34,824 nucleotides of DNA from Deltaproteobacteria bacterium (GTDB lineage Bacteria; Desulfobacterota; DSM-4660; Desulfatiglandales; HGW-15). The stretch lies in the NCBI GenBank assembly GCA_016931115.1, contig JAFGFM010000022.1, forward strand, positions 1 to 34,824, given 5' to 3'. A program made the position numbers and the translations under genes. The notes under the pieces were generated by a model. It was not told the DNA's origin and searched no databases. It saw only the letters and a list, made by a program, of their open reading frames with translations. The first letter of the stretch is position 1. Each line of letters opens with the position of its first letter. Positions 1 through 34,824 of the stretch are shown in pieces.

Positions 1-2398
1 GAGCTATTAAACCGGAAATAAAACAAATGGGAATCAATAACAACAGGTTAATCCTGTATGGAAACCTCTCAAGCCAGTTTTGCATCAACATGATGGCAAC
101 CGGCCATGCTATGATGTTCGCAACTAAAACCGGCTTTGAAAACTGCCATAAAAGCAGGTTTACTATATTCTTAACCTTTGCCCCCATTATCTTCCTGAGG
201 CCAATCTCCTTTGTACGCCGCTCCACTGTAAATGAGGCTGATCCGAACAGGCCCAAACAGGCTATGAGGATTGCCAGTATGGAAAAACTGATCAGAATTT
301 TCTGTTCTGTTTTCTCCTGCTGGAATTCCTGTGCAATGAGCTGATCTACAAAGACAGTTGAAATCTCTTCATCACCCATAACCTTTTTCCAGACCTTATT
401 AACCTCTTTTAGTATCTTTTGTGGCGTGCCCTTAAACCGAAGAGTCATAACATTTGCCCCTTCCGGTTGAAGCAAATATACCTCTGCCCTTGGCATGGCT
501 TTTATGCTGAATATATGATTATCAGCCACAACACCGATAATAGTGTAATTCATATTGTTCAAGGTGGTTGATTTAAGGATTTTTCCCACAGCCTCTTCCG
601 GACCAGAAAAACCGAATTCCCTGGCCGCACTCTCATTAATGACAACACTTCTTTCGATGAGCTTCTTTGTTTCATTCCCGCCTATAGTTGTTGTCATCAT
701 ATCAAGCTTCGGGTCTGGTATGTCGCGTTCAATAGAATAATCCCGGCCTGCTATTATAGGGATCTGATAGGTTTTGAAATAATCATAACCAACACTTGTC
801 ACTGGTTTAACATATGTGGTTTCAGGATGCGCAGGATGGGTAAAAGCAAGATGACTCCCTCGTTGCTTGCTGGGTTGCACATCTGACAAACCAGCATCTG
901 AAATATCAGGAAGTGATAATAACTCCTGTCTTAAAACTTCTGTTTTGCTTATGATCTTTTCATCCGAACCTAACCGGTTAATGACCAGTAATTTTTCCTT
1001 ATTATAACCCGCATCACGATTCACGCTGTATTGCATTTGTGTGTATATCACACCAGTGGAGATAATTAACATTATAGAGATGCAGAACTGGAATATTACC
1101 AGTACATTTCGTAGAGACATAGAGCCTTTTGTTTCCTTTGACTGATTTGCCTTGAGAGTATCTCCGGGTTTGAAACCGGAAAGGATAAAAGCCGGGTACA
1201 GGCCGCCGCTTATGCCTACAATTATGAGCAAGGCAAGTAATGGCATAAAAGTCGAAGGGGAATTATAGTGTAATGAAAATGTTTTACCCACTAAGGATTC
1301 AAATATAGGGAGCATTATCTCGACAACTCCCATGGATAATATCATTGAGAGAAGTACAATAAAAATGGATTCACCCAGAAACTGCACAACCAGTTGTTTT
1401 CGTTTTGCGCCAACAACCTTTCTCATAGCAACTTCTCTGGCCCGCTGAGTGGCCTTTGCTGTTGTGAGGATAGTGAAGTTGATGCATCCGATCAGAAGAA
1501 CAAGGAGGGATATACCGGAAAAGGCTATTACCACTGTCTTGTTCCCCCCCGCCCTGTTTACATCCCAGGGTGAATCGAGATGTGCATTTTTAAGTTTTTG
1601 AAAATCCATAGAAATGATATCACTTGCCTTTAGACTTGGATCAGATATGATCTTTGAAAAATCAATATTACGATCGATCAGCGCGGGAAGAAGTGGCTTA
1701 ATGTTTTCTACATCCACACCCTCTTTCAGTTTAACATATGTACTGCAATTAAAATTATACCAGTTTTTAATTGATGGAGGGAGTAGTGTATCGTCAAACA
1801 GGGCCAGCACAGGTATATCAAGTACAGTATTGCCTGGAACCCGGTATACTGCGGTTACCTTGTAATCATTTTTTATATTTTCCATACTCATTGTTATTAC
1901 TTTGCCGATTGGATTCTCTTTACCGAAATGACGTATGGCAATTTCCTCACTTAACGCAACATTGGTTACGCTTGTGAGTGTATCTTTCAGGCTTCCGGCA
2001 ATAACCTGGATCTGGAACATATCAATGAATGTCCGGTCAATATCCGCAACCCTGCATTTAAATTTGTCGGTTCCAATATCAATAGTCATTTCGCCAGCGA
2101 AGACACGGGCGCTCTGTTCAATTTTGTCTTTAAAATACTCTTTCAGAAATGGCATTGCCAGTAAAGGGGATGCAGAACTAGTTTCAGGTTCCTTTCCTGG
2201 TAATTTCGCTATAAAATTTACCCTGTATATCCTGTCTGAATCCTGCCATTGTTTGTCATAAGAAAATTGATCCTTAACATACAGGGCAATCACTATGCAT
2301 GCTGCAAGACCTATGGCCAGTCCTACTATATTGATTGCACTGTAAAGCTTGTTTTTGATCAGGTTATTAATTGCTGTTACGAAATAATTTTTAAACAT
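1..2398 (-). CDS. ABC transporter permease (FtsX/MacB type), partial at left edge
   Basis: Inner-membrane permease of a MacB-like ABC exporter. The frame is open from the start at 2398 to base 1, about 799 codons, so the C-terminus lies just outside the window. The start MFKNYFVTAINNLIKNK is preceded by AAGGAG at good spacing. An N-terminal TM (about residues 18-40) is followed by a large periplasmic MacB_PCD-like domain. Then comes a three-helix FtsX core with the typical AREVAMRKVVGAKR stretch, a second periplasmic domain, and a second FtsX core with RRTKEIGLRKIMGA near the left edge. This two-core layout of nearly 800 residues is the long form of the family. It is the last gene of the operon with the ATPase, adaptor and PspB-like genes. 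The substrate is unknown; drug, peptide or lipoprotein export are all possible. Confidence 0.88.
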   Translation of the reverse strand, partial: MFKNYFVTAINNLIKNKLYSAINIVGLAIGLAACIVIALYVKDQFSYDKQWQDSDRIYRVNFIAKLPGKEPETSSASPLLAMPFLKEYFKDKIEQSARVFAGEMTIDIGTDKFKCRVADIDRTFIDMFQIQVIAGSLKDTLTSVTNVALSEEIAIRHFGKENPIGKVITMSMENIKNDYKVTAVYRVPGNTVLDIPVLALFDDTLLPPSIKNWYNFNCSTYVKLKEGVDVENIKPLLPALIDRNIDFSKIISDPSLKASDIISMDFQKLKNAHLDSPWDVNRAGGNKTVVIAFSGISLLVLLIGCINFTILTTAKATQRAREVAMRKVVGAKRKQLVVQFLGESIFIVLLSMILSMGVVEIMLPIFESLVGKTFSLHYNSPSTFMPLLALLIIVGISGGLYPAFILSGFKPGDTLKANQSKETKGSMSLRNVLVIFQFCISIMLIISTGVIYTQMQYSVNRDAGYNKEKLLVINRLGSDEKIISKTEVLRQELLSLPDISDAGLSDVQPSKQRGSHLAFTHPAHPETTYVKPVTSVGYDYFKTYQIPIIAGRDYSIERDIPDPKLDMMTTTIGGNETKKLIERSVVINESAAREFGFSGPEEAVGKILKSTTLNNMNYTIIGVVADNHIFSIKAMPRAEVYLLQPEGANVMTLRFKGTPQKILKEVNKVWKKVMGDEEISTVFVDQLIAQEFQQEKTEQKILISFSILAILIACLGLFGSASFTVERRTKEIGLRKIMGAKVKNIVNLLLWQFSKPVLVANIIAWPVAIMLMQNWLERFPYRINLLLLIPICFISGLIA

Positions 2399-2415
2399 GA
2401 TGATGCTCCTTCTGA

Positions 2416-2566
2416 GCGATTCAAAATTTCAGATTCAATATTCAAGATTCAAAACTTAAAACTATTTTAAACTCTAAACCCTGAACCTTGAACTTTAAAC
2501 CTAGAACCTTTTTGATAACCGTTTAATTTTTTACCTTGAACATTGAACTTTAAATTTTGAATTAAA
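2416..2566. repeat. Degenerate TTGAAC/TTCAAG-type word repeat
   Basis: The 172-base gap between the ATPase and permease genes is filled with loosely repeated words such as ATTCAAGATTC, CCTTGAACTTTAAAC and CCTTGAACATTGAAC. No reading frame or stable hairpin is evident. It looks like a low-complexity intergenic repeat lying inside an operon. Confidence 0.5.
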
Positions 2567-2570
2567 GTCC

Positions 2571-3284
2571 TTACATCGCACCTGTTTTCTGTTCCGCCAC
2601 TTCCTGCTCAATCCGCCTGCTCTGGGTAACAATTGAACCATCAAACAGGTTAACCGTGCGTTTTGCATAATCCGCATGTGACTGGCTGTGGGTTACCATT
2701 ATGATTGTGGTGCCTTCATCATTCAGCCGCTGAAGCATCTCCATTACCTCCTGCCCATGGGCAGAATCCAGGTTACCTGTGGGTTCATCCGCGAGTATAA
2801 GCGGCTGATCACCCACAACAGCACGGGCAACTGCCACCCTCTGCTGCTGTCCGCCTGAAAGCTGGCTCGGCATGTGTTTGGCCCTGTGGGCGATACCCAC
2901 CCTGTCCATTACAGCCTCTACCCTCTTCTTCCGATCCTTTGATGGGATGTTATGGTACAGAAGTGCAAGCTCAATATTCTGGTACACTGATAATTCATCT
3001 ATAAGGTTAAAGGACTGGAATATAAAGCCTATGTTCTGCTTTCTTATGTCGCATAACCTTGATTCACTGTAACCTGATATATTTTCATTGTTGAACATGT
3101 AGTCGCCTTTAGTAGGGTTATCCAGCATGCCTAATATATTAAGCAAGGTGGACTTTCCACACCCTGAAGGCCCCATGATCGCGATGAACTCTCCCCTGTT
3201 GACCTCTAGGTTAATATTGTTGAGCGCTGTAGTCTGTATGTCGCTTGTCCTGTATACCTTTGTAATTCCGTGCATTTGTAACAT
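2571..3284 (-). CDS. ABC transporter ATP-binding protein (MacB/LolD type)
   Basis: Cytoplasmic ATPase, 237 aa, that powers the neighbouring permease. Visible motifs are Walker A GPSGCGKST (about residues 38-46), a Q-loop in FIFQSFNLI, signature LSGGQQQRVAVARA, Walker B LILADEPTGNLD and the H-loop THS. LolD/MacB-type ATPases share the DEPTGNLDS form. The frame is open upstream to 3383, but MLQMHGITKVY at 3284 is the likely start because AAGGAG sits just before it. The upstream extension reads through the degenerate repeat DNA. It lies between the adaptor (390 bases upstream) and the permease (172 bases downstream), all on the same strand. Confidence 0.93.
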   Translation of the reverse strand: MLQMHGITKVYRTSDIQTTALNNINLEVNRGEFIAIMGPSGCGKSTLLNILGMLDNPTKGDYMFNNENISGYSESRLCDIRKQNIGFIFQSFNLIDELSVYQNIELALLYHNIPSKDRKKRVEAVMDRVGIAHRAKHMPSQLSGGQQQRVAVARAVVGDQPLILADEPTGNLDSAHGQEVMEMLQRLNDEGTTIIMVTHSQSHADYAKRTVNLFDGSIVTQSRRIEQEVAEQKTGAM

Positions 3285-3339
3285 GTTGAGTTCTCCTTTT
3301 TTTTGTATTAAATTAAATCGTTTTATTTTTTCGCCTGTC

Positions 3340-3670
3340 CCGCCATAGCCTTGGCGACGGCGGATGTTCTCCGTGGTGAACATGTTTTTTATCTCTCGCC
3401 CGTTCGCTGCGCTCTCTCAAGACGCAAAGCCGCCAAGAAAATCATTTTTTAAGTTTTTAAACAAAAGACTCTTAAAGTTTTCTTTGTGGCTTTGTGCCTC
3501 TGTGTGAGATACTTTTTTTAAGCATTTGTTTTTCTGTTTTTAACAATAAAAAGTTTTAGTCTTTCTCCGTGTCCTCTGTGTTCTCCGTGGTGAAACATGT
3601 TTTTGCTTTTCGTTTTTTAAATGTTAATAAAAGTTTTTCTTTGTGGCTTGGTGTCTCCGTGTGAAACATG
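3340..3670. repeat. Degenerate CTCTGTG/CTCCGTG word-repeat block
   Basis: The 389-base gap between the adaptor and ATPase genes holds no credible gene. It holds recurring near-identical phrases: CTTTGTGGCTTTGTGCCTC (around 3482), TCTCCGTGTCCTCTGTG (around 3565), CTTTGTGGCTTGGTGTCTC (around 3639), several copies of CTCCGTGGTGAA-CATG, and one ACGCAAAGCCGCCAAG. Similar CGCAGAGGACGCAGAG-like phrases are common intergenic repeats in many environmental bacterial genomes (recall). The block probably remains in the operon transcript. Confidence 0.6.
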
Positions 3671-3673
3671 CTT

Positions 3674-5029
3674 TTATTCCCCACCTTTTATCTTCAACTT
3701 GTCGATCTCAGGGAAACCGCTATATGATGAAGTCACCACCTGTTCCCCTGATTGCAAACCCTCAACTACCTCTATGTAGCTGCTGTTGCGTCTTCCAAGC
3801 CTGATGCTTCTCTTTACCGCTTCTACGCCATCTTTTGTTACAACAAATATCCAATTACCCCCTGTGTCCTGATAGAATGAACCATTTGGTATTAGTACTG
3901 CCTCTGATTCATCACCAAGGGTCAGCTTTGCCTGGAGGGTCTGGCCTCTGCGTAATGCAGGAGGCTCCTTATCTGAAAATTCTATGTCCACCTGGAACTT
4001 GCCATCCTTGACCTGTGGATATATCTTTTTGATTTCCGCTTTATAATCTTTACCATTATGCTGATAGGCCACAGATTGCCCTATATCCACGCGGTTTATG
4101 TAGAACTCATCAATATCTGCCTGTAGCTTGAACTTATCAGGTATATCTATCTGCCCTATGCGGACACCGGGCATGATGTTCTGGCCTACCTCTGCGTCAA
4201 AGCCTGAAAGCTTTCCTGCAATTGGGGCCTTAATGTTAAGGTCATCCAGGTTTTTTCTTGCAGTCACAAGATTTTTTTCCAGCCGTTCAGTGGCTGTTTT
4301 TTGTGCCTCAAGCTGCTGCTTCTGCAGGCGCTCATCGGTTTTCTGACTCTCCTTTGAGAGTTCAAGAAGATTCTGCTGATAGAGAAGCTCATTCTCTTTA
4401 TCAACCAGCTCCTTTTTACTAATAAATCCAAGTTCGCTAAGCTCGCGGTCTGCCTTCAGGTCTCTCTCAAGTGTTCTCACCTGATGCTCGATATCCACAA
4501 TTGTACGCGCATTATTTAACCGGTTCTGCTCAAGAGAGAGCTCAATTGTGCGCATGTTATTAAGCTGCTCTGCAACCTGCGCCTCAGAATTTGTCACCTG
4601 CAATTGCAAGGAGCTGTTTGTGAGACTTACTATTAGGTCTCCTTTGTTAAGAATATCACCATCCTCAGCATACACTGTGTCTACTCTTCCGCCCTCTATT
4701 GCATCAAGAAACACAGTAGTACGCGGAACAATGCTTCCCCTTATGGGGATGTAGTCCTCAAATATGCCTGTGGTTACCTTTGCTATGGTAAGTGTATCTG
4801 CCTCGACTCTGAAGCTGCGGTCACCATTCAGACTCATTACTGACCAGATTGCCACTCCCGCAATAATTACGGTGATGGTGGATACAATCATATATTTCCA
4901 TTTCCTTCCTGAGTTTACTATCTTCTGATCCATTGCTGCACCTGAACCGGCCATTGTTGCAGAAGAAGGCATAATAACCGCCTTATCCGGGTTCTTCTCA
5001 TCCATGATATTTTTTATTTGATTCAACAT
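3674..5029 (-). CDS. Periplasmic adaptor (membrane fusion) protein, HlyD/MacA family
   Basis: A 451-aa membrane-anchored adaptor that would link the inner-membrane ABC permease to an outer-membrane channel. One TM segment at about residues 46-67 (KYMIVSTITVIIAGVAIW) follows a cytoplasmic N-terminus. Next come a first biotinyl-lipoyl half (VDTVYAEDGDILNKGDLIV), a long alpha-helical hairpin rich in E, Q, L and K (about 130-255), the second lipoyl half (IKAPIAGKLSGFDAEVGQNI), then beta-barrel and membrane-proximal domains ending in GLQSGEQVVTSSYSGF. There is no lipobox. The start at 5029 has only a weak AAAGGCG sequence upstream. An inverted-repeat element occupies the 157-base gap to the PspB-like gene. 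No outer-membrane TolC partner is visible in the window. Confidence 0.88.
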   Translation of the reverse strand: MLNQIKNIMDEKNPDKAVIMPSSATMAGSGAAMDQKIVNSGRKWKYMIVSTITVIIAGVAIWSVMSLNGDRSFRVEADTLTIAKVTTGIFEDYIPIRGSIVPRTTVFLDAIEGGRVDTVYAEDGDILNKGDLIVSLTNSSLQLQVTNSEAQVAEQLNNMRTIELSLEQNRLNNARTIVDIEHQVRTLERDLKADRELSELGFISKKELVDKENELLYQQNLLELSKESQKTDERLQKQQLEAQKTATERLEKNLVTARKNLDDLNIKAPIAGKLSGFDAEVGQNIMPGVRIGQIDIPDKFKLQADIDEFYINRVDIGQSVAYQHNGKDYKAEIKKIYPQVKDGKFQVDIEFSDKEPPALRRGQTLQAKLTLGDESEAVLIPNGSFYQDTGGNWIFVVTKDGVEAVKRSIRLGRRNSSYIEVVEGLQSGEQVVTSSYSGFPEIDKLKIKGGE

Positions 5030-5100
5030 TTTTTTATTAATCGCCTTTTATTTTATTATGAATACTGTCTATGCTGCATTTTATTTCTATATCCACTATC

Positions 5101-5175
5101 GTAGGGGCACAGTGCCTGTGCCCTAGGGCACGGTGCACTCCCGCTCTACTTCAGCGGGACAGGCTGTGCCCCTAC
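5101..5175. repeat. GTAGGGGCAC inverted-repeat element, copy A
   Basis: Perfect 10-base terminal inverted repeats, GTAGGGGCAC (5101-5110) and GTGCCCCTAC (5166-5175), enclose further short GC-rich dyads including CCCGCTctacttcAGCGGG. This is one of at least three full copies in the window. It lies between the PspB-like gene and the adaptor gene. Confidence 0.8.
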
Positions 5176-5186
5176 ATTTTCTGGAA

Positions 5187-5393
5187 TTAATCAATTTCAT
5201 CAAATGGTCTTGTTCTTTCTTTTTCCAGGACGATGGTTTCAAGATTTTCAATACGCTTTTTTAAACGGCCTAAAAGACCTGAGAAGTCCTCACCGCTTTT
5301 TGATTCACTGATTCCTATGTTTCTGCGTGATTTGACAATGTCACCCACCACACAAATTACCACTATCAACACAATCATTGTCCATATATCCAT
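5187..5393 (-). CDS. Small membrane protein, PspB-like
   Basis: A protein of 68-70 aa with one N-terminal TM helix (WTMIVLIVVICVVGDIV) followed by a basic stretch and a C-terminal amphipathic helix (LLGRLKKRIENLETIVLEKE) ending in acidic residues. Size and layout resemble PspB, the small inner-membrane partner of the phage-shock envelope-stress response; the sequence match is only general. The ATG at 5393 is 9 bases from AAGGAG and is preferred. The in-frame ATG at 5399 is only 3 bases from it. It is the first gene after the sigma-54 promoter and leads the ABC exporter operon, so a role in sensing or damping envelope stress is plausible. It could also be an unrelated single-TM regulator. Confidence 0.65.
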   Translation of the reverse strand: MDIWTMIVLIVVICVVGDIVKSRRNIGISESKSGEDFSGLLGRLKKRIENLETIVLEKERTRPFDEID

Positions 5394-5445
5394 TGCCATT
5401 ATCTCCTTAATTTTCCGCTCAATGTTCAGTATTGATCACCTATAG

Positions 5446-5461
5446 AGCAATGATCATGCCA
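5446..5461 (-). promoter_or_regulatory. Sigma-54 promoter of the PspB-like/ABC exporter operon
   Basis: Read on the minus strand the sequence is TGGCATGATCATTGCT, matching TGGCAYGNNNNTTGCW at every defined position with the GG and GC doublets correctly spaced. Transcription would start near 5435, giving a leader of about 40 bases before the first gene. The neighbouring divergent gene encodes a sigma-54 activator. Confidence 0.85.
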
Positions 5462-5524
5462 CTATGCTATCTTTTTGTTTTTATTACTTTTTCAGGTTTT
5501 CAACAAAAACATATGGACTAATTA

Positions 5525-5563
5525 TGTCCGATATCGTACATTCCTTTTGTACGAAAACGAACA
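5525..5563. promoter_or_regulatory. Two tandem dyads, likely activator binding sites (UAS)
   Basis: Two similar 16-base imperfect palindromes lie here: TGTCCGATATCGTACA (5525-5540) and TGTACGAAAACGAACA (5548-5563). Both fit TGTMCG-N4-CGNACA and their centres are 23 bases apart, about two helical turns. They sit roughly 95-120 bases upstream of the predicted sigma-54 start, the usual position for enhancer sites of NtrC-family activators. The likely ligand is the response regulator encoded at 5756, which may also autoregulate through them. Confidence 0.65.
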
Positions 5564-5582
5564 AAAAACAAAACCTAAAACA

Positions 5583-5666
5583 TGTTTACCGCGAAACACG
5601 CGAAAAGCGCGAAAGTGTTTTTTTGTACATCTGTTGCTGACAGCTGATGGCTGAACGCTGAAAGCT
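5583..5666. repeat. Degenerate CGCGAAA and GCTGA word repeats
   Basis: Two short low-complexity runs: ACCGCGAAACACGCGAAAAG followed by CGCGAAAG, then GCTGACAGCTGATGGCTGAA continuing with CGCTGAAAGCTC. They occupy the leader between the dyad sites and the regulator gene and differ from the repeat classes elsewhere in the window. Confidence 0.5.
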
Positions 5667-5755
5667 CTGTCCGGTAATTTTATCTTTCCGGATGGGAACC
5701 AATTTATTCAATCACATTTTTATTAATATTTAATATTTTATACCGGACGAAACTA

Positions 5756-7201
5756 ATGCAAAAAGAAAAAATACTTATTGTTGATGATAACCCGGATGTC
5801 CTTATTTCTGCCAGATATCTTCTGGAAAGGCATTATGAGACTGTCATAACCTGTGAAAAACCTGAAGATATACCTACCCTCATGAAAAAGGAAAACTTTG
5901 ATGTGATCTTACTGGACATGAATTTTCACCCGGGGGAGTCTGATGGCAAGAGCGGTATGTTATGGCTTGAAAAGATAAAGAAAATGGATCCTGATGCAGT
6001 TATTGTTATGATTACCGCACATGGCAGTCTGAACGCCGCTGTAGAGGCGATGAAACTCGGGGCAGCAGATTATGTGGTCAAGCCCTGGGATAACCAGAGG
6101 CTGCTCTCAACCATTTCAGCGGCGCTGAAATTAAGGCAGAGCCAGAATGAGGCATCGAGGCTCAGGCAAAGTAACCGGGTGCTCAGCGAGGTAACATCAC
6201 AGCACAAACAGACCATTATCGGTAACAGCCCTGTAATGAAAAACCTGTTGTCTTTGGTGGGCAGAGCTGCGCCTACAGATGCAAATGTGCTTATCCTTGG
6301 CGAAAATGGCACAGGCAAGGAGCTTATTGCCCGTGAAATCCATCGTCAGTCAAAACGATGTGACGAGGTGTTTATACCTGTTGATCTGGGGTCAATATCA
6401 GAGACCCTGTTTGAGTCAGAACTCTTCGGTCACAAAAAAGGGGCATTCACCGACGCAAAGGAGGATCGCATCGGATATATACGGGCCGCAAATGGCGGGA
6501 GCCTGTTTCTTGATGAGATTGGGAACATACCCTTGCATCTCCAGGTAAAGTTGCTTTCTGTCTTAGAAAAAAGAGAACTTTCACAAGTAGGTTCAAGGCA
6601 ATCCGCTCCTGTTAATGTGCGCATAATAGCAGCCACAAACATGCCAAAAGAAGAACTAAGTGACCCAAAACATTTCCGTCAGGACCTGCTCTTCAGGCTT
6701 AACACAGTTGAGATTAATCTACCGCCATTAAGAGATCGCCCCGGTGATATAGAGGATATTGTAAAGTACTATTTAAGTTTTTATTGCACAAAATATACAA
6801 AGCCCATTAAGCAGATCAAGCCTGAAACCATGGAGCAGCTTGTGCACTACCAGTGGCCCGGTAATGTAAGGGCGCTTCGTCATGCTGTGGAGCGGGCAGT
6901 AATCCTTTCAAGGGAGGATTATCTTGGCCCGGAAGATTTTCAGCTTGAAGAGCAGCACCTGATTCCTGCTATACATATATCTACGAGGCCGGTATTGCCT
7001 CAAGACAGTAACAAGGAAAATGCTGAAATGCCGGAGGATTCAGGCGCATCACCTGAAAATGATCTAAATCTGGATCGTCTTGAACATAAGACCATTCTTG
7101 AGGCCCTAAGGAGAAACCGCTATGTAATAAGCAATGCAGCAAAGGACCTTGGACTCACCCGCGCTGCCCTGTATCGGAGGATGGAAAAATATGGCATTTA
7201 A
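5756..7201 (+). CDS. Sigma-54-dependent response regulator (NtrC family)
   Basis: A 481-aa transcriptional activator. The receiver domain (1-120) has acidic pocket D10/D11, phosphoacceptor D54 in LLDMNF, T in MITAHG and K in VVKPW. The AAA+ domain has Walker A GENGTGKE (about 182-189), Walker B-like GGSLFLDEIG, and the sigma-54 contact loop reads GAFTDA (229-234) in place of GAFTGA. The C-terminal Fis-type helix-turn-helix is AAKDLGLTRAALYRRMEKYG. The start ATG is preceded by a weak GGACGA. It overlaps the kinase gene by 11 bases. Its position opposite a sigma-54 promoter with tandem upstream dyads makes that exporter operon the likely target. Confidence 0.93.
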   Translation: MQKEKILIVDDNPDVLISARYLLERHYETVITCEKPEDIPTLMKKENFDVILLDMNFHPGESDGKSGMLWLEKIKKMDPDAVIVMITAHGSLNAAVEAMKLGAADYVVKPWDNQRLLSTISAALKLRQSQNEASRLRQSNRVLSEVTSQHKQTIIGNSPVMKNLLSLVGRAAPTDANVLILGENGTGKELIAREIHRQSKRCDEVFIPVDLGSISETLFESELFGHKKGAFTDAKEDRIGYIRAANGGSLFLDEIGNIPLHLQVKLLSVLEKRELSQVGSRQSAPVNVRIIAATNMPKEELSDPKHFRQDLLFRLNTVEINLPPLRDRPGDIEDIVKYYLSFYCTKYTKPIKQIKPETMEQLVHYQWPGNVRALRHAVERAVILSREDYLGPEDFQLEEQHLIPAIHISTRPVLPQDSNKENAEMPEDSGASPENDLNLDRLEHKTILEALRRNRYVISNAAKDLGLTRAALYRRMEKYGI

Positions 7202-8543
7202 ATATTTTGGTCTCTTAATACTCCTCAGGCTTATTGTCCTCTGTCTGGGGATTTCCGGGTTTTATTATGCATATAATAACCCCAGGTATCATGTTGTAAC
7301 CTTTATTGCCTTTCTCATAGTCATATCTCTTATCTATGAACTATGGTTTTTCCTTACCCGGACAAACCGTGAGGTAGCGCGCTTTCTGGCATCACTGCGA
7401 TATACCGATTTTAATCAAAGTTTTGATTATGAAAATGTTGGTGCAGGGTTTCAACCTCTTGGCGATGCCTTTACCCGAATACTGGAACAGTTCAAAAAAC
7501 TGCGCATAACTCAGGAGAGTGAGGTGGGTCATCTGCGTGCAGTTATAAACCATATACCTGTCCCGCTTATGACAGTAAAACAGGATGGAAGCCTCTTGCT
7601 GATAAACAATGCTGCAAGGCGGTTTTTCGGAACACCCCAACCGACAAAGTATACCGATTTAAAGAGGTATGGCACAGGTTTTTATGAACATATTATCAAC
7701 TGCAGGGCCGGAGAAAAAACTGTTTCAAAGATCTATGTTGACGGGATCGACACACAGGTTTCTCTCGGGCTTATGGAAGTTACAGGGAATACAGGCACAG
7801 AAAAGTTGTTCAGCATTCAGGACATAGGCCAGGAGTTGGAGTCCACGCAACTTACTGCATGGCAGGACCTTGTGAGGGTACTAACCCATGAGATTATGAA
7901 CTCCATAACCCCGGTAGCATCGCTTGCACAGACCACCGCGGATATTGCCGGGGATTTAAAAAATGGGCTTCCAACTGATCATTCGCAAAAAGAAAACATA
8001 GAAAAGATAGTTAATGCTTCAATGACCATGTCAAGAAGGGCTGGAAACCTGATGGATTTTGTTGCCAACTTCAGAAAGCTCACACGGCTGCCAAAACCTA
8101 ATAAACAGGTAACAAAGGTAAAGGATCTTTTTGCTCATGTGATGCAGATCACAGAGGCAAACAATTTGAACAGCAGGATCAGACTTGTTACAGAGGTTAA
8201 TCCTGATGGGCTGGAACTATACATAGATCAGGAACAGATAGAACAGGCGCTTATTAATCTTTTAAAAAATGCAGAACAGGCCATGAATGAGACGAGAGAG
8301 CCTGCGATTAAACTTATGGCTGGTCTGAACCAGCGGGGAGGTATTACCATTGAGGTTAACGATAATGGCACTGGAATAAAGGAAGATATTATCAATAAGA
8401 TATTTGTCCCATATTTTACAACAAAACCGGATGGCAGCGGTATAGGGCTGGCGTTGACACGGCAGATAATGGCCAACCACGGCGGGTTTGTAAGTGCAGC
8501 AAATCTTGAAGAGGGCGGGGCAAGTTTTAGGCTTACATTTTGA
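7191..8543 (+). CDS. Sensor histidine kinase with short-loop two-TM input region
   Basis: A 450-aa kinase, cognate to the overlapping regulator. Two TM helices (about 6-26 and 35-55) are joined by only about eight residues (YNNPRYHV), so there is no real periplasmic sensor domain. After a linker comes a PAS-like region (about 125-215), a HisKA box LTHEIMNSITPVASL with phosphorylatable H233, N box LINLLKNAEQAM, G1 EVNDNGTGI and G2 GSGIGLALTRQIMANHGG. The ATG at 7191, 10 bases after GGAGG, is preferred over longer in-frame extensions. Kinases with such a tiny loop often sense within the membrane or through an associated transporter (family knowledge), which fits the ABC exporter next door. Confidence 0.92.
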   Translation: MAFKYFGLLILLRLIVLCLGISGFYYAYNNPRYHVVTFIAFLIVISLIYELWFFLTRTNREVARFLASLRYTDFNQSFDYENVGAGFQPLGDAFTRILEQFKKLRITQESEVGHLRAVINHIPVPLMTVKQDGSLLLINNAARRFFGTPQPTKYTDLKRYGTGFYEHIINCRAGEKTVSKIYVDGIDTQVSLGLMEVTGNTGTEKLFSIQDIGQELESTQLTAWQDLVRVLTHEIMNSITPVASLAQTTADIAGDLKNGLPTDHSQKENIEKIVNASMTMSRRAGNLMDFVANFRKLTRLPKPNKQVTKVKDLFAHVMQITEANNLNSRIRLVTEVNPDGLELYIDQEQIEQALINLLKNAEQAMNETREPAIKLMAGLNQRGGITIEVNDNGTGIKEDIINKIFVPYFTTKPDGSGIGLALTRQIMANHGGFVSAANLEEGGASFRLTF

Positions 8544-8618
8544 TCTAAAAATATTTTTCAGTTGTAGAGGTAACCCCCTGTGATTGCCCAGAGACAATTA
8601 TCCTGCACCATCATATGC

Positions 8619-8652
8619 GGGCAGGCACAGGGACCTGCCCCTACAATTTTTT
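8619..8652 (+). terminator. Hairpin plus T-run after the sensor kinase gene
   Basis: GGGCAGG (8619-8625) and CCTGCCC (8634-8640) form a 7-bp GC stem with an 8-base loop, followed by CTACAATTTTTT on the plus strand. It probably ends the regulator-kinase transcript before the convergent TRAP operon. The right half, CCTGCCCCTAC, resembles an end of the GTAGGGGCAC element, so the terminator may derive from that repeat. Confidence 0.6.
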
Positions 8653-8711
8653 CCATCATGGCTCCTCTACCACTTGAACCCTGGAAACCTCGACCCCTCG
8701 ACCCCTTCTTT

Positions 8712-10013
8712 TCACCTCATCATCCCCGGCAGCAAAAGCACAATATCCGGGAATATGGTAAGTATTACCAGCCCCAGAAATATGGCAATCAGAAAAGGTA
8801 TTATACCCTTGAATATTGTATGCAGTTCAATATCCTGTGCTATACCCTTTATCACAAACACGTTAAGCCCAACCGGCGGGGTTATTGCCCCTGCCTCAAG
8901 CAGTATAACAATGATCACCCCGAACCATATGGGGTTAAAGCCTGCCTTTACAACCACAGGGAAAAAGATATTGATGGTTATGATCAAAAAAGAAAGGGAG
9001 TCCATTATGCTACCACCTATCAGGTAGATGAACATAACAAACAATAGAACAACATAGGGAGATGCATTGAGCCCGCCTACCCACTCTGCAAGTGCCTGTG
9101 GCAGACCGCTTATTGTAAGAAAACGGCTGAAGATCATTGCCCCTGCAACTATTAGAAGCACCATGGCTGAAGTGCGGGTAGTGTTTGTTATGGCATTTTT
9201 AAAACTCACCCAGCTTAAACTGCGTCTTATTAGCCCTATCACAATGGCCCCGGCAGCGCCTATACCTGCGGCCTCTGTAGGGGTGAACCATCCCATTAGA
9301 AGCCCCCCTATCACAAGAAAAAACAGGAGCAGCATCTCGACAGTCCCGGATAATGATCTGATCTTTTCTTTTAAAGTGCTCTTTGCTGCGGGCGCACCCA
9401 GAGAGGGTTTGATAATGCACATTGTTAATATTATACCTATAAACAGGATAGAGAGCAGGAGACCGGGCAGGATACCTGCAATGAACAGTTTACCTATTGA
9501 GAGCTCTGTTTGTATTCCATACACAATGAGCACAATACTGGGCGGAATAAGTATGCCTAAAGTGCCTCCGGCTGCTACTGTGCCTGCGGCAAGTGACAGG
9601 TCATACCTGTTTTTTCTCATTTCAGGCAGGCTTACTGTACCCATTGTTGCAGCAGTTGCGGCACTTGACCCACATATAGCAGAAAAACCTGCACAGGCGC
9701 CTATGGTTGCTACTGCCAGACCTCCGGGTATAAACCCTAGCCAGGCATTGGCAGTATTATATATTCTCTTACTTATCCCTGAATGAAATGCTATCTCACC
9801 CATAAACACAAAAAGAGGTATAACCAGCATCGTGTATGAGCTGAACTGTGTATAGAAATTATCGCTCAGTATAAAAAGCCCGCCATCAAATGATGTAAGG
9901 CATGCAAAGCCCAGGAACCCTGCCATGATCATTGAAAAGGCTATAGGCATCCCCAGCATCATTAGAAACACCATTATCAGGATACCAAGCAGGCCAATCA
10001 TTTCGCCACTCAT
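8712..10013 (-). CDS. dctM: TRAP transporter large permease subunit (DctM)
   Basis: The 433-aa channel subunit of a sodium- or proton-driven TRAP uptake system. It has many TM helices and family landmarks: GMPIAFSM near the N-terminus, FVFMGEIAFHSGIS, GFSAICGSSAATAATMG, and the ILIPPSIVLIVYG loop. The start at 10013 (MSGEMIGLLG) follows AGGAGG and overlaps the end of the small-subunit gene by four bases (ATGA), so the two are translationally coupled. An in-frame extension to 10076 lies inside the upstream gene and is rejected. Substrates of this family are usually organic acids; nothing in the subunit itself tells which. Confidence 0.95.
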   Translation of the reverse strand: MSGEMIGLLGILIMVFLMMLGMPIAFSMIMAGFLGFACLTSFDGGLFILSDNFYTQFSSYTMLVIPLFVFMGEIAFHSGISKRIYNTANAWLGFIPGGLAVATIGACAGFSAICGSSAATAATMGTVSLPEMRKNRYDLSLAAGTVAAGGTLGILIPPSIVLIVYGIQTELSIGKLFIAGILPGLLLSILFIGIILTMCIIKPSLGAPAAKSTLKEKIRSLSGTVEMLLLFFLVIGGLLMGWFTPTEAAGIGAAGAIVIGLIRRSLSWVSFKNAITNTTRTSAMVLLIVAGAMIFSRFLTISGLPQALAEWVGGLNASPYVVLLFVMFIYLIGGSIMDSLSFLIITINIFFPVVVKAGFNPIWFGVIIVILLEAGAITPPVGLNVFVIKGIAQDIELHTIFKGIIPFLIAIFLGLVILTIFPDIVLLLPGMMR

Positions 10014-10495
10014 TTTTTGCCTCCTGAAACCAATCTGACAAGGTCTGTAACAAGGACAAGGGTAAGGGCAAGGCAACCCAGAGAGACTATAGCAGCAAAG
10101 GGCATTACAGGCATTCTTAACACCTCTGTCAGTTCACCGATTTCATATTCCCCTTTTGTATAAAGAATAGACTGCCATGTGATAATAAAAAAGAGTATCA
10201 CACCCAGGATATCCATAATGATATTAATAAAGAGACTTACCCTCCCTGGAAGTCTGTCCAGTAAAATGGTTATGCGGATATGGCCTTTAACAACCTGTGT
10301 ATAGGCGATTGCACATGCAATAACTAAGACACCCATCTGGCTTAATATATCAACAGTCCCTTTTAAAGGCATACCAAATACACTTCTGCCTATAACGTTG
10401 ATACATACTATAACCATAATGGCTATAACAGAGATACCTGCTATCCAGTTAAGACAGCGGGAAATGAAATGGATTATTTTTTCAAAAGAGGACAA
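10010..10495 (-). CDS. dctQ: TRAP transporter small permease subunit (DctQ)
   Basis: A 161-aa, four-TM subunit that partners DctM. It shows the family pattern: an N-terminal helix with AGISVIAIMVIVCINVIGRSVF, then LSQMGVLVIACAIAYTQVVKGHIRI and two more helices. The start codon is TTG at 10495, supported by AAGGAG seven bases upstream; no better ATG exists at the conserved N-terminus. The gene overlaps dctM by four bases. The gap to dctP contains a GTAGGGGCAC inverted-repeat element. Confidence 0.92.
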   Translation of the reverse strand: MSSFEKIIHFISRCLNWIAGISVIAIMVIVCINVIGRSVFGMPLKGTVDILSQMGVLVIACAIAYTQVVKGHIRITILLDRLPGRVSLFINIIMDILGVILFFIITWQSILYTKGEYEIGELTEVLRMPVMPFAAIVSLGCLALTLVLVTDLVRLVSGGKK

Positions 10496-10542
10496 AATTT
10501 ACTCCTTTTTTATAAATTTCATCATATCGTCAGTGTACTATT

Positions 10543-10618
10543 GTAGGGGCACGACGCACCGTGCCCACCAGGACATGTCGCATCATATAAGCACGGGCAC
10601 GCTGCGTCGTGTCCCTAC
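10543..10618. repeat. GTAGGGGCAC inverted-repeat element, copy B
   Basis: GTAGGGGCAC (10543-10552) pairs with GTGTCCCTAC (10609-10618, one mismatch). Inner GACGCACCGTGCCC and GGGCACGCTGCGTCGT segments extend the pairing. It sits in the 163-base gap between dctP and dctQ. Confidence 0.8.
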
Positions 10619-10658
10619 AGTCCAGACCATAGATCTATAAAAAACCCCTGAACACATG

Positions 10659-11687
10659 CTAATAATAATTATTATACTTTTCAAGCAGCCGGTTAAATTC
10701 ATCAAGCCACTCCCTTGCAGGAAGCCCCCTGGCTCTCACCTGTTCAAGCCATTCATTCGTCATTGAGCTTAACACCTTCATCATCTTTGCCTTTTCTGCC
10801 GGTGAAATCTCTGTCATCTTTACCCCGTTTTCGACAGCAAATGCCAGGCCATCTTCTCCTGCCCTGTGGGCAAAGCCGCCTGCCCATTCACTATGTTCCA
10901 TGCTCATATCGTTTATCGCATTCTTAAGGTAATCAGGCCATGCATTGAACCTTTCTTCATTAACAATAGTAAACATCACAGCAGCAGGGGCTGGAAAGGG
11001 GGTAATATAATCGATTACCTCATTGAACCTGAAGGGTTTTATAATCTCGAAGGTGGTGAAATTGCCTTTTATTATATTCTTCTGAAGCGCCTCATATATC
11101 TCCGATACCGGTAAAAAAACAGGTGATGCACTCAGTTTTTCAAGGGCCTGAACACCGGTGCCGGTTGACCTTATCTCTTTTCCCCTGACATCATCTATTG
11201 AATTTACAGGAAACCTGCCAAAGAAACCACCGCCTTTTTCACCAAGGCCATTACAACTGAAAGAGATAACCTTTACACCTCTGAATTCGGGCGGATCAAA
11301 CCTGTTATACATCTCCCATGCGATCATCACAGGCACCATTGTGTGTTTGTATGGGTGTGGATAATTGAGAAGCGCCATCATGGGGAACCTTTCAGGCCTG
11401 AATGATGATGCATTCATCCCCACATCTGCTACCCCCCTTAATATACCATCTATGGTGTTCTTGCCTGTAAGAAGTGTTGCATTATAGAATGGCCTTACCT
11501 TAACCCTGTTTTGAGTGCTGGTCTCGATCATCTCAATCCATTTTTCTGTTGCCCTGCCCGGAGGTGAGGTTGGCGATGTCCAGTTGGTAAAGGTGAGCAC
11601 TATTTCAGGTTTTTCAGCGATGGAGTACCCGGCTGAAATAAAAATGTAAAAAATAATTGATGCGGATATAAAAAGTATTTTTTTCAT
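10659..11687 (-). CDS. dctP: TRAP transporter substrate-binding protein (DctP)
   Basis: A 342-aa periplasmic solute-binding protein. A Sec signal peptide covers about residues 1-24 (MKKILFISASIIFYIFISAG). The mature protein shows DctP features: LTFTNWTSP at the first strand, GVADVGMNASSF, VRGKEIRSTG containing the conserved arginine that usually binds the substrate carboxylate, and a C-terminal helix EWLDEFNRLLEKY. AAGGGG lies upstream of the ATG. Gene order is binding protein, small subunit, large subunit, immediately after a two-component pair on the same strand. The ligand is probably an organic or sugar acid but cannot be named from sequence. Confidence 0.93.
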   Translation of the reverse strand: MKKILFISASIIFYIFISAGYSIAEKPEIVLTFTNWTSPTSPPGRATEKWIEMIETSTQNRVKVRPFYNATLLTGKNTIDGILRGVADVGMNASSFRPERFPMMALLNYPHPYKHTMVPVMIAWEMYNRFDPPEFRGVKVISFSCNGLGEKGGGFFGRFPVNSIDDVRGKEIRSTGTGVQALEKLSASPVFLPVSEIYEALQKNIIKGNFTTFEIIKPFRFNEVIDYITPFPAPAAVMFTIVNEERFNAWPDYLKNAINDMSMEHSEWAGGFAHRAGEDGLAFAVENGVKMTEISPAEKAKMMKVLSSMTNEWLEQVRARGLPAREWLDEFNRLLEKYNNYY

Positions 11688-11736
11688 ATTAAATATGTTC
11701 CCCTTTGGACTTTGGACAGAGGGTTATAGCTCAAAA

Positions 11737-12462
11737 TCACGCATGAATCAACCCTGCCTCGTACCTGTATCCAACCCTGTGAACTGTCTTGATAAAACAT
11801 GGGCAGGCAGGGTCCTTTTCTATCTTTTTTCTGAGCTGGGCTATGTGCTGGTCAAGGGTGCGGGTCGTACCGAAGTATTCAATCCCCCAGACCGCATTCA
11901 ACAACTGGTCACGGCTCAATACCTCATTGGGGTGCAAATAAAAAAACTTTAGCAACATTATCTCTCTTTCAGACAAATCAATCTTTTTATTCGCTCCTGT
12001 TATCCTGAATCTCTTTGTATCGACAACAACATCACCAAATGTAAAGGAATCAGGGGTGTCAGGGCTTTTGTTATGATTTAGATTATTGCTGCGTTTAGTA
12101 CGCCTCAAAACAGCCTGAATCCTTGCAAGGAGTTCATGTACTCCAAATGGCTTTGATATGTAATCATCAGCACCAAGCTGAAGGCCAACCACCTTGTCAA
12201 TCTCCTCCCCCTTTGCAGTAAGCATTATTACAGGAGTATCCTGATCTTTTGAACGGATTTCCCTGCATACATCATATCCGCTTTTCCCTGGCATCATGAT
12301 ATCGAGAAGAATCAGATCAAACCTTTCCTTTTCAAACAGCCGCAGGGCCTTTTCACCATTAGTTGCAGTAGTAACCCTGTACCCCTCGCTTTCCAGGATA
12401 TCTACCAGTCCGGTAAGGATATTGGGGTCATCTTCTGCAACCAGTATGTGCATGCCTGTCAT
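11737..12462 (-). CDS. Response regulator, OmpR/PhoB family
   Basis: A 241-aa DNA-binding regulator. The receiver has E10/D11/D12, phosphoacceptor D54 (LLDIMMPG), T in MLTAKG and K in ISKPFG. The C-terminal winged helix contains LSEREIMLLKFFYLHPNEVLS and ends with the usual RTLDQHIAQLRKKIE and VHRVGYRYEA. The start at 12462 follows GGAG by six bases. The frame continues upstream to 12579, but that extension translates the GTAGGGGCAC repeat and is rejected. It lies 50 bases before dctP and 152 bases after the kinase stop, on the same strand, suggesting control of the TRAP system. Confidence 0.93.
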   Translation of the reverse strand: MTGMHILVAEDDPNILTGLVDILESEGYRVTTATNGEKALRLFEKERFDLILLDIMMPGKSGYDVCREIRSKDQDTPVIMLTAKGEEIDKVVGLQLGADDYISKPFGVHELLARIQAVLRRTKRSNNLNHNKSPDTPDSFTFGDVVVDTKRFRITGANKKIDLSEREIMLLKFFYLHPNEVLSRDQLLNAVWGIEYFGTTRTLDQHIAQLRKKIEKDPACPCFIKTVHRVGYRYEAGLIHA

Positions 12463-12484
12463 GTTTTTCTCCATGTGCCCTATC

Positions 12485-12558
12485 GTAGGGGCACAGCGCA
12501 CTGTGCCCTGTTCAATAGCAACGCCAGCAAATGTGGGCACGCTGCAACGTGCCCCTAT
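12485..12558. repeat. GTAGGGGCAC inverted-repeat element, copy C
   Basis: GTAGGGGCAC (12485-12494) pairs with GTGCCCCTAT (12549-12558). Internal GCGCACTGTGCCC and GGGCACGCTGCAACGTGC segments add pairing. It begins only 22 bases upstream of the regulator's start codon, between kinase and regulator genes. Confidence 0.8.
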
Positions 12559-12613
12559 GGTTCTATTCAATTGCCTCATTCCATATCAGTGTTTTTTAAC
12601 GATTTTAGACACC

Positions 12614-14290
12614 CTATTTCAAGGGAATGCTTACCACAAAACTGCTTCCGCCCCCTGCTCTAGGTTCATAATCAAGATCACCGCCCATATCCCTGAGCAT
12701 TCTCCTTGCTATGCTTAACCCCAGGCCTGAACCCTGTGTTTTTGCTGTCAGGGAATTATCCACCCGGTGAAACTTTTCAAAGATCTTTTTCCTATGAGAT
12801 TCAGGTACACCCGGCCCCCTGTCCTCAACACCTATTTCACAGTTTTTTGTACCCATTTTCATCGATATGGATATCTCTTTTCCATCGCCTGCATACTTTA
12901 TGGCATTATCAATCAGATTGAGGATCACCTGTTCCAGTGCGTCACGGTCTGCCCTTATAATGATCGCTTCATCAGGTATATTCAGGATAACCTCCATCCC
13001 TGCCTCTTTTATTCTTGGGGTATGGATCTCGGAAATCTCCCTGATTAACTCACACCCATTTATCTCTTCTATCTGGTATCTCTTTTTTCCCTGTTCAAGG
13101 CGGCTGAAATCGAGCACATTATTGACAAGCCGGGTAAGCCTCCTGGTCTCTGCAACCATGATCTGCAGGTACTTATGTCTCTTTTCCTGATCCTTTACCC
13201 TGTCATCAAGAAGCAGTTCAGCAAACATGCGTATGCTTGTGAGGGGTGTTTTAAGTTCGTGGGAGACATTGGAGACAAAGGATGTCTTCTGCTGCGCATC
13301 TATCATGTTCTGCCGTGCATTTTTCATCAGTAAAAAACCACCTGCAGCTATGGCTGCAATAAACACAAATAAGAGAAGCAATGCGGTAATCATGAATCCA
13401 TTGCCTGCCGCGCCTGTTTTTCCCTGATTAGTATATACGGCAATAGACCAGTGCGGAAGAAACGGCTCAAGTGATACCCTGAGTATCGGTTTGATATCTC
13501 TATCGATCTTCATATCCCCTGACTGATGCAGCAGGGCACCTGAATCATCCACAAGTGCATAACATGGCTCATCTGACGATGTTTCAGGGAAATTGCTTAT
13601 CAGGCCTGAAAGCAGGGTCATAAGCTCCAGTTCAACACCATGCACCGGGCCGCCTTTTCTTTTGCTTACCCAGCCAATGATATAAAGCCTGTTTTCAGCG
13701 AACCAGGGCATCCATCCGCCTGTTGTAATACCCTCTTCCATGGTATCTGAACTCTCAAGGCCGATTGACCTGGAACTCTGTGCAATGTTGAGAAGCTCCC
13801 TTTTACCCCTGTTCATCTGGCTTATATCCTGAAAAGTGCCCCTGCGGCCCAAATCTTTATGGATATCTGATGAGTCAGGCTTACCTGAAGACCATGAAAC
13901 TCTGCCTGAAAATAGCCCGTCAAAACGTGAGGCAAAATATCTTTCCTCTGATGTGGATGCTACGCCTGAAACAGGGTAAATAAGGCCAGCTTTTTCATCC
14001 CAGATAAAGACATTTCTTACAAGGGGATTGGTTTCTGACCATTCGAGAAGGGTATCCTGCAACCGGTCATCAGAAATGCTCAGGAGTGAACGGATCAGCT
14101 CCTCCTGAACCGCCTCAACTGTCAAGAGGAGTGTCTCACTAATGGATTTTGCCCGGTCAGAAATGGCATCAACAGCAAGCCTGTTGATCCGCTCCTGTTC
14201 ATGATAAATGAGCCTGAATGCCACCATGCCGATTATTACTGTCGGGATAAAAATCAGCAGCCAGTATAATATGATGGAACGTTTTTGCAT
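12614..14290 (-). CDS. Sensor histidine kinase with periplasmic sensing domain
   Basis: A 558-aa membrane kinase. TM1 lies at about residues 8-27 and TM2 at about 297-320 (FMITALLLLFVFIAAIAAGGF); the intervening 270 residues form a periplasmic sensor of unrecognised type. The catalytic part has SNVSHELKTPLTSIRM (H344), N box LEQVILNLIDNAIKYA, G1 GVEDRGPGVP, F box KIFEKFHR and G2 GSGLGLSIARRMLRDMGG. The Shine-Dalgarno sequence is weak. It is followed by the OmpR-type regulator and then dctPQM, so it probably senses the TRAP substrate or a related signal, although its OmpR-type pairing differs from the classical DctB/DctD arrangement. Confidence 0.92.
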   Translation of the reverse strand: MQKRSIILYWLLIFIPTVIIGMVAFRLIYHEQERINRLAVDAISDRAKSISETLLLTVEAVQEELIRSLLSISDDRLQDTLLEWSETNPLVRNVFIWDEKAGLIYPVSGVASTSEERYFASRFDGLFSGRVSWSSGKPDSSDIHKDLGRRGTFQDISQMNRGKRELLNIAQSSRSIGLESSDTMEEGITTGGWMPWFAENRLYIIGWVSKRKGGPVHGVELELMTLLSGLISNFPETSSDEPCYALVDDSGALLHQSGDMKIDRDIKPILRVSLEPFLPHWSIAVYTNQGKTGAAGNGFMITALLLLFVFIAAIAAGGFLLMKNARQNMIDAQQKTSFVSNVSHELKTPLTSIRMFAELLLDDRVKDQEKRHKYLQIMVAETRRLTRLVNNVLDFSRLEQGKKRYQIEEINGCELIREISEIHTPRIKEAGMEVILNIPDEAIIIRADRDALEQVILNLIDNAIKYAGDGKEISISMKMGTKNCEIGVEDRGPGVPESHRKKIFEKFHRVDNSLTAKTQGSGLGLSIARRMLRDMGGDLDYEPRAGGGSSFVVSIPLK

Positions 14291-14392
14291 GGATAATTTT
14301 TATTGTTTTTTATTTTGTATCCTGTTTTCTAACAACAGACAATAACATTATAAAACAGTGTCACAATTATCGAAAATGCCTATCTAAAAATA

Positions 14393-15085
14393 TTATTCCA
14401 GTTCAAACACCACAGCAACAAGGGCATCTATCTTTATAGTCCCATAACCTGTTTGATCGTTGCCAGACCCGAACGATCTAACATTATCGGTTACTCTGGA
14501 TCTGAGATAGTCATTAGCGCTGATTTCCTCAATAGTATGGACTTTGCCGATCTGTGTCCCCAGTACCCGGGTCATATATTCAGCTTTCAATTTGGCTGCT
14601 TTTAGGGCTTTTTCAAATTCAGATTTTCTAATTTCAAATTCATCATTCCTTTTAAAATCTGTGCTTCTAATCGATATTTCCTGAAAATTTGCCAGCTCTT
14701 TATAAACAAAAGCAATTTTGTCGATATTTGTAACATACAGATCAATATGGCACTCCGAATAATACCCCCTTAATATCTTTTCATTTTCTTTCCAGAAATA
14801 ATCCTGCCCCTGAAGTATGAGTGATTTTTTTATGTCAGCATCGGTTAGGCCAATACTTTTAAGCTTTCCGGACAGATCGAATATTGTCTTTATAAGATCT
14901 GAATGACTTTGACCCATCTCATCTTTAAGTTCCCTTATGATTAACTGAATAACAGCGAAATGTGCATCCATGACTATCTCTGATTTTCCTGTTACTGTTA
15001 TTTTTCTGATATCATCAGAAGCTATAGCCTGATATGGGAATAGAATAATGATAAATAATAAAACAGATGTTTTCAAAGTACGCAT
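14393..15085 (-). CDS. SIMPL (DUF541) domain protein, exported
   Basis: A 230-aa protein with a Sec signal peptide (MRTLKTSVLLFIIILFPYQA, cleavage likely near AIAS-DD). The mature part starts with ITVTGKSEIVMDAHFAVIQL, the N-terminal signature of SIMPL/DUF541 proteins, and has the usual long central helix rich in K and A (EKALKAAKLKAEYMTRVLG) with GKVHTIEEIS. The function of the family is poorly known; some members are periplasmic and stress-linked. GAGGAG precedes the ATG. It lies 56 bases after the VWA gene and may be cotranscribed with it. Confidence 0.85.
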   Translation of the reverse strand: MRTLKTSVLLFIIILFPYQAIASDDIRKITVTGKSEIVMDAHFAVIQLIIRELKDEMGQSHSDLIKTIFDLSGKLKSIGLTDADIKKSLILQGQDYFWKENEKILRGYYSECHIDLYVTNIDKIAFVYKELANFQEISIRSTDFKRNDEFEIRKSEFEKALKAAKLKAEYMTRVLGTQIGKVHTIEEISANDYLRSRVTDNVRSFGSGNDQTGYGTIKIDALVAVVFELE

Positions 15086-15141
15086 ATTTTCTCCTCATAA
15101 AATTAAAAAGATAAAGTGTTATCTTTTAATTGCTTCATTGT

Positions 15142-16533
15142 TTATTCATCGCTTTCTGTAGACAGGACCGATTGCTGGTTTTTCATCTGATAAGACTTTG
15201 ACCTGAGGAATTTTCTCTGTTTATCGCTCATGCCTTCTGCCTCTAAAGCATCTGCCTCCTGTTCTATTGCTTTTGCCTTTTCAAGCATATCATGGTCGTT
15301 ATATTTATCCGCAAATCCCCTTATGCTCTGTGCAGAACCTTTAAGAACAGCCGCAGCGTCAGTTGTTTTGCCTTCGTCTGAAAGGGTTATAGCCTTTTCC
15401 TCTGCCAGTGCATTGATATTGAGATATAACTCTTTTTGTACATGCAGGTTAGTAGATTGTTCTACAGCCATCATGTCATCACTGAATGATGCCTTAGCCA
15501 TCCCCTTTGATGAACCCTTTTCCTGGGTGAATGAATTAACATAGCTTACCTCAGCCCTTGCTACCTCCATATCCTCTCCCTTTTTGCCAGCCGGGACAGT
15601 TACTTCAACAAGGGCATATTTCTCCTGCCCGCCATATAGCTGATTCAATGATAACTCGACTGTTCTTCCCTTTATCCTGCCCTCTCTTCCTATTATCCTT
15701 ACAGGCATAATATCAGCCGGGCACTCAACAATCACCTTAACCCTTTTTGCAACCACATCCAGCACATCACCAAGTTCTGCTGTAAAGATCCTCGGAAGAT
15801 CATGACTTGATTCCACAAAATAGGTGTTGCCGTCACTGTTCTGAGAGAGGCGGGCCATGAGATCTTCGTTATAATCAGTGCCAACGCCTATGGTTGTTAC
15901 AGAGATATCCTCCTTTAAAAGGGCAGCGCCCAGCCGTCCCAGATCTTCAGGTGAACTCGGCCCCACATTTGCTATACCGTCTGACAGGAGTATAATCCGG
16001 TTCACATATCCGCGGTCAAGATTCTTTCTTATCTCTGATGCACCCTGGCTTATACCTCCAAAAAGGGCTGTGTTCCCCCCGGGCATTATGCTGTGTATCC
16101 TTGATTCGATCCACTCTATGTTTGCTGCGCTTTGCGCCGGGATTATGGTTTCCACATTATGGTCATAAATAACAACAGAGCAGATATCACCCTGCCCCAG
16201 ACGGCGGAGCGCCTCAATGGCCGCATCCTTTGCATTTTCTATCTTCTGCCCTGACATTGACCCTGACCTGTCAAGTACAATAGAGAGGTTAACCTTTGGG
16301 CGGGTGATCCGGGTATTTATTTCACGTGGCTTTTCAGCATCAAGTGTAACCTTTACCACAACATTCTGAGGTTGACCTGAAGGCAGCACACTCCTGTCCA
16401 GTTCCACCCTGCATGTTACGGGATTAACAGTGCTTTTTGCCTCGTTTGTTGCTGACCATACTGATAGGATACAGATAGTCATCAAAGCTGCAAACAGATA
16501 CCTTTGTATAAGTCTATTTTTCTTTGTCTTCAT
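15142..16533 (-). CDS. Exported von Willebrand factor A (VWA) domain protein
   Basis: A 463-aa protein. The start MKTKKNRLIQ at 16533 follows AGGAGG; an in-frame ATG at 16557 has no ribosome site. A hydrophobic segment (about residues 12-29, YLFAALMTICILSVWSA) is a signal peptide or anchor. The VWA domain has a complete MIDAS: DRSGS at 88-92, the threonine in GGNTALFGG, and LLSDGIANVGP. A beta-rich segment and a C-terminal helical tail rich in A, E and K follow. Such proteins bind metal-dependent partners at the envelope; no specific partner is encoded next door apart from the SIMPL protein. Confidence 0.87.
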   Translation of the reverse strand: MKTKKNRLIQRYLFAALMTICILSVWSATNEAKSTVNPVTCRVELDRSVLPSGQPQNVVVKVTLDAEKPREINTRITRPKVNLSIVLDRSGSMSGQKIENAKDAAIEALRRLGQGDICSVVIYDHNVETIIPAQSAANIEWIESRIHSIMPGGNTALFGGISQGASEIRKNLDRGYVNRIILLSDGIANVGPSSPEDLGRLGAALLKEDISVTTIGVGTDYNEDLMARLSQNSDGNTYFVESSHDLPRIFTAELGDVLDVVAKRVKVIVECPADIMPVRIIGREGRIKGRTVELSLNQLYGGQEKYALVEVTVPAGKKGEDMEVARAEVSYVNSFTQEKGSSKGMAKASFSDDMMAVEQSTNLHVQKELYLNINALAEEKAITLSDEGKTTDAAAVLKGSAQSIRGFADKYNDHDMLEKAKAIEQEADALEAEGMSDKQRKFLRSKSYQMKNQQSVLSTESDE

Positions 16534-16767
16534 GTTATGCCTCCTTTTATATATCATGTTTTATGATATCTATTATAGATGGCATTAAAAAAGAGTCGTC
16601 ATCAGCAGGTAAAAGTTATGTAAAAATATTGTAAAAAGAGTCAATCGCAGACCCCTATGTATTGTTTTATGGTTATGTCCGAGGCGAATCATCACCCGCC
16701 CCGGCACTCCTTTTTATTCTTTAAAACATTTACCCTGATAAAAGGGGCATAGATTAAGCAAAACCTT

Positions 16768-18279
16768 TTAGCCTAGAAAGAGATCCTTTGTGGAAAAATT
16801 CGGTTCACTTGTAAGGTTAACGCCCAGGCGTCTTAAGCCTGCCTCATCACCCGGTGTCGGGATATGGGTCATATGCACCTCGCAGTCCCTTAGCTCATTC
16901 AGCTTTTCCATTGCAAGCTGGGCAGCAGGGTTATGTGTGGCACTTATGCTTAAGGCGATAAGTGTTTCAAGCAGGTCAAGATTAAGATTCTTTTCCTTAA
17001 GCACCCTTGTTTTAAGATTTCTGACAGACTCAGTAATATTGGGTGACAGGATCTTTATTTTATCAGGTATCTCCGCAAGTTGCTTTATGGCATTAAGTAT
17101 CAGGCCTGATGCAGCATGAAGATAGGTTGAATTGCTGCCAGTTACAATGGTGCCATCCTTTAATTCAATAGCCGCTCCGCAAAATATACCTTCATTACCC
17201 TTGTTCTTTTCACCGGCTTGAACTGCAGCAATATGGGCCGGTTTTACAACATTTCTGTATTCAGGGGTGATATTAAAATCCTCCATAAGGAGTTCAACCC
17301 TTTCAACCGTCTCTTTACCGGTTAGCCCCATTGCATATTCACACTGATATCTGAAGAACCTTCTTATAACCTCCTGCCTGGATGCCTCCCTTGTTGCTTC
17401 ATCATCAACAATTGCAAAACCTACACGGTTTACCCCCATATCAGTGGGCGACTGGTATGGCGATTCACCACCGCTTATCTTTTTCAATATCCTTTTTAAA
17501 ACCGGAAAGACCTCCACATCGCGGTTATAGTTGACTGACTTTTCATTATAGGTCTCAAGGTGGTATGGGTCTATCATGTTAAAATCCTTGATGTCGGCAG
17601 TAGCCGCCTCATAGGCGATATTAACCGGGTGATTAAGAGGCAGGTTCCAGATGGGGAATGTCTCAAATTTCGCGTACCCGGCGTTTACACCCCTTTTATG
17701 CTCATGATATACCTGTGAAAGGCATGTGGCGAGTTTTCCGCTGCCAGGGCCGGGGCCTGTCACGATAACAAGGGGCTTTTTTGTCTCTATAAAGGCATTG
17801 GCACCATATCCTTCGTCACTAACTATAAGGTCAAGATCAGTCGGGTACCCCTTGGTAAACTGGTGGGTGAATACATTAATACCGCGCCTTTCAAGCTTGT
17901 GTTTGAACTGCCTTGCAGAGGGCTGGCTGCTGTATCGTGTAATAACAACCCCCAGCACATCAATATCCCAGCTCCTTAAGTCATCTATGAGTTTCAGGGC
18001 CTCCGAGTCATATGTAATGCCAAAATCGGCCCTCATCTTTTTTCTTTCTATATCACCGGCATATATGCAAAGGATCAGGTCTGCCTGATCTTTAAGCTTC
18101 TGAAGAAGCCTCATCTTGATATTCGGGTCATACCCTGGCAGAACCCTTGAGGCGTGATAGTCATAAAGAAGTTTTCCGCCAAATTCCAGATAGAGCTTGT
18201 CATTGAATCTTTTGGCCCGCTCAATAATCTCAGCGGACTGTTCTGTAATATATTTTTCATTGTCAAAAGCTATTTTCAC
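16768..18279 (-). CDS. UPF0371 / DUF1846 family protein
   Basis: A cytoplasmic protein of 503 aa, the usual length for the family. The N-terminus FDNEKYITEQSAEIIERAKR with LYLEFGGKLLYDYHASRVLPG is characteristic. A glycine-rich phosphate-loop-like stretch VTGPGPGSGKLATCLSQ lies near residue 173. The start codon is GTG at 18279 with GGGAG upstream. Structures of this family are known but I recall no firmly established reaction; nucleotide binding is suggested by the loop. It appears to be a single-gene unit with its own AT-rich promoter region. Confidence 0.87.
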   Translation of the reverse strand: MKIAFDNEKYITEQSAEIIERAKRFNDKLYLEFGGKLLYDYHASRVLPGYDPNIKMRLLQKLKDQADLILCIYAGDIERKKMRADFGITYDSEALKLIDDLRSWDIDVLGVVITRYSSQPSARQFKHKLERRGINVFTHQFTKGYPTDLDLIVSDEGYGANAFIETKKPLVIVTGPGPGSGKLATCLSQVYHEHKRGVNAGYAKFETFPIWNLPLNHPVNIAYEAATADIKDFNMIDPYHLETYNEKSVNYNRDVEVFPVLKRILKKISGGESPYQSPTDMGVNRVGFAIVDDEATREASRQEVIRRFFRYQCEYAMGLTGKETVERVELLMEDFNITPEYRNVVKPAHIAAVQAGEKNKGNEGIFCGAAIELKDGTIVTGSNSTYLHAASGLILNAIKQLAEIPDKIKILSPNITESVRNLKTRVLKEKNLNLDLLETLIALSISATHNPAAQLAMEKLNELRDCEVHMTHIPTPGDEAGLRRLGVNLTSEPNFSTKDLFLG

Positions 18280-18363
18280 CTTAATCCCGCTCCCTTTAAG
18301 TAAAGATATTTATCTCTCGATCATGCGTGAACTAAAAATAAATAATAATTAAATACCATCAGG

Positions 18364-18393
18364 TTTATAATCTTTAATAATATTTTTTATCAA
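18364..18393 (-). promoter_or_regulatory. Candidate sigma-70 promoter for the UPF0371 gene
   Basis: On the minus strand TTGATA (18393-18388) and TATAAA (18369-18364) are separated by 18 bases, ending 84 bases before the GTG start. The region is very AT-rich, so chance matches are likely and the call is tentative. Confidence 0.35.
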
Positions 18394-18452
18394 TATATTT
18401 TTTAGATTAGGAGTAAATATTTATGATGTAACTGGAGGAGTAGAATTTGCAG

Positions 18453-18538
18453 GTTGGGTTAAGTGAAGCAACCCAACGATTTTTAAGAAATATTACCTTC
18501 TCAGTCATCGATTGAAAATATGTTGGGTTTTACCCAAG
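18453..18538. repeat. GTTGGGTT inverted-repeat element, copy 1
   Basis: GTTGGGTT (18453-18460) and AACCCAAC (18470-18477) form a hairpin with AAGTGAAGC in the loop, followed by GATTTTTAAGAA and, 45 bases further, TGTTGGGTTTTACCCAA. A second copy with the same opening lies just past the toxin gene. Confidence 0.75.
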
Positions 18539-18576
18539 CTTTATTTAATTTTTCTCCATAGGTTTCCAGTTAACAG

Positions 18577-18617
18577 TTGATTTACTATTTTCATAATTGT
18601 ACAATTCAATAGTACAA
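18577..18617 (+). promoter_or_regulatory. Promoter and overlapping operator of the toxin-antitoxin operon
   Basis: TTGATT (18577-18582) and TACAAT (18600-18605) are 17 bases apart, a good sigma-70 promoter. An inverted repeat TTGTAC-N9-GTACAA (18597-18617) overlaps the -10 box, where an antitoxin-toxin complex would repress transcription. The antitoxin start follows 18 bases later with its own AAGGAG. Confidence 0.65.
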
Positions 18618-18634
18618 ATAAGAAGGAGATTAAA

Positions 18635-18865
18635 ATGAAAACAGTAGCTGTAAGTGAACTGAGAGAAAATTTTATGTCTTTTATTAAAAAGGTAAAGGCA
18701 GGTGAAAATTTTATTGTAACATCAAGAGGCCATGAAGTGGCGAAACTTGTACCAGTGGAGAACAAAAAACAGAGAGCAAAAGAAAGGCTTAAAGATCTTC
18801 AAAAGACAGCGTATGTAGGAGATGTGCTTTCCTCTGTTAATGAAGAGTGGGAGGCCTTGAAATGA
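18635..18865 (+). CDS. Antitoxin, Phd/YefM family
   Basis: A 76-aa antitoxin. The N-terminal DNA-binding fold reads MKTVAVSELRENFMSFIKKV, then GENFIVTSRGHEVAKLVPV, which is the Phd/YefM pattern; the charged C-terminal tail would wrap the toxin. AAGGAG precedes the ATG. It overlaps the toxin gene by four bases (ATGA), typical of translational coupling. The pair is probably autoregulated through the operator over its promoter. Confidence 0.9.
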   Translation: MKTVAVSELRENFMSFIKKVKAGENFIVTSRGHEVAKLVPVENKKQRAKERLKDLQKTAYVGDVLSSVNEEWEALK

Positions 18866-19257
18866 TTGTTGCTGATACCCATATTATAATCTGGGACGCA
18901 TTATCTCCTGAAAAATTATCAAAAAAGGCAAAGGCTGCTATTTTGGAGGCGAATGGAAACGATGGGATTATATTCTGTGATATCTCCCTCTGGGAAATTT
19001 CCATGTTGATGAATCGAAACAGGGTAAAAGTAGATGTCTCATACAAAGAATTCATAAATCTGTTATTCAATTCTAATAATTACATTTTACAGGGCATTGA
19101 TCCCGATATAGCTGATCTCTCATCAAAAATATTTAAAAACACGGAAAATGATCCTGCGGATAAGCTGATAGCCGCCACCGCAGTCGTTAAAAAGGCAAGG
19201 CTCGTAACAGCAGATCGGACAATGCGATCTTCATCTGAAGTTACTACTATATGGTAG
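18862..19257 (+). CDS. vapC: PIN-domain toxin, VapC family ribonuclease
   Basis: A 131-aa PIN-domain toxin, predicted metal-dependent RNase. All four acidic positions of the family are present: D5 (VADTH), E45 (SLWEISML), D100 (DPADKLIAATA) and D118 (TADR), so the protein looks intact and active. The start at 18862 overlaps the antitoxin stop; a five-residue longer frame has no support. Vap-type toxins usually cut tRNA or rRNA (family knowledge); the target here is unknown. The gene is followed directly by an inverted-repeat element that may act as its terminator. Confidence 0.92.
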   Translation: MIVADTHIIIWDALSPEKLSKKAKAAILEANGNDGIIFCDISLWEISMLMNRNRVKVDVSYKEFINLLFNSNNYILQGIDPDIADLSSKIFKNTENDPADKLIAATAVVKKARLVTADRTMRSSSEVTTIW

Positions 19258-19373
19258 GTTGGGTTAAGCGAAGCAACCCAACGATTTTAAAGAAGTATTT
19301 CAAAATTACTCGACAGTATTTTTTTCTTAAAGCAACAAGTAGTAAGGATGTTGGGTTTTAAACCCAACCTAAC
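19256..19373. repeat. GTTGGGTT inverted-repeat element, copy 2
   Basis: GTTGGGTT (19258-19265) and AACCCAAC (19275-19282) repeat the hairpin of copy 1 in the same orientation. The element closes with the near-perfect palindrome GTTGGGTTTTAAACCCAAC (19350-19368). Copies 1 and 2 bracket the toxin-antitoxin operon. The stem begins at the toxin stop codon. Confidence 0.75.
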
Positions 19374-19413
19374 TCAATCAAATTTAAAATTGTTTTATAT
19401 TATAGGCTTCTGC

Positions 19414-19447
19414 CCCCTCCCCTAACCCCTCCCGCAATGGGGAGGGG
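19414..19447. repeat. CCCCTCCCC hairpin repeat
   Basis: CCCCTCCCC (19414-19422) pairs with GGGGAGGGG (19439-19447) around a short loop that repeats CCCCTCCC. Similar CCCCTCCCCTAACCCCTCCC phrases are common intergenic repeats in bacteria (recall). The remainder of the 318-base gap 19258-19575 shows no gene. Confidence 0.6.
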
Positions 19448-19575
19448 AATGTGTTATCAGGAGCAATACTTGATTCTAAAACATTGGAGACAATCCGCCT
19501 TCGTTAAGACTATGGCGGGACTGGTTACTGATCCAGCGAAAGGACTCAATACCTTTCATGGCTGAATGCTTCTTC

Positions 19576-20343
19576 TTAAACCGCCTTAACCAGCCTGTCA
19601 GGCCCGAAAGCCTCCTTAGGGTACACCTTTGTAAACTCAGGCACAGTAACAGGGTTTGCATAGTTTCTGCCCGGCCTGTAATCTGCCCTTTCTTCTGGCC
19701 TGTATTCAAGCCGTTTTATCTTCCAGTTACCATTATCATTGATAAAGGCAATTTCGCACTGGCCTGCTTCCCACCACCTGAAGATACCTTCACCCTGAAG
19801 CCTGGCCATCATTACGAGAGAAGAGTCCAGGGCCATTGGATGCCCGGCCTGTATGGAATATGGAAACATCGCCTTCGCACTCTTCTGATCCGGAGTCACA
19901 TCAACTGTCTCCTTTTGTGAAACCGCATCAGCAGCATAACCCGGTGCATGGTCTAAAGTCTTACCTGTCATACCTGCGCTGAAATATTTGCAGTAGAGGC
20001 GGCTTATGCCTGTATCTCTACCACTGAACAGGCCGCCATTAAAGATAACCTCTGCATCCTGGCTGAAGAGCGCTACAGCATCCCTGTACATGCCATTATC
20101 AAGAAGACCTTTATAATTATCATACAGTCTCCTGATCTTTTTTTCTTCTTCCATAAGAGCAACCTGCCTTGAAAGGCTATCCACCCTCCCCTTCAGCTCT
20201 TTATCACTGTTGACAACAGATTTACCGAGTACCGGCACAGCCGCAGCTGCAACCGCAGAGATACCTGCGCCAACCTTCCATATAAATGAGCGGCGGCCTC
20301 TGTCAGCCTGCATATCATCTTTTTTAGACTTTAATATACTCAT
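19576..20343 (-). CDS. Tat-exported NTF2/SnoaL-like protein, copy 1
   Basis: A 255-aa protein. The N-terminus has a twin-arginine signal, GRRSFIWKVGAG followed by an alanine-rich hydrophobic run, so it should be exported folded. A short coiled-coil (KELKGRVDSLSRQVALMEEE) leads into an NTF2/SnoaL-type fold: LYDNYKGLLDNGMYRDAVALF, then DAEVIFNGGLFSG, and RWWEAGQCEIAFINDNGNWK as the late strands. The tail has DYRPGRNYANPV and GPDRLV. The start at 20343 follows AAAGGAG. It begins one base after the MoaF-like gene. The family includes small-molecule-binding proteins, isomerases and dehydratases; its substrate is unknown. A paralogue lies at 23527-24300. Confidence 0.82.
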   Translation of the reverse strand: MSILKSKKDDMQADRGRRSFIWKVGAGISAVAAAAVPVLGKSVVNSDKELKGRVDSLSRQVALMEEEKKIRRLYDNYKGLLDNGMYRDAVALFSQDAEVIFNGGLFSGRDTGISRLYCKYFSAGMTGKTLDHAPGYAADAVSQKETVDVTPDQKSAKAMFPYSIQAGHPMALDSSLVMMARLQGEGIFRWWEAGQCEIAFINDNGNWKIKRLEYRPEERADYRPGRNYANPVTVPEFTKVYPKEAFGPDRLVKAV

Positions 20344-20344
20344 C

Positions 20345-22138
20345 TTATACTCCTTTCCTGATCTTGGGGCCAAAGTACTTCTTTACATCATAGCAGCCTA
20401 TATGACGCCCTATTGCGCCTGTAAGACTCAGGTTAACACCCATTGCGCCTCCGGAGAATCCAAAACCGCAGTCATGGGATATCTTGGTATTAATAAGCTC
20501 TATCATCTCTGCGCCGTTACAGGCCTCTTCATTCTGGACAAATATATAGACTTCATCACGGAGCTTCACATAGATACATGGTGAACACCATTGAGCCCCC
20601 ATTGTCTGGTTATCAGTAAAGATCGTCCATGACATGGAGTGTGGAGAGGCATAAAGATGCATTGAGGTCATCTGGTCAGAATATGACCATGAGAAGGCAT
20701 GTCCCACCAGCTCATCGGTAAATTCATGACGCACATACCCCGGCGCCGCAATCCCTTCCATCTCACATACACCAAAAATGGCCTTGTAGGTCGTTTCATT
20801 GCCAAAATACTTTGTGCCCATATGTGAATGGATGCATGTTGTAAGACCGTTTGTGAGGTCAACCGCCACAGCCACACTGGCCCTTGGTTTACTGTCGGTA
20901 AGGAGGTGGGCAAACCATGCAAGTTTTTCATCCCCTTCATATGCGCGGTAGGGCTCTTCATGCCATTTGTTTTCACCCTCTTCCATATACCTGAGCTTAA
21001 ACTTTTCAGGAAATTCATAATGGCGCACCGGGCCTCCATCATCATATCTCAGGACAAATTTCTTCCCGACAAGTATATCGGAGAATTGCATATTGTGCCC
21101 TGCCATCTGCTGGATGGCATCACCCCTGCCTCCAAATGCATTTGTACTCTTCAGTGCAGCCTGATGAACCTCTTCATCAGACATATACTTGAAGGTCCTT
21201 ATCGGGCGATATGTCATCCTCTGCCATTTCCCCGGTATTTCAGGGTCACCTAGGGCCTGGAAAGCCATGCCCTTTTTACCGTGCTCATTAAAGGGCTCAA
21301 GGTATGCGATCTGGCCCACAACCTTGCCTTCTCCCCTGAACATGTAATATTCAAGCTCATTCTTTTCATTAAAACCAAGACGCACACCGGCCTGTGTACA
21401 GGTGAAGAGATCCGCTACAAAGGAGGTGAATATGCCTGAGAATTCACATTCGGTCTTGTCGTGTATAAACGTGTTGTCATTTACAAGCACATAATCGGAA
21501 GGACTTACATAGCTTAAGTCATCTGCCTGGCGGGTAAGATCAACAAAGTTGGTGTTTGCCACAGAGGCATAATACTCAATCACTTCATGGCCTGTATCCT
21601 GTTTCCAGTAGAGCCCCTTGCCCTCTATCCTGTTTGTAAGGTGATGAAGATCTTTCGGGGCCTCCTGCCCTGCCACATCGATATAGCCAAAATATACCTG
21701 GCGCTGTACTTCCCTGTCATCAACGACTATTGGAGGAGGTGGTGTGGGGCCGCCACCCAGCGTCGGCTCCTGCCTTCCGGTGGAGAATCCGACCTCTATT
21801 ACAGTAACAAGATTGGTATCCTGATCAATATATACATTATAGCCCCTCTGTACCTCAGGGATCATGTGTGAGAAGAAAACCATCTGCTTCTGTGTGAGTG
21901 CACCGTAACCTGCATTGATCTTTTTCTCCCCATTCTCAGATAATGTAAGTCTGTTTTTGTCCTCAAACTTGTATTCAAGTACAGGGCCATTCTGGGTGAT
22001 GACCTTGATAGATTTGCCCTTGAGCACATCCGATAACTCGGATTTACATTTTGGGCCAGCCTCGGTTACCTTGAGCGCCTTGCCAATCTGATCCTTTGTG
22101 AGTTTTGTGTACTTGAATCGATGCATCGGAATGTTCAT
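20345..22138 (-). CDS. Double MoaF-domain protein, copy 1
   Basis: A 597-aa cytoplasmic protein without signal peptide. It looks like two MoaF units in tandem. Small MoaF-N-like domains start near residues 37 (SDVLKGKSIKV with GPVLEYKF) and 353 (SDILVGKKFVLRYDDGGPV), each ending in a DLDTNLVT/DLTNGLTT strand. MoaF-C-like domains start near 165 (HHLTNRIEGKGLYW) and 470 (RHEFTDELVGHAFSW). MoaF is a calycin-like family named from Klebsiella and linked to monoamine or organoautotrophic growth, without a settled activity. A proline linker (PTPPPP, 131-136) separates the first two domains. AAAGGAG precedes the ATG. The downstream partner is the Tat NTF2-like protein; both are duplicated at 23527-26113. 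Confidence 0.72.
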   Translation of the reverse strand: MNIPMHRFKYTKLTKDQIGKALKVTEAGPKCKSELSDVLKGKSIKVITQNGPVLEYKFEDKNRLTLSENGEKKINAGYGALTQKQMVFFSHMIPEVQRGYNVYIDQDTNLVTVIEVGFSTGRQEPTLGGGPTPPPPIVVDDREVQRQVYFGYIDVAGQEAPKDLHHLTNRIEGKGLYWKQDTGHEVIEYYASVANTNFVDLTRQADDLSYVSPSDYVLVNDNTFIHDKTECEFSGIFTSFVADLFTCTQAGVRLGFNEKNELEYYMFRGEGKVVGQIAYLEPFNEHGKKGMAFQALGDPEIPGKWQRMTYRPIRTFKYMSDEEVHQAALKSTNAFGGRGDAIQQMAGHNMQFSDILVGKKFVLRYDDGGPVRHYEFPEKFKLRYMEEGENKWHEEPYRAYEGDEKLAWFAHLLTDSKPRASVAVAVDLTNGLTTCIHSHMGTKYFGNETTYKAIFGVCEMEGIAAPGYVRHEFTDELVGHAFSWSYSDQMTSMHLYASPHSMSWTIFTDNQTMGAQWCSPCIYVKLRDEVYIFVQNEEACNGAEMIELINTKISHDCGFGFSGGAMGVNLSLTGAIGRHIGCYDVKKYFGPKIRKGV

Positions 22139-22219
22139 TTTTACTCTCCTTTTAAAATAGTTTTGTTTATCTCTGTTTTATTAATCCTCTATCTTTTTTA
22201 AGGTCTTTATAAATCAATA

Positions 22220-23398
22220 CTACTCTTTTTCCCCTGACCTCAGATCGACTATGCTGAAATATGCCTTTTTGGGTTTCATCTCACGGTCAAAGAGCAAAGG
22301 ATAATCGGCCCTTCCCGGGATAGGGAAATTATTTTTCCAGGAAATGCCGTCATGCAGCCCCCAGAAGGTCACCCTGCTGATCTTGTCTTTGTGTTTGTTA
22401 AAAATTATAAAAATATCGCGATATCTCTTTGCCAGTTCGTCTGATATTGATTCAGGCAGGCCCTCCTTGTATGGGTTCATCTCATCATTTCTTTCATGTC
22501 TGATACCGATATCGGCTGATGGTGTATTCCATGGGCTTGGCAGAACCGATACATCCAGCTCTGTAAACATGACCTTAACACCCAGTTCTGAAAACTGGCT
22601 TATGGTATTTTCTATCTCGATCAGTTCCGGGAATTTCATGTCCCAGTGACCCTGTACGCCAACTGCATCTATCCTTAACCCCTTCTCCTTTAGTTTTTTA
22701 ACTATCCTGATTGCCCCTGCACGCTTTTCAGGTATCACAAGGTTATAGTCATTATAATATAGTTCAGCATCTGGATCAGCCAGGTGGGCATACTCAAATG
22801 CCTTTTCTATAAATTCATCCCCTGCTATTTTATAAAAACCCGATTCCCTCATGGAGCCATCTTCATTTAATGCCTCATTAACCACATCCCATCCATGGAC
22901 CTTGCCCTTATACCTCCCTGCGACCGTAAAGATATGATCCTTTATCCTGTTAAGAAGGGTCTCCTTATCAACCTGATCATTTGATCCCTCCTTTGTAAAC
23001 ACACCCCGCCCCAGCTGGCTGTGCCATACCAGTGCATGGCCTATCAGCTTGATCCTGTTTGCCTGTGCAAAGTCTGCGATCTTATCTGCCCGTTCAAACC
23101 TGTATTGATCCAGCACAGGGTGAAGGGAGCCCCACTTCATCTCATTTTCAGGTGTGATGGTGCTGAAATGGCTCTTTATCAGTTCAGCGGAAACCGGGTT
23201 ATCAAAAAGCCCTGGAAAGATCGCAGCACCGATAAGAAAATTATCCTTGTAATAATCCTTAAGTCCTTTCTCTATATCCACGCTCTCCGCAGGTTTCGGA
23301 TTACAGGATAGAAAGAGTAAGATAAAAAGAGGGCTAATATACGGTATTACATGTTTAAGACTTTTCATGCAGCCTGATTTAGTTCTGAATCTGATCAT
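22220..23398 (-). CDS. GH10 endo-1,4-beta-xylanase, lipoprotein
   Basis: A 392-aa enzyme that would cut xylan chains outside the cytoplasm. It ends its signal peptide at a lipobox LLFLSC (Cys32), so it should be membrane-anchored. The GH10 barrel is complete: ENEMKWGSLHP, HALVWHSQ, acid/base E175 in WDVVNEAL, YYNDYN, nucleophile E280 in FTELDVS, and the late FWGLHDGISW. An in-frame ATG at 23368 gives a more usual signal-peptide length, but only the first ATG has an AAGGCAGG-like ribosome site; either is possible. It sits between the two MoaF/NTF2 cassettes on the same strand. Confidence 0.93.
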   Translation of the reverse strand: MIRFRTKSGCMKSLKHVIPYISPLFILLFLSCNPKPAESVDIEKGLKDYYKDNFLIGAAIFPGLFDNPVSAELIKSHFSTITPENEMKWGSLHPVLDQYRFERADKIADFAQANRIKLIGHALVWHSQLGRGVFTKEGSNDQVDKETLLNRIKDHIFTVAGRYKGKVHGWDVVNEALNEDGSMRESGFYKIAGDEFIEKAFEYAHLADPDAELYYNDYNLVIPEKRAGAIRIVKKLKEKGLRIDAVGVQGHWDMKFPELIEIENTISQFSELGVKVMFTELDVSVLPSPWNTPSADIGIRHERNDEMNPYKEGLPESISDELAKRYRDIFIIFNKHKDKISRVTFWGLHDGISWKNNFPIPGRADYPLLFDREMKPKKAYFSIVDLRSGEKE

Positions 23399-23461
23399 TC
23401 TTAAAAACCTGCCTTAATTTAACTTTATTTGTGAGAATTGCAATCACCCATAGAAAGGTTG

Positions 23462-23503
23462 TTAACCGCGGATATTCGCTCAGGAGAGGAATACCGCGGT
23501 TAA
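23462..23503. other. Long stem-loop between NTF2-like gene and xylanase gene
   Basis: TTAACCGCGG (23462-23471) and CCGCGGTTAA (23494-23503) are perfect 10-base arms. TATTC and GAATA extend the stem to about 15 bp with one bulged A. There is no T-run on either side, so it is more likely an RNA-processing or stability element, or an attenuator, than a simple terminator. Confidence 0.6.
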
Positions 23504-23526
23504 ATATTACCGGAACCTTACATTCA

Positions 23527-24300
23527 TTAAACCTGCACAGGGACCAGAATCTTATCCGGGCCATTCGGCTCCTCAGGGTAAGCCTTTGCAAAGGGTACTG
23601 CTGATACAGGCGTGGAGTATGTCTTTCCCGGCCTGTAATCTCTCTTTGCAAGGGTATGATATTCCAGCCTCTTGATTTTCCAGGCCCCACCTGCTGCCTC
23701 TTTTACACATGAGATATGGCATGTTCCGCCTTCCCACCACCTCATGACCCCTCCGCCATGCAGACGCGCCATACTTACCAATACGGAATCGGAAGTCAGA
23801 GGGACACCGATCTGCATTGAATATGAAAACCGCCCATTTGCTGAACCACGGTCATCAGATATTTGCACATGATCCTGCGCTGACTCACAGGCTGTCTCAA
23901 ACCCTGGTGCAGGTGAAATCCTTTTACCTGTCATCCCTGACCTGAAGAGGCTGCAATAAAGACGTCTTACACCGGTCTCTTTTCCTTTGTACACACCACT
24001 GTTAAATATTACCTCGCCATCATTTGAAAAAAGTTCTACAAGGTCTTCATATGAACCCCTCTCCAGTAAAGACTCATAGGTGCGATAAAGGGCATGGATT
24101 GACTTTTCATCTTCAAGGCTTGCGACCCTGCTATTTAAACGCTCCATCTCTGATTCCAGCCCCTTATCTTTTTTAAAGACCGGCATGGCGATGGCCGGGA
24201 CAGCAGTAGCAAGCAGCGCTGACACAGCAGCCCCAGCCTTCCAGATAAAAGACCTGCGGCCAGCATTCGGCTGATCACTGGTATTTATTGTAGTATCCAT
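23527..24300 (-). CDS. Tat-exported NTF2/SnoaL-like protein, copy 2
   Basis: A 257-aa paralogue of the protein at 19576-20343. It keeps the twin-arginine motif GRRSFIWKAGAA, here with a clear AIA cleavage site before MPVFKK. A coiled-coil (ESEMERLNSRVASLEDEK) and an NTF2-like domain follow: LYRTYESLLERGSYEDLVELF, DGEVIFNSGVYKG, GMTGKRISPAPGFE and RWWEGGTCHISCV, with tail DYRPGKTYSTPVSAVPF and GPDKIL. The start at 24300 is one base after the MoaF-like stop and uses an AAAGGAG that lies within that gene. The conserved RWWE and PGF(A/E) positions in both copies are candidate pocket residues. Confidence 0.82.
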   Translation of the reverse strand: MDTTINTSDQPNAGRRSFIWKAGAAVSALLATAVPAIAMPVFKKDKGLESEMERLNSRVASLEDEKSIHALYRTYESLLERGSYEDLVELFSNDGEVIFNSGVYKGKETGVRRLYCSLFRSGMTGKRISPAPGFETACESAQDHVQISDDRGSANGRFSYSMQIGVPLTSDSVLVSMARLHGGGVMRWWEGGTCHISCVKEAAGGAWKIKRLEYHTLAKRDYRPGKTYSTPVSAVPFAKAYPEEPNGPDKILVPVQV

Positions 24301-24301
24301 A

Positions 24302-26113
24302 TTATGCTCCTTTCCTTTTTGCATTGGGGCCAAAAAACTCTTTAACATTATACTGCCCGAGGTCACGCGCAATAGCGCCGATTACACCAAGGTTGATCCC
24401 GTCTCTGCCGCCGTGGAAACCAAACCCATCTGCATGCATGGTCTTATTATTTTCAATAATACATGTTTCAGCGCCGTTACATGCCTCTTCAACAAGGTCA
24501 AATATATACACCCCGTCCCTGAGCTTCACATAAAGGGCAGGCGCACACCACTGAATACCAAGGGTCTGATCCTGCATATAGATTGTCCATGCCGAGGAAT
24601 GGGGGGTGGTATAAAGATGCATTGAGGTCATATTGTCAGAATATGTCCTGGTAAACCCGCATCCGACCAGTTCATCTGTAAATTCATGACGCATGTATTT
24701 TGCAGACTGTAAACCTTCCATCTCTGCAATGCCAAAGAAGGCCTCATAAACCACTTCATCCCCGTAATACTCCGAACCCACCTTTGAATATATGCAGGTA
24801 GTAAGCCCGTTTGTAAGGTCAAGTGCGATCTTTACACTTGTGGGTGGTTTAACACCTGTAAGCATGTGGGCAAAGAATAGAAGATTTTCATCAGCCTCAA
24901 AGGCCCTGTATGTCTCTTTCTGCCATTTTGAATCGCCTTCCTTTTTCCATTCAAGGTTATAGGCGTCTGATACCCTGTAATTAAAAACCGGGCCGCGATC
25001 AAACCTGAGAGTAAATTCCTTACCATTAAGCAGCCCGCTGTATGGAAGCGTATTGCCTCCCATCATACCGGCCTGGGCCTGGGGTGTGTCGGGGTTATCT
25101 GTAAAGGTCACTGTCTTTGTTTCAGCGATCTTATTTATCTCATCCTGTGAGATATATTTAAGATTTCTGGCCGGGCGATAAACAATTCTATCGGCGCCTT
25201 TAGCTGGTTTTGGTGCAGGTGCAGCAGCAGCGCCTGGTTTAGGGGCACCAAAACCCATATTTATCTTTTCACCATGTTCATCAAATGGTTGAAGGGATGA
25301 AAGCTGGCCCACAACCTTGCCTTTACCTCTGAATATATAGTATTCAAGCTCATCTTTTTCATTAAATCCTAGCCTCATTCCCACCTGTGTTTCTGAGAAG
25401 AGGTCAACAGCATACATGGTGATTATGCCTGAAAATTCACACTCGGTTCTGTCATAGATAAACATGTTATCATTAACAAGTATGTAGTCTGATGTTGCGC
25501 AATAGCTCAAATCATCCACATGCCTTGTCAGTTCAACGAAATTCGTAGTACATACAGAGGCATAGAATTCAAGGGTTTCAATACCTGTATCCTGTTTCCA
25601 GTACATACCTTTGCCCTGTATCCTGTTTGTAAGGTGGTGCAGTTTTTCAGGAGCAGCCTTTCCAGCCACCTCTACATAACCATAAAAGACCTGGCGCACT
25701 GCCTCTCTGTCATCCAGTACTATTCCTCCGCCCATGCCGCCCTGCTTTATTCCGCTTGAAAGAGAGACATCCATTACTGTAACAAGGTTGGTATCAAGAT
25801 CGTAAAATACATTATAACCCCTCTGTTCATCCGGGATCATATGAGAAAATAAAACCATCTGTTTGAGTGTAAGAGCGCCATAACCGGTCTTAATCTTTTT
25901 TCCGCCGTTTTCAGAGATGGTAAGCTCTTTTTTATCCTTGAAACTGTATTCAAGGACAGGTCCATCCTTTATAATAATCTTTAAGGACTTGCCTGAAAGA
26001 ATATCTGAAAATTGAGATGCACACTGAGGGCCTGTTTCAGTTACCTTGAGTTTTTTACCTATTTCTTCCTTTGTCAGTTTTGTGTACTTGAATCGGTGCA
26101 TTGGTATGTTCAT
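24302..26113 (-). CDS. Double MoaF-domain protein, copy 2
   Basis: A 603-aa paralogue of the protein at 20345-22138 with the same N-terminus (MNIPMHRFKYTKLTK) and the same four-domain order. The middle linker differs: an Ala-Pro run (PGAAAAPAPKPAKG) replaces the shorter segment of copy 1, while the PTPPPP linker of copy 1 is absent. Conserved features include FSGI(I/F)T, GVRLGFNEK or GMRLGFNEK with DELEYYIFRG, and GLTTCIYS. GGAGGAG precedes the ATG. It lies 41 bases after the symporter gene, so it probably belongs to that operon. A role in handling a ligand imported or released at this locus is an inference. Confidence 0.72.
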   Translation of the reverse strand: MNIPMHRFKYTKLTKEEIGKKLKVTETGPQCASQFSDILSGKSLKIIIKDGPVLEYSFKDKKELTISENGGKKIKTGYGALTLKQMVLFSHMIPDEQRGYNVFYDLDTNLVTVMDVSLSSGIKQGGMGGGIVLDDREAVRQVFYGYVEVAGKAAPEKLHHLTNRIQGKGMYWKQDTGIETLEFYASVCTTNFVELTRHVDDLSYCATSDYILVNDNMFIYDRTECEFSGIITMYAVDLFSETQVGMRLGFNEKDELEYYIFRGKGKVVGQLSSLQPFDEHGEKINMGFGAPKPGAAAAPAPKPAKGADRIVYRPARNLKYISQDEINKIAETKTVTFTDNPDTPQAQAGMMGGNTLPYSGLLNGKEFTLRFDRGPVFNYRVSDAYNLEWKKEGDSKWQKETYRAFEADENLLFFAHMLTGVKPPTSVKIALDLTNGLTTCIYSKVGSEYYGDEVVYEAFFGIAEMEGLQSAKYMRHEFTDELVGCGFTRTYSDNMTSMHLYTTPHSSAWTIYMQDQTLGIQWCAPALYVKLRDGVYIFDLVEEACNGAETCIIENNKTMHADGFGFHGGRDGINLGVIGAIARDLGQYNVKEFFGPNAKRKGA

Positions 26114-26154
26114 TTTCTCTCCTCCAAATAAATGTTATTTATAATCCCTGATTA

Positions 26155-27579
26155 TTAAATCTCAGACCTTCGTTTTGAAAGGTCTTCCGCTATCTTGACC
26201 ATAACGCTGCTTTTCAATGGATAAAAGAGCATGACCAACGCTCCAAGTATTCCGATTACAGCAGGATAGAAGCTCATAAGCATTCTGATTCCGAAGATGG
26301 TATCCGGTTCGGTAGCCGCTGAGGAATCAAAGCCATGAAACGCCAGGATCCAGCCGAAAATTGCCCCACCAAGCGCAAGCCCGACTTTTAAAGCAAACAG
26401 GGAGGCGGCCATAATCAGCCCGGTGTTTCGTCTTTCGAATTTCCATTCCCCATAATCAGCTGTGTCGGTATATATAGCCCACTGTAATACCGATACGATT
26501 CCGATAAAGAAGGATATCGCGGAATTGAGCAGCAGTATAGGAATAACATTATGAGGCTGAAGAAAATAGAATCCACAGCATAGTATGGCGCTTGTCATCA
26601 GTGATCCGGAATAGGCCTGTTTCTTGTCAAGCTTATCAACAAAAAACTTTGCCAGAATAGCTCCGACCAATGTCGCAAGCGTGCTGACCGGTAGAAATGT
26701 GGATGTGAATACCGCAGGCGTAAGCGCCAGGTTTTTTCCGAACAGATTCAACGATTGTTCGCGCACATAATAGTCGAAATAGTATGTTGTTGATGACCCC
26801 CGCATCACAATGAATGTTAACTGGAAAATTGTCGCAATGCCTATAAAAAGCCAGGGTTTGTTGCTCAGAAGATTTTTCAGATCTTTGACAATATCGCCTT
26901 TTTGGCCTTCGGGGGGATGGACTCTTTCTTTTGTAGTGAAAAATGTGATTGCGAATAATACAACAGCTATTATACCAAACAACCCGACTGTCATTTGCCA
27001 GCCTCGCTGCTCATTTCCGCTGCCGAAGTATGAGACTAGACCCAATGCTGAGAGGCCGATTATAAGCTGGCCGATAAATGCCAAAACAAAGCGGTATTGG
27101 GATACATTTGTTCTCTCGTCGGGATCCGGGGTTATGACTCCCATCAACGATGCATATGGAACATTGATAGCAGTATATAATATCATTAAAAGGGAATATG
27201 AGATGTAAGCGTAAACCAGCTTCCAGGTGCTGCTGAAATCAGGCGTTGTAAAAGATAATACGCCGCCAATAGTCAAGGGAAGCCCAAAGAAAATAAGATA
27301 TGGCCGGTATTTTCCCCATCTGGATTTTGTTCCATCAGCTATTACTCCCATAACAGGGTCGGTTACAGCATCAAAAATCCTAGTCACCAGAATCATCGTG
27401 CCAAAGGCTGCCGCTGAAATACCAAAAACATTGGTATAGAACATCGGGAGAAACACGATAAAAATCTGAAAATAGAAATTTGAAGCCATATCTCCAAGGC
27501 CATAGCCTATTTTTTCTTTTACGGATAATCTTGTACCTGACTCCTGAATTGAAATAGAACTATTTTTCGAATTAGTCAT
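26155..27579 (-). CDS. Sugar:cation symporter, GPH family (MFS)
   Basis: A 474-aa, 12-TM transporter. GPH-family features are clear: EKIGYGLGDMASNFYFQ at the start, RIFDAVTDPVMGVIADGTKSR with KYRPYLIF after TM2-3, and NVPYASLMGVITPDP with the following TNVSQYR. Members import oligosaccharides, xylosides or uronides with Na+ or H+. Its position next to a xylanase and pectin-type genes fits xylo- or galacturono-oligosaccharide import. It is the first gene of the leftward operon and is divergent from the kinase operon; AGGTGA lies just before the ATG. Confidence 0.92.
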   Translation of the reverse strand: MTNSKNSSISIQESGTRLSVKEKIGYGLGDMASNFYFQIFIVFLPMFYTNVFGISAAAFGTMILVTRIFDAVTDPVMGVIADGTKSRWGKYRPYLIFFGLPLTIGGVLSFTTPDFSSTWKLVYAYISYSLLMILYTAINVPYASLMGVITPDPDERTNVSQYRFVLAFIGQLIIGLSALGLVSYFGSGNEQRGWQMTVGLFGIIAVVLFAITFFTTKERVHPPEGQKGDIVKDLKNLLSNKPWLFIGIATIFQLTFIVMRGSSTTYYFDYYVREQSLNLFGKNLALTPAVFTSTFLPVSTLATLVGAILAKFFVDKLDKKQAYSGSLMTSAILCCGFYFLQPHNVIPILLLNSAISFFIGIVSVLQWAIYTDTADYGEWKFERRNTGLIMAASLFALKVGLALGGAIFGWILAFHGFDSSAATEPDTIFGIRMLMSFYPAVIGILGALVMLFYPLKSSVMVKIAEDLSKRRSEI

Positions 27580-27608
27580 ATGTCACCTGATTTTGTAGTT
27601 TTTGGATA

Positions 27609-27625
27609 CGATATAAGATATATCG
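27609..27625. promoter_or_regulatory. Perfect dyad CGATATA-AGA-TATATCG, candidate operator
   Basis: Seven-base perfect arms around a 3-base centre, 30 bases upstream of the symporter ATG in the 171-base divergent region. It looks like a repressor site for a sugar-responsive regulator; no regulator gene is encoded nearby. Confidence 0.5.
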
Positions 27626-27689
27626 TTCAATTTGATCACGGGAGTATAAAGTAAATAAAAATGCATGTCAAACAAAGTGTCACATAATT

Positions 27690-27718
27690 TTGACAGCTTG
27701 CCAATAATCTCTTTTTAT
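27690..27718 (+). promoter_or_regulatory. Candidate sigma-70 promoter of the kinase operon
   Basis: TTGACA (27690-27695) and TTTTAT (27713-27718) are 17 bases apart, 32 bases before the start codon. The -35 box lies at the right arm of a TGTCAAA / TTTGACA inverted repeat (27666-27672 and 27689-27695), which may be an operator. Confidence 0.5.
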
Positions 27719-27750
27719 GACAGATTACCGGTATTTATGGAGAGACAAGT

Positions 27751-28929
27751 ATGAACGCCCTGATTGAGGAGTTTGACAGAAATTTCCCAGGAATTACCCT
27801 TGAAACGGCCTTTTGCCCCTATCGAATCTGCCCTGTCGGTGCACACTGTGACCACCAGCATGGTAAAATCCTCGGGATGGCAATAGACAAAGGGATTACC
27901 ATTGCCTATTCCCCATCAGAAGATGGCATTATTCAAATTGTCTCAAGAAATTTTAAAGATAAAATCCGATTTGATGTTACCAGATCCCTTGAAAAGATGA
28001 ATGACTGGGCAGATTATTTGCGCGGGGCAGTGGCCGCCCTGTCAGAAAAATATCCTGTCACAAAGGGCATTATGGGTGTTATAGAAGGGTCCCTTCCAAT
28101 AGGCGGGCTTTCTTCATCTGCGGCAGTAATCATTGCATTTCTACAGGCCATGTGCAGGGTAAACGGGCTTAAACTTTCTGAGAAAGAGGTCATTGACACA
28201 GCACTCCGGGCAGAAAACCGGTTTGTGGGTGTAAATGTTGGCACACTTGACCAGAGCTGCGTGGTGTACTCACGTAAGGATAAACTTTTATACCTGGATA
28301 CACTTGATAACAGATACATGCTGTTACCTTTAAACCCTGCCATGAAACCTTATGAGATAGCCATCTTTTTCAGCGGGGTGGAGAGGACCCTTGCAGGCAG
28401 CAGATACAATATGCGCGTGGATGAGATCAAATCTGCCGCCTATGCACTTAAGGCCTATGCAGGTATGGATTATGGCAGGTTTGAGGATAGCAGATTAAGG
28501 GAGGTGCCTTTAGGGATATACAATAAATATAGAGACAGGCTCCCTGTTAACTTTCAGAAACGGGCTGAACATTATTATACTGAATTTGCACGGGTAGAAA
28601 GAGGCGCAGAGGCATGGGCAAGAGGTGATATAGAGACCTTTGGCAAATACATTTTTGAAAGCTGCTATAGCAGCATCTATAACTATGAGACAGGGTCTGA
28701 TGAACTCAAGGCCCTCTATGAGATCACTATGAGGACAGAAGGCATATATGGTGGCCGTTTTTCTGGCGCAGGGTTCAAGGGGTGTTTTATGGCTCTTATT
28801 GACCCGGCCTACAGGTCAGCAATTGAGCAGAAGGTGAGTAGTGAGTACCTGAAGCTCTTTCCTGAGCTTAAGGGCAGATACTCCACCCATTTCTGTAAAA
28901 GTGCGGACGGGGTAGGTGCCATATCATGA
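27751..28929 (+). CDS. Galacturonokinase-like GHMP sugar kinase
   Basis: A 392-aa cytoplasmic kinase. The N-terminal signature CPYRICPVGAHCDHQ (22-36) replaces the galactokinase GRxNLIGEHTDY form. From recall it closely matches plant galacturonic acid kinase, as do the stretches KRAEHYYTE, GAEAWARGDIETFGKYI, SSIYNYETGSDEL and RFSGAGFKGC. The ATP-binding GHMP loop is PIGGLSSSAAV (116-126) and the catalytic Asp is D167 in GTLDQS. The predicted product is galacturonate-1-phosphate or a related hexuronate phosphate; galactose cannot be excluded. GGAGAG lies eight bases before the ATG. The gene overlaps the nucleotidyltransferase by four bases. Confidence 0.8.
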   Translation: MNALIEEFDRNFPGITLETAFCPYRICPVGAHCDHQHGKILGMAIDKGITIAYSPSEDGIIQIVSRNFKDKIRFDVTRSLEKMNDWADYLRGAVAALSEKYPVTKGIMGVIEGSLPIGGLSSSAAVIIAFLQAMCRVNGLKLSEKEVIDTALRAENRFVGVNVGTLDQSCVVYSRKDKLLYLDTLDNRYMLLPLNPAMKPYEIAIFFSGVERTLAGSRYNMRVDEIKSAAYALKAYAGMDYGRFEDSRLREVPLGIYNKYRDRLPVNFQKRAEHYYTEFARVERGAEAWARGDIETFGKYIFESCYSSIYNYETGSDELKALYEITMRTEGIYGGRFSGAGFKGCFMALIDPAYRSAIEQKVSSEYLKLFPELKGRYSTHFCKSADGVGAIS

Positions 28930-29681
28930 AATGCATCGTACTTGCAGCAGGGTACGCGACAAGACTCTACCCCCTTACAGAAAATTTTCCAAAGCCCCTT
29001 CTGGATGTTAATGGCAAGGCCATACTGGACTGGCTTCTTACTGATATCGATTCGAGCGGGATGATTGATGAATATGCTGTTGTATCCAACCACAGATACA
29101 TAGATCATTTTAAAACCTGGGCAGAAAGACTGAGGCTTAATGCCCCTGTAAGTGTACTGGATGATGGTTCTGTTACCAACGAGACCCGGCTTGGCGCTGT
29201 AAAGGATATAGAGTTTGCAATTGATGCTACAGGCGCCTGTGATGACATCATGATAATTGCAGGGGATAACCTGCTGGATTTTTCCCTTTCAGGGTTTATG
29301 CAGTATTTTTTTAAAAAAGAGGCGACCTCTATAATGAGGTACTTTGAACCTGATGCTGCGCGCTGTTCAAAGACCGGTGTACTGACCCTGACAGAGGGTG
29401 AGAGGGTTACAGCAATGAAAGAAAAACCTCAAAACCCAGAACCAGACTGGTGCACCCCGCCATTTTATATATACCACCGGGATGATCTACCCCTTATAAA
29501 AAAGGCAATTAAAGAAAACTGCAATACTGATGCGCCAGGGAATCTTCTTTCCTATATTTGCAGGCACACGAAGGTTTATGCGATGGAGATGCCGGGCAAA
29601 CGATATGATATTGGCAGCCTTGATAGCTATAACAGGGTAAGAGAGAAATACAGAGGCATAGAAATTGGCCATGGCATCTGA
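28926..29681 (+). CDS. Sugar-phosphate nucleotidyltransferase
   Basis: A 251-aa enzyme of the NTP_transferase type, joining a sugar-1-phosphate to a nucleotide. The nucleotide loop is LAAGYATRLYPLT followed by FPKPLLDVNGK; a metal-binding Asp lies in IIAGDNLLDFSL, and later EKPQNP and PGKRYDIGSLDSY are typical of the fold. It starts inside the ATGA overlap with the kinase gene, with no separate ribosome site, so the two are coupled. Acting after the kinase it would make an NDP-uronate or NDP-sugar. Which nucleotide is used cannot be read from the sequence. Confidence 0.86.
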   Translation: MKCIVLAAGYATRLYPLTENFPKPLLDVNGKAILDWLLTDIDSSGMIDEYAVVSNHRYIDHFKTWAERLRLNAPVSVLDDGSVTNETRLGAVKDIEFAIDATGACDDIMIIAGDNLLDFSLSGFMQYFFKKEATSIMRYFEPDAARCSKTGVLTLTEGERVTAMKEKPQNPEPDWCTPPFYIYHRDDLPLIKKAIKENCNTDAPGNLLSYICRHTKVYAMEMPGKRYDIGSLDSYNRVREKYRGIEIGHGI

Positions 29682-30996
29682 TCACATAATAACCGACTAT
29701 GGTGCAAATGGTAGCCTGACTGTAAACAATGCGCCTGCCATACAGTCTGCAATAGATGCATGTTTTAAAAACGGCGGGGGCAGGGTTATTGTGCCTGCCG
29801 GTAGAGTATTCATGACAGGCTCTTTAATCCTTAAATCCAATGTGGAATTGCACCTTGAGCAGGGGGCGATTCTTAAGGCAAGTAAAAACAAGTCTGATTA
29901 CAAAGGATTCAGGGAGCTTACCTACATGGATACAGCGCTGAAGGCCCCCGCATATGTAAACTGTGAGTATGATGGCAGACCAAAACAGTATTTTCTTTAT
30001 GCCTTTGACTCACACAATATATCCATTACAGGAAAAGGCATTATTGATGGTTCAGGTGAGATACATCAGGGAGAGGTATTCAAATATTATATTGAGGGTG
30101 ACAGCTACCCCAGGATGCCCATGCTGTTTATGGAGGGGATTAACAATCTTCACATCATGGATGTAACACTCAGGAACAGCGGTTTCTGGACCGTGCACAT
30201 GGCCGGGTGCAGGGATGTGCTTATAGATGGCATATGCATAAAAAATGATTTAAGGATGATGAATAGTGACGGTATAGACCCTGATCACTGCAAAAATGTG
30301 GTCATAAGAGATTGTGACATAGAATCTGCTGATGACTGCATTGTGTTCAAGGCCACAGGGGCATTTAAAAAGTATGGGCCATGCGAAAACATTACTGTAT
30401 CAGGGTGCAGGCTTACCTCAACGAGCGCGGCTATCAAGTTTGGTACAGAGAGCGAGTCTGATATGAGAAACATCAGCGTGAAGGACTGCGTGATAAGCCG
30501 GACAAACAGGGGCATATCCCTTCAGCTCAGGGACAGTGCAAACATGGAGAATATCTCATTTAGTAATATCCGCATAGAGACTAAACGTTTTTCAGAACAC
30601 TGGTGGGGAGAGGGAGAACCCATTGCCATCACCGCTGTTCCACGTAAAGAGGGTATACGCCCAGGCAAGGTTAAAAATATCAGGTTTAAAAATATTGAGT
30701 GTATTAGCGAGAATGGTATATTCATACACGGTAATGATGAGACCTGTGTTGAGGATATCTTTTTTGAGGATATAAAAATACGTCTTGAAAACAGCAGTAA
30801 ATGGGAAAAGGCTGATTATGATCTAAGACCATGTGCTGGCAAAGGGAAGGTAAAGGCAAAGATGAGCGGGGCATATTTAAGGTTCGCAGAGAATATAAGG
30901 TTTAAGGGGTTTGAGATTAAGGCGGATGATGATATGAAGCAATATCTGGCAGGGGTTTATGATATTGAAGCTTGCAAAGGTGTTGAATGGGAATAA
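29671..30996 (+). CDS. GH28-like beta-helix glycosidase, cytoplasmic
   Basis: A 441-aa right-handed beta-helix protein. It begins with ITDYGANGSLTVNNAPAIQSA, as in polygalacturonases and related enzymes. Two catalytic motifs are visible: NSDGIDPD (about 198-205) and ADDCIVFK (D221, D222). The third, GHG, is replaced by TSTSAAIKFGTES; the fourth may be NRGISLQLRD. This pattern occurs in GH28 relatives that act on substituted or unsaturated galacturonides. No signal peptide is present, so it would act on imported oligosaccharides. A TTG at 29665 is eight bases from GAGG and is an alternative start. It overlaps the genes on both sides. Confidence 0.82.
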   Translation: MASDHIITDYGANGSLTVNNAPAIQSAIDACFKNGGGRVIVPAGRVFMTGSLILKSNVELHLEQGAILKASKNKSDYKGFRELTYMDTALKAPAYVNCEYDGRPKQYFLYAFDSHNISITGKGIIDGSGEIHQGEVFKYYIEGDSYPRMPMLFMEGINNLHIMDVTLRNSGFWTVHMAGCRDVLIDGICIKNDLRMMNSDGIDPDHCKNVVIRDCDIESADDCIVFKATGAFKKYGPCENITVSGCRLTSTSAAIKFGTESESDMRNISVKDCVISRTNRGISLQLRDSANMENISFSNIRIETKRFSEHWWGEGEPIAITAVPRKEGIRPGKVKNIRFKNIECISENGIFIHGNDETCVEDIFFEDIKIRLENSSKWEKADYDLRPCAGKGKVKAKMSGAYLRFAENIRFKGFEIKADDDMKQYLAGVYDIEACKGVEWE

Positions 30997-33044
30997 TAAA
31001 CCGAAAAGAACTAATAGAGTTTCATAATGTAATTCTAAACAAACCTGAAACAGCATCCCCACTTACTGTCGGGAATGGCGGGTTTGCATTCACATTTGAT
31101 ATCACCGGCATGCAGACCCTTTACACGGAATATCTTGATCAATTCCCATTATGCACCATGGCTGAATGGGGCTGGCACATTACACCAGCAGAAAACCAGA
31201 TGGCTCTTTATACCCATGATGACCTTATAGAGGATGAGTATGATTTCAGTGATAGAAAGGTACACTACCCTGTAACTAAAAAACCGGGCAATGAAAAGGT
31301 TTATGACTGGCTCCGTGAAAATCCGCACAGATATAACCTTGCGCGTATCGGCCTTTTTTACAAAAGAAGAGAAATCAAATCGAAAGAGTTATCTAACATC
31401 AGGCAGGAACTCGCCCTTTATGATGGCTTATGTAACAGCCATTTTACCCTTGATAATAAACAATGTGATGTAACCACATTTGTCCATTCAGAGAGTGACA
31501 CCCTGTGCTTAAAAATAGAATCTGAACTGCTTATGAATGGACTAACACCCTGTATCCTCTTCCCATACCCTTCATGGCGAATCCACGGTTCAGACTGGTC
31601 ATCTTCAGCACAGGAGAGGCACAAGCTAGAAACATTATCTAAGGATAAAAACACCCTTGTTATGAAAAGGGTCATAGATAACACAGAGCTCTTTGTTCGA
31701 ATCCATATAAAAGGCGGTGAGTGTGCCTGCAATGTTAAAGATAAATGCATAAAGATCATTCCCGATGCGGATCAATTGGAGATTGTAATCACCTTTGCAA
31801 GAACAATAAATAGCAGGCCATGTGATCTTGAAACATCTATCTCAGAGACAAAAAAATACTGGAATGCATTCTGGGAAAAGGGGGGCATAATACGGCTCAG
31901 AAACAGTAAAGATAAAAGGGGTGTCGAGCTTGAAAGAAGGATCATCCTCTCAATGTATCTGTTGGCGGCTCAATGTACAGGTAATATGCCCCCGCAGGAA
32001 ACAGGGCTATCTGTAAACAGCTGGTATGGGAAATTTCATCTGGAGATGCATCTGTGGCACCAGGCATTTCTCCCCTTGTGGAACAGGGGGCACCTCCTGA
32101 AAAAGAGCCTTAACTGGTATAAAAACCACCTTGCGAATGCAGTAATGAATGCGGCTAAAAATGGCTTCAAGGGTGCAAGGTGGCCCAAGATGGTGGATGA
32201 GAGAGGTATTGATTCACCTTCGCCCATTGCACCTCTACTTGTATGGCAGCAGCCACACATCATCTACATGCTGGAACTCTGTTATCGTGAGAACCCTTCT
32301 GATGCGTTCCTGCATGAATATGAAGAGATAGTCACAAAAACAGCCAAATTCATGACAGACTACCCGGTACAGAATAAGATGGATAACAGGTATCATCTTA
32401 TGCCGCCACTCATACCTGCACAGGAGTGTCATGCTCCTGAGACAACAAAGGACCCTGCATTTGAGTTGGAGTATTTCGTTTCTGGGCTAACGATTGCGGC
32501 AGAGTGGTATAAAAGGCTTAAAAAGGATATCCCGAAGAAATGGATCAATGTAATGAAAAACATGGCCCTGAGCCCTGTACATGATGGCAAGTATCAGGCA
32601 CATGCAAATATTAATGATACATTTGTTTCGGCAGCAGTTGATCACCCATCCATGCTCTGTGCCTTTGGATTCATTGACAGTGGAAGGATAGATAAAGAAA
32701 GAATGCTTTCCACACTTACGTCAGTAATAAGCTCATGGGATTATGAATCTTTATGGGGATGGGATTTTGCAGTAATGGCCATGACAGCAGCAAGGCTTGG
32801 CTTGAATGATATGGCTCTTGACCTGCTTCTTTATGACACGCCTAAAAACCGCTATGTAAAAAGCGGCAATAACGCACAGGGTGAAAGAAAGGATCTGCCA
32901 TTATATCTGCCAGGTAATGGGTCACTGCTGCTTGCTATTGCCCTGCTTGCAGCGGGTGTTGAAGGTAAACAGAATGGAGTCACAGGCTTTCCTCACGATG
33001 GCACATGGTGTGTTGAACATGAGGGTATCAGGCCGCTTCCGTGA
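30987..33044 (+). CDS. Six-hairpin (alpha/alpha)6 glycoside hydrolase or phosphorylase, GH65-like
   Basis: A 685-aa cytoplasmic enzyme without signal peptide. An N-terminal beta-sandwich (PLTVGNGGFAFTFDITGMQT) is followed by an (alpha/alpha)6-type catalytic region with NSWYGKFHLEMHLWHQ (E353), RWPKMVDERGIDSPSPIAP, WQQPHIIYMLELCYR, and a late WGWDFAVMAMTAARLG and LYLPGNGSLLLA. The order of these motifs is like GH65/GH95-type proteins. GH65 includes phosphorylases that release sugar-1-phosphate, which the upstream nucleotidyltransferase could use directly, but no phosphate site can be confirmed. The start overlaps the GH28-like gene by 10 bases. The 3' end overlaps the convergent DUF937 gene. 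Confidence 0.72.
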   Translation: MGIINRKELIEFHNVILNKPETASPLTVGNGGFAFTFDITGMQTLYTEYLDQFPLCTMAEWGWHITPAENQMALYTHDDLIEDEYDFSDRKVHYPVTKKPGNEKVYDWLRENPHRYNLARIGLFYKRREIKSKELSNIRQELALYDGLCNSHFTLDNKQCDVTTFVHSESDTLCLKIESELLMNGLTPCILFPYPSWRIHGSDWSSSAQERHKLETLSKDKNTLVMKRVIDNTELFVRIHIKGGECACNVKDKCIKIIPDADQLEIVITFARTINSRPCDLETSISETKKYWNAFWEKGGIIRLRNSKDKRGVELERRIILSMYLLAAQCTGNMPPQETGLSVNSWYGKFHLEMHLWHQAFLPLWNRGHLLKKSLNWYKNHLANAVMNAAKNGFKGARWPKMVDERGIDSPSPIAPLLVWQQPHIIYMLELCYRENPSDAFLHEYEEIVTKTAKFMTDYPVQNKMDNRYHLMPPLIPAQECHAPETTKDPAFELEYFVSGLTIAAEWYKRLKKDIPKKWINVMKNMALSPVHDGKYQAHANINDTFVSAAVDHPSMLCAFGFIDSGRIDKERMLSTLTSVISSWDYESLWGWDFAVMAMTAARLGLNDMALDLLLYDTPKNRYVKSGNNAQGERKDLPLYLPGNGSLLLAIALLAAGVEGKQNGVTGFPHDGTWCVEHEGIRPLP

Positions 33045-33445
33045 AAATATCCGGGCACAGTGCGCCGTGCTACGACCGGAAGCATTTTTTTCAGGACATC
33101 CTGCCCGATCCCGGTTTTTGCTGAAGCTGCTCCGGCAACCTGCCTGCTGACATCCTTGCTGCCCAGAATATGTCCCAGGATACCATTGCCATCCATGACT
33201 GTATTCTCGTCACCCAGGGTATCAAGATTATCTATATACTGAGTGTGTTTACCTGATGAGAGGGCCTTCATAATACCGTCAATACCGTTTGGTTTTGAGG
33301 CATTACTCGCCAGTCCCTGCCTAAGCGCGGGTAGAAGATTGGATATTGCTGATGTCGCCTGACTCTCATCCAGCCCAAAATTCCTGGCCATTTGTTTTAC
33401 AGCACCTCCATTGCCTGCATTTAAAAGCATGTTTAAAAGGTCCAT
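32993..33445 (-). CDS. DUF937 domain protein with replaced C-terminus
   Basis: A 150-aa reading frame. Residues 1-126 are a good DUF937 sequence: MDLLNMLLNAGNGGAVKQMA, NLLPALRQGL, DGNGILGHILGSKDVSRQVA and DVLKKMLPVVA. The usual continuation of the last helix is missing. From about 33073 the frame runs through a half copy of the GTAGGGGCAC repeat (RRTVPG) and then through the opposite strand of the glycosidase gene to a stop at 32993. It is therefore probably a 3'-truncated gene. AAGGAGG precedes the ATG and a sigma-70-like promoter lies upstream, so it may still be expressed. Family function is unknown. Confidence 0.75.
   Translation of the reverse strand: MDLLNMLLNAGNGGAVKQMARNFGLDESQATSAISNLLPALRQGLASNASKPNGIDGIMKALSSGKHTQYIDNLDTLGDENTVMDGNGILGHILGSKDVSRQVAGAASAKTGIGQDVLKKMLPVVARRTVPGYFHGSGLIPSCSTHHVPS
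33053..33073. repeat. Half copy of the GTAGGGGCAC element at a gene junction
   Basis: GGGCACAGTGCGCCGTGCTAC is near-identical to the end of copy C read in reverse, GGGCACAGTGCGCTGTGCCCCTAC, lacking CCC before TAC. It lies exactly where the DUF937 coding similarity stops, nine bases past the stop of the convergent glycosidase gene. Confidence 0.6.
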
Positions 33446-33509
33446 AGACCCTCCTTGTTAAGATGTTTTGGATGAAAAAGCATGAGATGTTAACTTTGTT
33501 TTTTGAAAG

Positions 33510-33537
33510 GATATATTAGCGGATTATAAAGTGTCAA
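33510..33537 (-). promoter_or_regulatory. Candidate sigma-70 promoter of the DUF937 gene
   Basis: On the minus strand TTGACA (33537-33532) and TATATC (33515-33510) are separated by 16 bases, about 65 bases before the ATG at 33445. Confidence 0.45.
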
Positions 33538-33778
33538 TGGATAAAATCCACAGAGTAGAATATGGCATACCTGAAAATGGTTTCAGTAGGGTTGCGAGGT
33601 TGAGACCTCTTCCACAATTAGAGTTAGTTTATCTCTATAGTCATGTACGCCGACTTTTTTACTGTATCAAATTAAGAGGGCAAAGATAATATTTTTCAAG
33701 GGTATGAAGGTATCCACAATTTACGCCTTAAATCTTCATAAATTCTTCAGGTTTATTAACAGAATTAGATTTGTAGTC

Positions 33779-33794
33779 TGGCATGTAATTTGCA
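33779..33794 (+). promoter_or_regulatory. Sigma-54-like promoter upstream of the HsdR_N-like gene
   Basis: TGGCATGTAATTTGCA fits TGGCAYGNNNNTTGCW at every defined position. Transcription would start near 33806, leaving a leader of about 70 bases. No obvious copy of the TGTMCG-N4-CGNACA dyad was seen upstream, so a different activator may be used. Confidence 0.6.
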
Positions 33795-33874
33795 GAATGT
33801 ATATAGCCTGTGTAGCTTTTATATTTTAAACAGTTAGCGGCATAAAAAAATTCTATATTCTACAGGAGAAGATT

Positions 33875-34824
33875 GTGGACAAATTAACCCAATTTTTGAA
33901 GGAACTTCAAACAGATACTAAATTTAAAGACTTAGAGGAAGCATCCATTAAACAGGCAATAATTTTAAAAACCCTGTTACTTCTGGGATGGGACCCTTTT
34001 GATGTAAATGAAATTCAGCCAGAATACATAACAAAAATGCAAAAAATTGACTACGCAATTAGACAAAATGATTCAGTAACGGCATTTTTAATTGTCAGAA
34101 AGGACCCTGAGAATCTTAAGGCCGATATTGAATCATTACTTGTATCTGCTGAAAAGTCTGATGTTAAAATTGCAATATTCACAAATGGTTTTTCATGGTG
34201 GTTCTTTCTACCCACAATCGAAGGGAACATTGATGATAAAAGGTTCTGGTCCATCGATACCGGAAAAGAAAAACCGGATGTGATTGCCCGAAAATTATTT
34301 GATTTTTTTTCAAAGGAAAGCATTATCAGCGGCAATGCTCTAAAGCTTGCCGAAGAAATCTGCAATAAAAGAAAAGAAGCAATACTGATTAATACATATC
34401 TCCCCAAGGCATGGGAAAAGGTGATCTCTGAACCGGAAAAATATCTAGTTGATATCATATCAGAAGTGACAATGGAACTTTGCGGGTATAAACCCAAACT
34501 GGAAAAGGTTGTGGAATTTGTAAAGGCTGAAGGTAAAATCAGATATAAAAAATCCGAATATTATGAACTCACTGACCTCACAAAAATCGCCAGTGAAAAA
34601 TCTGATAAATTAAAAACAGGGTATAAGGGTAAGTCCATCAAATCATTTAATTTTGAAACTATTGAATATAATGTTAAGTCATGGCAGGAAATACCATGGG
34701 AATTGTGCAATTCCATTGCAAAAAAACACAGTGAATCTTTTGAAAATGTATTATATATCAGTATAAAAGGAAGAGATTATTTTTCAAACAACCCCTATCA
34801 GTTTATTATGAATAAAGAAATAGA
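33875..34824 (+). CDS. Restriction-type (HsdR_N-like) protein, partial at right edge
   Basis: A reading frame that stays open from a GTG at 33875 to the window end (316 codons). AGGAG lies six bases before the GTG. The N-terminus resembles type I restriction HsdR_N proteins: ILKTLLLLGWDPFDVNEIQPEY, a nuclease-type strand KIDYAI with D59, then IFTNGFSWWFFLPTIEG and RRFW-like KRFWSIDT. Where the family has E-x-K (IEAK), this protein reads IVRK (V74, K76), so the metal-binding glutamate is missing. A C-terminal part, FNFETIEYNVKSWQEIPWELC with YFSNNPYQF, resembles the accessory domain often found after such nucleases. It may be a defence-related or regulatory protein that binds DNA without cutting. 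Confidence 0.72.
   Translation, partial: MDKLTQFLKELQTDTKFKDLEEASIKQAIILKTLLLLGWDPFDVNEIQPEYITKMQKIDYAIRQNDSVTAFLIVRKDPENLKADIESLLVSAEKSDVKIAIFTNGFSWWFFLPTIEGNIDDKRFWSIDTGKEKPDVIARKLFDFFSKESIISGNALKLAEEICNKRKEAILINTYLPKAWEKVISEPEKYLVDIISEVTMELCGYKPKLEKVVEFVKAEGKIRYKKSEYYELTDLTKIASEKSDKLKTGYKGKSIKSFNFETIEYNVKSWQEIPWELCNSIAKKHSESFENVLYISIKGRDYFSNNPYQFIMNKEI

Follow-up and report, generated by a model that had tools for sequence, protein, structure and literature searches.

MoaF proteins take their name from a regulatory gene cluster and, to our knowledge, no reaction has been assigned to them. Phenolic acid decarboxylases use an intermediate comparable to the quinone-methide step of LdpA. LdpA is an NTF2-family enzyme that splits formaldehyde off lignin diarylpropanes, for which a quinone-methide step has been proposed (PMC12997858); together with PcfL it represents the gamma-formaldehyde lyases of lignin dimers in sphingomonads (PDB 8abt-8abw; PMC12997858, PMC11323797). 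In the structure 8abu, NaLdpA carries the H97Q mutation and was crystallised with substrate, so that His97 stands out as a key residue. Proteins that lack a signal of their own can pass through the Tat pathway along with an escort, as has been established for HybOC and PaoABC (PMC4273604).

The window analysed here (the whole stretch of DNA, 34,824 nucleotides) contains a minus-strand gene series that, read from 27579 bp to 19576 bp, encodes the following proteins.

26155..27579, minus strand: GPH (glycoside-pentoside-hexuronide:cation) symporter (TIGR00792, 1e-114)
24302..26113, minus strand: MoaF2a, double-MoaF protein, 603 aa (Pfam MoaF 8.5e-21, in three stretches)
23527..24300, minus strand: Tat-NTF2a, SnoaL_4/NTF2 protein, 257 aa (SnoaL_4 3e-11; RRSFIWK at residue 15)
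22220..23398, minus strand: GH10 xylanase, probable lipoprotein (Pfam GH10 2e-96)
20345..22138, minus strand: MoaF2b, double-MoaF protein, 597 aa (Pfam MoaF 2.5e-20, MoaF_C 5.7e-8)
19576..20343, minus strand: Tat-NTF2b, SnoaL_4/NTF2 protein, 255 aa (SnoaL_4 1.4e-10; RRSFIWK at residue 17; aligned to 8abu)

This is the gene content given by the original prediction: two pairs of a MoaF-MoaF gene and a Tat-NTF2 gene with a GH10 gene between them and a GPH gene upstream, all on the minus strand. The GPH symporter gene is likely the first gene of the local operon. The true starts of the two NTF2 genes are the ATG codons at 24300 bp and 20343 bp, each 1 nt past the stop of the preceding MoaF2 gene, with AAGGAG directly upstream of both and inside the 3′-end of MoaF2. 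Longer NTF2 ORFs beginning at TTG were rejected as artefacts.

Analysis of MoaF2a revealed two units, each of MoaF_N plus MoaF_C, at about residues 1-300 and 310-600, and no signal peptide. The two halves of MoaF2 are homologous (hhalign E 1.4e-20). MoaF_N scored 74.3 and 72.8 bits against a curated cut-off of 23.3, and MoaF_C scored 32.9 bits in MoaF2b and 20.6 bits in MoaF2a, the latter just under the cut-off of 22.1. The C-terminal half of MoaF2 matched the Burkholderia cenocepacia MoaF structure 4q51 both by profile (1.2e-9) and by fold (Z 25.4 over 239 residues), and the fold match covered both the MoaF_N and the MoaF_C domain. The next folds for the MoaF_N barrel were 5hal, a small uncharacterised Burkholderia protein (Z 13.6), and the phenolic acid decarboxylases (Z about 8-12). 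The AlphaFold models were of middling confidence (mean pLDDT 64 and 66; 65.9 for MoaF2). Polar residues of MoaF2, for example H159, T162, D175, E179, H476, H499 and E542, were very strongly conserved across phyla.

The nearest solved relatives of Tat-NTF2 by sequence were NaLdpA and SpLdpA, which were also among the best by fold; the profile match of Tat-NTF2a to LdpA 8abt had a value of 4.4e-47. In agreement with the prediction, the two proteins have small-molecule-binding folds. In a tree, the paired NTF2s formed one clade (100/100) on a long stem (0.82) with the unpaired relatives outside it, and this clade lay in one grouping with LdpA-like unpaired proteins. The position of LdpA His97 is occupied by Cys in Tat-NTF2a and by Ala in Tat-NTF2b. 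Across the paired NTF2s this column held I, P, C, D, A, N or a gap and, wherever it was readable, never His, while His97 was kept in LdpA and in all ten unpaired relatives read from the same genomes; the column was read from two alignments, and one paired protein ended at a contig edge before reaching it. The loss of His97 ruled out Tat-NTF2 as a catalytically ordinary LdpA; a protein that has lost this residue may still be catalytic. Tat-NTF2 retains many residues shared with LdpA (RLY, WE, WKI), and the paired NTF2s carry a conserved motif of their own, MARLHGEG. An RRSF twin-arginine signal was present in all 18 paired NTF2s, and TatC was found in each of the 15 hosts tested; among unpaired relatives with a readable N-terminus, three look cytosolic and three lipoprotein-like. 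The paired clade, its RRSF signal and its lack of His97 thus show pairing, Tat gain and His97 loss coinciding on a single branch.

When about 85,000 species genomes were scanned with two peptide patterns, 25 MoaF2 loci came to light, a number that is a lower bound because the scan relied on no further patterns. These loci belong to Acidobacteria, Bacteroidetes and Gammaproteobacteria, to one planctomycete and to a deltaproteobacterium. The pair, a rare unit, recurs in the same five groups in the constant order MoaF2 then Tat-NTF2, and the Tat-NTF2 gene lies directly 3′ of MoaF2 in most loci. MoaF2 matches came from 4 of the 395 genomes of the window's own phylum; three belong to the same family and the fourth match was weak and partial. 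When the 18 host genomes were searched from both sides, all full-length paired-type NTF2 genes (18/18, defined by 310 bits or more) adjoined MoaF2, as did two partial paired-type genes (G006 contig C110 and G427 contig C337), and the weaker relatives, at 292 bits or less, did not. The distance from stop to start was exactly 1 nt in 10 of the 18 pairs compared, with a range of −13 to +29. The pairing is far above chance expectation, and the 18/18 adjacency backs the prediction that strict pairing reflects a dedicated joint function; the genome search found strict NTF2-to-MoaF2 co-occurrence and neither rare co-occurrence nor a known reaction, in a wider context that varies. From the side of MoaF2, 28 full-length genes lie clear of contig ends, and 8 of these had no adjoining Tat-NTF2, including an early-diverging group of five, and these solitary genes indicate that MoaF2 can work alone, presumably in the cytoplasm. 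Additionally, some MoaF2 genes have other SnoaL proteins nearby that carry Sec or lipoprotein signals. No double-MoaF protein was found in the plasmid records searched, where the NTF2 query returned only LdpA-like matches of 33-34% identity from two sphingomonads.

The two cassettes of the window had been described as copies of an identical gene pair, which did not hold: BLASTP revealed 57% identity between MoaF2a and MoaF2b, and Tat-NTF2a and Tat-NTF2b were 46% identical. In the MoaF2 tree the upstream copy, MoaF2a, grouped with a planctomycete protein to which it is 78% identical, and the downstream copy, MoaF2b, clustered with three gammaproteobacterial proteins; the matching copy of the sister species G001 stood beside each. 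These positions, which contradict the idea of one duplicated cassette, indicate that the two cassettes are old and distinct, and judging from the sequences they appear to be distantly related, separate versions that did not arise by tandem duplication. A recent local duplication was ruled out, as each copy is nearer to proteins of another phylum than to its counterpart. The distances of MoaF2 and NTF2 correlated (r 0.53, permutation p 0.0002), which is what one would expect of genes that mostly move as a pair; some branches of the two trees disagree. On G006 contig C110 (15618-16049), a Tat-NTF2 gene beside an intact MoaF2 gene was broken by a stop and frameshifts, so that one copy of the pair is decaying there.

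The genes encoding GH10 and GPH were found in the same places in G001, where the proteins are 88% and 59% identical respectively, and the operon order GPH-MoaF2-NTF2-GH10-MoaF2-NTF2 is common to these two species of the genus. Neither gene lies beside the pair in Acidobacteria, Bacteroidetes, Gammaproteobacteria, the planctomycete or the related genus G006. GH10 and GPH are thus genus-level neighbours outside the conserved module, and the proposal of a system built around a xylanase and a symporter is not supported, as the linkage was seen only in two species. All-against-all clustering of the neighbouring genes revealed no third conserved operon gene, and no common transporter, regulator or efflux partner recurs beside the pair. 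A larger conserved operon was rejected, as the widest families were sporadic: a secreted protein without Pfam hit in 4 genomes, tannase in 3 and carboxylesterase in 2. A DUF169 protein with a Tat-like start was encoded downstream of the cassette in a planctomycete (L037, 14381-15241) and in an acidobacterium (L039, 3330-4220). In the window itself, a divergent plus-strand group (27751-33044) encodes a galactokinase-like GHMP kinase, a nucleotidyltransferase-like protein, a GH28 pectinase and a DUF5703-like protein, a content that points to this organism as a pectin user. Two stretches of the window, 18451-18494 and 19256-19299, carry a 44-nt repeat that contains an inverted repeat (GGTTGGGTTAAGnGAAGCAACCCAAC). 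The two copies flank a gene for a VapC-like PIN protein (18847-19257). The genome has the core of this repeat 8 times, and the repeat is like a REP or mobile hairpin element.

Tannase/feruloyl esterase genes were found in 17 of the 18 host genomes, with 1-12 matches each. Among 41 relatives searched, the three genomes with MoaF2 had 7-10 such matches each, and the genes were present in 3 of the 38 MoaF2-negative ones (Fisher p about 0.002, the three MoaF2 genomes being close kin). On G001 contig C77, a MoaF2 gene lies close behind genes for a tannase and two secreted proteins in the same direction, in a probable operon. The window's own genome encodes an operon-like group on G000 contig C99 (L015, 6689-14942) consisting of a tannase/feruloyl esterase, two secreted proteins without Pfam hit, a lipoprotein SnoaL_4 protein and a MoaF2 remnant from which the middle is deleted, in the arrangement of G001 contig C77; a 686-aa protein with three SnoaL_4 domains adjoins it. 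Elsewhere in this deltaproteobacterial genome (L018, G000 contig C122, 16000-35000) lie genes for an AMP-ligase, a class III CoA-transferase, a SnoaL_4 protein and two large proteins, one of them confirmed as the Oxidored_FMN type; as far as its gene content goes, this cluster resembles a bile-acid-inducible (bai) operon. Lignostilbene dioxygenase was found in only 4 of the 18 hosts, apparently the gammaproteobacteria. It is absent from the other 14, and therefore the known aerobic route cannot apply there; on this ground the sphingomonad LdpA-LSD pathway was ruled out. In three gammaproteobacterial hosts (G424 contig C26, 35237-37364; G432 contig C361, 1049-4053; G430 contig C157, 3680-9219), the gene for an LdpA-like NTF2 protein is next to, or not far from, one of the lignostilbene dioxygenase family, the arrangement to be expected for an LdpA-LSD route for lignin dimers.

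The aromatic substrate that had been suggested is plausible in view of the kinship to LdpA, the PAD-like fold of MoaF_N and hosts rich in tannases/feruloyl esterases. As relatives of both folds act on para-hydroxyphenyl compounds and LdpA has its quinone-methide step, phenolics may be put forward as the substrate class, a fair guess from fold kinship and a genome-level correlation. Our preferred reading, which we hold tentatively, is that MoaF2 and Tat-NTF2 constitute a horizontally spread catabolic module for plant phenolics in which NTF2 escorts MoaF2 through Tat. The translationally coupled genes would yield the two proteins in similar amounts, and the coupling suggests that they form a complex. 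Tat-NTF2, with His97 lost and a Tat signal gained, would act mainly as escort or scaffold and would carry folded, signal-less MoaF2 through Tat. The working site is placed in the periplasm because the Tat signal sits on a cofactor-free fold and was gained on pairing with a signal-less partner. In that compartment MoaF2 would be the active component and NTF2 would have an escorting or helping role. Para-hydroxyphenyl compounds set free from lignin fragments or from phenolic esters of plants would be bound or converted by the MoaF barrels, and the chemistry would probably be of the acid-base, quinone-methide type and need no cofactor. That the two represent a new Tat co-export pair, in which a His-less, lignin-lyase-like NTF2 escorts a cofactor-free tandem-MoaF enzyme to the periplasm, is in itself rather doubtful; against co-export, the Sec/lipoprotein SnoaL proteins near some MoaF2 genes could not carry a partner through Tat.

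That the pair spans two membrane compartments, as the original prediction had it, need not follow, since a partner with no signal of its own can leave through Tat on an escort (PMC4273604). In the main alternative, which we hold about as tentatively as the preferred reading, Tat-NTF2 would be a periplasmic lyase or isomerase with a remodelled active site, whose product would be taken up and processed by MoaF2 in the cytoplasm, the genes being coupled for stoichiometry only. The missing signal peptide of MoaF2, its relatives without a Tat partner and the other exported SnoaL proteins beside MoaF2 in some hosts agree with this, and the LdpA-shared residues and MARLHGEG suggest that Tat-NTF2 may be an enzyme. 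However, no common transporter accompanies the pair, and the use of Tat by a cofactor-free fold is more easily explained by a folded complex. The loss of the catalytic His97, the small-molecule pockets of both folds and the unconserved neighbours would also suit a protective role, in which the two proteins are carriers without catalytic activity and shield the cell by sequestering toxic phenolics or quinone methides. We consider this unlikely, as the very strong conservation of MoaF2 polar residues across phyla is more typical of an enzyme and no regulator or efflux partner recurs.

Two further explanations concern the substrate, and we regard both as quite improbable. That the pair handles a group which the GH10 xylanase frees and the GPH symporter brings into the cell accords with the gene order kept in two species, and feruloylated arabinoxylan would connect the xylan and phenolic ideas; this xylan or uronate role is weakened by the distribution, as GH10 and GPH are absent beside the pair in the other groups and in G006. 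Non-aromatic or steroid-like plant or microbial compounds come into question because BaiE-like SnoaL_4 dehydratases and 25-phosphosteroid lyase share the two folds: BaiE structures were among the Foldseek matches of NTF2, 25-phosphosteroid lyase was a weak match of the MoaF barrel (Z 4.7), and the window's own genome has the separate CoA-transferase/Oxidored_FMN/SnoaL_4 cluster. Sequence searching with NTF2, however, returned LdpA at 4e-47 and not BaiE, and the host correlation is with tannases.

Since the partner of MoaF2 comes from a clade with known lignin-dimer chemistry, in genomes packed with tannases/feruloyl esterases, concrete substrates to test are at hand. If the co-export reading of the module is true, a first reaction could be assigned to the MoaF family, one that acts on plant phenolics in mostly anaerobic bacteria, and a co-exported pair would add a cofactor-free case to the Tat hitchhiker principle. 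With Tat gain, loss of the catalytic His and pairing with MoaF2 on one branch, this enzyme clade is a clear example of recruitment to a new role.

Full-text searches of the open-licence literature returned no description of a MoaF-SnoaL make-up, which is in line with the prediction that no system of this make-up had been described; the pair is built from two known families in a combination that is probably undescribed. Like the Tat hitchhiker complexes HybOC and PaoABC (PMC4273604), it consists of a subunit with a Tat signal and an adjacent gene for a signal-less partner, whereas the known complexes carry metal or redox cofactors and the MoaF2 and NTF2 folds are not known to need one. With the MoaF family (PF10703/PF17409; 4q51), each half of MoaF2 shares the MoaF_N barrel and MoaF_C, but 4q51 is a single unit of about 280 aa and MoaF2 has two tandem units in about 600 aa, and differs further in its strong cross-phylum conservation and its coupling to an exported partner. 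The phenolic acid decarboxylases (PadC/PDC) resemble the MoaF_N barrel over about 107 residues at about 10% identity; each is a single small enzyme that lacks both a MoaF_C domain and a partner. LdpA and PcfL share about 32% identity with Tat-NTF2 over about 180 residues; the dioxygenase partner of the LdpA-LSD route is missing in 14 of the 18 hosts of paired NTF2s, and the paired NTF2s differ from these lyases in that they are without His97, carry a Tat signal and the MARLHGEG segment, and always stand beside MoaF2.
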